From Bacteroidota bacterium (GTDB taxonomy: Bacteria > Bacteroidota > Bacteroidia > Cytophagales > Cyclobacteriaceae), in the NCBI GenBank assembly GCA_027593175.1, contig JAQCJI010000014.1, forward strand, positions 1 through 47,871: a stretch of DNA of 47,871 bases, written 5' to 3'. A program made the translations under genes and the position numbers. Numbering within the stretch: position 1 is the first letter of the stretch; each line of letters starts with the position of its first letter. Shown piece by piece: positions 1-47,871 of this stretch. The notes below the pieces were generated by a model that worked only from the letters and a program-made list of their open reading frames with translations, was not told where the DNA came from and did no database searches.

Positions 1-2557
1 AGAAGGGAGTTACGGCTGCTTCAAAGTCATCAATGTAGGAGGCTGCATCTCCATTTACCAAATTGGAAGTTCCTGGGATCAAGTGGGCAAATTCTGCATT
101 AAACTGCACCAAAGAAGTTTCCTTCGTGTCGGTGAAGGGCAGTGCATCGGCTAATTTGGTAAGAAAACGCGATTCACTATTGTAGTTGACATCTAGTCCC
201 CAAAGGCTATTTCGGAGTGTTTCGTTGCCCGTGGCGATGCGAGAGACATTCGGGCGCTCGTTTAGGAATAGGAAAGTACCTCCTAGGGTTAATTTTTTAT
301 TGGCTATATAATCCAATCGGGTCCCGAGTAAGCTCCTGGTTTGAAAGGAAACTAGATCTGCTTTTTCAAAGCTTACATTGATTTGTTTCCCAGATTGCAG
401 GATTGCATCGTTGATAATGACAAGGCGTCCAATATTGTAGTCAATGGTGAAATCTACCCCTTCGGTTAGTGGAATATTTCCTGCTTGGACAATCACTGAC
501 CCTGGTGAGATATTCAAACCAGGAAGTTGGATCTCACTTGCTGAGCCTGCTGTAAGCCTTCCTTTGATAAAGAATTTATTGAGTCGAGTAACTAGCTCAG
601 CATCCGCTTGTGTGGTCCGGTAGAGCGTATCGTAGACATATTTTTCTTGAAGGAGGCGTTCATCAGAGTTAAATTTTCTTGCAAGATTTGATCCAAAAGG
701 CTCAAGTATCGGAAAGATGAGAAGACCTCGGTCCGAAAGCATGGTAATCCCTTCCACAAAATCAAAGTTTCCATCCGGGGCAGGGTCATTTTGTGGGTTT
801 AGGTTGTCCAATCCGGTAAGGCGAATCAAAGGGATATCCCGAACCTTAGTACCTTCGAGAAGAGAGGGGTTGTCTAATCCGGTTCGGTCATCCCGGTAGA
901 TAACTTGCAATTGAAATCCATCCCTTACTACTTGGCTGGCATTGAGGCTGTAGATATTTTTCATCATCAAATTCCAAGTAGGTACCTGGGTATTGATGCG
1001 TGCAGGACGGAGAAGCTTCAAGAAAATCAATTCATCTTCTCTTCGGGACTGGTAGTCTTCGGTCAGTTCCCCCACTTTAAATACTTGTCCATTGTAGTTG
1101 TACTCGTAGGAAACAGCAATTACCTCGTCATTCTGCAATCTTCGAAAGAGGGAAATGAAACCCAGCTGTCCGTTAAAAAAGTATTCGGTTTGGTCTAGTT
1201 TTCGTGCACCATTGATTTGTTCAAAGTCCACTCCCTTTTTTATTCCGAGGGCTCCTTCTAAGGCGCGAGCGCCAGAATCGAAGAGCCTATAAGCTGGATT
1301 GCCATTGATGCTTGCATAAAGTCGGTTGGCAGCATTACTTGCTGGGTTATTGGAAATACCAGATCCTATTGCAGGATTTCCTGGGTTGAGGAGTACTTTT
1401 CCTTCTCCAAGATCCATAAATGCCGCAAAATTCCTGAGGGTTTCGGTATTCGTGGCTCGGTTCATTACATACACTTCTATGCGGGTTATTTTGACTCCAG
1501 AGGTCACTTGGGGTAGCCCTTTCAACCAGCGTTCGTAATTTTCTCTAAAGAAGTGACCTAGAAAGAAGTGGCGGTTTTCATCGTATTTAGAACCTTGGAT
1601 ATCGAATGCTCGGCCCTGTCCATTCGCATCAATCACTAAATTATCTCTTCTTCCTCGTTGTGTGGAGGCTACTGCAGTGACGTTGAGCTTCCCAAATTTC
1701 ATTTCTGTTTTGACTCCAAAGAGATTTTGGGCTCCTTGGATGAGTCGATTTTGGATGGGTAAACTCACATTTCCGAGTTCGATGGACTGGATAATATCTT
1801 CATCAAATCCATCATACTCTAGCTTGAGTTGATTTTGAAAATCAAAGGAGTTGTTGGAGTCAAAATTCGCCCCAATCTTTAGTTTTTGTCCCAGGTTTCC
1901 ATTGACAGCCATTTGGATTTGTTGTTGGAAATTGAAATTTCCATTTTTCTGCTGGCGTATTGGAATAGTGGGGTTATCAATTCTTCGGAATATGGCACCG
2001 AAATCTAAGTTGACATAGCCAGTTGGGATGATATTAATCGAATCGCCACCAAAGATGCGGTCAAATGTAGGGCTAACGGTGATAGGAGGAATAAGCCTTC
2101 TACCAGCTACGGCGCTCTCTCCGTCGATTCCTCGAGAGCGAATTTTCCAGTAATCCTGCCTGACTTGGAATTCTTGTAGTTGTGAGAATTTATCAAACTC
2201 GTATTCCTGTTGATTTCCTAATCGAGTGCTATCCAATTGATCTACAACTTGATATTTGAGTGTAGAGTCCATCAAGACCTGAATTTCTCGGTTTACGGGA
2301 GAAGAAGGAAAAAAAGGAGAATTTTGACCTAAAAATGGATTTTGGTAGGGGTAGAGGGGGGTGGTTCTCTTAGTTTGCCACAGCAAAAAAGAGGGAGCTA
2401 ATCTTCGTTTGTTTAAAGAATCAATCCTTGACTTGGAACTAGGAGCCTGTTGGGCTTGAAGTGTACTGATGGAAATGAAGGTAAGGAGCAAAACCAGGAG
2501 AATGGCTATTTTTCCAATGGGCTTTTTTAAAAAAAAAAATGAGTCCCGAACCTTCAA
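1..2557 (-). CDS. sprA: Cell-surface protein SprA (type IX secretion translocon), N-terminal part
   Basis: About 852 codons are open on the minus strand and run off the window start, so the C-terminal part is missing; SprA proteins usually exceed 2,000 residues. SprA forms the outer-membrane translocation pore of the type IX secretion system and is needed for gliding. A signal peptide is visible (hydrophobic IAILLVLLLTFISIS, cleavage near LQAQ). It is followed by SprA-type sequence: TGYVNLDFGAIF, many beta-rich segments and YIDDFEAA near the truncated end. No ATG exists in frame near the N-terminus. I chose the TTG at 2557, which lies 11 bases after the ruvA stop and gives a positively charged n-region. 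The order maeB-ruvA-sprA recurs in Bacteroidota and supports co-transcription. Confidence 0.93.
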   Translation of the reverse strand, partial: MKVRDSFFFLKKPIGKIAILLVLLLTFISISTLQAQQAPSSKSRIDSLNKRRLAPSFLLWQTKRTTPLYPYQNPFLGQNSPFFPSSPVNREIQVLMDSTLKYQVVDQLDSTRLGNQQEYEFDKFSQLQEFQVRQDYWKIRSRGIDGESAVAGRRLIPPITVSPTFDRIFGGDSINIIPTGYVNLDFGAIFRRIDNPTIPIRQQKNGNFNFQQQIQMAVNGNLGQKLKIGANFDSNNSFDFQNQLKLEYDGFDEDIIQSIELGNVSLPIQNRLIQGAQNLFGVKTEMKFGKLNVTAVASTQRGRRDNLVIDANGQGRAFDIQGSKYDENRHFFLGHFFRENYERWLKGLPQVTSGVKITRIEVYVMNRATNTETLRNFAAFMDLGEGKVLLNPGNPAIGSGISNNPASNAANRLYASINGNPAYRLFDSGARALEGALGIKKGVDFEQINGARKLDQTEYFFNGQLGFISLFRRLQNDEVIAVSYEYNYNGQVFKVGELTEDYQSRREDELIFLKLLRPARINTQVPTWNLMMKNIYSLNASQVVRDGFQLQVIYRDDRTGLDNPSLLEGTKVRDIPLIRLTGLDNLNPQNDPAPDGNFDFVEGITMLSDRGLLIFPILEPFGSNLARKFNSDERLLQEKYVYDTLYRTTQADAELVTRLNKFFIKGRLTAGSASEIQLPGLNISPGSVIVQAGNIPLTEGVDFTIDYNIGRLVIINDAILQSGKQINVSFEKADLVSFQTRSLLGTRLDYIANKKLTLGGTFLFLNERPNVSRIATGNETLRNSLWGLDVNYNSESRFLTKLADALPFTDTKETSLVQFNAEFAHLIPGTSNLVNGDAASYIDDFEAAVTPF

Positions 2558-2568
2558 TTCAGTGGGCT

Positions 2569-3165
2569 TTAAGAAGTTTTTAACGATGCCTTGATGAGCT
2601 CTTCTAGGGAAATAGTTCCACCACTCTTTTGGAGTACCAGGGCAATATTTTTTTCTGCCACGGCTTTTGGAAAACCTAAAGTGACCAAAGCTTGTAACGC
2701 TTCTTCTCTGACTTTATTGCCTCCATTAAGGAATCCTAATGGAGTGGTAGCTTCTCCGCTTCCTGATTTACCAACTTTGTCTTTCAGTTCCAAGATGATT
2801 CTTTGGGCAGTTTTGGTTCCAATTCCTTTGACCGCTTGGATAGTAGCTACATCTCCCGAAAGGATAGCCTGTTCGATTTCAGTACTCGTTAAGGAAGAGA
2901 GTATCATGAGTCCTGTGCTCGGGCCAACTCCATTGATGGAGGTTAGTAAAAGAAAGAGTCTCTTTTCTTGTTCTTCATTGAATCCGTATAGGGTATGGGC
3001 ATCTTCTTTGATATGCAGGTAGGTGAGGAGTCGCAGTTGCTCCTGATCCTTGATGGCCGTGTAGGTTTGTAGGGAAATTTTTACATGGTAGCCAATTCCT
3101 CCAACATCGATAAGCACATAGGTAGGGTCTTTGTGGATTAACTTTCCATTGAGGTAATCTATCAT
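2569..3165 (-). CDS. ruvA: Holliday junction branch migration protein RuvA
   Basis: At 198 residues this is normal RuvA length. RuvA tetramers bind four-way junctions and load the RuvB motor during recombinational repair. The N-terminal OB fold begins MIDYLNGKL and contains DVGGIGYHVKIS. Two helix-hairpin-helix motifs follow: SINGVGPSTGLMILS near residue 80 and VKGIGTKTAQRIILELKDK near residue 115. The C-terminal RuvB-binding domain (EALQALVTLGF, ISLEELIKASLK) is intact. The ATG overlaps the maeB stop by four bases (ATGA), so translation is probably coupled. ruvB is not in the window. Confidence 0.98.
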   Translation of the reverse strand: MIDYLNGKLIHKDPTYVLIDVGGIGYHVKISLQTYTAIKDQEQLRLLTYLHIKEDAHTLYGFNEEQEKRLFLLLTSINGVGPSTGLMILSSLTSTEIEQAILSGDVATIQAVKGIGTKTAQRIILELKDKVGKSGSGEATTPLGFLNGGNKVREEALQALVTLGFPKAVAEKNIALVLQKSGGTISLEELIKASLKTS

Positions 3166-5441
3166 AAGTTTTCTTTGCTGGATTGGGCATCCACTACTGC
3201 GATGGCTACCATATTTACGATTTCGCGGACGGAGCTTCCAAGCTGCAAAATATGGACTGGTTTATTCATTCCCAGCAGAATTGGACCGATGGCCTCTGCG
3301 TTTCCAAGTTCAGCCAAAAGTTTGTAGGCGATGTTTGAAGAAGCCAAATCGGGAAAAATGAGCGTATTGACTTCCTTTCCTTTTTGTGATAGAGCGGAAA
3401 ACGGATAGATTTCCTTTTGAATTTCTTGGTTCAGGGCCACATTTGCCTGCATCTCCCCTTCGATGATCAAGTCTGGATATTTTTCTTTAGCCAGGGCCGT
3501 AGCTTTTGCCATTTTTGAGGGGATATCTCCCTGGGCAGATCCAAAATTGGAATAGGAGAGCAGCGCGATTCTTGGCACCATGTTAAAAAACTTCACTGCT
3601 GTAGCGGTGAGGCCAATGATGTCCACGAGTTCCTCCGCTGTAGGATTAAGATTAACGGTGGCATCTGCAAAGAAATAAGGGCCTCGTGACGTGTTCATGA
3701 TGTACATGCCTGCTACTCGATTTACTCCTTTTTTGACTCCTATAGTTTGTAGGGAAGGAAGGATAGTTTTTGGGTAATCGCGTGTAAGCCCTGAAATAAA
3801 GGCGTCTGCTTCCCCAGTTTCTACCATTAAGGCTCCGAAATAATTTCGTTCCTTCACCAATCTTTTCGCATCAGTTTGGGTCATACCCTTGCGTTGTCTC
3901 TTTTTAGCAAGGATTTTTCCAAATTTCTCATTTAGCTTAAGCTCTTCAAAGGGATTAATAATGCTAACACCTTCAAGGTCTAAGGAGTTTTCTTCAATCA
4001 ACTCCAAGATTCGTTCACGGTTACCCAAAAGTATAGGTACTGCAATTTTTTCATCTCGAATGATCTGGGCTGCCTTTAAGATTTTTAGGTTGTCGGCCTC
4101 TCCAAAAACCACTCGTTTCGGATCTTTTTTAGCTCTTCCAATAACGATAGACATTAAGCGCTCGTCAATGCCAATCCGTTTCTGGAGCTCTACTTCATAA
4201 GCGTCCCAGTCGGTAATGATTTTTTTTGCTACTCCGGATTCAATCGCTGCTTTGGCTACTGCTGGAGCAATGGCTGTGATGAGACGTGGGTCTACTGGCT
4301 TTGGAATTAAATAAAACCTTCCATAGCTGAGGTTGCTCTCTCCATAGGCTTTGGTGACTATATCTGGAACAGGTTCTTTGGCAAGTTTGGCGATGGCTTT
4401 CGCAGCGGCAAGCTTCATTTCTTCGTTGATTGCTGTGGCTCGCACATCCAATGCGCCTCTAAAGATGTAAGGGAATCCCAACACATTGTTGACTTGGTTG
4501 GGGTGGTCTGAGCGCCCTGTAGCCATGAGTATATCTTCTCTTGCAGCAAGGGCTGTTTCGTAGGCAATTTCAGGATCTGGATTAGCTAGCGCAAACACAA
4601 TAGGATTAGGCGCCATGGATTGGATGAGGTCTTGGGAAATGATATCGCCTGAAGAAAGGCCAAGAAATACATCTGCACCAGGCATTGCTTCGGCGATGGT
4701 TTTGAAATTTTGGGAGGTAGCAAACTCAAGATGCTCTCGAGACAATCCTGGCCTATCGGTTCGGATGACCCCTTCCTTATTGCATACCACAATGTGCTCT
4801 TTTTTGACGCCCAAGGTCAAATAAAATCGAAGGCAGGATATGGCAGCCGCTCCTGCACCACTAACGACGATTCGGATATCCTGAATATTTTTTTCAACAA
4901 GCTCAAGGGCATTAAGTAATGCTGCTCCAGTGATGATGGCTGTCCCGTGCTGATCATCGTGCATAACAGGGATTTTCATCTCCCTTTTAAGAGTTTGCTC
5001 AATCTCAAAGCATTCGGGAGCTTTTATATCCTCTAGATTGATGCCCCCAAAGGTCGGTTCTAGCGACTTGATAATTTGAATTAGCTTTTTAGGATCTTTC
5101 TCATCTATTTCCAAATCAAAGACATCAATACCAGCAAATTTCTTAAAAAGGACTCCTTTCCCTTCCATAACGGGCTTTGCGGCCTCGGGTCCGATGTCTC
5201 CCAATCCGAGCACTGCTGTGCCGTTTGAAATGACCGCTACCAGATTGCCTTTGGATGTGTATTTGTACACATTTTCTACATCAGCAGCAATCTCTTTGCA
5301 AGGCTCAGCTACTCCTGGGGAATAGGCTAGTGCAAGGTCCAATTGACTAGAGACTGGCTTAGTAGGGATCACTTGGATTTTTCCAGGAGAACCTTGGCTA
5401 TGGTAGTTTAATGCGTCCTCTTTTCTGATTTTAATCGACAT
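3162..5441 (-). CDS. maeB: NADP-dependent malic enzyme with C-terminal phosphotransacetylase-like domain
   Basis: This 759-residue two-domain protein converts malate to pyruvate and CO2 with NADP+, supplying NADPH and pyruvate. The malic enzyme part (about 1-425) has [35 protein letters not shown], the metal/active-site stretch [15 protein letters not shown], and [12 protein letters not shown] for NADP binding. The C-terminal part (about 430-759) resembles phosphate acetyltransferase (PEYGEAD-like [26 protein letters not shown]). In MaeB proteins that part is generally regulatory rather than a working transacetylase. It lies 22 bases after the DUF4837 gene and overlaps ruvA by four bases. Confidence 0.96.
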
Positions 5442-5463
5442 AAATGTGTTGGATATACCGGGT

Positions 5464-6555
5464 TTACTTTCCTTGATTTTCTGGCCAACTCACGTTGGTG
5501 TGAAGGAGAATGGTTTGGATTTCTCGTAGGGCATTTCGGTGAAGTTCATTGGGATAATAAACAAAACCTTCCATGTAGTACAGTTTCCCTTTTTTCTGAT
5601 CGATCATGAGGTAACCGAGGTAGGAGCCTCCCATGCTCATGTTGTTTGTTTTCCAAGTGCCTCGAATTTCAACTGTAAAATTATCATTAATCACAAGGTT
5701 TCGAAAAGCAGCTGGGATTTGTTTTTCACTTTTCATAAAGGAGGTGGGGTCCTCTGGATCGCCAAAAATATGGGTCTTTGCGAGGGAATCGCGCAAGGCA
5801 AGAATATTTTCAGGGAAGGTTTGTTCCTCCTTGGTGTAGTCTGTTACAAAATAATAGACACTGATATCGGGGCGGTTCTCTGTGGGGGAAGGCTGTCGAA
5901 GCCATAAAAACCCTGATTCAGACTTTGCGATTTGGTAAGATACAGGAGGCATGATTTCTATACCTAGATTTTTGCGTCCATCACTTTGCGCAGTTGCATT
6001 TTTTCGAGCCAATAATGGCTTGGCTAACCGGGTTCTTTCCCGTACTTCGAACAAATTCTGTAGTTTATCTTTATGCTTTCGTAAGTTGGAGATTAGTTCT
6101 TCCTCGTTGTTTCCGAAAAGATATAGCACTTCTTGCCCCAGAGCAAACTCATCTTCCATCCGAAGGGAATAAATGTTTGGATCTGCTGCTGCCTTGGCTT
6201 TGGATTCGGGAGTAAATTGGGCATTGATTACTTGGCTGCCTCCTTTTTTATCGTCAAAAGTGGTAACGTATACGAGGTTGGTATACATTTTTAGCATTCG
6301 TGTCATGGCCCTTGGATCGACCCGATGGATTTTAAAGATGGATTCGGAACGAAGCATTCCGGGTAAGTCCTCTTCAAAAATTGCACGAAGTTCTTCTCCA
6401 ACAGGCCCTGCCCATTTGATAGAATCGATAGCTAGGACGATTTCCCCGATAGAACCTCTTGCTTTTGGCTTTGTACCGTTTGAACCGTCCTCTTGTTCAC
6501 AGGAGAATAGAAACAAGCAAAAAAAGGATAATAAACTCAATCGAATCGCTTTCAT
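5464..6555 (-). CDS. DUF4837 family lipoprotein
   Basis: This is a 363-residue predicted lipoprotein. The N-terminus MKAIRLSLLSFFCLFLFSC ends in a lipobox-like FSC, so it is likely anchored in the envelope. The mature part begins with a Gly/Lys-rich linker, then GSIGEIVLAIDSIKW and a VGEELRAIFEEDLPG stretch typical of DUF4837, a family confined to Bacteroidota. Its function is unknown. It sits between a LysM lytic transglycosylase and maeB, a neighbourhood often kept in this phylum, which hints at an envelope role but proves nothing. Confidence 0.85.
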   Translation of the reverse strand: MKAIRLSLLSFFCLFLFSCEQEDGSNGTKPKARGSIGEIVLAIDSIKWAGPVGEELRAIFEEDLPGMLRSESIFKIHRVDPRAMTRMLKMYTNLVYVTTFDDKKGGSQVINAQFTPESKAKAAADPNIYSLRMEDEFALGQEVLYLFGNNEEELISNLRKHKDKLQNLFEVRERTRLAKPLLARKNATAQSDGRKNLGIEIMPPVSYQIAKSESGFLWLRQPSPTENRPDISVYYFVTDYTKEEQTFPENILALRDSLAKTHIFGDPEDPTSFMKSEKQIPAAFRNLVINDNFTVEIRGTWKTNNMSMGGSYLGYLMIDQKKGKLYYMEGFVYYPNELHRNALREIQTILLHTNVSWPENQGK

Positions 6556-6630
6556 TTAAAAGTCTTTTTAGAAGGTAAAGAAAAAAGAAAAGGTTTTCCT
6601 TTTTAAATCTTTCGTCCGGTTTTAAAAGGT

Positions 6631-8031
6631 TTAACTTACAATTAATCGTTGTCCAGGCTTGATGATAGTTGAATTCAAGTTATTTAAACGCTTGATTTGG
6701 TCAATACTCAGCGAATATTTTTGTGATATATTCCACAAGGAATCTCCTCGCTTGACTGTATAGGTTTTTGGATCGGTTGAATTAGAAGTGTTTTGGACCA
6801 ATGCCCGAGAGGTTGTCTCCGTTGTGGCCGCTTGTCCTTTTGCAAAAATGTAGAGCACTTGTCCGGTTTGAATTACTGTGGATTTGAGTTTGTTCCATTC
6901 TTTTAATTTTTCTAGACTTATACCATGCCGAGAGGCAATTTTCCCCAAAGTATCACCACTTCTTACTTTGTAAATAATTCGAGTGGAAGTTGGTCCACTT
7001 GTATTTTGTGCAGTAGAAATGGTCTTTTGGTCAAGAATAATTGGGGAACTTTTCCCGATAGAATCTCCAAGCCAAGCTAAATTTTCTTTGATAAAAAATG
7101 CTTTTGTTTTAGGAACTCGAATAGACATAGACCGATTTGATTCAGGAACATATCCTTTATTGATGGAAGGATTCAATTTTTCAAGGTCGTTTAAGCAAAT
7201 ATCTGAAAGGCTGGCTAAGCGCTCGAGGTGAAGTGCTCGATCAAAATTCACATACTCATATTCCAAAGGGTAGCTAGGCTCTTCCAATCGAAGATTGTGT
7301 TCTTCCAAGTGGTTGAGAATGTAGAGCATGGCCTGAAATTGAGGAACATAGTTTCGGGTTTCTTTTGGGAGAAAGTTATAAATTCCCCAAAAAGTATTTT
7401 TTCCACCTGATTTACGAATTGCTTTTTGCACATTCCCTGGACCACAATTGTAAGCGGCAAGTGCAACTTCCCAGTCTCCAAACATTTTATACAATACTTT
7501 GAGGTATTTTGCTGCTGCTTCTGTGGATTTTTCTGGATCCATTCGGTCATCGATATCTGGGTTGACTTGCATGCCATACTCCCGCCCAGTGGCAGGCATA
7601 AATTGCCACAAACCCATTGCGCCCACACGCGACTTGATTTTTGGATCTAAGCCTGATTCAATAATGGATAGGTGTTGAATTTCTACTGGCATGCCCTGTC
7701 CCTTCATGGTTTCTTCATACATCGGAAAATACTGCTCTTTCCGTGCCAATACCATTTTAATGTAATCCCGGTTTCGAACGGTGAAGTATTGGATAAAAGA
7801 AAATACACGGTCATTCAATTCAAAGTCCATGTCTAGCTCCATCTTTTGGATACGCTCCTCTACTTCTTCAAAAGTGAAATCAGGAATAAACTCATAATGA
7901 TAGCTGGGCAGTATAACATCCAATTGGCTTGAATTCGCCAGTCTGCTTTCTTGAGAAAAAGCCTTAGGATTTAAAGAAAGTAAACATGCGACGCTAGCCA
8001 CAAATACTCTGAAAATAATGTTCTTCATCAC
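6631..8031 (-). CDS. MltD-like lytic transglycosylase with two LysM domains
   Basis: This 466-residue secreted enzyme has an N-terminal signal (VFVASVACLLSLNPKAFS). An SLT/MltD transglycosylase domain follows at about 105-260, with the catalytic Glu in LSIIESGLDP, then GAMGLWQFMPATG and AYNCGPGNV. Two LysM repeats close it, beginning YKVRSGDTLGKIA (about 355) and YTVKRGDSLWNIS (about 420). Lytic transglycosylases cleave the MurNAc-GlcNAc bond to form 1,6-anhydro-MurNAc, and LysM domains bind peptidoglycan. It starts 5 bases after gatA. Which Mlt subtype it is cannot be settled here, so no symbol is given. Confidence 0.93.
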   Translation of the reverse strand: MMKNIIFRVFVASVACLLSLNPKAFSQESRLANSSQLDVILPSYHYEFIPDFTFEEVEERIQKMELDMDFELNDRVFSFIQYFTVRNRDYIKMVLARKEQYFPMYEETMKGQGMPVEIQHLSIIESGLDPKIKSRVGAMGLWQFMPATGREYGMQVNPDIDDRMDPEKSTEAAAKYLKVLYKMFGDWEVALAAYNCGPGNVQKAIRKSGGKNTFWGIYNFLPKETRNYVPQFQAMLYILNHLEEHNLRLEEPSYPLEYEYVNFDRALHLERLASLSDICLNDLEKLNPSINKGYVPESNRSMSIRVPKTKAFFIKENLAWLGDSIGKSSPIILDQKTISTAQNTSGPTSTRIIYKVRSGDTLGKIASRHGISLEKLKEWNKLKSTVIQTGQVLYIFAKGQAATTETTSRALVQNTSNSTDPKTYTVKRGDSLWNISQKYSLSIDQIKRLNNLNSTIIKPGQRLIVS

Positions 8032-8036
8032 ATTTC

Positions 8037-9467
8037 TTAATTTAAAGTCAAGGCACTTAAATAGTGGCCAAAGGCATATAAATCCGCTTCTTTAAAGGAA
8101 TTTGCAATCACCTGAAGCCCAATAGGCATCCCTGAATCATCTTTTCCATTAGGAATGGATAGGGCTGGGACACCCGATACGGAGGCCTGTACCGTAAATA
8201 AATCTTCCAAATACATCGAGATAGGATCATCCCCATGTTCCCCAAATTTAAATGCTGTCGTTGGGGTCGTTGGGAGCATAAGATAGTCAAAATCTGTCAA
8301 TAATTCTTCAGTAATTTCCTTAATTACCCGGCGAACCTTCTGAGCCTTAGTGAAATAGGCATCGTGGTAGCTGGCAGAAAGGACGAATGTTCCAAGCATG
8401 ATCCTTCGTTTGACCTCCTCACCAAATCCTTCACTTCGGCTGTCTTTGTAAAGTTGCTCTAGATTTTGAGCCTGAGGAGTTCGATAGCCATATTTCACCC
8501 CATCAAAACGAGCTAAATTTGCACTCGCCTCTGCTGTAGTCAGGATATAGTAGGTAGGAAGTACATATTTTAACAGAGGGAAGTCAACTTCTTGAACTTC
8601 ATGTCCCTTGTTTTTTAGCCTTTCGATTACCTCCAAGGTGTTGCGCTTGATTTCCGGTTGCAAAGCCGTAGCGTGCAAGACCTCTTTCAAAACAGCAATT
8701 TTTACAGGTCCTTTTGGAAAATCAAGATTGCTGTAGGTTTCCACCACTTTTTTAGAAGAGGTACTGTCTTTCTTGTCATAGCCAGCCATGACCTCAAGAA
8801 TTATCGCATTGTCTTTTACAGTTGTTGAAAAAACTCCAATAGTGTCAAAGGAGGAAGCATAAGCGATAAGTCCCCAGCGAGAAACGCGTGAATAGGTGGG
8901 TTTCATGCCAATCACTCCTGTGAATGCTGCTGGCTGACGAACCGATCCCCCAGTATCCGATCCTAAAGATACGGTACATAAGTTGGCTTGAACTGCCACA
9001 GCCGATCCCCCTGAAGATCCTCCAGGAACACGGGTAGGATCTATTTCTTGATGCACTTTGCCATAGGCAGATTGCTCGTTGGAGCTACCCATTCCAAATT
9101 CATCGCAATTGAGTCGCCCAATGATAATGGCGTCTTCATTCAAGAGTCGTTGAACTGCTGTGGCTGTGTATTGGGAAACATAACCTTTAAGGATATTGGA
9201 TCCAGCGGTACAGGAATGACCTTCGTAATTGAGCACATCCTTGATGCCAATGACCATGCCGGCAAGCTTTCCAGCAGTACCCTGAGCAATTTTCTGGTCA
9301 ACTTGGGCTGCTTGCTCAAGAGCGGATTGGGCATAAACTTCGACGAAGGCGTTGAGGTGCGCCTTCGTATGAATATTTTGTAAGTAATACTTTACAATCG
9401 ATCGACAATCGCTTTCGCCTTTCTTTAAGGCGAACTGGATTTCGTCGAAGGAACGATACTTTTCCAA
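8037..9467 (-). CDS. gatA: Asp-tRNA(Asn)/Glu-tRNA(Gln) amidotransferase subunit A
   Basis: This is a 476-residue amidase-signature protein. GatA releases ammonia from glutamine for transamidation of Glu-tRNA(Gln) or Asp-tRNA(Asn) in the GatCAB complex. The Ser-cisSer-Lys triad can be seen: Lys in MVIGIKDVLNYEGH (about residue 76), and the two serines in PGGSSGGSAVAVQA and LGSDTGGSVRQPAAFTG. The C-terminal GatA signature LPTTPTTAFKFGEH and SVSGVPALSIP are present. gatB and gatC are not adjacent, which is common in Bacteroidota. It follows tatA by 15 bases and is probably transcribed from the same promoter. Confidence 0.96.
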   Translation of the reverse strand: MEKYRSFDEIQFALKKGESDCRSIVKYYLQNIHTKAHLNAFVEVYAQSALEQAAQVDQKIAQGTAGKLAGMVIGIKDVLNYEGHSCTAGSNILKGYVSQYTATAVQRLLNEDAIIIGRLNCDEFGMGSSNEQSAYGKVHQEIDPTRVPGGSSGGSAVAVQANLCTVSLGSDTGGSVRQPAAFTGVIGMKPTYSRVSRWGLIAYASSFDTIGVFSTTVKDNAIILEVMAGYDKKDSTSSKKVVETYSNLDFPKGPVKIAVLKEVLHATALQPEIKRNTLEVIERLKNKGHEVQEVDFPLLKYVLPTYYILTTAEASANLARFDGVKYGYRTPQAQNLEQLYKDSRSEGFGEEVKRRIMLGTFVLSASYHDAYFTKAQKVRRVIKEITEELLTDFDYLMLPTTPTTAFKFGEHGDDPISMYLEDLFTVQASVSGVPALSIPNGKDDSGMPIGLQVIANSFKEADLYAFGHYLSALTLN

Positions 9468-9482
9468 AAGAATGGGACTGAA

Positions 9483-9680
9483 TTACTTTTTCTTATCCTT
9501 CATACCTTCTTCAAGGTCGTTTTGGATATCCTTGGTGGCATCTTTGAATTCACGAATTCCACGTCCTAATCCACGCGCAAGTTCAGGGATTCTTTTTGCA
9601 CCAAACAAAAGAAGGATCACAAGAATTATGAGGATTAATGAACCTCCACCAATATTTTGAAGAAAACCTAAAGTAGTCAT
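9483..9680 (-). CDS. tatA: Sec-independent protein translocase subunit TatA/E
   Basis: This small protein (65 residues from the chosen ATG) has the Tat layout: one N-terminal membrane segment (GGGSLILIILVILLLFGA), the hinge and amphipathic helix (KRIPELARGLGRGIREFKDA), and a charged tail ending KDKKK. TatA oligomers form the pore for folded proteins carrying twin-arginine signals. An in-frame ATG at 9692 would add four residues (MHNI). I prefer 9680 because family members begin just before the Leu-Gly-Phe stretch and the promoter candidate at 9708-9738 would leave only about 9 bases before 9692. Possible Tat clients occur in this window (MR-family proteins, Dabb protein). tatC is not seen. 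Confidence 0.93.
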   Translation of the reverse strand: MTTLGFLQNIGGGSLILIILVILLLFGAKRIPELARGLGRGIREFKDATKDIQNDLEEGMKDKKK

Positions 9681-9707
9681 AATGTTGTGCATTTAAAGTT
9701 ACAATTA

Positions 9708-9738
9708 CAAAGATACAAGTATAGATCGCTTACCCAAG
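9708..9738 (-). promoter_or_regulatory. Candidate Bacteroidota-type promoter for tatA-gatA
   Basis: On the minus strand a perfect TAnnTTTG -7 element (TATCTTTG, 9715-9708) is preceded by CTTG (9738-9735; consensus -33 TTTG) at a 19-base spacing. The predicted transcript start is near 9701, close upstream of tatA. Confidence 0.55.
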
Positions 9739-9788
9739 TAGATCAAGTCTAGTTGCATATCTTTTTTATGAATGTAAGAATATTTAAC

Positions 9789-11027
9789 CTATTTGGTGCT
9801 AATCCAGGTTGTAGGGTCCATAATTTGCAGTCCTTTCCAAGTTTGGAAATGAACTACAGCCTCTCCCTCTGAATTTGTTGCTACTTGTCCGATGACGGTC
9901 TTTGCTTTAATGGTTTGGCCAGTAGTCACGGATATGGACTTCAGTCGGCTATACATCGTGAAGTACTCTCCATGCTTGATAATCAAGGTGTTGCCATAAC
10001 CTGGAATACTGGTGATTTTGGTGACTACCCCGTCAAATACTGCCCGAACATTGGAGTTGGGCTGCGTACGGATATCTATGCCATCATTTTCAAGCATTAT
10101 ACCCTTTAAGGAAGGGTGGGGGAAAGTTCCATATCCTTGGGAGATAATTCCTGTTTCGACAGGCCATGGGAGCTTTCCTTTATTTCCTGCAAAAGAGCTG
10201 GAAAGTGCAGCTGCCTCTGGAGTCATCGGCATACTGGTCCCTGCTTTTTTGGTGCTTCTGCTATTTTCTTTTTTAGAAGCAGATTCCGCAGCACGAATTT
10301 CTGCTTCAATGGCAGCTTTAATCATTCGATTCAGCTGCTCCTGTTGTTTTTTAGTAGCAGTGATCTGCTTTTGAATATCTCGTTCCTTTTTAGATAATGT
10401 ATTGACTAAGCCTTGCTTTTCCTTGCGTATCACCTCAAGCTTTTCTTTCTCGGTCTTTTCCTCCACCAACACTTTTTCTTTATCCACCTTTCTTTCATTC
10501 AGCTGAATACGTTGGTTAGCTAGCTTAGCCGTTAATTTTTCAATTTGTTCAGCTTGCTTTTTTCTGCTTTCTGTGTACTGCCGAAGGTATTTCAATCGCA
10601 TGTAGAGCTGATTGAAATTGGTTGAACTAAATACAAAAGCAACAATCGAAAGTCCTCTATTGAGTTTGGAGGAATTGTAAATCATCCGAGAATACTCTGC
10701 CTTTAGTTCAATCAGTTGCTGCTCTAGGCTCGCAATTTCGTTCCCAATTTCAAGTATGTCATTGGAAAGAAAATTGACCTCTCTGTCCAAGGTATTGACT
10801 AATCGATTTTGACTTTGAAACTGGCTAGTGATCGCATTAAGCTGGCCAATGGATGTTTTTTTGGTGGCAGTAGTTTGTTTTAGAATTGCATCAAATTCTT
10901 TTAGCCGGATCTGTATTTCAATTTTGTCTTTCTCCAATTGCTCCCTAGACTTTTTGGTTTGGGCATGCATAGTAGAGCTGATTAGCAATACGCAGGAGAA
11001 GAAAAATAGACAGGCCAATCTTTTCAT
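9789..11027 (-). CDS. EnvC-like murein hydrolase activator (degenerate M23/LytM)
   Basis: This 412-residue secreted protein has a signal peptide (LACLFFFSCVLLISSTMHAQ), a long coiled coil (about 25-250, rich in K/E/Q with ELIELKAEYSRM and EKEKLEVIRKEKQ), and a C-terminal LytM/M23 domain (about 290-412). Two zinc-site positions look altered. The usual HxGxD motif reads ENDGIDI, and the HxxxTxYxHL-type motif reads HGEYFTMYSRL, while HFQTWKG is kept. Degenerate LytM domains behind coiled coils are typical of EnvC, which activates amidases rather than cutting peptidoglycan. It starts 5 bases after the DUF4292 gene and is followed by tatA. Confidence 0.9.
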   Translation of the reverse strand: MKRLACLFFFSCVLLISSTMHAQTKKSREQLEKDKIEIQIRLKEFDAILKQTTATKKTSIGQLNAITSQFQSQNRLVNTLDREVNFLSNDILEIGNEIASLEQQLIELKAEYSRMIYNSSKLNRGLSIVAFVFSSTNFNQLYMRLKYLRQYTESRKKQAEQIEKLTAKLANQRIQLNERKVDKEKVLVEEKTEKEKLEVIRKEKQGLVNTLSKKERDIQKQITATKKQQEQLNRMIKAAIEAEIRAAESASKKENSRSTKKAGTSMPMTPEAAALSSSFAGNKGKLPWPVETGIISQGYGTFPHPSLKGIMLENDGIDIRTQPNSNVRAVFDGVVTKITSIPGYGNTLIIKHGEYFTMYSRLKSISVTTGQTIKAKTVIGQVATNSEGEAVVHFQTWKGLQIMDPTTWISTK

Positions 11028-11032
11028 AACTA

Positions 11033-11770
11033 CTAAAATCGGAAGGGGAAGGTTAAGGGACTTGCCTGAGGGTCTAAGGTAGTCCAGTTGAGGTAAATCC
11101 TAAAATTTTGAGGGCCTAAAGGATCCTCTAAAGCCACTTTTACCAATGTCTCTGTAGGGAAGACTTGAGATTGGATGTTTTGAAACTTAGGAAAACTTGC
11201 CAGTATTGAACCTTGACCTGCAATAGATGAACTCGATAATTCTGTGACTTTTCCATGACGGGTATCGATTTTACTAAAATAGCGAACCTTATCGCGGATC
11301 TGAGTTAACTCAAATTTTTTTCCAACCCGTACTAGCCGATCTTCAAAACCGGCCGGGTAAGGAATGTCGGCCCAAAGGAGATTTTGAAAAAGGCCTAGCG
11401 ATAATTTGACTCCAAACCGTTTCTCAAATTCTGGATAAGTCATGTTGACATCTCCCTTACCCAATCGATCCTGAATTTGAATTTTTTCCTGGCTGAGTAA
11501 ACCCCGAATGGCTTCAACGCCAAGGCCGGGAGATAGTGAAAACCAAATTAAGCTATCTTTCTTTGTTCGCAATTGTAGGGTTCCACGGGTGATTTTACCA
11601 GAATGTTCCTCTAGCACTAGTTTTGCCTTGGCTTGTAAGTACCCAAATTGAGTTGCGCTAGGCGTAAAGGATTCCATGACCTGGTTTCCTTCGAAAAGGG
11701 CGGTTTTTTTGGCACAGCCCCAACTCAATACGAGCAGCAGGACCGCTGCAACGATTCGGTAGTTAGTCAT
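11033..11770 (-). CDS. DUF4292 family lipoprotein
   Basis: This is a 245-residue predicted lipoprotein with signal MTNYRIVAAVLLLVLSWGCAKK (lipobox SWGC). The body has the LolA/LolB-like outline of DUF4292: alternating amphipathic strands such as KAKLVLEEHSGKITRGTLQLR and DSLIWFSLSPGLGVEAIRGLL. The family is limited to Bacteroidota and usually sits between a TPR protein and an EnvC-like protein, as here. Function is unknown; a LolB-like lipid or lipoprotein carrier role would be inference from fold resemblance. The start overlaps the TPR gene stop by 8 bases, suggesting coupled translation. Confidence 0.88.
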   Translation of the reverse strand: MTNYRIVAAVLLLVLSWGCAKKTALFEGNQVMESFTPSATQFGYLQAKAKLVLEEHSGKITRGTLQLRTKKDSLIWFSLSPGLGVEAIRGLLSQEKIQIQDRLGKGDVNMTYPEFEKRFGVKLSLGLFQNLLWADIPYPAGFEDRLVRVGKKFELTQIRDKVRYFSKIDTRHGKVTELSSSSIAGQGSILASFPKFQNIQSQVFPTETLVKVALEDPLGPQNFRIYLNWTTLDPQASPLTFPFRF

Positions 11771-13538
11771 GAATTTGTTGATCTTTAATTTTCTGCGCTA
11801 GGGAATCGGAACCTTCGGGACTTTCTTTTGCCTTTTTCCACCATCCAACAGCTTCTTCTGCCTTGCCTAAGCGAAACAAAACATCTCCAAAATGCTCCAT
11901 CAAAACCCCGCTTGGCTCTTTTTCGATTTTTATTGCTTCTTCTAGGTACAAAGCCGCTTCCGAATACCGTTTTAACTGGTATAAAACCCAAGCCAAGGTA
12001 TCCAAGTAGGTAGCATTTTTAGGATTTTTTCTCACCACACGCTGAGCCATATCTAAGGCCTTTTCCAATTCTTGCTTGCCTAAAGCCAGAAAATAGGCAT
12101 AATTATTTAACACCTGCTCGTCAGTTGGATTGAGTGCCAAAGCCTTGTCAAAATTTATAAATGCGGCAGCTTGATCGCCAAGTTGATACAGGCTATTTCC
12201 TAAAGTACTGTAAGCTACCTGTGCCAGTTGTGGATTTTTTTCCGTGTTTAGCGTTAAGGCTGTTTCCAAGGCCTGAATTGCCGAGGAATCTTTCTTCTGT
12301 GCCGAAAGTATTACGCCCTCATAGAACCAAAATTCAGCACTTTCTGGGTACTCTTCTAGGGCAACACTAGTGTACCGAGCAACTTCCTCGTAGTTGCCAC
12401 CCTCGTCAAAAGAGTTGACAATCACCTCCTCCAACAATTTTTCGTTTTTGGGTTGAATAGCTATGGACTTCTTGTACATCGCAAGCGCTTCTTCCAACTT
12501 ATTTTCTGCTTTTCTTCGATTTCCAATCGCTTCAAATATAGCGGCATCTTCGGGATACACCTCTTTTAATAGGAGCTCCAACTTGTCGAGCAGCTTTTCT
12601 CGTTCCTCTGTTTTCATCTCCTGCAGAAGACCTTGAAATGCAGCAGCTTTGGAGGAAGGAGCTAAGTCTGGACTAGCGATTGCCTCCAAAAGAAAGGAAT
12701 TGGCTTCTGAGATTTGCCCCTTATGTTGGTAAAGCGTGTGGGCAGCCAGCTGAAGTTCTGGTTGGTTCGGATATTTCGTGATTTCCGTGTTGACCAACTG
12801 GATTGCTTGGTCCAACTTGGCATTATTATATAAAATTTCCACCAGCAAAAGCACATAATTAGGGTTGCCGGGGAAGGAAATAATTAATTTTTCCCCCTCT
12901 TCTATAGCTTTCCCTAGCTGATCTTTTCTTAGGTAAATGCGTTGCTTTTGGGCCGTGAAAGCTTCTCGTACTCCATAGAAGTCTTCAGCACGATCCAAAG
13001 CCACTAAGGCCTTATCAAATTCATTGGCATTTAAGTAGATGGATGCCAATTCCAAGTTGTACTGTTGGTTTTTGGTGGATGCAGTGGTCAATTTTTCCAA
13101 TAGAGCCGCCGCTTGCAAGGGCTGTTTTAAATTGGAATAGAGTTCCGCGACCATCAACACATAAAATAAATTATCGGGATCCCCAGCTGCCGCTTTCAGT
13201 GCATAAGGAAGCGCTTTCTCAGCTTGACTATTCTTAAGAAGTACCTCTGCTAGTTTGTAAGAAATGGCTGGCTCCTCAGGAGAAAATTCGCTTGCTTTCT
13301 CTAAATATCGGTAAGCCTTTTCTAAATCTCCCAGTACCAATGCCTTTTCTCCTTCAATAAAAAAACGGCTTGTATTTGCTGCTAATTCCTGTGCTTTGAG
13401 CTCTTTTTTGGATAAAGAATGCTGTGGGAATCCGGCTATCGGACCCCGAAAAAAAAGGCAAAGAAGAAGAAAAATGGGAGTGGCTCTCACTGAAGAATAG
13501 GATTTCAAATCGATTCTGCAAACATAGTGCCTTTTCAT
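11763..13538 (-). CDS. Secreted tetratricopeptide-repeat protein
   Basis: About 591 residues with a hydrophobic export signal (PIFLLLCLFFRGPIAGF) followed by at least ten TPR-like helix pairs. Clear examples are AYRYLEKASEFSPEEPAISYKLAE near the N-terminus, and EALAMYKKSIAIQPKNEKL and FINFDKALALNPTDEQVLNN toward the C-terminus. TPR arrays are protein-interaction scaffolds, so no specific partner can be named. Start choice is uncertain. The frame is open to an ATG at 13625, which would overlap the flippase gene; ATG 13538 avoids this, and GTG 13490 would give the most compact signal peptide. The next genes (DUF4292, EnvC-like) suggest envelope assembly. Confidence 0.85.
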   Translation of the reverse strand: MKRHYVCRIDLKSYSSVRATPIFLLLCLFFRGPIAGFPQHSLSKKELKAQELAANTSRFFIEGEKALVLGDLEKAYRYLEKASEFSPEEPAISYKLAEVLLKNSQAEKALPYALKAAAGDPDNLFYVLMVAELYSNLKQPLQAAALLEKLTTASTKNQQYNLELASIYLNANEFDKALVALDRAEDFYGVREAFTAQKQRIYLRKDQLGKAIEEGEKLIISFPGNPNYVLLLVEILYNNAKLDQAIQLVNTEITKYPNQPELQLAAHTLYQHKGQISEANSFLLEAIASPDLAPSSKAAAFQGLLQEMKTEEREKLLDKLELLLKEVYPEDAAIFEAIGNRRKAENKLEEALAMYKKSIAIQPKNEKLLEEVIVNSFDEGGNYEEVARYTSVALEEYPESAEFWFYEGVILSAQKKDSSAIQALETALTLNTEKNPQLAQVAYSTLGNSLYQLGDQAAAFINFDKALALNPTDEQVLNNYAYFLALGKQELEKALDMAQRVVRKNPKNATYLDTLAWVLYQLKRYSEAALYLEEAIKIEKEPSGVLMEHFGDVLFRLGKAEEAVGWWKKAKESPEGSDSLAQKIKDQQIHD

Positions 13539-13578
13539 CAATTTGGCTGAAGAAAAGGAGGGTGCCCGCCGGGGAAAC

Positions 13579-15116
13579 TTAGGATTTTTTCGCAATAAGC
13601 GACTTAATAAACTTATGTTCAACAAGAAGTACTACCCCTAGAAAAATAAGTACACCTGAATTTTTGATCAAAAAATCCAAGCTGATTACCCCAGTTTGAA
13701 TATAAAATCCTCCATAGCTTAAGGCAAAGGCAAGTATCAAATATCCTAGGCCGCTATTTGTTTGATAGGGGACAGGGTAATATTTTTGTCCATAAAAATA
13801 ACAGATGATTGCCATGACCAAGTAGCAAGCTACGGTGCTCAGGGCTGCCCCCATAAATCCCCAAATCGGCACCAAAAAGGAAATACCCACCACACTGACT
13901 ATAGCGCCCAAGAAGGTAATCCAGAAGCTGTAATTCGTTTTATCGGTCAGTTTAAACCAGATCGAGAGATTGAAATAAATTCCCAATAATAGGTAGCCTA
14001 GCAGCAGCAGGGGGACAATGGAAAATCCCATTTCATACACCTCCCCTTTTAAGAAAATTGGTCCGATCCATTGCAGATTGACTGAAATTAGGATCATGAG
14101 TAGGGAGCAGAATAAGATGAAGGCATGCATTACCTGCGCATACAACTTTGGGGAATCTTTTTCTTTTGATTTGCTGAAAAAGAAGGGTTCTGCAGCATAC
14201 TTAAAGGCTTGAATAACCAAGTTCATCAGGATAGCTAACTTGAAATTAGCACCAAAAATACCTGCTGCCTCGCGGCTACTTAATCCGGGATAAAAGTTTA
14301 TTGGCAGCACGTACTCAAACAATAGCCGTGATATCAGTTCGTTCGTAACGCCTGCTAAACCCATAAACAGCAGGGGTAACGAATAGGTCCACATGGGCTG
14401 GAGAATTTCTTTTTCCAGGCGGAAGGAAAAAAATCCTGCTTTCCACCACACAAAGGGAATAATTAAGCCATTGGCAAGTAAGTTGGACAGTAAAATGTAT
14501 TCCACTCTCCATCCAGATTGGTAGCCCAAGATTCCTTCGGAAAGTATTCCGTTATCAATCCATCCAGGGATCCAAATCAGGAAAAGCAGGTTGAATGCTA
14601 CATTCAGTAGAATATTGATCAATTTGGCTCCAGCAAAGGTTTTAGCTTTATTTTCAAGCCTGAGTTTGGCAAATGGAATTGCCAAAACTGAATCGAAGAC
14701 AAGTAATATGGCAGTCCACTGAAACAAGTAAGCTTGGCCAGGATAGTCCATCCATTCCGCCAAAAGTGGTCCAGCAAGGTAAATTCCCGTTCCCAAAACT
14801 AGGCTGGACAAGACCAATAAAGATTGGGTGTTGTGGTATACTTCGATGGAAACGGGGGGTATACTCGGGTGGGGTCCCGATTTTTTCCAGTTGAAAACCT
14901 AAAAAAGGCGGTTTCCATCCCGTAAGTGAAGAAAATATTTAAAAATCCAATCAATGCGTAAATGCCTGTAAATGCGCCGAGATCCGCCTTACTCAGGTAC
15001 CCGGTATAAACAATGATCAGTAAAAAATTGATGGAGCGGCCTAAAATGCTGCTTAGGCCATAGATGGCGGTTTGTCCTGCGAGTTTTTTTAGTGTGCCCA
15101 TGGGTTGCTGGATCAC
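13579..15116 (-). pseudogene. Oligosaccharide/LPS flippase (MATE/Wzx-like), interrupted by one frameshift
   Basis: Two overlapping frames form one polytopic membrane protein of about 510 residues. The N-terminal part (15116 to about 14855) has IYGLSSILGRSINFLLII and FFTYGMETAFFRFSTGKNR. The C-terminal part (from about 14860 to 13579) has many membrane segments (LVLSSLVLGTGIYLAGP, LLNVAFNLLFLIWIPG) and the conserved EPFFFSKSKEKD. The break is at a run of six C (minus strand; six G at 14854-14859). Adding one base there restores VYPPVSIEVYHNTQSLLVLSSL in a single frame. The family exports lipid-linked sugars across the inner membrane. Either the gene is inactive or the base is a sequencing error. 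It starts at GTG 15116, adjoining the crt stop, or at ATG 15101. Confidence 0.85.
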
Positions 15117-15899
15117 TTACTCTCCACGGAAGACAGGCTTTCTTTTCTCCAAAAATGCAGAGGTTCCTTCCTTGTAGTCTCCAGATTTGACGCAGCGCGC
15201 AAAAGAGTTGGCTTCAGTTTGGTAGCCATTTTCCTCCAGAAAGACTGCATTTACGCAATCCACTACCATGCCTATAGCGAGGGGTGCTTTAGCCATGATT
15301 TTTTGGATAATTTCTTCTGCGCCAGCAATTGCTTCTTCTTTGGTAGGGAATACATGATTCACTAGTCCCAACCTTTTTGCTTCTTCAGCACCAATCATGT
15401 CCCCTGTCATCATCAATTCATTTGCTTTGCCTCTCCCTACGAGTAGCGTAAGGCGCTGGGTACCGCCATAACCTGGGATGATGCCAAGATTCACTTCGGG
15501 TTGGCCAAACTTAGCATTTGCCGTTGCAATACGCATGTGGCAAGCCATGGCCAATTCACAACCCCCTCCAAGTGTGTAGCCGTTGGTCACCGCAATAACA
15601 GGCTTGTGACAGTTTTCAATCATCGCGAATATTTCTTGTCCACTTTCCGCAAATTTCCGTGCATTGAACTCATTCAGGGAGGCGATTTCATTGATGTCTG
15701 CACCAGCGACAAAGGCCTTCTCACCAGCCCCTGTTAGAATCACTGCCTTGATGGATTTGTTGTCCATAACTTGGTCAAAAACTGTTCTCAATTCCTCTAA
15801 GGTATCGAGGTTCATGGCATTTAATTTATCTTCTCTATTGATGGTTAAGAAGAGGATACCTTGACGTTCTTCGATAAGAATGTTGACAAATTCAGACAT
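15117..15899 (-). CDS. Enoyl-CoA hydratase/isomerase family protein
   Basis: This 260-residue crotonase-fold enzyme would hydrate 2-enoyl-CoA to 3-hydroxyacyl-CoA in fatty acid or amino acid breakdown. Visible motifs are the oxyanion hole AGADINEIASL and the two acidic catalytic positions in LGGGCELAMACHMRIA and FGQPEVNLGIIPGYGGTQRL, both Glu retained, as in true hydratases. The ATG at 15899 (MSEFVNILIEER) is preferred over one at 15956. A perfect promoter at 15921-15951 lies between them and the extra 19 residues do not resemble the family. It is divergent from the icd remnant. Confidence 0.93.
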   Translation of the reverse strand: MSEFVNILIEERQGILFLTINREDKLNAMNLDTLEELRTVFDQVMDNKSIKAVILTGAGEKAFVAGADINEIASLNEFNARKFAESGQEIFAMIENCHKPVIAVTNGYTLGGGCELAMACHMRIATANAKFGQPEVNLGIIPGYGGTQRLTLLVGRGKANELMMTGDMIGAEEAKRLGLVNHVFPTKEEAIAGAEEIIQKIMAKAPLAIGMVVDCVNAVFLEENGYQTEANSFARCVKSGDYKEGTSAFLEKRKPVFRGE

Positions 15900-15920
15900 T
15901 GTCTTGCAGTATAATTCAAA

Positions 15921-15951
15921 CAAATATACCTCCCCCTCCAAGAATGCCAAA
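15921..15951 (-). promoter_or_regulatory. Consensus Bacteroidota promoter for the enoyl-CoA hydratase gene
   Basis: On the minus strand TTTG (15951-15948) is followed after exactly 19 bases by TATATTTG (15928-15921). This is a full match to the TTTG-N19-TAnnTTTG pattern known from Bacteroidota. It fixes transcription start near 15914 and supports the downstream ATG at 15899. Confidence 0.7.
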
Positions 15952-16073
15952 TTCATGCTTGGATAAAAACCAAATAAGGACCAGAATAGACTATTTTTTA
16001 TTCAGATCTTAAAAGGAATTTTTTAAGTTTGATTTGCCTTTTCCATCATTTTGACTCGCTTTTTCGGTACCAA

Positions 16074-16385
16074 ATGAAAATGCTAAGTCCTAATTCTCCC
16101 ATAAATTCCAAAAGAAAAATCACCGTAGCCTATGGCGATGGAATCGGCCCAGATATCATGAAAGCCACTTTGGTAATTTTAGATGCTGTAGGAGCTCAAT
16201 TGGAATACGAACTGATCGAAATTGGGGAGCAGTCTACCTCAAAGGCATCAGTTCTGGAATGAAGCCCAAGGCGATTGATTCACTTCGTGCCACTAATTTT
16301 TTCTTGAAATCACCCATTAACACACCTCAGGGAGGAGGATTAAAACTGAGTCTCATCACCAAAAGAAGGTTTAGGGATTCTAAAT
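16074..16385 (+). pseudogene. icd: Decayed 5' remnant of NADP-isocitrate dehydrogenase
   Basis: The first frame reads KRKITVAYGDGIGPDIMKA and then LEYELIEIGEQ, the N-terminus of a Thermus-type isocitrate dehydrogenase. After GAGCAG near 16230 the homology continues in another frame as YLKGISSGMKPKAIDSL and FFLKSPINTPQGGGLK, so one base has been lost. Beyond about 16350 only a garbled trace of the expected KSLNVTTRRTLG remains (reads LSLITKRRF), and the last three quarters of the enzyme are absent. The remnant covers roughly 95 of an expected 400 to 500 residues. It cannot be functional; the end coordinate is approximate. Confidence 0.8.
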
Positions 16386-16493
16386 GGGATAAGGAGAATA
16401 AAATTGAACATGAAGAAGACAGTGGAAGGAAACTTTCCCCTTTTTCTTTTTTGTACATTTACTCCCTAATTAGTGGCAATTCAAGTAATAACC

Positions 16494-17780
16494 ATGCAAA
16501 AACGAGTTTTAATCCTCACCTACTATTGGCCTCCGAGTGGAGGCTCTGGGGTTCAACGCTGGTTGAAGTTTGCCAAATACCTACCCGAAGCAGGTTGGGA
16601 GCCTGTTATTTTCACACCTGAGAATCCTGATTTTGACTTGAAGGATGAAAGCCTTTTGCAGGAAGTTGCTCCCAACTTGGAGGTCATCCGCTTCCCGATC
16701 TGGGAGCCGTACCAATTGTTTTCCAAGTTAAAAAAGAGTTCAGGCAGGCATCCAACCCGCCTGTTGGAGAATCCTAAAAAGGGTGTTCTAGAAAAAATAG
16801 CGATCTGGCTGCGTGCCAACCTACTGGTTCCCGATCCACGAGTTTTCTGGGTGAAGCCCTCCACTCAGTTTCTGAACGAGCTACTCAAAGAAGGCCAATT
16901 TCAAGCGATCATCACTACAGGGCCTCCCCACAGCTTGCATTTAATTGGGCAGAAACTCAAACAAAAATACGAAATACCATGGCTTGCCGACTTTAGAGAC
17001 CCCTGGTCCCAATGGGAGTTTTTGGACACCCTTCCCATGTTGCCATTTATCCGAAAACGGCATGAAATGTTAGAACAGCAAGTCTTGAAACAAGCTGATG
17101 TGGTCGTGACCATTTCCCCAACCTTTCAGCGAGATTTGGAAAAGTTGGCCGGAAGAAAAGTGGATCTAATCACCAATGGCTATGATCCTGCCGATATTCA
17201 CACTGATTTCGTTCCTCGAGCCAAGGTGACAAAAAGACTGGAACTCGTTTACACCGGCATTATCGACTCCATGCGTAACCCACTTCCTTTGATGCAAGCG
17301 CTTAAAGCAGAATTTGAGTTTGGAGGGGAGGTGGTTTCTTGGACTTTTGTAGGTAAGGTAAGTGAGCAGATACAGCAGCAGGTTCAGGCTGACCCCTGGC
17401 TACAAACACACATTCACTTTGCAGGGTATGTGCCCCACCACCAAGTGTTTGATTTTTATGCAAAGACGGATGCTTTGGTCCTGATTCTGACGGATACTAA
17501 AAATGCTAAAGGGAATATTCCAGGCAAACTTTTCGAATACCTCGCTACGGGTCTTCCCGTTTTGGCTTTGGGCGATCCCCAAGGAGATAGTTCGGAAATA
17601 CTCAGTCAAGCGGGCGCTGGGGCGGTATTGGGGCATGGAGATCTGAAAGGGATGCAAAGAAAACTTCGGGATCTTTATGAGGCGGAGGGTACTCAGCATA
17701 CGCTCAAATCTTTGGAGGCCTTTTCTAGAAAAACCGGAAGCAGACAAGTAGTCGAGCTTTTGGATAAGATGCAATCCTAA
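16494..17780 (+). CDS. Glycosyltransferase (GT-B fold, family 4-like)
   Basis: About 428 residues. The N-terminal Rossmann part begins VLILTYYWPPSGGSGVQRW, a signature of Bacteroidota GT4-type transferases, and contains ITTGPPHSLHLIG and WLADFRDPWSQW. The C-terminal part holds ELVYTGIIDSM and the nucleotide-sugar region GKLFEYLATGLPVLALGDP. It probably adds a sugar to a lipid-linked glycan or surface polysaccharide on the cytoplasmic side; donor and acceptor are unknown. ATG 16494 is chosen over GTG 16473 because homology starts there. It lies near the broken flippase gene but on the opposite strand. Confidence 0.9.
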   Translation: MQKRVLILTYYWPPSGGSGVQRWLKFAKYLPEAGWEPVIFTPENPDFDLKDESLLQEVAPNLEVIRFPIWEPYQLFSKLKKSSGRHPTRLLENPKKGVLEKIAIWLRANLLVPDPRVFWVKPSTQFLNELLKEGQFQAIITTGPPHSLHLIGQKLKQKYEIPWLADFRDPWSQWEFLDTLPMLPFIRKRHEMLEQQVLKQADVVVTISPTFQRDLEKLAGRKVDLITNGYDPADIHTDFVPRAKVTKRLELVYTGIIDSMRNPLPLMQALKAEFEFGGEVVSWTFVGKVSEQIQQQVQADPWLQTHIHFAGYVPHHQVFDFYAKTDALVLILTDTKNAKGNIPGKLFEYLATGLPVLALGDPQGDSSEILSQAGAGAVLGHGDLKGMQRKLRDLYEAEGTQHTLKSLEAFSRKTGSRQVVELLDKMQS

Positions 17781-17897
17781 CTTTTGTGCCTTAGTTTCTA
17801 AGAATCCCTTTTTGGGTACCATTTTTCTGTATCCCCACTTTTTCACTAGTAGCCAAAGAAAATAAGGTTTGAAGTTTTTGAAAACCTGCTTTCATTA

Positions 17898-17980
17898 ACA
17901 GTCTTCTGTAGATGATTATACGCCGCTAACCAAGTTCGTTTTAATCTACTGGCAGAAACGCAGATAATCACTTAATTTTT
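17898..17980 (+). repeat. Intergenic repeat, copy 1 (upstream of DUF819 gene)
   Basis: This 83-base stretch resembles 35703-35785 at roughly 80% by eye, with one gap. The best-kept parts are CGCCGCTA, CCAAGTTCG, TTTTAATCTAC and GATAATCA. It carries a 7-base inverted repeat TGATTAT/ATAATCA (17913-17919 and 17964-17970) and ends 14 bases before the start codon of the next gene. Confidence 0.7.
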
Positions 17981-17994
17981 TTCTACTTTTCGGA

Positions 17995-19131
17995 ATGTCA
18001 AGCCCTTCTTCACTTCTGTTTGTTGCTGCTACACTTTGTTTGGCCGTGTTTTTTGCAAGTTGGCTTACCCGATTTTCATGGGGCAAGTCGGTAGGCACCC
18101 CCATTTTTGTGATTTTGATTTGCACAGTGCTAGCCAACACTGGTTTGATTCCAAGTGCGATGGATGGCCATCCCATCTATGATGGAGTTTTCCAATACAT
18201 TGCTCCCTTGGGAATATTTATTGCCTTGCTGGAGGTAGATCTCAAAAGCTTGAAAAAAACGGGGCTCCCGCTATTACTTTTATTTTTTTTGGGATCACTA
18301 GCTACAGTAATTGGTGTGCTTGTGGCCTGGGTACTGGTACAGCCAGGAGAAGCGATCGGTCCCTTGGCTCCTGCTGTAGCTGGCATGTTCACAGGAACCT
18401 ACATTGGTGGGTCGGTCAATTTCAATGCAATAGCCCTCCATTACAAAGTAAATGAGGTAGGTACCTTATTTGCAGCCACTACTGTGGTAGACAATTTGAT
18501 AGGTACACCCTGGATCATAGTTTCATTAATATTGCCTAAATACCTTCAAAAACGATTTCCTAGAAAAAAGTTGGATTCAGCATCGGATGTTACGGAAATT
18601 CCAAATCAGGAAACGATTGCCTTGGGTCCATTGGCTGCATTATTTGCCTTGAGTTTGCTTGGGATGGCACTCAGTAAAGCTTTGGTAAACTGGTTTCCTC
18701 AGGTGCCTGAAATCCTTTTTCTAACTTCTTTGGCCTTGGTGCTTGCTCAATTTCCAGCGGTACAGCAGCTTCGCGGAAAGCATACCTTAGGCTATTTTTT
18801 CATCCTTTTATTTTTGGCAGTAGTCGGTACTCTTTGCGATTTGGGAGCTTTAGTAGAAGTAGGCGACCTCGCCTTTACCTTGATTTTGTTTGTGACTGTT
18901 TTGATTTTGGTTCATGGGCTGATGATATTTGGAATAGGAGCCTTGTTCAAAATGGATTGGGATGTGATAGCAGTTGCTTCTCAGGCCAATGTGGGAGGAA
19001 ATACCACTGCATTAGCCGCAGCAGAAAGCCTTCAACGACCTGATTTATTAATACCAGGAGTGCTAGTTGGAAGCCTTGGAAATGCCCTAGGAACCTATGT
19101 AGGATTTGCCGTTGCAAGCGCCTTGTTTTAA
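17995..19131 (+). CDS. DUF819 family integral membrane protein
   Basis: This 378-residue protein has about ten hydrophobic segments, for example SSLLFVAATLCLAVFFASWL at the start. DUF819 hallmarks are GIFIALLEVDLKSLKKTGLP, GMFTGTYIGGSVNFNAIA and the late ASQANVGGNTTALAAAESL with GVLVGSLGNALGTYVG. The family (YjcL-like) looks like an inner-membrane transporter, but its substrate is unknown. It precedes a BASS-family symporter by 51 bases, so the two may form one transcript. The upstream gap holds a repeat element. Confidence 0.88.
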   Translation: MSSPSSLLFVAATLCLAVFFASWLTRFSWGKSVGTPIFVILICTVLANTGLIPSAMDGHPIYDGVFQYIAPLGIFIALLEVDLKSLKKTGLPLLLLFFLGSLATVIGVLVAWVLVQPGEAIGPLAPAVAGMFTGTYIGGSVNFNAIALHYKVNEVGTLFAATTVVDNLIGTPWIIVSLILPKYLQKRFPRKKLDSASDVTEIPNQETIALGPLAALFALSLLGMALSKALVNWFPQVPEILFLTSLALVLAQFPAVQQLRGKHTLGYFFILLFLAVVGTLCDLGALVEVGDLAFTLILFVTVLILVHGLMIFGIGALFKMDWDVIAVASQANVGGNTTALAAAESLQRPDLLIPGVLVGSLGNALGTYVGFAVASALF

Positions 19132-19182
19132 ATTAGAAATACCCAAACAAGTAAACTAACTGTTCACCAAACTTTATTTTCT

Positions 19183-20061
19183 ATGGAATCCAGTGTCTTG
19201 AACGAAATTTTTTTACCTTTTTCGCTAGCCGTGATCATGTTTGGCATGGGGCTTAGTTTGCGTATAGAAGACTTCAAGCGAATCTTGATCTATCCCAAAG
19301 CAGTTGGGATTGGGCTTCTCAATCAATTGGTACTCCTGCCCATCATCGCTTTTGGGATTGCAAAGGCATTTTCTCTTCCCTCTGAACTTGCAGTAGGGCT
19401 CATGATTTTAGCAGTGTGCCCAGGTGGAGCTACCTCCAATTTGATCACCCACCTGGCCAAGGGGGATTCTGCCTTGTCCATAACACTTACGGCCTTTTCT
19501 TCTTTGATTACGGTGTTTACGATTCCTTTCTTGGTCAACTTTTCCATCGCTCAGTTTATCCCTGGGGGCGAAGCAAAGCAGTTGGAAGTAGTGGATACCG
19601 TAGTGTCCGTCCTATTCATTACGCTTATTCCTGTAGCATTAGGAATGATTTTGCTGGCTAAAGCACCTGCTAGAGCCCAAAAATGGGATCAGCCTTTTCG
19701 AAAAATTTCTGCTGTGTTTTTCGTGGTTATTGTCCTCGCTTCTATTTTCAAGGAAAAAGAAAATCTAGTGGAGTACTTTATTGAAGTAGGACCCGCTTCC
19801 TTGGCTCTGAATCTAAGTACACTAGCAGTAAGCTTTGGAATGGCCAAATGGGCTGGACTATCCTTCCGTCAGGGATTGACGATTGCCATCGAATCGGGCA
19901 TTCAAAACGGCACACTTGGCATTACCATTGCGGCCACCCTTTTAGTGAACTCTGTGATGTCCATTCCATCCGCTATTTACAGTTTACTCATGTTTGGAAT
20001 AGCCGCATTGGTTATTCTTTGGGGAAATAAGGTAGCATCTGCTAGTAAAGCATCCACCTGA
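19183..20061 (+). CDS. Bile acid:sodium symporter (BASS) family transporter
   Basis: At 292 residues with nine to ten membrane segments, it matches the BASS fold: FSLAVIMFGMGLSLRIEDFK at the start, the Na+-site-like CPGGATSNLITHLAKGDSALS near residue 80, and the crossover ESGIQNGTLGITIAATLL near residue 245. Members carry organic acids such as bile acids, pyruvate or pantoate with sodium. The substrate cannot be told from sequence alone. It lies between the DUF819 gene and a small secreted protein gene and may share their transcript. A second, more distant BASS protein is at 46399. Confidence 0.9.
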   Translation: MESSVLNEIFLPFSLAVIMFGMGLSLRIEDFKRILIYPKAVGIGLLNQLVLLPIIAFGIAKAFSLPSELAVGLMILAVCPGGATSNLITHLAKGDSALSITLTAFSSLITVFTIPFLVNFSIAQFIPGGEAKQLEVVDTVVSVLFITLIPVALGMILLAKAPARAQKWDQPFRKISAVFFVVIVLASIFKEKENLVEYFIEVGPASLALNLSTLAVSFGMAKWAGLSFRQGLTIAIESGIQNGTLGITIAATLLVNSVMSIPSAIYSLLMFGIAALVILWGNKVASASKAST

Positions 20062-20070
20062 TAGGCGCGA

Positions 20071-20676
20071 ATGAAAAGGATTTCGATTCTCGTATTGGGT
20101 CTGATTTTGCTTGGTTTCCAAGGAAATCTCCTTGCTCAAAGCTATTTTGACGAGCGGAGCAAACGAATCCTATACCCGGAATATGAGGAAAAGATCCTAA
20201 ACGGCCCCTATTTTGGTGTTCCAGGAAAGCAATCTGGAGAGATGAGACTAGTGAATCGGATGCCTGTAGGCCTTACAGATGCGCGACTATTTTATGAGAA
20301 GGTGGGTAAACAAGCTGCCTTTCAGGCAGGACAGCCCTTGGTGGTGATTTTTTATCCTGGCAAAGACGAATGCAATTCTGCTCGTTCCACTTCAGATCCT
20401 AAGACACTCAAAAGCGATCACCTCGCAGTGCTCCGTTATGTTAAAAAACACGGTGCTGCTGCTCCTGTATACCTTTACCAGCAGCCACATGGCTTAGAAA
20501 AATACGAGGGCATACATGGATGGATTCCTGACCCTGAGGGAGTCTTTGCGCAGCAATTCTTTTCGTTTCCTTATCCCTGCAAAAGTTTCGTAGTGATCAG
20601 CCCTAAGGGAAATTACAGGGCTATTCTGGGAGAATTCCCTATTTCACAGATCGATGTTGCATTTAAAAAATTGTGA
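20071..20676 (+). CDS. Secreted hypothetical protein
   Basis: This 201-residue protein of unrecognised family has a clear signal peptide (ISILVLGLILLGFQGNLLAQ). The mature part contains two cysteines, in GKDECNSARSTSD and SFPYPCKSFVV, that might pair after export. It also has a beta-rich core (PLVVIFYPGKDE, APVYLYQQPHG, KSFVVISPKGNY). The VVIFYPGKDEC region recalls a thioredoxin-like strand-loop but lacks a CxxC pair, so I do not assign that fold. It starts 9 bases after the symporter gene and is followed one base later by a GNAT gene, which suggests an operon. Confidence 0.8.
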   Translation: MKRISILVLGLILLGFQGNLLAQSYFDERSKRILYPEYEEKILNGPYFGVPGKQSGEMRLVNRMPVGLTDARLFYEKVGKQAAFQAGQPLVVIFYPGKDECNSARSTSDPKTLKSDHLAVLRYVKKHGAAAPVYLYQQPHGLEKYEGIHGWIPDPEGVFAQQFFSFPYPCKSFVVISPKGNYRAILGEFPISQIDVAFKKL

Positions 20677-20677
20677 A

Positions 20678-21208
20678 ATGTCCCTTTCAACATCTGTGGT
20701 AAGTTTGAGAAAGGCAGAGTTTAGCGATCTTTCTGATTTGCTAGAAATCGCCCAAATTTCTTTTGTTCAGGCTTTTACGGAAGGCAATACACCAGAGAAT
20801 GTACAGGCCTATCTTTCCGAAGCCTTCACTCCAATTCAATTAGAAAAAGAATGGAGGGATCCTGGGTCTACCTTTCTGCTCGCCAGTAGTGGGGGGAAGT
20901 TGGTCGGCTACACCAAGGTAAACTTGGCTGCTGCCCAAAGTGATATTCAAGATCCAGAGAGTCTCAAGGTAGCCAGATTGTATACTTTGGAGGAAGTTTG
21001 GGGAAAGGGTGTAGGGCAATTTCTTTTGGATGCAGCCATTGAATTTGCAAAAGAAAAAGGCAAGACCTACGTCTGGCTAGGAGTCTGGGAGCACAATGCC
21101 CGGGCCATCCGTTTTTACGAGAAAAATGGATTTAAAGCATTCGGAACTCATCCCTTCCCATTTGGGGACGAAATCCAACTCGATTGGTTGATGCGGTTAG
21201 ACTGCTAA
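20678..21208 (+). CDS. GNAT family N-acetyltransferase
   Basis: About 176 residues. It begins SVVSLRKAEFSDLSDLLEIA, a typical GNAT N-terminus, and has the acetyl-CoA motif A region (ARLYTLEEVWGKGVGQFLLDAAIEFA). The motif B end is VWLGVWEHNARAIRFYEKNGFKAFG. The P-loop reads GKGVGQ instead of the more usual Q/RxxGxG/A but fits. The acceptor substrate is unknown. ATG 20678 is chosen because it follows the preceding stop by one base; ATG 20654 lies inside the previous gene. Confidence 0.93.
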   Translation: MSLSTSVVSLRKAEFSDLSDLLEIAQISFVQAFTEGNTPENVQAYLSEAFTPIQLEKEWRDPGSTFLLASSGGKLVGYTKVNLAAAQSDIQDPESLKVARLYTLEEVWGKGVGQFLLDAAIEFAKEKGKTYVWLGVWEHNARAIRFYEKNGFKAFGTHPFPFGDEIQLDWLMRLDC

Positions 21209-21301
21209 GTAATGGTAGGGGTTTCTTCTAATTGCAGCAATTCTCAGCCCATCTTCATTTTTTTAAATTACTTTAGGGAGTCTAGTTTAGCCCTCCAACA
21301 A

Positions 21302-22540
21302 ATGAATCGGTTTTTTCTAATTTCTTGTATAGTCCTGATCCCTTGGTTCGTCGCAAGCGCCCAAGACAAGGAGCCCATTGTCATCTTGATTTCCTTGGAT
21401 GGCTTCTGTCACGATTATGTGGAGCGTTTTCAGCCGGAAAACTTAAGTCGATTTATTGCGGAGGGATCGGCTGCCAAGGGCTTGATTCCTTCATTTCCTA
21501 CCAAAACCTTTCCCAACCACTACACCATCGCCACAGGGATGCTTCCCGACCACCACGGCTTGGTGGATAATGCCTTTTACGAACCAGCAAAGGATCAGGT
21601 GTATACCATGGGCAATCGGGAGATTGTCCAAGATGGGTATTGGTATGGAGGTACACCGATTTGGGTGCTAGCGGAGCAACATGGCATGAAGGCGGCGAGC
21701 TACTTTTTTGTAGGTACGGAGGCACCAATTCAAGGGGTCCGACCTAGTTACTACTACGATTACGATGGGGAAGTGCCCAACCTCACACGGATAGCCAAGG
21801 TGTTTGACTGGCTAAGGCTTCCCGAGGCTGAAAGACCGCGCTTGATTACGCTCTATTTTTCGGATATGGACGATACGGGCCACCGCTATGGGCCCAAAAA
21901 TGACTTGGAGTTGAAAAAAACGCTGGATCGGCTTGATCATGAACTCGGAGCCTTGTTTGAAGGACTAAAAAGCTTCGACCTCCCCATCCATGTGGTGCTA
22001 GTATCAGACCATGGAATGATGGAAGTAAAGCAGGAAAACTTGATTCTGCTTGAGGACTTGATGGAGGGAATTAAAGGACGTGTAGTCAACAATGGGGCTT
22101 TGGCCCACCTACATTTGGAAAACCCAAAGGAGAAGGACAAGGTGATTCAATTGTTACTGGCTCGAAATCCAAACCTGAGCATCGATGACCTGAGCACTAC
22201 CGAAAACTACAGCGACTTGAATGCCTTTCCCCAGCGGAAAGGAGACCTCTTGATTCTACCCAAGGAAGGGTATTATTTGACGGATGTACGGGGAAAGGTA
22301 CGCTACCAAAACAATGCTTCCCGTTTCCAAACCCAAGTGTTTGGAGAGCATGGATTTACCCCACGGTACGAGGACATGCGAGGTATTTTTTATGCAAAAG
22401 GACCACAAATCAAGGTTGGAATGGAGATTGAACCCTTCCAAAATATTCACATCTTTCCCCTACTTTGCCGAATCTTAAATCTTCCTCTTCCTGCTAACCT
22501 GGATGGGAAGGCGGCTGTATTGGAACCTATCTTGAAGTAA
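21302..22540 (+). CDS. Secreted nucleotide pyrophosphatase/phosphodiesterase (alkaline phosphatase superfamily)
   Basis: About 412 residues after an ATG that starts a good signal peptide (FFLISCIVLIPWFVASAQ). An earlier ATG at 21212 would bury this signal. Family residues are visible: the metal Asp in VILISLDGF (D33), the nucleophile Thr in FPTKTFPNHYTIATG, further metal ligands in SDMDDTGHRYGP and SDHGM, and the late GEHGF. The fold hydrolyses phosphodiester or pyrophosphate bonds, such as nucleotides or dinucleotides, in the periplasm. Exact substrate is unknown. A 449-base gap follows. Confidence 0.92.
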   Translation: MNRFFLISCIVLIPWFVASAQDKEPIVILISLDGFCHDYVERFQPENLSRFIAEGSAAKGLIPSFPTKTFPNHYTIATGMLPDHHGLVDNAFYEPAKDQVYTMGNREIVQDGYWYGGTPIWVLAEQHGMKAASYFFVGTEAPIQGVRPSYYYDYDGEVPNLTRIAKVFDWLRLPEAERPRLITLYFSDMDDTGHRYGPKNDLELKKTLDRLDHELGALFEGLKSFDLPIHVVLVSDHGMMEVKQENLILLEDLMEGIKGRVVNNGALAHLHLENPKEKDKVIQLLLARNPNLSIDDLSTTENYSDLNAFPQRKGDLLILPKEGYYLTDVRGKVRYQNNASRFQTQVFGEHGFTPRYEDMRGIFYAKGPQIKVGMEIEPFQNIHIFPLLCRILNLPLPANLDGKAAVLEPILK

Positions 22541-22989
22541 ATTTCCTTTTATTTTTTGGTTTGTGGGGATTGTTTCGAGGTGTGGGCCCCTCCTTCTGAT
22601 TTTAAGGCTCCTCTTTATTTTTTGCAGATTTTACTAAAAATTGATTTCTGCGTCCCCTTTTTTGGCCAAACTACTGACCCCCCTTTTTTGTAGGCAATAA
22701 TTAAGGGTATTTCCCAAAACTAAATTCCTCCTCAAGCCGGCTCTTTTCAAATTACCATGCATTTACGGGTATCTTTTGATCACTTACCAAGCAGGAGATG
22801 GAGCGACAAAAGGGTGATTTTTTAATCTACTTTTTCAGCTAGTTTTTAAGAGGAACGGGCAAGTCTTCTTAAGGTTGATTTTTTTAACTGATTTTTTAAT
22901 CTGCTCCTTCTCCTGGCTTGCGTGTTGTTGTTGACTACGGGAACATTTGGTCTTAGTTTTTGAGCCCAGAGACGCCAGCATGTAACCCC
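22541..22989. other. Gene-free 449-base gap with a short direct repeat
   Basis: No convincing reading frame, tRNA or intrinsic terminator was seen between the two convergent genes. It is rich in T runs on the plus strand. The 17-mer beginning TGATTTTTTAATCT occurs at 22815-22831 and, with one mismatch, at 22889-22905. It shares TTTTTAATCT with the 83-base intergenic repeats. Confidence 0.6.
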
Positions 22990-25956
22990 CTACCCCTCCG
23001 CATTCCAATAGGCCATCCGATCCATACGCTGCACCTCCAGGGAGTAGAAGCCAAACTCTTCCACCACCTTGCCCTCGATGCAGTAAATCGCCCGACTTTT
23101 GAAAGGGTAGTGCTTGACCGTAGAAGGGAAGTGAACTGTATCGATCCAGTTTCCATCCCGATCGATAAAGGTGCCAAAATTCATGAACTCCCCCTTGATC
23201 GTTCGGGTGTACTTCACCGTCACTAGGTAGCCAATTACCTGTACGATTTTTCCTAGCTGCTGCGGCAGTTCCTTCGCCAGGGTTCCCTGCAATCCTTGCT
23301 CTTCAAGCAGGTGAAAGGGGGAATCGAGTGGAAATTCCAACACATCGATCTGATCGAGGATATCCTGACGTACATCAATCTCCTCCAAAACCGGTACTTG
23401 AGTTGGGAAATTTTCCCAAGAGCTCCCTTCCCCTGGATGTGTAAACAGCCCCTGCATCGGTTGCACCGCCACCTGCTTGTGGTGAAGAAAGTGGGCCTCC
23501 CAGAGGAGCTGCTGCTTGGGTTTGCCTGTAAACCGAAAGGCATGGATGCGAATCAGAATGAGGAGCTGCTCCAATCCACAGGCTACCCGTCGCACAAAAT
23601 CCTCCAGCCCTAGAAAAGGGCCCTGAGCATACCGCTCCTGCAAGAGGCGCTCGATGGTTCTTTTTTCAAGGTGCTTCAGGTGGATCCAGCCCAAGTAAAC
23701 GGTGGTTCTAGTGATTTTGGTCAGGTACTCGCTCTCGTTGAGATGAGGGCCTTCTACGGTGGCTCCCTGCATCCGCAACTCGTGTACGTAAAATTCGGTG
23801 GAGTAGAATCCTCCAAAATTATTGATCACCCCTACCATAAACTCCAAGGGGAAGTAGGCCTTCAAGTACAAACTCTGGTAGCTCTCTATAGCAAAGGAGG
23901 CGGAATGCCCCTTGGCGAAGGAGTAGCCTGCAAAGCTTTCGATCTGCATCCATACCGCAGTAGCCTCAGCATCCTGCCTCCCCAGTTGCTTGCAGTTTTC
24001 AAAATAGGTGGCCCTAACCCGTTCAAACTCGTCCTTTGAGCGGGATTTGCCACTCATCCCCCTCCGCAACACATCCGCTTCAGCAAGACTCAACCCCGCA
24101 AAATGATGCGCTACCTTGATCACATCCTCTTGATAGACCATGATGCCGTAGGTTTCGGGCATAATCTCCGCTAGCACCGGATGGGCCTGCTTCCTGCGCT
24201 CTGGGTCCCGATGCCGCAAGATATACTCCCGCATCATACCCGATCGAGCCACCCCAGGACGGATGATAGAGCTGGCAGCCACAAGCTCCAAATAGGTGTC
24301 AGCCTGCAGTTTGGCCAGTAGCATGCGCATAGCGGGGGACTCTACATAAAAGGCGCCGATGGTATGACCACTGCGGAGGAGCGCCTTGATTTTCGGGTCT
24401 TCCTTAAACTTTTTCACTTCTCGGATATTCACACAAATTCCCTGGTTCTGCTGAATCAGTTCCAAGCTGGATTTGATATGGCCTAGCCCCCGCTGGCTGA
24501 GGAGGTCAAACTTGTGTAAGCCAATGTCTTCGGCCACGTGCATGTCGATGTGGGCTACCGGAAACCCTTTGGGGGGCAGGTTGGTAGCCGTATAGTAGTG
24601 GATGGATTTGTGCGACAGCAGCAATCCACAGGCATGAATCGTCAGGTGCGACGGCATGTCATGTAGCAACTGGGCATAGCGGAGGATCAGCCTACCCAAA
24701 CCATCGGGCCGATACCCTTCCTTGTCAGCCTGCTGGAGGAGCAGTTCAATCTCTGCTTTGGGCAAGCCAAAGACTTTGCCGAGTTCTCGGATGACGGAAT
24801 TGTATTGGAAGGTGCTGTACGAGCCGAGCAGCGCTACATGGGCGTCTTGACCGATATTGTATTTAGTAAAGATGTAATCAAACACTTCATCGCGGTCGGT
24901 CCAGCTAAAGTCAATGTCGAAGTCGGGGGGATTTTCTCGGTAGAGGTTGATGAAGCGCTCAAAGTAGAGGTCCAGCTCCATGGGATCTACATCGGTGATC
25001 CCCAAGCAGTAGGCCACCACGGAGTTAGCCCCAGATCCTCGGCCCACATGGTAAAAATTTCGATGCTGCGCAAAGCGTATAATATCATAATTGATCAGGA
25101 AATAGGACACAAAACTCTTTTGTTGGATCAGCTCCAGCTCTTTCTCAATCCGCTGACTGACGGATGCGGACAACTTTGTGTAGCGCTGCTGGGCTCCTCG
25201 GAGGGTTTCTTGGCGGAGAAACTCAAAGTCCTCCCCTCCATTGCCGAGTAGGTCTCGCTTGTTTTTAACCACCTGAAAGTAGAAGGAAAACTGGCACTGT
25301 TCCAGAAGTTTCTGTGCATTGAGGAGCAGGTAGCTGTGGTTTTCGCAACGGGCAATTAGCTCCGCATAGCCGTAGAGCTGATCTGCAGGATCCGCCTGCT
25401 CCTGCACAGGAAGCTTGCTGAGTAGCGTATTTAGATCGATGCTTCGCAGGAGCCGATGCGCGTTAAACTCCAATTTGGAGGATAAGCTGACCGGCTGCAG
25501 GAGTACCAACTTCTCTCTTTTGCGGTACCAGGGAGAGGTATGTAGCTTGTTGAGCTGGTTGGGATGAATGCCTACAAACTCATGTTCAGCCAAGGGAAAG
25601 TACTCCGGGGGGAAAGGGTAGATCACAAAGCTTTTTGCAAAGTGAGGGGCCTTGTCTGTAAAAGGCCGCTGTTGGATCAGGTGCTCCGAGAGATGCTTGT
25701 TTAACTCGTACATGCCCTCCTGATTTCGTGCGAGCCCAATGTATTGCTGCGAAATACCATTCCTGAAATCAATCCCGATCACTGGATGAATGCCCGCTTT
25801 CTGTGCCGCACGGATAAAGGGAAATACTGCCGCACTGCTATTGATGTCTGTGAGGGCGAGCGCATCCAACTTTTTGCCTTTTGCCTCGGCAACGAGCTTG
25901 TCCACGGACAGGGTTCCGTATTTGAAACTGAAGTAGGTATGGCAATTGAGAAACAT
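22990..25956 (-). CDS. dnaE2: DnaE2-like DNA polymerase III alpha subunit (probable error-prone polymerase)
   Basis: This 988-residue C-family polymerase is shorter than replicative DnaE. Domains in order are PHP (about 1-180), palm/fingers, helix-hairpin-helix and a C-terminal OB fold (KIVQVIGYLVTVKYTRTIKG). The catalytic Asp motif PDFDIDFSW is near residue 345 and the third Asp is in LHKFDLLSQRGLG, so polymerase activity is expected. The PHP metal-site motifs are degraded (LNCHTYFSF and TDINS where His is usual), arguing against PHP proofreading. The tau/clamp tail of replicative DnaE is absent. DnaE2 does translesion synthesis with ImuA/ImuB, but neither partner is adjacent. Upstream palindromes may be operators. 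Confidence 0.85.
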   Translation of the reverse strand: MFLNCHTYFSFKYGTLSVDKLVAEAKGKKLDALALTDINSSAAVFPFIRAAQKAGIHPVIGIDFRNGISQQYIGLARNQEGMYELNKHLSEHLIQQRPFTDKAPHFAKSFVIYPFPPEYFPLAEHEFVGIHPNQLNKLHTSPWYRKREKLVLLQPVSLSSKLEFNAHRLLRSIDLNTLLSKLPVQEQADPADQLYGYAELIARCENHSYLLLNAQKLLEQCQFSFYFQVVKNKRDLLGNGGEDFEFLRQETLRGAQQRYTKLSASVSQRIEKELELIQQKSFVSYFLINYDIIRFAQHRNFYHVGRGSGANSVVAYCLGITDVDPMELDLYFERFINLYRENPPDFDIDFSWTDRDEVFDYIFTKYNIGQDAHVALLGSYSTFQYNSVIRELGKVFGLPKAEIELLLQQADKEGYRPDGLGRLILRYAQLLHDMPSHLTIHACGLLLSHKSIHYYTATNLPPKGFPVAHIDMHVAEDIGLHKFDLLSQRGLGHIKSSLELIQQNQGICVNIREVKKFKEDPKIKALLRSGHTIGAFYVESPAMRMLLAKLQADTYLELVAASSIIRPGVARSGMMREYILRHRDPERRKQAHPVLAEIMPETYGIMVYQEDVIKVAHHFAGLSLAEADVLRRGMSGKSRSKDEFERVRATYFENCKQLGRQDAEATAVWMQIESFAGYSFAKGHSASFAIESYQSLYLKAYFPLEFMVGVINNFGGFYSTEFYVHELRMQGATVEGPHLNESEYLTKITRTTVYLGWIHLKHLEKRTIERLLQERYAQGPFLGLEDFVRRVACGLEQLLILIRIHAFRFTGKPKQQLLWEAHFLHHKQVAVQPMQGLFTHPGEGSSWENFPTQVPVLEEIDVRQDILDQIDVLEFPLDSPFHLLEEQGLQGTLAKELPQQLGKIVQVIGYLVTVKYTRTIKGEFMNFGTFIDRDGNWIDTVHFPSTVKHYPFKSRAIYCIEGKVVEEFGFYSLEVQRMDRMAYWNAEG

Positions 25957-26062
25957 GGCACGGCAGTAGGATTTCTTCCAGAGAAGCTCCGCGAGATTGG
26001 ATTGGGTAAAAATGCACGTAGGTCTAGGGGATACCCCCTGAGCACTGATTGGGTTCAGTTAG

Positions 26063-26107
26063 TTAAAATGTTAATATTTTAAACATTTTAATGTTTATAA
26101 TATAAAC
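26063..26107 (-). promoter_or_regulatory. Two adjacent palindromes upstream of the dnaE2-like gene
   Basis: TTAAAATGTT (26063-26072) and AACATTTTAA (26082-26091) form a perfect 10-base inverted repeat with a 9-base spacer. Immediately next, GTTTATAATATAAAC (26093-26107) is a perfect 15-base palindrome. Both lie 107 to 151 bases upstream of the polymerase start and could be repressor sites or part of an AT-rich promoter. No LexA consensus for this genus is known to me. Confidence 0.45.
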
Positions 26108-26248
26108 AAAAAAAATAACAAAAAAACGGATGCGGTAAAAAAATGAAGAAGATTGTCGGAAAAGTGTGGGCCAGCGAATATGCGCCTTTCAGAATCCCAA
26201 ACAAGGGTCTTTCCAGCGATTGGTAAGCGTGAGAGGATTGGAGAGGAT

Positions 26249-26476
26249 TTAGGTTTTTGCCAGTAGGAGCTGAAACTCCAATGCATTGCAGGTTTGGAAT
26301 TCATCGGCTTTGAGATCTTCAAAAATATCTTCATCAGCGACGATATCCGTTTTCTCAACTCGTCCATCAGGATGAACGATAAGTTCTATGCCTGTAAAAT
26401 CCTCTGGATGGATCATCACCAACACTTGGTAGTCCTCAAAAACTCGTTTGAAGTATTGTGAAATTCCTTTTGCCAC
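26249..26476 (-). CDS. Small hypothetical protein
   Basis: 75 residues from a GTG start, the first start codon after an in-frame TAA. The sequence is acidic and low in Arg, with ISQYFKRVFEDYQVLVMIH, then FTGIELIVHPDGRVEKT and VADEDIFEDLKAD. The pattern of two short strands with a turn (IELIVHPDGRVEKTDI) looks like a real folded protein, and I have a vague sense of similar Cytophagales hypotheticals. No function is assigned. It is divergent from the trp leader, with 90 bases between starts. Confidence 0.7.
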   Translation of the reverse strand: MAKGISQYFKRVFEDYQVLVMIHPEDFTGIELIVHPDGRVEKTDIVADEDIFEDLKADEFQTCNALEFQLLLAKT

Positions 26477-26527
26477 GGCTAAATCAAGGATTTGTTAAAA
26501 ATAATTTAAAAAAATGCAAGGGAAGCA

Positions 26528-26556
26528 TTGCTTATTCCAAAGCCTTTCTAAATTTG
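26528..26556 (+). promoter_or_regulatory. Candidate promoter of the trp operon
   Basis: TAAATTTG (26549-26556) fully matches the TAnnTTTG -7 element. ATTG (26527-26530) lies 18 bases upstream as a weak -33 element. Transcription would begin near 26562, only a few bases before the leader-peptide ATG at 26567, so the leader mRNA would have a very short 5' end. Confidence 0.5.
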
Positions 26557-26566
26557 TAACAAGCTA

Positions 26567-26644
26567 ATGAAAACAATCGCAAACAACTACTGGTGGTGGC
26601 ATTCCAAATCTTTCCTTGGGAAAGCTCAGAAAGCCGTTGCCTAA
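26567..26644 (+). CDS. trpL: trp operon leader peptide with three consecutive Trp codons
   Basis: A 25-codon frame starts ATGAAAACAATC and encodes MKTIANNYWWWHSKSFLG and seven more residues before TAA at 26642-26644. Three tandem TGG codons at 26591-26599 are the control codons. When charged Trp-tRNA is scarce, a ribosome stalls there. The RNA segment 26628-26635 then stays free and can pair with 26670-26677 (7 of 8 bases), which blocks the terminator at 26668-26702. A ribosome reaching the stop codon would cover 26628-26635 and let the terminator form. A small hairpin CTTTCC/GGAAAG (26610-26624) could pause polymerase. The mechanism is inferred from the classic trp attenuation model, and the layout fits it closely. 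Confidence 0.88.
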   Translation: MKTIANNYWWWHSKSFLGKAQKAVA

Positions 26645-26667
26645 AATTTGCGCAATACATACCTTAA

Positions 26668-26702
26668 AAGGCTTACTGGTTTCCCCGGTAAGTCTTTTTT
26701 TT
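26668..26702 (+). terminator. trp attenuator (intrinsic terminator before trpE)
   Basis: A 12-pair stem joins AAGGCTTACTGG (26668-26679) to CCGGTAAGTCTT (26685-26696), with two G-U pairs and a 5-base loop. A run of T extends to 26702. It lies 24 bases after the leader-peptide stop and 21 bases before trpE. Its left arm overlaps the antiterminator arm. Confidence 0.88.
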
Positions 26703-26723
26703 ATGCCTGTACTTGAATCAAAA

Positions 26724-28133
26724 ATGAAATATACGTATCCCATCCACACCCATTACCGCAAGCGACTCGCAGATATAATCACGCCTGTGAGCATTTACCT
26801 ACAGATTCGTGATCGCTTTGCGAATCCCATCTTGCTTGAATCTTCTGACTACCGTGGGCAGGACAATAGCTACTCCTATATTTGCTTCAATCCGGTAGCT
26901 TCTTTTTCATTTGCTGCTGGTAAAGTGCTAGAGAAACTTCCCGATGGAAAGGAGAAATCCTACGAAGTGAGTGCTGAACAGCCGCTGATGGATTGCTTGC
27001 AGCGGTTTGGAACTGCATTTCAGTCTCCTCCTGACGCTTTCAAATTCAGTACAAATGGCCTTTTTGGTTACACCCAATACGATACGGTAGGCTGGTTTGA
27101 AGATATCAAATTACAAGCTCTCCATTCCGAAGAAGTACCGATGATGTACTATGCCATGTACCAAAACATCATCGTAGTGGATCATTACAAAAATGAGTTG
27201 CACCTCTTCGAACACCTGCCAGAGGGCGCTGAGCGGGCTTCCAATCTAGATGAAATCGAAACCTTGCTAAATAACAAAAATATCCCCACGTACTCTTTCA
27301 GGAAAGTAGGGGAGGAGTTTTCAAATTACAGCGATGCAGAGTTTTTGGAGTTGTTGGGGCAGGCCCAAAAGCATTGCTTTCGTGGAGATGTATTCCAATT
27401 AGTCCTTTCCCGCCGCTTTACTACGGCCTTCAAAGGGGATGAATTCAATGTGTACCGAGCACTTCGCTCAGTCAATCCATCTCCCTACCTGTTCTATTTT
27501 GACTACGGCTCCTTCAAGGTGTTTGGAAGTTCCCCTGAAGCTCAAATTGTGATTAAAAATCGAAAAGCAACCCTATATCCGATCGCAGGAACCTTTCGCC
27601 GTACTGGCAATGATGTGGAGGATGCCGCCTTGGCAAGGAAACTTTACGACGATCCCAAGGAAAATGCAGAGCATGTGATGCTCGTAGATCTGGCAAGAAA
27701 TGACCTGTCTCGTTCCTCCAACAGAGTTGAAATTGAGGTCTTTAAGGAAGTTCAATATTATTCCCATGTGATCCATTTGGTATCCAAAGTAACTGGTCTA
27801 TTGCCAGAAGGTGCCAATCCACTACAGCTGGTTGCCGACACCTTTCCAGCAGGCACACTTTCAGGAGCACCTAAGTACCGAGCGATGGAACTGATCGATG
27901 AACTTGAAAAAGTTAGCCGCCAATTCTATGGAGGAGCAATCGGCTACTTGGGATTCAATGGGGATTTTAACCATGCCATTGTCATCCGTTCCTTTGTTTC
28001 GGAGAATAACCAGCTCCGTTTTCAAGCAGGTGCGGGTGTAGTCGCCAAAAGTGATATCCACTCCGAATTGCAAGAAGTGGCGAATAAGTTGGAAGCACTG
28101 CGTGTGGCTTTGAAGACTGCAGAACAAATTTAA
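26724..28133 (+). CDS. trpE: Anthranilate synthase component I
   Basis: This 469-residue protein converts chorismate and ammonia to anthranilate, the first step of tryptophan synthesis. The N-terminal domain has ILLESSDYRGQDNSYSY, containing the LLES element that binds feedback Trp. The chorismate-binding C-terminal domain shows FQLVLSRRF, FGSSPEAQI, YPIAGTFRRTG, EHVMLVDLARND and PAGTLSGAPKYRAMELIDELE. ATG 26724 is used; an open frame from 26616 runs through the attenuator stem and adds residues unlike the family. It is the first structural gene of trpEGDCFBA and regulated by the upstream attenuator. Confidence 0.97.
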   Translation: MKYTYPIHTHYRKRLADIITPVSIYLQIRDRFANPILLESSDYRGQDNSYSYICFNPVASFSFAAGKVLEKLPDGKEKSYEVSAEQPLMDCLQRFGTAFQSPPDAFKFSTNGLFGYTQYDTVGWFEDIKLQALHSEEVPMMYYAMYQNIIVVDHYKNELHLFEHLPEGAERASNLDEIETLLNNKNIPTYSFRKVGEEFSNYSDAEFLELLGQAQKHCFRGDVFQLVLSRRFTTAFKGDEFNVYRALRSVNPSPYLFYFDYGSFKVFGSSPEAQIVIKNRKATLYPIAGTFRRTGNDVEDAALARKLYDDPKENAEHVMLVDLARNDLSRSSNRVEIEVFKEVQYYSHVIHLVSKVTGLLPEGANPLQLVADTFPAGTLSGAPKYRAMELIDELEKVSRQFYGGAIGYLGFNGDFNHAIVIRSFVSENNQLRFQAGAGVVAKSDIHSELQEVANKLEALRVALKTAEQI

Positions 28134-28144
28134 GTGAAGTATTC

Positions 28145-28711
28145 ATGAAGATTTTAGTACTCGATAATTACGATTCCTTCACCTACAACTTGGTGTACCT
28201 CATTCGGCAACTGGGGTATGGCGAGCAATTGGATATCCGTCGAAACGATGCTTTTGCTTTAAGCGAGTTGGAGCATTACGACAAGATTCTCCTCTCTCCA
28301 GGACCAGGAATTCCTTCTGAGGCTGGGCTGATGCCTGAAGTATTGAAGCAGTGCGGAGCTACCAAATCCATTCTTGGAATTTGTCTGGGGCATCAAGCCA
28401 TTGCAGAAGCTTTTGGCGGCAAACTACACAACTTGGCCGAGGTGCAGCATGGAGTTGCTTCCACGCTCACGGTAGTGCCTGACAAACTATTTGAAGGACT
28501 TCCTTCCAAGTTTTCCGTGGGAAGATACCACTCTTGGGTGGTGGACGAGTCTCATCTTCCCAAAGAATTGGAAGTTATCGGCCGAACTTCAGATCAGCAG
28601 ATTATGGCAATCCGTCACCGGCAATTTGACCTCCGTGGGCTTCAGTTTCACCCAGAAAGTATCCTTACCGAACATGGGGCCAAGCTTATCCAAAACTGGC
28701 TTCAAAATTAA
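28145..28711 (+). CDS. trpG: Anthranilate synthase component II (glutamine amidotransferase)
   Basis: 188 residues, a complete class I glutamine amidotransferase that supplies ammonia to TrpE. It has ILVLDNYDSFTYNLV at the start, the oxyanion strand LLSPGPGIPSEAG, the nucleophile Cys in GICLGHQAIAEAFGG, and the His/Glu pair in FHPESILTEHG. The partner gene trpE ends 11 bases upstream. In many bacteria this subunit also serves PabB; here it lies inside the trp operon. Confidence 0.97.
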   Translation: MKILVLDNYDSFTYNLVYLIRQLGYGEQLDIRRNDAFALSELEHYDKILLSPGPGIPSEAGLMPEVLKQCGATKSILGICLGHQAIAEAFGGKLHNLAEVQHGVASTLTVVPDKLFEGLPSKFSVGRYHSWVVDESHLPKELEVIGRTSDQQIMAIRHRQFDLRGLQFHPESILTEHGAKLIQNWLQN

Positions 28712-28736
28712 TTCGACTCCTATTTATCACTAGACG

Positions 28737-29747
28737 ATGAAAGACATTTTAAATCAGTTGATTGAACACAAAACCCTCTCGCAGCAGCAGGCGAAGGAGG
28801 TGTTGAAAAACTTGGCTACGGGATCCTATCCTAGCAGCCAGGTGGCCGCTTTTATGATGGTATACCTGATGCGAAGCATCACCGTGGAGGAACTTCGGGG
28901 TTTCCGGGAAGCGATGCTTGAACTCTGTGTGCCGATAGACCTCTCCGAATACGATGCCATGGATCTCTGTGGCACAGGAGGAGATGGCAAGGATACCTTC
29001 AACATTTCTACTTTATCCTCCTTTATCGTAGCAGGAACTGGACAGGCTGTGGCGAAGCACGGTAATACGGGTGTTTCTTCGATTTGTGGATCCTCTAACT
29101 TACTCGCATATTTTGGCTACGAATTTAGTAGTGATCCCGAGCGGCTGCGACGAAGCTTAGATCAAGTAGGTTTATGCTTTTTGCACGCCCCACTTTTTCA
29201 CCCAGCCATGAAAACTGTAGCTCCTATCCGAAAGGAATTAGGGGTAAAGACATTTTTCAACATGCTTGGCCCCATGGTCAACCCGAGCTTTCCCCGAAAG
29301 CAGCTGATTGGGGTGTTTAGCTTGGAATTGGCTCGTCTCTATGGCTATCTCTACCAAGAAACGGAGGGCAGGTTTGCCATACTTCATGCCTTGGATGGCT
29401 ACGATGAAATATCGCTCACCGGACCCTTCAAGATGATTACCAATGCCGGCGAAAAACTCTACCATCCTCAATCACTTGGTTTGGATCAACTCTCCCCGGA
29501 GAGCATTCTTGGAGGGAGTACTATTGCCGAATCTGCTCGGATTTTTGAGCAGGTAGTTCGAGGCAAAGGCACTTCAGCACAAAACCAAGTCGTGGTTGCC
29601 AATGCCGCTGCCGCCTTAGTTACCGCTCGTGAAGGTTTTGGCTTTGAGGAGGCAATTGCCCTCGCTAACGAGACGTTACTAAGTGGCAAAGCACTTCGCG
29701 TTTTTAATGGATTAATTCAACCGCAGTCTACCTTCTCACTGAGCTAA
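28737..29747 (+). CDS. trpD: Anthranilate phosphoribosyltransferase
   Basis: 336 residues, standard for TrpD, which joins anthranilate to PRPP to give phosphoribosyl-anthranilate. Key stretches are the PRPP loop DLCGTGGDGKDTFNIST, VAKHGNTGVSSICGSSN, and KTFFNMLGPMVNP. The C-terminal glycine-rich region ends with AAAALVTAREGFG. The gene begins 25 bases after trpG and ends 9 bases before trpC. Confidence 0.97.
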   Translation: MKDILNQLIEHKTLSQQQAKEVLKNLATGSYPSSQVAAFMMVYLMRSITVEELRGFREAMLELCVPIDLSEYDAMDLCGTGGDGKDTFNISTLSSFIVAGTGQAVAKHGNTGVSSICGSSNLLAYFGYEFSSDPERLRRSLDQVGLCFLHAPLFHPAMKTVAPIRKELGVKTFFNMLGPMVNPSFPRKQLIGVFSLELARLYGYLYQETEGRFAILHALDGYDEISLTGPFKMITNAGEKLYHPQSLGLDQLSPESILGGSTIAESARIFEQVVRGKGTSAQNQVVVANAAAALVTAREGFGFEEAIALANETLLSGKALRVFNGLIQPQSTFSLS

Positions 29748-29756
29748 TTCGATCCT

Positions 29757-30587
29757 ATGAATACGTTAGAAAATATCATTGCAGACAAGTTCGTAGAAGT
29801 AGAAAGTAGAAAGCAGCTACGGCCTCCTGTAGTTTTGGAAAAAAGTAGCTTCTTTTCCAGACCCACGCTGTCACTTAAATCATTTTTACTCGACTCTGCT
29901 AAGTCTGGGATCATCACCGAGTTTAAACGTAAATCTCCCTCCAAAGGACTGATCAACGGAACCTCCTCAGTGGAGCTGGTAAGCAAAGGTTACGAGCAAG
30001 CAGGAGCCTCTGCCCTGTCCATCCTGACAGACCAACAGTATTTTGGAGGATCTACAAGCGACCTTGAGCTTGCTAGAGTGCAGGTTTCTTGCCCCATCTT
30101 ACGAAAAGACTTTGTAGTAGATGAGTACCAGATCGTTGAAGCCAAATCAATGGGAGCCGATTGTATTTTACTTATTGCTGCTGTTTTAAGCCCCAAAAAA
30201 GTAAAGTTCTTGGCTTCGTTTGCACAAAGTCTTGGCTTAGAGGTCCTGTTGGAAGTACACAACTTGGAGGAGTTGGAGCAGTCATTTTGTGAACCTCTGG
30301 ATGTGGTGGGAGTAAACAATCGAAACCTAAAAACCTTTGAAGTATCCTTGGCAACTTCTTTGGAGTTGGTAGATCGAATTCCTAAGGAGGTAGTAAAAAT
30401 TTCAGAAAGTGGAATTTCTGATCCAGCCACATTAGTAGCATTCAGAAAAGCGGGATTTAATGGGTTTTTGATTGGTGAAAATTTCATGAAAAGCATCCAT
30501 CCCGAACAGGAAGCAGCAAAATTTATCCAAGAGTTTAGGCGCTTGATGAAGGAGAAACAACTTGGAAACGAAGCATATGGAAATTAA
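29757..30587 (+). CDS. trpC: Indole-3-glycerol phosphate synthase
   Basis: 276 residues forming a TIM barrel that closes the indole ring of CdRP with loss of CO2. The catalytic Lys/Glu strand is ITEFKRKSPSKGLI. Further family motifs are LSILTDQQYFGGS, PILRKDFVVDEYQI, VGVNNRNLKTFEV and ISESGISDP. It is a stand-alone enzyme, not fused to TrpF, and its last 11 bases overlap the trpF start, so translation is probably coupled. Confidence 0.97.
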   Translation: MNTLENIIADKFVEVESRKQLRPPVVLEKSSFFSRPTLSLKSFLLDSAKSGIITEFKRKSPSKGLINGTSSVELVSKGYEQAGASALSILTDQQYFGGSTSDLELARVQVSCPILRKDFVVDEYQIVEAKSMGADCILLIAAVLSPKKVKFLASFAQSLGLEVLLEVHNLEELEQSFCEPLDVVGVNNRNLKTFEVSLATSLELVDRIPKEVVKISESGISDPATLVAFRKAGFNGFLIGENFMKSIHPEQEAAKFIQEFRRLMKEKQLGNEAYGN

Positions 30588-31203
30588 AGTCTGCGGCATG
30601 CGAGAACGGGATAATTGTTATCAATTGGCCACAGAAGTAGGTCCGGATTGGATGGGTTTGATTTTCTATCCCAAATCCCTTCGACTGGTTACTGCGGAAA
30701 GTGCCGATTGGATGATTGACTTGCCATTAAAAAAAGTGGGGGTTTTTGTGGACGAAGCCCAGACGGAAGTACTTCGAAAAATCGCCTTGTTTGGCCTATC
30801 GGTGCTGCAGTTGCATGGAGGAGAATCTGTAGAGGTGGCAAAGAAACTGAAGGAGGGCACAGGCTTGGAGATTTGGAAGGTTTTTGCCGTTGGGGAGATG
30901 CTGGACTGGAAGGTGATGGAGGAATTTGTTCCCCACGTGGATCGCTTTCTTTTTGATACGGCTACTGTGAGCAAGGGAGGGTCTGGAAAAACCTTTGATT
31001 GGGGGCTTTTGAAAGGTTACCCTTTTGAAAAAGGGTTTTTCCTAAGTGGAGGATTGACTATGGTACATGCAAATGAAATTTTTGAGTTGAGCAAGGAGAT
31101 TCCCCAGCTGCTGGGAGTGGATGTCAACTCTGGTTTTGAAGTTGCCCCAGGACTAAAGAATATTCCTGTTTTGAAGGAGTTTAAACAAAAGTTGAACAGA
31201 TAA
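30577..31203 (+). CDS. trpF: Phosphoribosylanthranilate isomerase
   Basis: 208 residues. The start ATGGAAATTAAAGTC overlaps the trpC end and gives [13 protein letters not shown], with the catalytic Cys in KVCGM. The barrel continues with [30 protein letters not shown]-like [17 protein letters not shown] and the phosphate-binding end [13 protein letters not shown]. The usual DVSSGVE motif is changed to DVNSGFE, a mild deviation that does not suggest loss of activity. It performs the Amadori rearrangement before TrpC. Confidence 0.96.
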
Positions 31204-31234
31204 TGTCTACCAGTTGGAGACGATAACTAGCGAG

Positions 31235-32416
31235 ATGATGATAAAAGTTGACGAAAAAGGGTTTTATGGAAATTTTGGAGGCGCATACATCCCTGAGATG
31301 TTGTATCCCAATGTGGAGGAGCTTCGGGAAAACTGGGAGGCAATTGTGGCAAGCCCTACTTATCAAGAAGAATTTCAAAGTCTTCTCAAGGACTTTGTGG
31401 GACGACCTACTCCGCTCTATTTTGCAAATAGGCTTTCCGAAAGTTTTGGAGCTAAGATTTACTTGAAACGCGAGGATTTATGTCATACTGGAGCACATAA
31501 GGTAAATAATACCGTAGGGCAGATTATCCTAGCAAAGAAGCTGGGCAAAAAACGCATCATTGCCGAGACTGGGGCAGGACAACATGGAGTGGCTACGGCT
31601 ACCGTCTGTGCCCTGATGGGAATGGATTGCACGATCTACATGGGTGAGCTGGACATCAAGCGACAGCGTCCGAATGTGGAGCGCATGCGTATCCTCGGCG
31701 CTAAGGTAGTTCCTGCGATTTCAGGCTCAAAGACCTTAAAAGATGCCACCAACGAAGCCATGCGTGCTTGGATTTCGGATCCTGTAGGCACCCATTACAT
31801 TATTGGTTCGGTGGTGGGACCTCATCCTTATCCGGAGATGGTGGCTAGATTTCAATCTGTTATCTCCGAAGAAATCAAATGGCAGTTGCTCTCGAAGGAG
31901 GGTAGAGAAAACCCAGACGTAGTGATTGCTTGTGTGGGAGGTGGCTCCAATGCGGCTGGCGCATTTTACCATTACTACAACGAGCCATCTGTTCGTTTGG
32001 TAGCTGTAGAGGCGGCTGGGCTAGGGATTCACTCTGGCAAGTCTGCCGCAACCTCCGTGTTGGGTAAATCTGGGATTTTGCATGGGTCGAAAACCTTATT
32101 GATGCAAACCGAGGATGGGCAAGTGGTTGAGCCACACTCCATTTCTGCAGGTTTGGATTATCCAGGGATAGGACCCGTGCATGCGCATCTTCATGAAATT
32201 GGACGGGCCGAGTTTGTGGGGGTAGAAGATGAGGATGCGATGAAGGCAGGTATATTTTTAAGCCGTACGGAGGGAATTATACCAGCTATCGAAACGGCAC
32301 ATGCCATCCATGCACTTCACCAGATTGAATTTAATGCGGATGATTTGATTGTGATCAACCTTTCTGGTAGGGGGGATAAAGATTTGGAAACCTACATCCA
32401 CTGGGGCAATTATTGA
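31235..32416 (+). CDS. trpB: Tryptophan synthase beta chain
   Basis: About 393 residues. TrpB condenses indole with serine using pyridoxal phosphate. The PLP lysine lies in [15 protein letters not shown]. Other motifs are [15 protein letters not shown], the phosphate-binding [12 protein letters not shown], and [14 protein letters not shown]. Tandem ATGs at 31235 and 31238 begin the family-like sequence ([16 protein letters not shown]); a TTG at 31214 is not needed. It pairs with TrpA encoded 70 bases downstream. Confidence 0.97.
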
Positions 32417-32486
32417 GGTATTAGCTAGTCTAGGCTGCCGCCAAATCGACATTTCCTCTTCACTCAAATAAAGATCATAATTAGCC

Positions 32487-33266
32487 ATGAATCGAATTAA
32501 CTATCTATTTCAAACCAAGAAAGAACGCATACTCTCCATTTATGTGACGGCTGGTTTCCCAAAACTCGAGGATACCATACCAGTTTTGGAGGCTATTCAG
32601 GCTGCGGGCGCAGATATTATTGAGATAGGCCTCCCGTACTCAGACCCAATTGCAGACGGACCTACTATTCAAGAAAGCAATACCATTGCCTTGGCGAATG
32701 GGATGAGTATAAAAAAAATATTTTCCCAATTGCTTGGTTTCAGAGCTAAAATCCACCTCCCTGTTGTGCTGATGGGCTACCTTAACCCTATTATCCAATA
32801 TGGCGTGGAGGAGTTTTGTAAAAAATGTAAAGAGGTAGGTATTGATGGATTAATTCTTCCTGATTTACCCATGAGCCATTACTTGGAAGAGTACAAGGAG
32901 TTATTTGAGCGATATGGCTTATTCAATATTTTCTTAATTTCTCCCCAAACTTCTGAAAAGCGAATTCTGGAGGTGGACCAACACTCCAATGGATTTATTT
33001 ATATGGTTTCTTCTCATGCCATCACTGGAGCTAAAGCGGAGATTTCACCGGAGCAGGAGCAGTACTTTGAGCGGGTTGCAGGGATGAATCTTTCCAATCC
33101 TCGGCTAATTGGCTTTGGTATCTCAGATGCGGCAACCTTCCAACTTGCTTCTAGCTACAGTCAAGGGGCAATTATTGGTTCGGCTTTTATCAAGCACATT
33201 ACCAATTCCACCGCTATACCTGAAGACATCCAAAGCTTTATCCAGGCAGTTTTAGTAAAAGAATAG
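32487..33266 (+). CDS. trpA: Tryptophan synthase alpha chain
   Basis: 259 residues, the indole-releasing lyase of the tryptophan synthase complex. The active-site Glu and Asp lie in IIEIGLPYSDPIADGPTIQ. Other family stretches are VVLMGYLNPIIQYG, GLILPDLPM, NIFLISPQTSEKRI and YMVSSHAITGAK. It is the last gene of the trp operon. No strong intrinsic terminator follows, only short inverted repeats (CAATTCAAGAATTG near 33284; TTGTAG/CTACAA just after) without a T tract. Confidence 0.97.
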   Translation: MNRINYLFQTKKERILSIYVTAGFPKLEDTIPVLEAIQAAGADIIEIGLPYSDPIADGPTIQESNTIALANGMSIKKIFSQLLGFRAKIHLPVVLMGYLNPIIQYGVEEFCKKCKEVGIDGLILPDLPMSHYLEEYKELFERYGLFNIFLISPQTSEKRILEVDQHSNGFIYMVSSHAITGAKAEISPEQEQYFERVAGMNLSNPRLIGFGISDAATFQLASSYSQGAIIGSAFIKHITNSTAIPEDIQSFIQAVLVKE

Positions 33267-33429
33267 GCAAGGGAAGACTGCTGTCAATTCAAGAATTGGT
33301 TGTTGTAGCTCCTACAATTCGTTCGTAACTTAGTTTTCGAGAACTCAAATTAGAGGTATAAACTTTTAATTGAAGATTACAACAAAGCGTAGCGTACTCA
33401 GATTACCCAGAGAATTAAACCCAAATACA

Positions 33430-34212
33430 ATGATTGAAAAACCCAAAGAGTGGGTCTTTTCGGACCTGAGATTAAAAGATATGCGTCAGGACTATGCCGC
33501 CTACACGGAAGAGGATTTCCAAGTGTGGAAAATTCTTTTTGAGCGGCAGGTACCCCAACTTCCTAAAGCAGCCTCAAAAGCGTATTTGGAAGGTATGAAA
33601 GCGGTAAATTTCACTGCAGATCGTATTGCGAATTTTGAAGAACTAAACGAGATCCTCCGCCAAACAACCGGATGGCAAGTACAGGTGGTGTCTGGATTGA
33701 TAGACGATGATTTATTTTTCGGTTTGCTGAGTAACAAGCGTTTTCCATCCTCTACTTGGCTAAGAAAAATGGAGCAGTTGGACTATTTGGAAGAGCCTGA
33801 CATGTTTCATGATGCCTTTGCCCACCCTCCACTCCTAATTAATAAGCCCTATGTTGATTTTCTGGAAAGGTTAAGTACGCTGGCATTAAAGTATATTCAG
33901 AATCCCTGGGCCATCCAAGTGCTTAGCCGGATTTATTGGTTTACAATCGAATTTGGATTGATCCGTGAAGCAGGAGTACTTCGCGTTTATGGGGCCGGAA
34001 TATTGAGTTCAGCTGGGGAAACCACCTATGCGCTCTCGGATGAGCCAAGTCATTTCTCTTACGATGTTCGTCAAATCATGACCACTTCGTACTGGAAAGA
34101 CCGCTTTCAAGGTAATTACTGGGTGATTGATAATTACGAGCAGCTTTTTGAGTCCCTGCCAGAAATTGAACAGGTACTTGAGGAGCTCCTGGGAACAGAA
34201 AATAAAAATTAA
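33430..34212 (+). CDS. phhA: Pterin-dependent aromatic amino acid hydroxylase (phenylalanine-4-hydroxylase type)
   Basis: About 260 residues, the length of bacterial monomeric phenylalanine hydroxylases without a regulatory domain. The iron site is visible as HDAFAH (two His) and the Glu in IYWFTIEFGLI. The family motif GAGILSSAGETTYAL follows. The usual HDxFGHxPLL reads HDAFAHPPLL, with Gly changed to Ala. It would hydroxylate Phe to Tyr with tetrahydropterin and O2; Trp hydroxylation is less likely but cannot be excluded. ATG 33430 fits the family start. It sits alone between the trp and his genes with about 160 and 85 bases on either side. Confidence 0.9.
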   Translation: MIEKPKEWVFSDLRLKDMRQDYAAYTEEDFQVWKILFERQVPQLPKAASKAYLEGMKAVNFTADRIANFEELNEILRQTTGWQVQVVSGLIDDDLFFGLLSNKRFPSSTWLRKMEQLDYLEEPDMFHDAFAHPPLLINKPYVDFLERLSTLALKYIQNPWAIQVLSRIYWFTIEFGLIREAGVLRVYGAGILSSAGETTYALSDEPSHFSYDVRQIMTTSYWKDRFQGNYWVIDNYEQLFESLPEIEQVLEELLGTENKN

Positions 34213-34297
34213 AACTTAACTAGGCAAAGTTTAGGAGCCAACTGGAAAGAGAACCCATAGTACTCATTCAAGTTGGTTTTCTACTTGCAAGCAGTCC

Positions 34298-34903
34298 ATG
34301 AAAATAGCTTTAATCAAGTACAATGCCGGCAATGTCCAATCTGTTCTTTATGCCTTAGCACGATTGGGTGTGGATGCAGAACTTACGGATGACCCTGAAA
34401 AAATTTGCTCGGCAGACCGTGTGATTTTTCCAGGTCAGGGAGAAGCGAGTTCTGCGATGGCGTACTTGAGGGAGCGGAATCTAGACCAAGTGATTCGAGA
34501 GGTGAAGCAACCTTTTTTGGGGGTGTGCTTAGGGTTACAGCTCCTATGCACCCATTCGGAAGAAAATGATACCACCTGTTTGGGCATCTTTCCACAACTT
34601 GTCAAACGCTTTATTCCAAGTGCAAGCGGTCAAGAAAAAGTGCCTCATGTCGGCTGGAATTCGCTTGAAAATCTTGTTGACAATCCACTAATCAAAGATT
34701 TACCCGACGCCAAGTACATGTACTATGTCCACAGCTACTATGCTACCCTCGGAGAAGGTACTATTGCAAGCACCCAGTACATTCATGATTTTACGGCCAT
34801 TCTTCATCGGAATAATTATTGGGCGATTCAAGCCCATCCAGAGAAAAGCAGTACCCTAGGAGAAAAGCTTTTGGAAAATTTTCTAGCGCTCCCTTCAACT
34901 TAA
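34298..34903 (+). CDS. hisH: Imidazole glycerol phosphate synthase, glutaminase subunit
   Basis: 201 residues. HisH hydrolyses glutamine and channels ammonia to HisF. It shows IKYNAGNVQSVLYAL at the start, FPGQGEASSAM, the nucleophile Cys in FLGVCLGLQLLC, VPHVGWNSL, and the His/Glu pair in QAHPEKSS. It is the first of four histidine genes here; hisG, hisD, hisC and hisB are not in the window. It ends 54 bases before hisA. Confidence 0.97.
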   Translation: MKIALIKYNAGNVQSVLYALARLGVDAELTDDPEKICSADRVIFPGQGEASSAMAYLRERNLDQVIREVKQPFLGVCLGLQLLCTHSEENDTTCLGIFPQLVKRFIPSASGQEKVPHVGWNSLENLVDNPLIKDLPDAKYMYYVHSYYATLGEGTIASTQYIHDFTAILHRNNYWAIQAHPEKSSTLGEKLLENFLALPST

Positions 34904-34957
34904 CTAAGTTAAAAAAAGAATTCAAGGTTGTATAAACCGTCCCTTAGCCCTAAAACC

Positions 34958-35680
34958 ATGCATGTTATTCCTGCTCTTGATTTAATCGGAGGCAAATGCG
35001 TTCGTCTCAGCCAAGGCGACTACCAGCGGAAGACCGAATACCACGATGATCCATTGGAGATGGCCAAGCGCTTTGAAGGAGCAGGGCTGACTCGCCTTCA
35101 TTTGGTAGATTTGGATGGAGCAAAAGCAAAAAAAATTATAAATGGAGACGTATTACAGCGTATCAGTTCAGATACCCGATTAGCAGTTGATTTTGGAGGT
35201 GGTATTCAATCTCAGGAAGAACTCGAAAAAGCATTTTTTTTGGGTGCCCGCCAAGTGACGGGAGGTAGTATTGCCGTTCGGAATCCCAATTTATTTGAGG
35301 CTTGGCTTGATGCATTTGGTGCGGATCGGATTATTCTGGGCGCCGATACCAAGGATAAAAAAATTGCGGTGGGAGGATGGGAAGAAATAACCTCTCTTGA
35401 ATTGATTCCCTTTATCGAAGGGTATTACAAAAAAGGGATCCGACAAGTTATCTGTACAGATATTGCAAAAGATGGTCTGCTTCAAGGCCCTTCCTTTGAG
35501 TTATATGCTGAAATACTCCAGGAGCTACCTGACCTCCAATTGATTGCCAGTGGAGGAGTTTCCTCTTTTAGAGATCTGGAGGAACTCCAAAAAATAGGGA
35601 TGTATGGTGCGATTGTTGGTAAAGCATACTACGAAGGTAAACTAAGTTTGGAAGAGCTAGCCCAATTTGAACCCCATTAA
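34958..35680 (+). CDS. hisA: Phosphoribosylformimino-AICAR ribotide isomerase
   Basis: About 240 residues in a two-fold repeated TIM barrel. The catalytic Asp is in VIPALDLIGGKCVRL and the second-half Asp in VICTDIAKDGLLQGP. Phosphate-binding stretches are VDFGGGIQS and LIASGGVSSFRDLE. The ATG at 34958 gives the family start MHVIPALD; a TTG at 34928 would add ten unrelated residues. HisA produces the substrate for HisHF. It is followed by a 126-base gap filled by a repeat before hisF. Confidence 0.96.
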   Translation: MHVIPALDLIGGKCVRLSQGDYQRKTEYHDDPLEMAKRFEGAGLTRLHLVDLDGAKAKKIINGDVLQRISSDTRLAVDFGGGIQSQEELEKAFFLGARQVTGGSIAVRNPNLFEAWLDAFGADRIILGADTKDKKIAVGGWEEITSLELIPFIEGYYKKGIRQVICTDIAKDGLLQGPSFELYAEILQELPDLQLIASGGVSSFRDLEELQKIGMYGAIVGKAYYEGKLSLEELAQFEPH

Positions 35681-35702
35681 TTAAACGCGCTTTGGACCCT
35701 GG

Positions 35703-35785
35703 ACAGTTGTCTGTCGATTCCTATCCGCCGCTATCCAAGTTCGTTTTTAATCTACCGATAGAATCGTGGATAATCATCTAATTTT
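35703..35785 (+). repeat. Intergenic repeat, copy 2 (upstream of hisF)
   Basis: Second copy of the element at 17898-17980, roughly 80% alike by eye, with one extra T. This copy can fold as CGATTC-c-TATC (35714-35724) with GATAGAATCG (35757-35766), and as TATCCA with TGGATA. It ends 21 bases before the hisF start. Confidence 0.7.
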
Positions 35786-35806
35786 ACACACTAGTTTAAC
35801 CAACCC

Positions 35807-36562
35807 ATGTTAACCAAACGAATTATCCCTTGTCTCGATATCAAAGATGGCCGTACGGTCAAGGGGATAAATTTTGTTGAACTTCGAGATGCGGGAGACC
35901 CAGTAGCATTGGCCAAGCTGTATTCAGCCCAAGGTGCGGATGAACTCGTATTTTTGGATATTACAGCTACGGTGGACAAGCGAAAAACGCTAGTAGATTT
36001 GGTTACACAGGTGGCCAAAGAAGTTAGGATTCCATTTACTGTAGGTGGAGGTATAGCTTCACTTCAGGATGTCTATGCCTTATTGGCTGCAGGTGCAGAT
36101 AAAATTTCCATCAACTCGGCTGCAGTGAAAACTCCACAACTTATTGATCAGCTAGCGAAAGAGTTTGGCTCTCAATGTATAGTGGTAGCCATCGACTCGA
36201 GATGTTCAGATGGAGTCGATTTGGTGTATACGCATGGGGGAAGGACAGGAACATCTTTTCAATCCAAGGATTGGGCCAAGGAGCTTGCTGACCGTGGTGC
36301 TGGTGAAATTCTGTTGACCTCCATGGATCAGGATGGTACCAAGGAGGGCTTTGCACTTGAGTTAACGGCCGAAATTTCAAGCGATTTACCCATTCCAGTA
36401 ATTGCCTCTGGCGGTGCGGGGAGCATGATTCATTTTAAGGAAGTATTCACCACTGGAAAAGCAGATGCAGCCCTAGCAGCAAGTATCTTTCATTTTAAGG
36501 AAATTGGAATTTCTGAATTGAAAATGTATTTGGAGGAGGAAGGGGTAGTGGTAAGAAATTGA
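35807..36562 (+). CDS. hisF: Imidazole glycerol phosphate synthase, cyclase subunit
   Basis: 251 residues. HisF uses ammonia from HisH to make imidazole glycerol phosphate and AICAR. Catalytic Asp residues lie in [17 protein letters not shown] and [14 protein letters not shown]. Other family motifs are [34 protein letters not shown] and [11 protein letters not shown]. The TGA stop overlaps the first bases of the inverted-repeat element at 36561. Confidence 0.97.
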
Positions 36563-36666
36563 AATACGTTGGAAATAGGGTGGAAATACACTTCGCTTTG
36601 CTCCGTGAAATAGGAATTGTATTAATTATTTTACCGAGCTTGCTCGGCCTATTACCAATGTATTTC
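36561..36666. repeat. 106-base inverted-repeat element between hisF and hisIE
   Basis: The ends GAAATACGTTGGAAATAGG (36561-36579) and CCTATTACCAATGTATTTC (36648-36666) are inverted repeats with 17 of 19 matches. Inside is the hairpin CCGAGC-TT-GCTCGG (36634-36647). The left end starts inside the hisF stop codon. No coding capacity. It looks like a REP- or MITE-like palindromic element, though only one copy is visible in this window. Confidence 0.65.
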
Positions 36667-36706
36667 AGTTATTTAGTAAACTATTTTTAAGATAAGATAT
36701 CAAAAT

Positions 36707-37312
36707 ATGACAGTTGATTTTAATAAGATGGATGGCCTCGTTCCCGTAATTGTCCAAGATGACTTAAGCGGGAAGGTGCTGATGTTGGGCTACATGAACA
36801 AGGAGGCGATAGCTAAAACGCAAGAGTCTGGGAGGGTCACTTTTTTTTCCCGTAGTAAAAATAGATTATGGGTTAAGGGGGAGACTTCAGGCAATTTTTT
36901 GGAATTGGTCAGTATGCATGAAGATTGTGACGGAGATACTATTTTGGTGAAGGCTAAGCCTCTTGGCCCAGTTTGCCATACAGGATCGGATACCTGTTTT
37001 GATGAAGTTAATGCATCCAAAACTGGCTTTATCGACCAATTAAGGGCCATCATCAAAGACCGAAAAGAGAATCCGAGTCCAGGATCTTACACCGCAAGCC
37101 TTTTTGCAAAGGGGTTCAATAAGCTTGTTCAGAAAGTAGGGGAGGAAGCGGTTGAACTTGTTATCGAAGCAAAAGATGACAATAAAGATCTTTTTTTAGG
37201 GGAAGCGGCGGATCTGCTTTTCCACTATTTGGTCCTCTTGGAAGCAAAGGGATATGAACTGGATGAGGTGACGAAGGTGTTGTATCTGCGCCACAAAGGT
37301 GGATCAAAATAA
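36707..37312 (+). CDS. hisIE: Bifunctional phosphoribosyl-AMP cyclohydrolase / phosphoribosyl-ATP pyrophosphatase
   Basis: 201 residues with both domains fused, as is common. The N-terminal HisI part (about 1-110) has MLGYMNKEAIAKTQESGRVTFFSRS, the metal-binding HEDCDGDTILVKA and PVCHTGSDTCF with its cysteines. The C-terminal HisE part (about 112-201) shows SYTASLFAKGFNKLVQKVGEEAVELVIEAKD and LLFHYLVLLEAKG. It carries out the second and third steps of histidine synthesis. A strong terminator follows. Confidence 0.97.
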   Translation: MTVDFNKMDGLVPVIVQDDLSGKVLMLGYMNKEAIAKTQESGRVTFFSRSKNRLWVKGETSGNFLELVSMHEDCDGDTILVKAKPLGPVCHTGSDTCFDEVNASKTGFIDQLRAIIKDRKENPSPGSYTASLFAKGFNKLVQKVGEEAVELVIEAKDDNKDLFLGEAADLLFHYLVLLEAKGYELDEVTKVLYLRHKGGSK

Positions 37313-37340
37313 GTAGGATTTGCTTTTACCGTAGATAGAA

Positions 37341-37376
37341 AAATAAAGAGCTCGGTATTCACCGAGCTCTTTATTT
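37341..37376. terminator. Bidirectional intrinsic terminator between hisIE and the S41 protease gene
   Basis: A perfect 16-base stem AAATAAAGAGCTCGGT (37341-37356) with ACCGAGCTCTTTATTT (37361-37376) and a 4-base ATTC loop. T-rich sequence on the plus side and A-rich on the other let it serve both convergent genes. Confidence 0.92.
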
Positions 37377-37397
37377 TTGGAAGGGGTTAATTACAAT

Positions 37398-38723
37398 TTA
37401 GAAAACTGGGAATTCTTGTTCCAATCCCTTGAAGGCATCGATAAGTTCCCATGTAGGTTTGTAGTAGGTGTCCATCATTCGGTTACCAACACTGCCCGTT
37501 CGGATGTACTGAATAGCTGCGGCCAAACGGAGGTCTTTCACATCTCCCCACGTAAACTGCGGACTGTCTCCCACTTTAAAGTTGGCAGGGAATCCCTCGA
37601 AATATTCTGCTTTCCCTGCTGCATTTGCAATAGCGAAGGTGATGGGAACCACTTCCACATTATTGGTTTGAAGAATACGGTTGTATCCAGAAAGCGGGAA
37701 GGAACCTACCGGCTTACCAAAGGTATTGTCTCCAATGAGGACTACCTGCATGTAAGGTTCTAATGCATTGATGATTAATTCGGATGCAGAGGCTGAGCTC
37801 CTTGAGGTTAGAAAAATTACACGACTCAAGCTGATGGTTCCAATCTTGCTAAAATTTCTAGAGATATTTTGAGCTGTTTTCATGGCGTTCAACTTGTTGG
37901 TATACATTACCTTAGTATTATTTGCAGTTTGAATAAGGTAATTACAAATCTGTTCAGCTACAGCCACCGAACCACCGCCATTGTATCGAAGGTCGATGAT
38001 TAGCTCTTGTACCCCTTGGTTTTGGAAAAACTCCATACTGGTTTGTACTTCAGAACTTCGAGTGGGGGTTAAACCTGCAGTAGCTTTGAAACTTTGATAT
38101 GCCCAGTAGCCTACTTTTTTGGTATCTACTTGGATTACACGTTGATCCAATACGGAATTGGATTGGTATTCGGCTTTTATATTGATACTTGTCTTTGTGC
38201 TTCCATCAGGAAGTTTAAAAGTAAATTTATTGATAATACCTGGGTCAGGACCACCTAATTTAAAATCATATCCTCCGGTAGCTGTTTTGTATTCAGCGAT
38301 GAGTTTGTCATTAATTTGGGTGATTTCCCAGCCTCTTTTCCATCCATCTTTTCCGGCAGGAGATTCGGCAAATACAAAGGATAAATAAAGCTTTTCATCA
38401 GCAGTAAATGCAAATCCAAAACCATGCCCAGCATTCTTGCCTACAAATGCATTATTAAATGATTCTTGAGTCGTTATATAAGAAAAACGATCGATAGGCT
38501 TGTAGATGATACCATCCAATAGCGCTTCATTGGAGGTGTATTTGGTTAAATCAACTGTGACAGGTAGCTGTCCATTCCAGAAGTACCATTCGCGCATCAC
38601 GTCAACAATAGCTTTTTTAACCTCGTCAACTACTAGCTTTGGTGGTTCTATCGGCTCTTCCTTTGGTTGGCAAGACCACAAGCCTATCCACAACCATGTA
38701 CTTATCCAAATTAATTTTTTCAT
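37398..38723 (-). CDS. S41 family peptidase lipoprotein (C-terminal processing protease-like)
   Basis: 441 residues. The signal MKKLIWISTWLWIGLWSCQ has a lipobox (WSC), so it is likely an envelope lipoprotein. A divergent PDZ-like region (about 90-170; GHGFGFAFTADEKLYLSFV, WKRGWEITQIND) is followed by the S41 catalytic domain. Visible are YWAYQSFKA, LIIDLRYNGGGSVAVAEQI, the nucleophile Ser in LTSRSSASASELI and the Lys in GDNTFGKPVGSFPL. Many Bacteroidota carry such secreted tail-specific proteases; the natural substrate is unknown. It ends next to a terminator shared with hisIE. Confidence 0.9.
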   Translation of the reverse strand: MKKLIWISTWLWIGLWSCQPKEEPIEPPKLVVDEVKKAIVDVMREWYFWNGQLPVTVDLTKYTSNEALLDGIIYKPIDRFSYITTQESFNNAFVGKNAGHGFGFAFTADEKLYLSFVFAESPAGKDGWKRGWEITQINDKLIAEYKTATGGYDFKLGGPDPGIINKFTFKLPDGSTKTSINIKAEYQSNSVLDQRVIQVDTKKVGYWAYQSFKATAGLTPTRSSEVQTSMEFFQNQGVQELIIDLRYNGGGSVAVAEQICNYLIQTANNTKVMYTNKLNAMKTAQNISRNFSKIGTISLSRVIFLTSRSSASASELIINALEPYMQVVLIGDNTFGKPVGSFPLSGYNRILQTNNVEVVPITFAIANAAGKAEYFEGFPANFKVGDSPQFTWGDVKDLRLAAAIQYIRTGSVGNRMMDTYYKPTWELIDAFKGLEQEFPVF

Positions 38724-38770
38724 GGAAGTATTGTAATTTTTATTTTAAATTTAAAATAGTTCTACTTGTT

Positions 38771-39166
38771 TTACAGTAGAATATCATAAACTTTAACTGA
38801 TTTCCAAAACAAGGAATATTTAGCAATAAACTCAAGGTGAAGGGGATCTTTTTGATAGGCATCTTGACCTGCTAATGAATCAAAAAAAAGGCTGCAGGAC
38901 ACATGAAAGCTATGGTCAACTACCTCTCTTTTCTCTGTGGGAGCAGGAACTCCTTGGTAAAATTGGGTCACATCTTTGCAGCGTCCAAGCATGGGAACCG
39001 CGTCACGAAGAAATTCTTCGATATCAGATTCCTTGTGTAACCAAAAATAAACTTGGTGAATGATTTTTTGCGTAGGCATAGGCGTAGAATAACTAAAAGG
39101 GATGGGTACTAAGCTTATCGCGCTTGCCGCTCCAAGGGTTTGAATAAATTTTCTTCTTGAATTCAT
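38771..39166 (-). CDS. Dabb (stress-responsive alpha/beta barrel) protein with Tat signal
   Basis: 131 residues. The N-terminus MNSRRKFIQTLGAASAISLV is a twin-arginine signal (SRRKF). The mature part is one Dabb domain: KIIHQVYFWLHKES, VTQFYQGVPAPT, DHSFHVSCSLFFDS and the conserved AYQKDPLHLEFIAKY with the metal- or substrate-contacting His. Dabb domains form small dimeric barrels; function here is unknown. It starts 224 bases upstream of the typA terminator and is followed by the S41 gene after 47 bases. Confidence 0.85.
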   Translation of the reverse strand: MNSRRKFIQTLGAASAISLVPIPFSYSTPMPTQKIIHQVYFWLHKESDIEEFLRDAVPMLGRCKDVTQFYQGVPAPTEKREVVDHSFHVSCSLFFDSLAGQDAYQKDPLHLEFIAKYSLFWKSVKVYDILL

Positions 39167-39388
39167 GGGAATGATGCTGCTATTTCTATGAGTTTCCGAA
39201 GAAATAAGCAGCGCTTGATAAATATAAAAAAAAAATTAATTGGTTTACGTAACTGAAGGGATGAAGATGGGATAAGTTCTCTCCTATTTTTCTGCTTTGC
39301 GATAAAAATAAAATTAATCCAGCAAAAAAATAAATTTTAGTGGTGTTGCTGAGCTTATTCTTCCTGCAAAAGCAGTAAACTAGGGAAT

Positions 39389-39425
39389 AAAAAAAGTCCT
39401 TCTCCATAAAGAGAAGGACTTTTTT
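39389..39425 (-). terminator. Intrinsic terminator of typA
   Basis: The stem AAAAGTCCTTCTC with GAGAAGGACTTTT spans about 39391-39424 around the loop CATAAA. The A run on the plus strand becomes the T tail for minus-strand transcription leaving typA at 39444. About 220 bases of AT-rich, gene-free sequence separate it from the Dabb gene. Confidence 0.85.
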
Positions 39426-39443
39426 GTAAAGCTATAATAGGAA

Positions 39444-41249
39444 TTAATCCTCCTTTTTTGCCATTCTAGTTCTTTCATTTTCATCCAAGTAGATTTTCCG
39501 CATACGGATAGACTTGGGGGTAATTTCCAAGTACTCGTCTTTTTGGATGTATTCCATGGATTCTTCTAAAGAGAAGCGCTTTGGTGGAGTAATTCTCACG
39601 TTGTCATCCGATCCAGAAGCACGCATGTTGGTGAGTTTCTTTCCTTTCTGTATGTTGACTACGATGTCGTTGTCTCGGGAATGCTCTCCGATTACTTGTC
39701 CAGTATACAATTCATCACCGGACTCAACGAAAAACACCCCACGATCTTGGAGTTTGTCGATGGCATAAGCGGTACACTGACCACCCTCCATCGAAATAAG
39801 AGATCCATTAATTCTACCTGGGATCGGGCCTTTGAAAGGTTCGTAGGCCGTAAATCTATGGTTCATGATGGCTTCACCCTGGGTGGCAGTAAGCACATTG
39901 TTTCTAAGACCTATCAGACCTCTGGAAGGGATTTTGAACTCCAAGTGCTGTAGGTCTCCCTTAGGCTCCATAATGAGTAATTCACCTTTACGCTGGGTAG
40001 CCAGTTCAATAACCTTACCGGCAGTTTCCTGGGGCACATCTACAACGAGCGTTTCGATCGGCTCGCATTTAATGCTGTCAATTTCTTTAAAAATCACCTG
40101 AGGCTGACCTACTTGAAGTTCGTAACCTTCTCTTCTCATGGTTTCGATCAAAACAGACAAGTGTAGGATTCCTCGGCCATAGACCAAGAAACGGTCTTCA
40201 GAGTCGGTAGGTTCCACACGAAGTGCCAAGTTTTTCTCGGTTTCCTTAAACAAGCGATCTCTCAAGTGTCTTGAGGTAACGAACTTGCCTTCCTTACCAA
40301 AAAATGGAGAATTGTTGATGGTAAAAAGCATGTTCATCGTCGGCTCATCGATAGAAATACGTGCCAAAGCCTCTGGATTTTCTACGTTTGCAATTGTATC
40401 TCCGATTTCGAAATCTTCGATTCCAGTTACTGCGCATATGTCGCCTGCAGTAACGGTTTGAACCTTATTTTTACCGAGTCCTTCAAAAGTATGAAGTTCT
40501 TTCACTCGCATCTTTTTGATAGAGCCATCTGCTTTGCAAAGGGCAATCTGCTGGTTTTCAGAAATAGTTCCCCTAGCGATACGGCCGATGGCGATACGTC
40601 CTACAAAGTTGGAATAGTCCAAGGAAGTGATTTGCATTTGAAGGGCACCTTCTTCAATTTTTGGAGCCGGGATATATTCCAAAATAGCATCCAAAAGAGG
40701 AATGATTGAATCGGTTGGGTTTTTCCAATCTGGTCCCATCCAGTTTTGCTTAGCCGAACCGTAAAGGGTCTGGAAATCAAGTTGTTCTTCGGTGGCATCG
40801 AGGTTGAACATTAGTTCAAACACAGCCTCAAGAACCTCATCAGGTCGGCAATTTTCTTTATCTACTTTGTTAACAATTACAATTGGAGTGAGACCTAAGG
40901 CCAATGCTTTGCCTAATACAAAGCGTGTTTGTGGCATTGGGCCTTCAAAGGCATCCACAAGGAGGATGACTCCATCTGCCATTTTCAGTACGCGCTCAAC
41001 TTCTCCACCAAAATCGGCGTGACCAGGCGTGTCAATGATGTTGATTTTATGTTCTCTATAGCGAACCGATACATTCTTGGAAAGAATGGTAATGCCGCGC
41101 TCTCGCTCTAGATCGTTATTGTCGAGGATAAGGTCTTCAAACTGTTGGTTTTCTCTGAAAATTTTTGAAAGGTGGATGATTTTATCCACAAGAGTAGTTT
41201 TACCGTGGTCAACGTGTGCGATGATCGCGATATTCCGAATTTGTTGCAT
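39444..41249 (-). CDS. typA: Ribosome-binding GTPase TypA/BipA
   Basis: 601 residues, standard length. The G domain has the P-loop IAHVDHGKTTLVDKII, switch region RERGITILSKNVSV, IIDTPGHADFGGEVERVL and VNKVDKENCRPDEV. EF-Tu-like domain II, two alpha/beta domains and the BipA-specific C-terminal region follow (IPSRGLIGLRNNVLTATQGEA, ENDIVVN-like DNDIVVNIQKGKKLTNMRASGSD). TypA assists 50S subunit assembly and stress adaptation. It has its own promoter element at 41270 and a terminator downstream, so it is probably monocistronic. Confidence 0.97.
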   Translation of the reverse strand: MQQIRNIAIIAHVDHGKTTLVDKIIHLSKIFRENQQFEDLILDNNDLERERGITILSKNVSVRYREHKINIIDTPGHADFGGEVERVLKMADGVILLVDAFEGPMPQTRFVLGKALALGLTPIVIVNKVDKENCRPDEVLEAVFELMFNLDATEEQLDFQTLYGSAKQNWMGPDWKNPTDSIIPLLDAILEYIPAPKIEEGALQMQITSLDYSNFVGRIAIGRIARGTISENQQIALCKADGSIKKMRVKELHTFEGLGKNKVQTVTAGDICAVTGIEDFEIGDTIANVENPEALARISIDEPTMNMLFTINNSPFFGKEGKFVTSRHLRDRLFKETEKNLALRVEPTDSEDRFLVYGRGILHLSVLIETMRREGYELQVGQPQVIFKEIDSIKCEPIETLVVDVPQETAGKVIELATQRKGELLIMEPKGDLQHLEFKIPSRGLIGLRNNVLTATQGEAIMNHRFTAYEPFKGPIPGRINGSLISMEGGQCTAYAIDKLQDRGVFFVESGDELYTGQVIGEHSRDNDIVVNIQKGKKLTNMRASGSDDNVRITPPKRFSLEESMEYIQKDEYLEITPKSIRMRKIYLDENERTRMAKKED

Positions 41250-41269
41250 GGTTTGCCTAATTGAAGCCG

Positions 41270-41277
41270 CAAAAGTA
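41270..41277 (-). promoter_or_regulatory. Candidate -7 element of the typA promoter
   Basis: On the minus strand TACTTTTG matches the TAnnTTTG consensus, placing transcription start near 41263 and the typA ATG at 41249. No clear TTTG was found at the -33 position. Confidence 0.45.
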
Positions 41278-41523
41278 TGAATATTATTTGGGAATAGGGG
41301 AAATGATATGTGAAGTTTAAAGGAGATTCACCATTCAGTTAAACTTTTGCCTTCTTATCACTTAAAAAAAACAGGCAAAAGGATATAATTCTTTGATTTT
41401 TAAATTAATGTATATTATATTCTCTCAATCTTATTAAATTGATTACGTATAGCTGCTATCAGTGCTCAGGGTGCTGATGATTTAGCGACCAAAGTTTGGT
41501 GGCACAAATAATATAGGAATTAG

Positions 41524-41561
41524 AAATACAGGTTTGGGCAATCTCAAACCTGTATTTTTTT
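41524..41561 (+). terminator. Intrinsic terminator just before the RraA-enolase cluster
   Basis: A 13-base stem AAATACAGGTTTG (41524-41536) pairs with CAAACCTGTATTT (41545-41557), then a T run. It lies 28 bases before the first gene of the cluster. It could end a small leader or regulatory RNA from the 340-base gap, or act as an attenuator. The rest of the gap (41278-41523) holds no gene I can support. Confidence 0.75.
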
Positions 41562-41588
41562 CTAATTAAATCTTAAATTCAATAAACC

Positions 41589-42539
41589 ATGGTAACCCCT
41601 AATTTAAAAATCAGTCTACTAGCGTTCTCTCTAAGTATGTTCTTAGGTTGTGCTCCGCTGTTTGCGCAACAGATTTCCAAGGAGGAGATGTTATTTCTAA
41701 CCCAGCAATGGAAAGGAGAAAGATATGAAGACGGTAGGCCCAAAGTGTCTGATGATCTTCTTAATAGGATGCGTCTCGTAACCCATGATGAAGCATGGGC
41801 TGTCATGAAAAATGCGGGTTACCTTTATCAATATACCGACGGTTGGGAAGTCATTAATCCGGACAGTATTTTGAGTGGAAGGGCAGTCACTGCGACCTTT
41901 ATCCCAGGTCGTCCAGATATCCATGATGCGATTGATGAACGTGGTAAAAAGGAGGGTAAGCGGGGACAAAATTCCTGGCCAGTGGATCTTTTAATTCCAA
42001 AAGATGTGTATGTCGCTGATCAGTTTGGAATCCAAATCAATGGTCCTACCATCGGAGACAATGTTGGGAATGCCATTTTTGCCAAAACTGGTAATGGCAT
42101 TGTCTATCATGGTGCCATTCGGGACATTGCCGGTTTAAAGGAAATGGGAGGGTTCACTTCTTATTTCAGTTCCTATCACCCCTCACATCACAATCAACCA
42201 GGAAATCTGAACACCATGTTGGTCGGGATCAACCAGCCCACTCGCATCAAACAGGCTACCGTGATGGCAGGGGATGTGGTATTGGGAAGAGATGGGGGTG
42301 TTTCCTTCATCCCCGCACATTTAGCAGAAAAGGTAGTTGTAACCTCTGAAATCGTCAGACTTCGAGACATGTTTGGTCATGAGCGATTGAGAGAAGGAAA
42401 ATATACAGCAGGACAAATTGATACAAGATGGTCGGATGATATCGAACGCGATTTTTCTCAATGGCTAAATGCGCATATTGATGAACTTCCAGTTCCAAAA
42501 TCACAAATTCAGGAACTTCTGAAAAATCGTACTTGGTAA
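41589..42539 (+). CDS. Exported RraA/HMG-aldolase family protein, first copy
   Basis: 316 residues with a signal sequence (SLLAFSLSMFLGCAPLFAQQ), so probably periplasmic; the LGC could be read as a weak lipobox. The RraA fold core is visible: PTIGDNVGNAIFAKTG (GDN at 156-158), the Arg-Asp pair in YHGAIRDIAGL (R178, D179), and AGDVVLGRDGGVSFIPAHL. In HMG/CHA aldolases this Arg-Asp pair binds metal and substrate and the enzyme splits 4-hydroxy-2-oxo acids to give pyruvate. An N-terminal WKGER-DGRPKVSDDLL block is shared with the second copy at 43849. RraA proper is a cytoplasmic RNase E inhibitor, which does not fit an exported protein. Followed by an enolase-superfamily gene after 17 bases. 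Confidence 0.88.
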   Translation: MVTPNLKISLLAFSLSMFLGCAPLFAQQISKEEMLFLTQQWKGERYEDGRPKVSDDLLNRMRLVTHDEAWAVMKNAGYLYQYTDGWEVINPDSILSGRAVTATFIPGRPDIHDAIDERGKKEGKRGQNSWPVDLLIPKDVYVADQFGIQINGPTIGDNVGNAIFAKTGNGIVYHGAIRDIAGLKEMGGFTSYFSSYHPSHHNQPGNLNTMLVGINQPTRIKQATVMAGDVVLGRDGGVSFIPAHLAEKVVVTSEIVRLRDMFGHERLREGKYTAGQIDTRWSDDIERDFSQWLNAHIDELPVPKSQIQELLKNRTW

Positions 42540-42556
42540 AATCAACCTAAAAATAG

Positions 42557-43831
42557 ATGGATAAATTAACAGAAAGTAGAAGATCCTTTTTTGCGAAAGG
42601 ACTTGGGTTGGCTGGAGCTGGCTTTTTAAGCACCTATGGTCAAGGCCTTGAGGCTGCTGTGGAAAGAACCCCCTCCGCTTCAAATCCCTCCGATTTGAAA
42701 ATAACGGATGTAAAATGTGGGTATGTTCGAGGTGCTGTATACGTTAAAGTCTATACCAACCAGGATGTTTGGGGTTGTGGAGAAGCAGTAGACGCGATTC
42801 AGGGTTCCTATTACCTAGTTAAAAGGCTTGGTGAACAGATTAAAGGGCAAAGCCCTCTCAACCCAAATAGAATAGCGGAGCAACTTAGAAAAGCAGCCTT
42901 TTTTGGGGGAGCACAAAGTGGGATGTTTGTTGCTGTGCTTACAGCTATAGAAACAGCACTTTGGGATTTAACAGGAAAAGTTTTTGGAGTACCTGTTTAT
43001 CAATTACTTGGGGGTAAATTCAGGGATAAAATCCGGGTCTATTGCGATACTGCCCTTTATACCTCAACTAATCCCACACCCGCAGATTATGCGATGGCCG
43101 CTAGGAATGCTGTTAATCGAGGCTATAATGCAGTCAAATTTGATGTAGATGATGCTCGCGATCCAAATAAATACGATCGCTTCAATTGGACAGCCAATCC
43201 AATGGAAATTGATCGAATGTACAATGCTATTGCGGCAGTACGTCAGGAAGTAGGGCCAAATATCGATGTCTGTGTTGATATGCATGGACGATACGATGCG
43301 GTCACGGGTTTGAAGATGGCCAAAATGTATGAAAATTTGAACCTTATGTGGCTGGAGGAGCCTGTTCCTGCAGACAATATCGAAGTTTACAAAAAAATAT
43401 CCCAAGAGACTTCAACTCCCATTTGTACAGGTGAGAATATTTACCTCGCTTATGGATTTACAAGGCTACTTTCCGAAAATGCGGTCGATATCATCATGCC
43501 AGACATTCAAAAAGCTGGTGGATTGGGAGAAGCTCAGCGAATAGCTAATTTGGCTAACCTGTATTATGTGCCTTTCTCTCCACATATGGTCGCTTCTTTT
43601 CTTGGCGCCATGGCGGCCTGTCACGTCTGCGCTTCAGTACCTAATTTCCAAATTATGGAATGGCAAATCTACATGGATACAGATCAGCTTTGGCAGGATA
43701 TCGTGACTTATGATGGTCCACGAACTAAAAATAGTTTTATCACCCTATCTGAAAAGCCAGGGATCGGTGTGGAAATTAATGAGGAGGGAATGAAAAAATA
43801 TGCCGTAAAAGGGGTTCCTTTTTTTGAATAA
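42557..43831 (+). CDS. Tat-exported enolase-superfamily (mandelate racemase/galactonate dehydratase-like) enzyme, first copy
   Basis: 424 residues. The start MDKLTESRRSFFAKGLGLAG is a twin-arginine signal (SRRSFF). Metal ligands expected for the superfamily are D241 (VDMHGR), E267 (WLEEPV) and E293 (TGENIY). H243 in DMHGR and H343 in PFSPH correspond to the two catalytic His of D-galactonate dehydratase, so dehydration of an acid sugar to a 2-keto-3-deoxy acid is the best guess. The second-strand motif reads KFD rather than KxK, arguing against mandelate racemase proper. Substrate is unknown. It lies 17 bases from each RraA-family neighbour. Confidence 0.9.
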   Translation: MDKLTESRRSFFAKGLGLAGAGFLSTYGQGLEAAVERTPSASNPSDLKITDVKCGYVRGAVYVKVYTNQDVWGCGEAVDAIQGSYYLVKRLGEQIKGQSPLNPNRIAEQLRKAAFFGGAQSGMFVAVLTAIETALWDLTGKVFGVPVYQLLGGKFRDKIRVYCDTALYTSTNPTPADYAMAARNAVNRGYNAVKFDVDDARDPNKYDRFNWTANPMEIDRMYNAIAAVRQEVGPNIDVCVDMHGRYDAVTGLKMAKMYENLNLMWLEEPVPADNIEVYKKISQETSTPICTGENIYLAYGFTRLLSENAVDIIMPDIQKAGGLGEAQRIANLANLYYVPFSPHMVASFLGAMAACHVCASVPNFQIMEWQIYMDTDQLWQDIVTYDGPRTKNSFITLSEKPGIGVEINEEGMKKYAVKGVPFFE

Positions 43832-43848
43832 TTAAAACCTAATCTACC

Positions 43849-44808
43849 ATGTCTAACTATTTAAAAATCAATTTTAAACAGATTTTTCTTCTACTCTTTG
43901 GTTTTGGGATGCTCTCTATTGCGGGAATTGCTCAGCAAGTAGGCTCTACACCAGAACAAATCCGCTTACTGACTTCAGAGTGGAGTGGTGAGCGATTCCC
44001 GGACGGAAGACCTAAAGTTTCTGATCAAATTTTGGAGCGCCTCAAGAATATTTCGATTGAAGAAGCTTGGGGAGTACTTCGAAATAAGGGCTTCAACAAT
44101 CAATACGAAGGGGATTGGCAGGTTATTTTGCCTGATTCTGTGATGACTGGTAGGGTGGTAACTGCACAATACATGCCTTTACGGCCTGATTTTGATAAGT
44201 ATATCAAAACATTAGGCGTGGAAAAAGAGGGGAGATCATCAAAAGGGGCTACCAACTCTTGGCCAATCGATATATTGATTAATGGAGACATCTATGTAGC
44301 GGATAGCTATGGGAAAATGGCTGATGGAACTTTGATCGGAGATAATTTGGGCAATTCTATCTATACCAGGTCGAATCGAGGAGTCATTTTTTACGGGTCG
44401 GTCAGAGACCAGGAAGGGCTTTCTGAAATCCAGGGTTTTAATGCCTGGGTTAAAGGGCAAGACCCTTCTTTTATCAGGGAAATGATGCTCACGTCGATCA
44501 ATGCCCCCATCCGAATAGGTCGTGCTACGGTCCTTCCGGGAGATGTGGTACTGGCAAAGAAGTATGGTGTTATTTTCATTCCTGCTCACATGGTCGAGGA
44601 CTTGGTCATTACTTCAGAAGTAACCGGTCTTCGCGATCATTTTGGTCATCAAAGACTTAGAGAGAAAAAATACCTAGCAGGACAGATTGATTCGGAATGG
44701 ACAGAGGAAATCAAGAAAGATTTTCTCAATTGGCTGGACAACTATCCCAGCAAACTTCCGATGACCAAGGCCGAACTCGATAATTATTTCAAAGAAAGAA
44801 ACTGGTAA
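43849..44808 (+). CDS. Exported RraA/HMG-aldolase family protein, second copy
   Basis: 319 residues, a diverged paralogue of the protein at 41589. The signal peptide IFLLLFGFGMLSIAGIAQQ predicts Sec export. Shared blocks are SGERFPDGRPKVSDQILERL, NSWPIDILINGDIYVADSYG, TLIGDNLGN (D165), the Arg-Asp pair in YGSVRDQEGL (R186, D187), LPGDVVLAKKYGVIFIPAH and LRDHFGHQRLREKKYLAGQID. Both copies keep the residues expected of an aldolase. Divergence of the middle regions suggests different substrates rather than a recent duplication. Confidence 0.88.
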   Translation: MSNYLKINFKQIFLLLFGFGMLSIAGIAQQVGSTPEQIRLLTSEWSGERFPDGRPKVSDQILERLKNISIEEAWGVLRNKGFNNQYEGDWQVILPDSVMTGRVVTAQYMPLRPDFDKYIKTLGVEKEGRSSKGATNSWPIDILINGDIYVADSYGKMADGTLIGDNLGNSIYTRSNRGVIFYGSVRDQEGLSEIQGFNAWVKGQDPSFIREMMLTSINAPIRIGRATVLPGDVVLAKKYGVIFIPAHMVEDLVITSEVTGLRDHFGHQRLREKKYLAGQIDSEWTEEIKKDFLNWLDNYPSKLPMTKAELDNYFKERNW

Positions 44809-44834
44809 AAATTACATAATCAACCAACAAAACC

Positions 44835-46319
44835 ATGAAAAGCACCTTACAAAAACTAATCTCCGAACATAAAGGAGCGGAGAGAGCGTGTGCCCAGCAG
44901 CGGCAGGCAGAAATAGATAATCCCTTAACTGGATCCAATCGAAGAGATTTTTTGAAAAAAACTGCACTTGGAGGTTTTAGCCTTGCCGCTCTGACGGGAC
45001 TAGGTATTGAAGACACGCTTGCTCAAACTACCCGATCTATAAAAAGAGCTTCTGCTCCATCGGATCTCAAAATAACCGATCTAAGATATGCCCATACAGC
45101 TGTAATGGGTGGTACAGCTATTTTACGTATTGACACCAACCAGGGAATTGTGGGTTGGGGAGAAGTAAGAGATGGTGCTGATCCTCGGTATGCCTTGATG
45201 CTGAAAAGCAGAATTCTTGGTGAAAATCCATGCAACGTAGAGAAAATCTTCAAAATTATCCGTCAGTTTGGAGGGCAATCCAGACAAGCTGGTGGAGTTT
45301 GTGGTGTAGAAATGGCACTTTGGGATCTTTGTGGAAAAGCTTACAATGTGCCTGCTTGGCAGCTCCTCGGTGGACGTTACCGTGACTCTGTTCGTCTCTA
45401 TGCTGATACACCAGAGGGAAAAGATCCTGAAGAGCAAAAAGAAAGAATCCGCTACCGCATTCAAGATCAAGGATATACCTGGCTAAAAATGGACGTTTCT
45501 ATCGGTGAAATCATGGATATTCCCGGCTGCATCGTGAATCCCGAAATTTTAAAAGGGAATCGTTCTCAGTGGTCCGGTGGGTACATGTCTTATGCCAATA
45601 CTGCACATCCTTTTACTGGAATTCAGATTACCGAAAAAGGACTTGATGAACTAGCCAAAATTGTCCATAATATCCGAGAAATGGTGGGCTATGATGTTCC
45701 TATGTCCACCGATCACTATGGGCATTTTGATTTAAATAACTGTATTCGCTTGGGCAAAGCGTTGGAGCCCTATCGATTGGCTTGGCTAGAGGATATGGTG
45801 CCTTGGCAAATGACACAGCAGCACAAAACCATCACGCAGGCATTGGAAACACCAACTACCACTGGAGAAGATATTTACCTACTCAATTATTTCAAGCCTT
45901 TGATTGATGAGCATGCTGTAGATATCATCCATCCTGACCTGGCCTCTTCTGGAGGCCTTTTGGAAACCAAACGAATTGGGGATTATGCAGAGGAAAAAGG
46001 GATATCCATGGCCATACACCAGGCTGGAACGCCTGTATCCTTTATGGCAAGTGTTCATTGCGCGGCAGCTACTCAAAATTTTCTTTCCCTTGAGCACCAT
46101 TCCGTTGATGTTCCTTGGTGGGAATCCATGTTTACCAAGGTAGATGGGGTGAAAATGATTGATAAAGGTTATGCACCGGTACCTTTGACAGCACCAGGAT
46201 TAGGAATTGAAATCAATGAGGAAGTGGTGAAAGTCCATTTGCACAAGTCAGATTCCAGCTATTTCGCACCTACCGACCAGTGGAATGAAAAGCGATCTCA
46301 CGATAGAACCTATAGTTAA
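44835..46319 (+). CDS. Tat-exported enolase-superfamily enzyme, second copy
   Basis: 494 residues. About 34 residues precede the twin-arginine motif NRRDFLKKTALGGF, so the signal is internal, as in many Bacteroidota exported oxidoreductases; a later start is possible but no good one exists just before it. Expected metal ligands are D293 (TDHYGHFD), E319 (WLEDMV) and E345 (TGEDIY). Nearby His are H294, H297 and H395 (AIHQAG). SDLKITDLRYAHTAVMGG matches the copy at 42557 (SDLKITDVKCGY). It is a paralogue with an altered substrate pocket; likely an acid-sugar dehydratase or racemase. A terminator follows. Confidence 0.88.
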   Translation: MKSTLQKLISEHKGAERACAQQRQAEIDNPLTGSNRRDFLKKTALGGFSLAALTGLGIEDTLAQTTRSIKRASAPSDLKITDLRYAHTAVMGGTAILRIDTNQGIVGWGEVRDGADPRYALMLKSRILGENPCNVEKIFKIIRQFGGQSRQAGGVCGVEMALWDLCGKAYNVPAWQLLGGRYRDSVRLYADTPEGKDPEEQKERIRYRIQDQGYTWLKMDVSIGEIMDIPGCIVNPEILKGNRSQWSGGYMSYANTAHPFTGIQITEKGLDELAKIVHNIREMVGYDVPMSTDHYGHFDLNNCIRLGKALEPYRLAWLEDMVPWQMTQQHKTITQALETPTTTGEDIYLLNYFKPLIDEHAVDIIHPDLASSGGLLETKRIGDYAEEKGISMAIHQAGTPVSFMASVHCAAATQNFLSLEHHSVDVPWWESMFTKVDGVKMIDKGYAPVPLTAPGLGIEINEEVVKVHLHKSDSSYFAPTDQWNEKRSHDRTYS

Positions 46320-46332
46320 TTTAAGCTATTCC

Positions 46333-46368
46333 TCCCCCTACCATTATTTAAGGGGGAAGATTTTTTTT
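46333..46368 (+). terminator. Intrinsic terminator after the RraA-enolase genes
   Basis: The stem TCCCCCT (46333-46339) with AGGGGGA (46351-46357) has an 11-base loop and is followed by eight T (46361-46368). It separates the four enzyme genes from the transporter gene, which starts 31 bases later. Read-through or a separate promoter would be needed for the latter. Confidence 0.7.
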
Positions 46369-46398
46369 ATTTACTTTCCCTTATAATCCATTCTCATC

Positions 46399-47484
46399 TT
46401 GAACTCCAAATCACGCATCTTTCTATACCTGGCTATTGCATTATTGCTTTGCTTGATTTACACCATTCCAGCTGGCTTTCAGGTAGGAACGGGTTTAATT
46501 GCTGTTGGTTTTTTTCTTTTTATCGGCCTTTTTTTTCGTGGAAATGAGCAACTGAAAGGCTTTTCTTTTTCGGTTGTTATTTTCACAGTAGTAGCCTTGG
46601 CGATGTTTTTTCCTCTGTATTTCCAGGAAATTAACGGCTTTAAGCTTACTCAATTAATTAATCCACTGATTCAAATGATCATGTTTGGTATGGGGGCTAC
46701 ATTAAGCTGGAAGGATTTTGCAGCAGTTGCCCAAAGTCCCAAATCAGTCGCTATTGGTATTGTAGCACAGTTTGCCATCATGCCATTGGTTGGGTTTGTA
46801 CTGACTAATCTAAGTGGGCTTGAGCCTGAAGTTGCCGCTGGAATTATATTGGTTGGTTGTGCCCCTGGAGGAACTGCCTCCAATGTGATTGCTTTTCTAG
46901 CCCGTGCCAATGTGGCTTTATCAGTGACACTTACTACCATTTCAACCCTTCTTGCTCCCTTTATGATGCCTGTCTTGATGAAATTACTGGCAGGACAATT
47001 CATTGAGATTGACCTTCTCAAAATGATGTGGGATATTTTTAAAATCATTTTGCTTCCAGTAGGAGCTGGTTTGCTCGTACATCAACTTTTAGGTAAAAAT
47101 TCTGGATGGATTGAAAAACTCCTTCCACTAGTTTCCATGCTCGGTATTGCTTTGATTATTTTGGTGATTACTGCAGCTGGAAGAGATAGCCTTTTGGCTA
47201 TGGGTCCAATTTTAATTTTGATCGTGTTCCTACACAATATGATGGGTTATGGTATAGGCTATGTTTTAGCCCGATTAATTGGTCTCAGTGAACAGGATGC
47301 CCGAACTATTTCCATTGAGGTTGGAATGCAAAATGCCGGATTAGCTTCAGGGCTTTCAAGTATTATGGGGAAAATCACTACGCTAGGATTGGCTTCTGCA
47401 GTGTTTGGGCCCATGCAAAATATTACTGGATCGATTGTGGCTACTTTCTGGAGCAAAAGAAAAAAAGGAATTGAACCTAGTTGA
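46399..47484 (+). CDS. Bile acid:sodium symporter (BASS) family transporter, second type
   Basis: 361 residues from a TTG start; no ATG gives a better start. An N-terminal extension of two or three membrane segments (IFLYLAIALLLCLIYTIPAG, VGFFLFIGLFF) precedes the BASS core. The core shows MFGMGATLSWKDFAAVAQ, CAPGGTASNVIAFLARANVALS (Na+ site region) and the crossover SIEVGMQNAGLASGLSSIMG. BASS proteins import organic anions, including pyruvate, with sodium. Placement after two aldolase/dehydratase pairs suggests it takes up their product, but the intervening terminator weakens an operon claim. Confidence 0.9.
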   Translation: MNSKSRIFLYLAIALLLCLIYTIPAGFQVGTGLIAVGFFLFIGLFFRGNEQLKGFSFSVVIFTVVALAMFFPLYFQEINGFKLTQLINPLIQMIMFGMGATLSWKDFAAVAQSPKSVAIGIVAQFAIMPLVGFVLTNLSGLEPEVAAGIILVGCAPGGTASNVIAFLARANVALSVTLTTISTLLAPFMMPVLMKLLAGQFIEIDLLKMMWDIFKIILLPVGAGLLVHQLLGKNSGWIEKLLPLVSMLGIALIILVITAAGRDSLLAMGPILILIVFLHNMMGYGIGYVLARLIGLSEQDARTISIEVGMQNAGLASGLSSIMGKITTLGLASAVFGPMQNITGSIVATFWSKRKKGIEPS

Positions 47485-47871
47485 AATAGGATCTAAAAAT
47501 TCCATTCCATAGGACATACCCATCTACATTTAAATGAAGTTGGTCCTGGATGTAGAGTTCGGGCCTTGCATTTCCCGCTGAATCGGTCAAAGTTGCCCAA
47601 GTATCAATAAAGCTTACACCCTCTTTACTTTTACTATATTTTTCCAATTGCTTGTTGAAAGACTGGTAAAGATCTTTCTTGGACCAGCGAGAAGGGCTGG
47701 GTTTGGCACCAATAAGGTAAATTTTCGTATTGGGAGCAGCAATTTGAATTCTCGTGACAATTCGATCCAAACTAGCCAAGATCTCTTCGGGTTCCACACC
47801 TGCCCAGAGGTCGTTGTCTCCTTCGTAAATAAAGACTCGCTTGGGGTCAAATTTTAGAACTAAGGGAAAAA
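47477..47871 (-). CDS. SGNH/GDSL-type hydrolase, N-terminus cut by window end
   Basis: The frame is open from the window edge to the stop at 47477, giving about 131 C-terminal residues. Block III is VFIYEGDNDLW with the GxND element, and the catalytic pair lies in DQLHLNVDGYVLW (DxxH). IYLIGAKPSPSRW is typical of the fold. The nucleophile Ser motif lies beyond the window. Such enzymes are esterases or lipases of varied substrate. The end overlaps the convergent transporter gene by 8 bases. Confidence 0.85.
   Translation of the reverse strand, partial: FPLVLKFDPKRVFIYEGDNDLWAGVEPEEILASLDRIVTRIQIAAPNTKIYLIGAKPSPSRWSKKDLYQSFNKQLEKYSKSKEGVSFIDTWATLTDSAGNARPELYIQDQLHLNVDGYVLWNGIFRSYFN

Follow-up and report, generated by a model that had tools for sequence, protein, structure and literature searches.

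The locus at positions 41589–47484 of the window (the whole 47,871-nucleotide stretch of a Bacteroidota bacterium contig that was analysed) raises the question of what two pairs of putative sugar-acid enzymes, all with the N-termini of exported proteins, might do outside the cytoplasm. Open reading frames and Pfam matches revealed two consecutive pairs, each of an RraA-family gene and an enolase-superfamily (MR) gene, and an adjoining BASS-family transporter gene, all on the + strand: RraA1 (41589–42539, 316 aa), MR1 (42557–43831, 424 aa), RraA2 (43849–44808, 319 aa), MR2 (44835–46319, 494 aa) and the BASS gene (46399–47484, 361 aa, TTG start), with intergenic spacers of 17, 17, 26 and 79 bases. 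This confirmed the closely spaced pairs that a sequence-only reading of the same DNA had described. RraA1 and RraA2 are 46% identical and MR1 and MR2 35%, so the copies are old paralogues. A recent tandem duplication of the pair was rejected on these identities and on the separate RraA1 (SH-aLRT 100) and RraA2 (SH-aLRT 97) clades of the RraA tree, in which the rows named cyt_ include three with an exported look (L162, L163 and L168).

Both RraA proteins matched the Pfam RraA-like family (PF03737; 49 and 58.3 bits for RraA1 and RraA2, cut-off 24.5), and both fell below the cut-offs of TIGR02798 (31.7 and 50.4 bits, cut-off 304.5), NF006731 (34.8 and 50.5 bits, cut-off 179) and the NF006093 subfamily (66.9 and 90.7 bits, cut-off 208). 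They contain the motif D/E-x20-R-D, which we take to define class II pyruvate aldolases of the RraA fold (HMG/CHA type) and which is present in 111 of 121 RraA proteins from the best 80 of at least 530 GTDB loci; RraA1 is accordingly annotated as a predicted class II lyase of the pyruvate aldolase/decarboxylase type. D157-x20-R178-D179 of RraA1 aligns with D102, R123 and D124 of the HMG/CHA aldolase 3NOJ, and the catalytic RD pair is thus retained in both proteins, as had been claimed. Among 157 exported RraA rows (rows below 200 bits or, in the phylum sample, below 200 aa were left out), R178 was kept in all 157, D179 in 156 and D157 in 142, the first Asp being lost in 15. The AF2 model of RraA1 (mean pLDDT 89.2) matched 5x15_B (TMt 0.90) and 3noj (TMt 0.68) in Foldseek. 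RraA1 therefore has the fold and the D/R/D residues in common with the HMG/CHA aldolase, an enzyme of aromatic catabolism that carries no signal, but the two are 18% identical, and RraA1 extends beyond the region matched by the related NF006093 model, by about 50 residues on the N-terminal side, counting the signal, and by 24 on the C-terminal side. In the HMG/CHA aldolase, Arg-123 stabilises the pyruvate enolate, and Asp-124 and Glu-199 bind the metal, according to the available part of the published account (PMC5065237).

MR1 and MR2 contain the MR_MLE_C and MR_MLE_N domains of Pfam (207 and 40 bits for MR1, 153 and 42 bits for MR2). When 148 MR rows were aligned, leaving out those below 150 bits or 300 aa, K194, D241, E267, E293, D316 and H343 (MR1 numbering) were each kept in 147, and the K194-x-D196 motif and E368 were also conserved, so that the proteins have a Lys as well as a His base. 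D241, E267 and E293 are presumably the three acidic metal ligands and H343 presumably the catalytic His, which forms the D–H dyad of MR1 with D316; the two domains, the metal ligands and the catalytic His place these proteins in the mandelate-racemase-like enolase superfamily. The top NCBIfam model, PRK14017 (galactonate dehydratase), scored 241.2 bits for MR1 and 186.3 for MR2 against a cut-off of 311, and the mannonate, gluconate and other listed dehydratase models were still further below theirs. MR1, a predicted acid-sugar dehydratase, has the strand-3 His of D-x-H-G-R, whereas MR2 reads D-H-Y-G-H, and the two therefore do not have one common active site. The claim that the MR catalytic positions are retained thus stands for the metal ligands and the D–H dyad and fails for the strand-3 His of MR2. 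The AF2 model of MR2 (mean pLDDT 77.5) matched 2qq6_A (TMt 0.87). In domains, metal ligands and D–H dyad both proteins resemble the acid-sugar dehydratases (galactonate PRK14017, ManD, gluconate), but they differ from them in scoring below all listed cut-offs, in their Tat-type export and, for MR2, in the missing strand-3 His.

Export signals had been proposed for all four proteins, and the comparison with relatives bears this out. The predicted Sec-type signal peptides of RraA1 (41589–41666, about residues 1–26, also indicated by the hydrophobic N-termini of relatives) and RraA2 (43849–43932, about residues 1–28) are hydrophobic segments ahead of QQ, ending in FAQQ and IAQQ, respectively. MR1 begins with a Tat signal region (42557–42658) containing SRRSFF, with the twin-arginine motif RRSFF, and MR2 has a long N-region preceding its Tat motif RRDFLKK and h-region (44937–45002, residues 35–56). 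Across the window, the best 80 of at least 530 GTDB loci and 32 sampled stretches, a Tat rule (RR-x-F/I/L motif plus h-region) was passed by 146 of 147 MR proteins longer than 300 aa versus 35 of the 765 remaining ORFs in these loci; L144, the sole MR to fail, is an additional one that does not belong to the pair. A crude Sec rule was passed by 147 of 154 RraA proteins, yet also by 435 of the 765 background ORFs (57%), which makes it weak alone. TatC is present in the source genome (213 bits). Export is therefore well supported for the MR proteins and fairly supported for the RraA proteins, as judged from their N-termini.

The pairing is not limited to the source genome, since a neighbourhood search across Bacteroidota found it in many genomes. 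Of 395 genomes from the phylum, 24 have the RraA family, and two genomes of the same genus lack it. In the 24 carriers, at least 32 of 157 MR genes and 18 of 58 SBF genes lie within 5 kb of an RraA gene, where 0.53 and 0.2, respectively, were expected from rounded genome sizes; the co-occurrence of RraA with MR and with BASS is far beyond chance. An MR gene lies within 5 kb in at least 25 of the 33 RraA loci of these genomes, and four more have a DgaE-like lyase/amidohydrolase set. When RraA genes were typed by their best match to the two contig proteins, an MR gene adjoined 76 of 79 RraA1-type and 35 of 42 RraA2-type genes in the best 80 of at least 530 GTDB loci, a choice that is biased to close relatives; in the even phylum sample the counts were 11 of 11 and 12 of 23, and 7 of the 23 RraA2-type genes had neither an MR nor a DgaE neighbour. 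A plasmid search returned 29 records, all below 60% identity. Rhizobium plasmids (L146, L149) have adjacent MR and RraA genes with D-x20-R-D in a sugar-transport operon, as in the contig pairs, but there the order is MR then RraA, the pair is single, uptake is by an ABC system and signal peptides are lacking. Gemmobacter has a signal-less AraD-RraA-aldehyde dehydrogenase gene set. These signal-less MR–RraA and AraD–RraA genes of Rhizobium and other alphaproteobacteria agree with the earlier statement that such reactions are normally cytoplasmic, and since cytoplasmic pairs exist, the exported set would be a relocated variant of known chemistry.

We give a probability of roughly one half to the reading that the five genes specify a lyase pathway for sugar acids outside the cytoplasm, from which a 2-oxo acid passes to the BASS transporter; we infer the substrates, the RraA reaction and the transporter's cargo. 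The MR proteins would fold in the cytoplasm, be exported by Tat and dehydrate an acid sugar of the aldonate or uronate type to a 2-keto-3-deoxy acid. The partner RraA, as a divalent-metal class II lyase, would cut this acid between C3 and C4, releasing an aldehyde along with pyruvate or some other small 2-oxo acid, and the 2-oxo acid would be imported by BASS with Na+. The two pairs might serve two related acids or stereo-series. The BASS gene, a predicted 2-oxo acid importer, matched Pfam SBF (153.8 bits, cut-off 24.3) and scored below TIGR00841 (244.6 versus 326.3) and PanS (220.1 versus 400); against the route stands that none of the five proteins reaches the cut-off of any NCBIfam model listed for it. 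An ORF and Pfam check found no SusC/SusD in the contig operon or directly beside it. In the best 80 of at least 530 loci, SusC occurs in 29 and SusD2 in 28 of the relatives' same-strand runs, and substrate entry there is thus predicted to be via SusC/SusD.

The acid-sugar context was borne out in relatives, whose neighbour families were assigned from one scanned member per cluster (30 representatives, excluding single-member clusters and six small clusters). In the best 80 of at least 530 loci, GH67, GH115, CE15 (glucuronoyl esterase), UxuA or UxaC occurred in 15, an FGGY kinase in 10 (one scanned member gluconokinase-like, 424 bits, cut-off 649) and a PQQ dehydrogenase in 3. The glucuronoxylan side-chain loci of Spirosoma, Larkinella and Fibrisoma contain the RraA1-MR1 module, and the UxuA, UxaC and SDR members examined in glucuronoxylan loci are without signals, so that a cytoplasmic glucuronate route accompanies the predicted exported one. 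A KDPG-type aldolase family gene (PF01081) is present in all 24 carriers, so the idea that the exported route replaces the cytoplasmic Entner-Doudoroff aldolase was rejected.

In 4 of the 24 genomes, the RraA locus retains RraA and BASS and has a DgaE-like lyase and an amidohydrolase in place of MR. The lyases are relatives of the DgaE-family PLP ammonia-lyases of the D-glucosaminate-6-phosphate pathway, from which they differ in their Tat-like N-termini, their scores below model cut-offs and their association with an amidohydrolase and mostly RidA. RR was found in 8 of 9 DgaE N-termini, the ninth being cut by the stretch edge; RidA N-termini had RR in 5 of 6 and RK in one, and all 10 amidohydrolases looked Sec-like by eye. 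This set is predicted to be another, also exported, way to 2-keto-3-deoxy acids. DgaE-type lyases and MR dehydratases both yield such acids, and their constant partner RraA would therefore most simply act on that product. Tentatively, these loci could be read jointly as modular exported metabolism, in which swappable front ends (an MR dehydratase, or an amidohydrolase with a DgaE-type PLP ammonia-lyase and RidA) would supply 2-keto-3-deoxy acids, exported RraA would split them and BASS would import only the small oxo acid; as part of this reading, MR1 of the glucuronoxylan loci could release methanol from the 4-O-methyl group of methylglucuronate through a beta-elimination beside the carboxylate.

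Alternatively, the pathway may be exported with RraA acting as a dehydratase/decarboxylase that converts a 2-keto-3-deoxy aldarate or pentonate to alpha-ketoglutarate semialdehyde, which BASS or another carrier would import and an aldehyde dehydrogenase oxidise to alpha-ketoglutarate. According to the part of the report available (PMC8563752), FlDet of Flavobacterium sp. UMI-01, an RraA-like protein, carries out this reaction on 2-keto-3-deoxy-D-glucarate and is inactive on KDG; it has 237 aa, its native N-terminus was sequenced and shows no signal, and its gene flanks an alginate lyase. FlDet resembles the exported RraA proteins in being RraA-like and from Bacteroidota, and it acts on a 2-keto-3-deoxy sugar acid; in the open-licence literature we found no other characterised RraA-like sugar-acid enzyme of this phylum. 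Alphaproteobacterial RraA genes adjoin NADP aldehyde dehydrogenases, and an ALDH cluster adjoining an FAH-family gene was found in 3 of 80 same-strand runs (best 80 of at least 530), the one member scanned having 2,5-dioxovalerate/alpha-KGSA dehydrogenase models on top, far below cut-off. However, 3 of 80 is few, once-only neighbours being unannotated, and the contig operon has no ALDH gene. Furthermore, the FlDet look-alikes (L155, L156 and L158), recognised through the N-terminal sequence that PMC8563752 prints, have S-x20-R-D, whereas exported RraA proteins mostly have D-x20-R-D as in the HMG/CHA aldolase. The look-alikes group with alphaproteobacterial RraA in a separate clade, where deep branches are long and poorly supported. 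Orthology with FlDet is therefore not supported, and we consider an FlDet-like reaction rather improbable.

It is unlikely that the MR proteins are epimerases, racemases or cycloisomerases and RraA a decarboxylase, acting in the periplasm on an acid other than a dehydrated sugar acid, such as a lignin- or aromatic-derived keto acid. The MR family does include racemases, both bases are present, and a role in aromatic catabolism is known for relatives of RraA (LigK), but the nearest MR models, though below cut-off, are galactonate, gluconate and mannonate dehydratases, as are the nearest structures, and the neighbours with an annotation are genes of glycoside, uronate and gluconate metabolism, with no ring-cleavage gene among the 30 representatives scanned. 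Some RraA family members are regulators, and exported RraA might have no enzyme activity and instead bind MR or serve it as a scaffold, in the way that E. coli RraA acts on RNase E; the rows that lack the first motif Asp would fit this, but the otherwise kept motif and the swapped partners make it very unlikely, and since RNase E is cytoplasmic, an RNase E regulator is disfavoured also by the exported look. Least probable of all is that the proteins stay cytoplasmic with mis-annotated starts or cryptic N-termini, for although export is judged by sequence rules and the Sec rule is permissive, the Tat rule separates MR from background, TatC is present, and the MR-paired (signal-less) and FlDet-like RraA relatives are without hydrophobic N-termini.

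Lyase chemistry on sugars or acids outside the cytoplasm has precedents in the periplasmic 3-keto-glycoside lyases of Bacteroides and, in acetic acid bacteria, the periplasmic quinate/dehydroquinate enzymes, both of which differ from the RraA–MR set in folds and reactions; we know of no aldolase step in those systems. The cleavage of C–C bonds in sugar acids and the lyase steps that eliminate ammonia or water from them are, to our knowledge, regarded as cytoplasmic. In the open-licence literature, where absence is weak evidence, we found no paper on RraA together with mandelate racemase, periplasmic or not, none on an RraA-like aldolase with a signal peptide in Bacteroidetes, none on RraA with glucuronate or mannonate dehydratase and, by titles and abstract starts, nothing on the fate of xylan-released 4-O-methylglucuronate. 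The available part of a paper on exported enolase-superfamily proteins and Tat (PMC5507952) does not mention RraA.

The recurrence of the exported pairing across the phylum suggests the cell envelope, and not the cell interior, as the place where these bacteria break down some acid sugars. If this is true, a conserved Tat-dependent envelope route with PLP and Mg enzymes would redraw carbon flow in a polysaccharide-degrading phylum, would assign roles to exported proteins that currently go by the names RraA, mandelate racemase, DgaE or RidA, and would provide candidates for the fate of the 4-O-methylglucuronate released from xylan.

The operon comprises five genes on the forward strand, called as ORFs and assigned to Pfam families: an RraA-like protein (RraA1, 41589–42539), its enolase-superfamily, mandelate-racemase-like partner (MR1, 42557–43831), a second such pair (RraA2, 43849–44808; MR2, 44835–46319) and a BASS transporter (46399–47484), with spacers in that order of 17, 17, 26 and 79 bases. 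The window, contig C30, belongs to a 2.49 Mb draft that is 83.5% complete and in which RraA1 and RraA2 are the only PF03737 genes found. A second BASS-family gene (19183–20061, +) lies away from RraA, and a small, exported-looking Dabb (stress-responsive A/B barrel) protein just upstream (38771–39166, −) has a Tat-like N-terminus of its own (NSRRKFIQTLGAAS). The identical five-gene order was found in six GTDB records, with RraA1 identities of 87–98%: three MAGs titled Spirosoma fluviale (L033, L034, L045), one Cyclobacteriaceae (L035) and two Algoriphagus (L036, L037). The names of the three MAGs look wrong, because their loci are 97–98% identical to the window, compared with only 67% for the locus of S. 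fluviale DSM 29961 (L093). The window itself is Algoriphagus-like, since the stretch from a genome of its genus (G194) is a 100% match to Algoriphagus boritolerans (L065). Two other genomes of this genus are missing the RraA family, which is therefore accessory.

The pairing, noticed in the sequence-only reading from this single genome, recurs beyond it. In an even sample of 395 Bacteroidota genomes (E<=1e-20), RraA matches were found in 24, the window's own included, and 25 of their 33 RraA loci have an MR gene within 5 kb; four have instead a DgaE-like PLP lyase and amidohydrolase, and four have neither, one of these being on a 4.6 kb contig. The same 24 genomes contain 157 MR_MLE genes, of which 32 are no more than 5 kb from an RraA locus (0.53 expected), and 58 SBF genes, of which 18 are that close (0.2 expected). 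When RraA genes were typed by the better match of the two window proteins, which puts some lineages from outside the clade of the window RraA2 among the RraA2-type rows, MR adjoined 11/11 RraA1-type and 12/23 RraA2-type genes in 32 stretches of the even sample, 4/23 of the latter having DgaE/amidohydrolase neighbours and 7/23 neither. A GTDB contig scan gave at least 530 relatives, and in the best 80 loci MR adjoins 76/79 RraA1-type and 35/42 RraA2-type genes. Several loci depart from the standard arrangement. In A. boritolerans (L065; L113 is the same genome), which still has RraA1, MR1 and BASS, the second pair has shrunk to one 220-aa ORF (12252–12914) made of the RraA2 start and the MR2 end, as if the middle were deleted. 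The RraA copy adjoining MR1 in L114 (G049:C17:126120-127051) spans two overlapping matches, one with an internal TGA, and is broken or mis-assembled. Aquiflexum-type loci (L038, L043, L044, L046, L053) carry an extra Tat-type MR paralogue of 428 aa between RraA1 and MR1.

The proposal that the enolase-superfamily proteins carry Tat signals held up well. MR1 and MR2 begin with SRRSFF and NRRDFLKK, each followed by a mildly hydrophobic segment, and in the best 80 of at least 530 loci RR-x-[FIL] occurs within the first 80 residues of 117/118 MR genes, the exception being the deletion fusion in L065. Under a stricter rule, 146/147 MR proteins are predicted to be Tat-like, compared with 35/765 other ORFs of the same loci, and TatC is present in the window genome. 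The signal-like N-termini of RraA1 and RraA2 end in FAQQ and IAQQ, and a hydrophobic N-terminus precedes the mature domain in 118/121 RraA proteins of the same 80 loci; of the three without it, two begin at a contig edge. Because the Sec rule passes 147/154 RraA proteins yet also 435/765 background ORFs, we argue RraA export from the N-terminal extension itself, which is absent from Rhizobium MR-paired RraA and from RraA proteins like FlDet, an RraA-like Flavobacterium enzyme. A second, distinct RraA-like group with signal-like N-termini (257–293 aa; L161, L162, L163, L168, other sampled genomes) falls outside the pair clade and does not have the D-x20-R-D motif.

The active sites are conserved. 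Among 157 RraA rows, D157, R178 and D179 of the D-x20-R-D motif are retained in 142, 157 and 156, and in a profile of 38 exported RraA they align with D102, R123 and D124 of the RraA-fold P. putida HMG/CHA aldolase. Arg-123 of that aldolase stabilises the enolate of pyruvate, and its metal is bound by Asp-124/Glu-199 (PMC5065237). The model of RraA1, with a mean pLDDT of 89.2, matches both 5x15_B, at a TMt of 0.90, and the aldolase structure 3noj, at a TMt of 0.68. In the MR proteins, K194, D241, E267, E293, D316, H343 and E368, presumably with the roles familiar from the enolase superfamily, are each kept in 147 of 148 rows; the odd row is a substitution at E267 and at E293, and a gap at each of the other five positions. 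Position 243 is His in 95 of the 148 rows, as in the D-M-H-G-R of MR1, where MR2 has D-H-Y-G-H.

In four loci (L124, L125, L126, L132), RraA stands without MR; its neighbours there are a PLP lyase of the DgaE family, a PRK09237/EF_0837-type amidohydrolase and BASS (4/4), with RidA in 3/4; L101 and L111 contain both sets. These partners also look exported, judging from their N-termini: 8/9 DgaE proteins have an RR motif, the ninth being cut at the stretch edge, RidA has RR in 5/6 and RK in one, and 10/10 amidohydrolases are Sec-type by eye. DgaE-type lyases eliminate ammonia, and MR dehydratases eliminate water, across two adjacent carbons of an acid sugar, and both yield 2-keto-3-deoxy acids. 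Since RraA is constant beside either front end, the best explanation is that it would act on this common product; this inference is the strongest functional argument of our analysis.

Neighboring genes provide clues to substrates. In the best 80 of at least 530 loci, same-strand runs contain GH67, GH115, the glucuronoyl esterase CE15, UxuA or UxaC, singly or together, in 15 loci (14 of them in Spirosoma, Larkinella or Fibrisoma), an FGGY kinase in 10 (the one member scanned being gluconokinase-like), with an AraC regulator in 9 of these 10, and SusC in 29, ECF sigma factors in 18, BASS in 41 and PQQ dehydrogenase in 3. Of all these, the window operon has BASS only. The UxuA copies shown from xylan loci are without signal; copies with a signal occur in L052, L129 (two) and L140. 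At the end of the Larkinella xylan loci (L073, L075, L080, L103) there are a xylose-isomerase-like TIM barrel with a signal and yet another, divergent Tat-type MR of 459–463 aa. Small DUF4440 proteins recur in 12 of the best 80 of at least 530 loci (for instance, L060, L077, L082 and L092), and an alphaproteobacterium (L147) has an NTF2-like gene between RraA and mannonate dehydratase; such proteins may supply an additional enzymatic step in the pathway.

Several observations count against reading the pairs as a dehydratase-plus-aldolase pathway: a KDPG-type aldolase gene is present in 24/24 RraA carriers; FlDet, according to PMC8563752 a KDGR dehydratase/decarboxylase, did not act on KDG; none of the five proteins reaches the cut-off of any NCBIfam model listed for it; and two genomes of the window's genus are without the RraA family. 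We found no paper on the exported RraA–MR pairing in the open-licence literature. In an RraA tree made by a quick method from 44 exported rows, the representatives kept on clustering at 78%, and 15 others, pair-type exported RraA form one clade (100) containing the window RraA1 (100) and RraA2 (97) groups; its connections to other RraA families have long branches and are uncertain. On Rhizobium plasmids, MR precedes RraA in an ABC sugar-transport operon; the pair resembles that of the window in D-x20-R-D, but both proteins are without signals, models NF010624 and NF006093 covering the MR and RraA proteins of L146 from residues 6 and 7. AraD directly precedes RraA in Gemmobacter, is one gene away in Alloyangia, and forms AraD–RraA in Terrarubrum, with RraA–NTF2-like–mannonate dehydratase nearby. 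Because signal-less MR–RraA and AraD–RraA genes and FlDet already exist, chemistry of this type is known, and the novelty lies in its location and in how the modules are put together.
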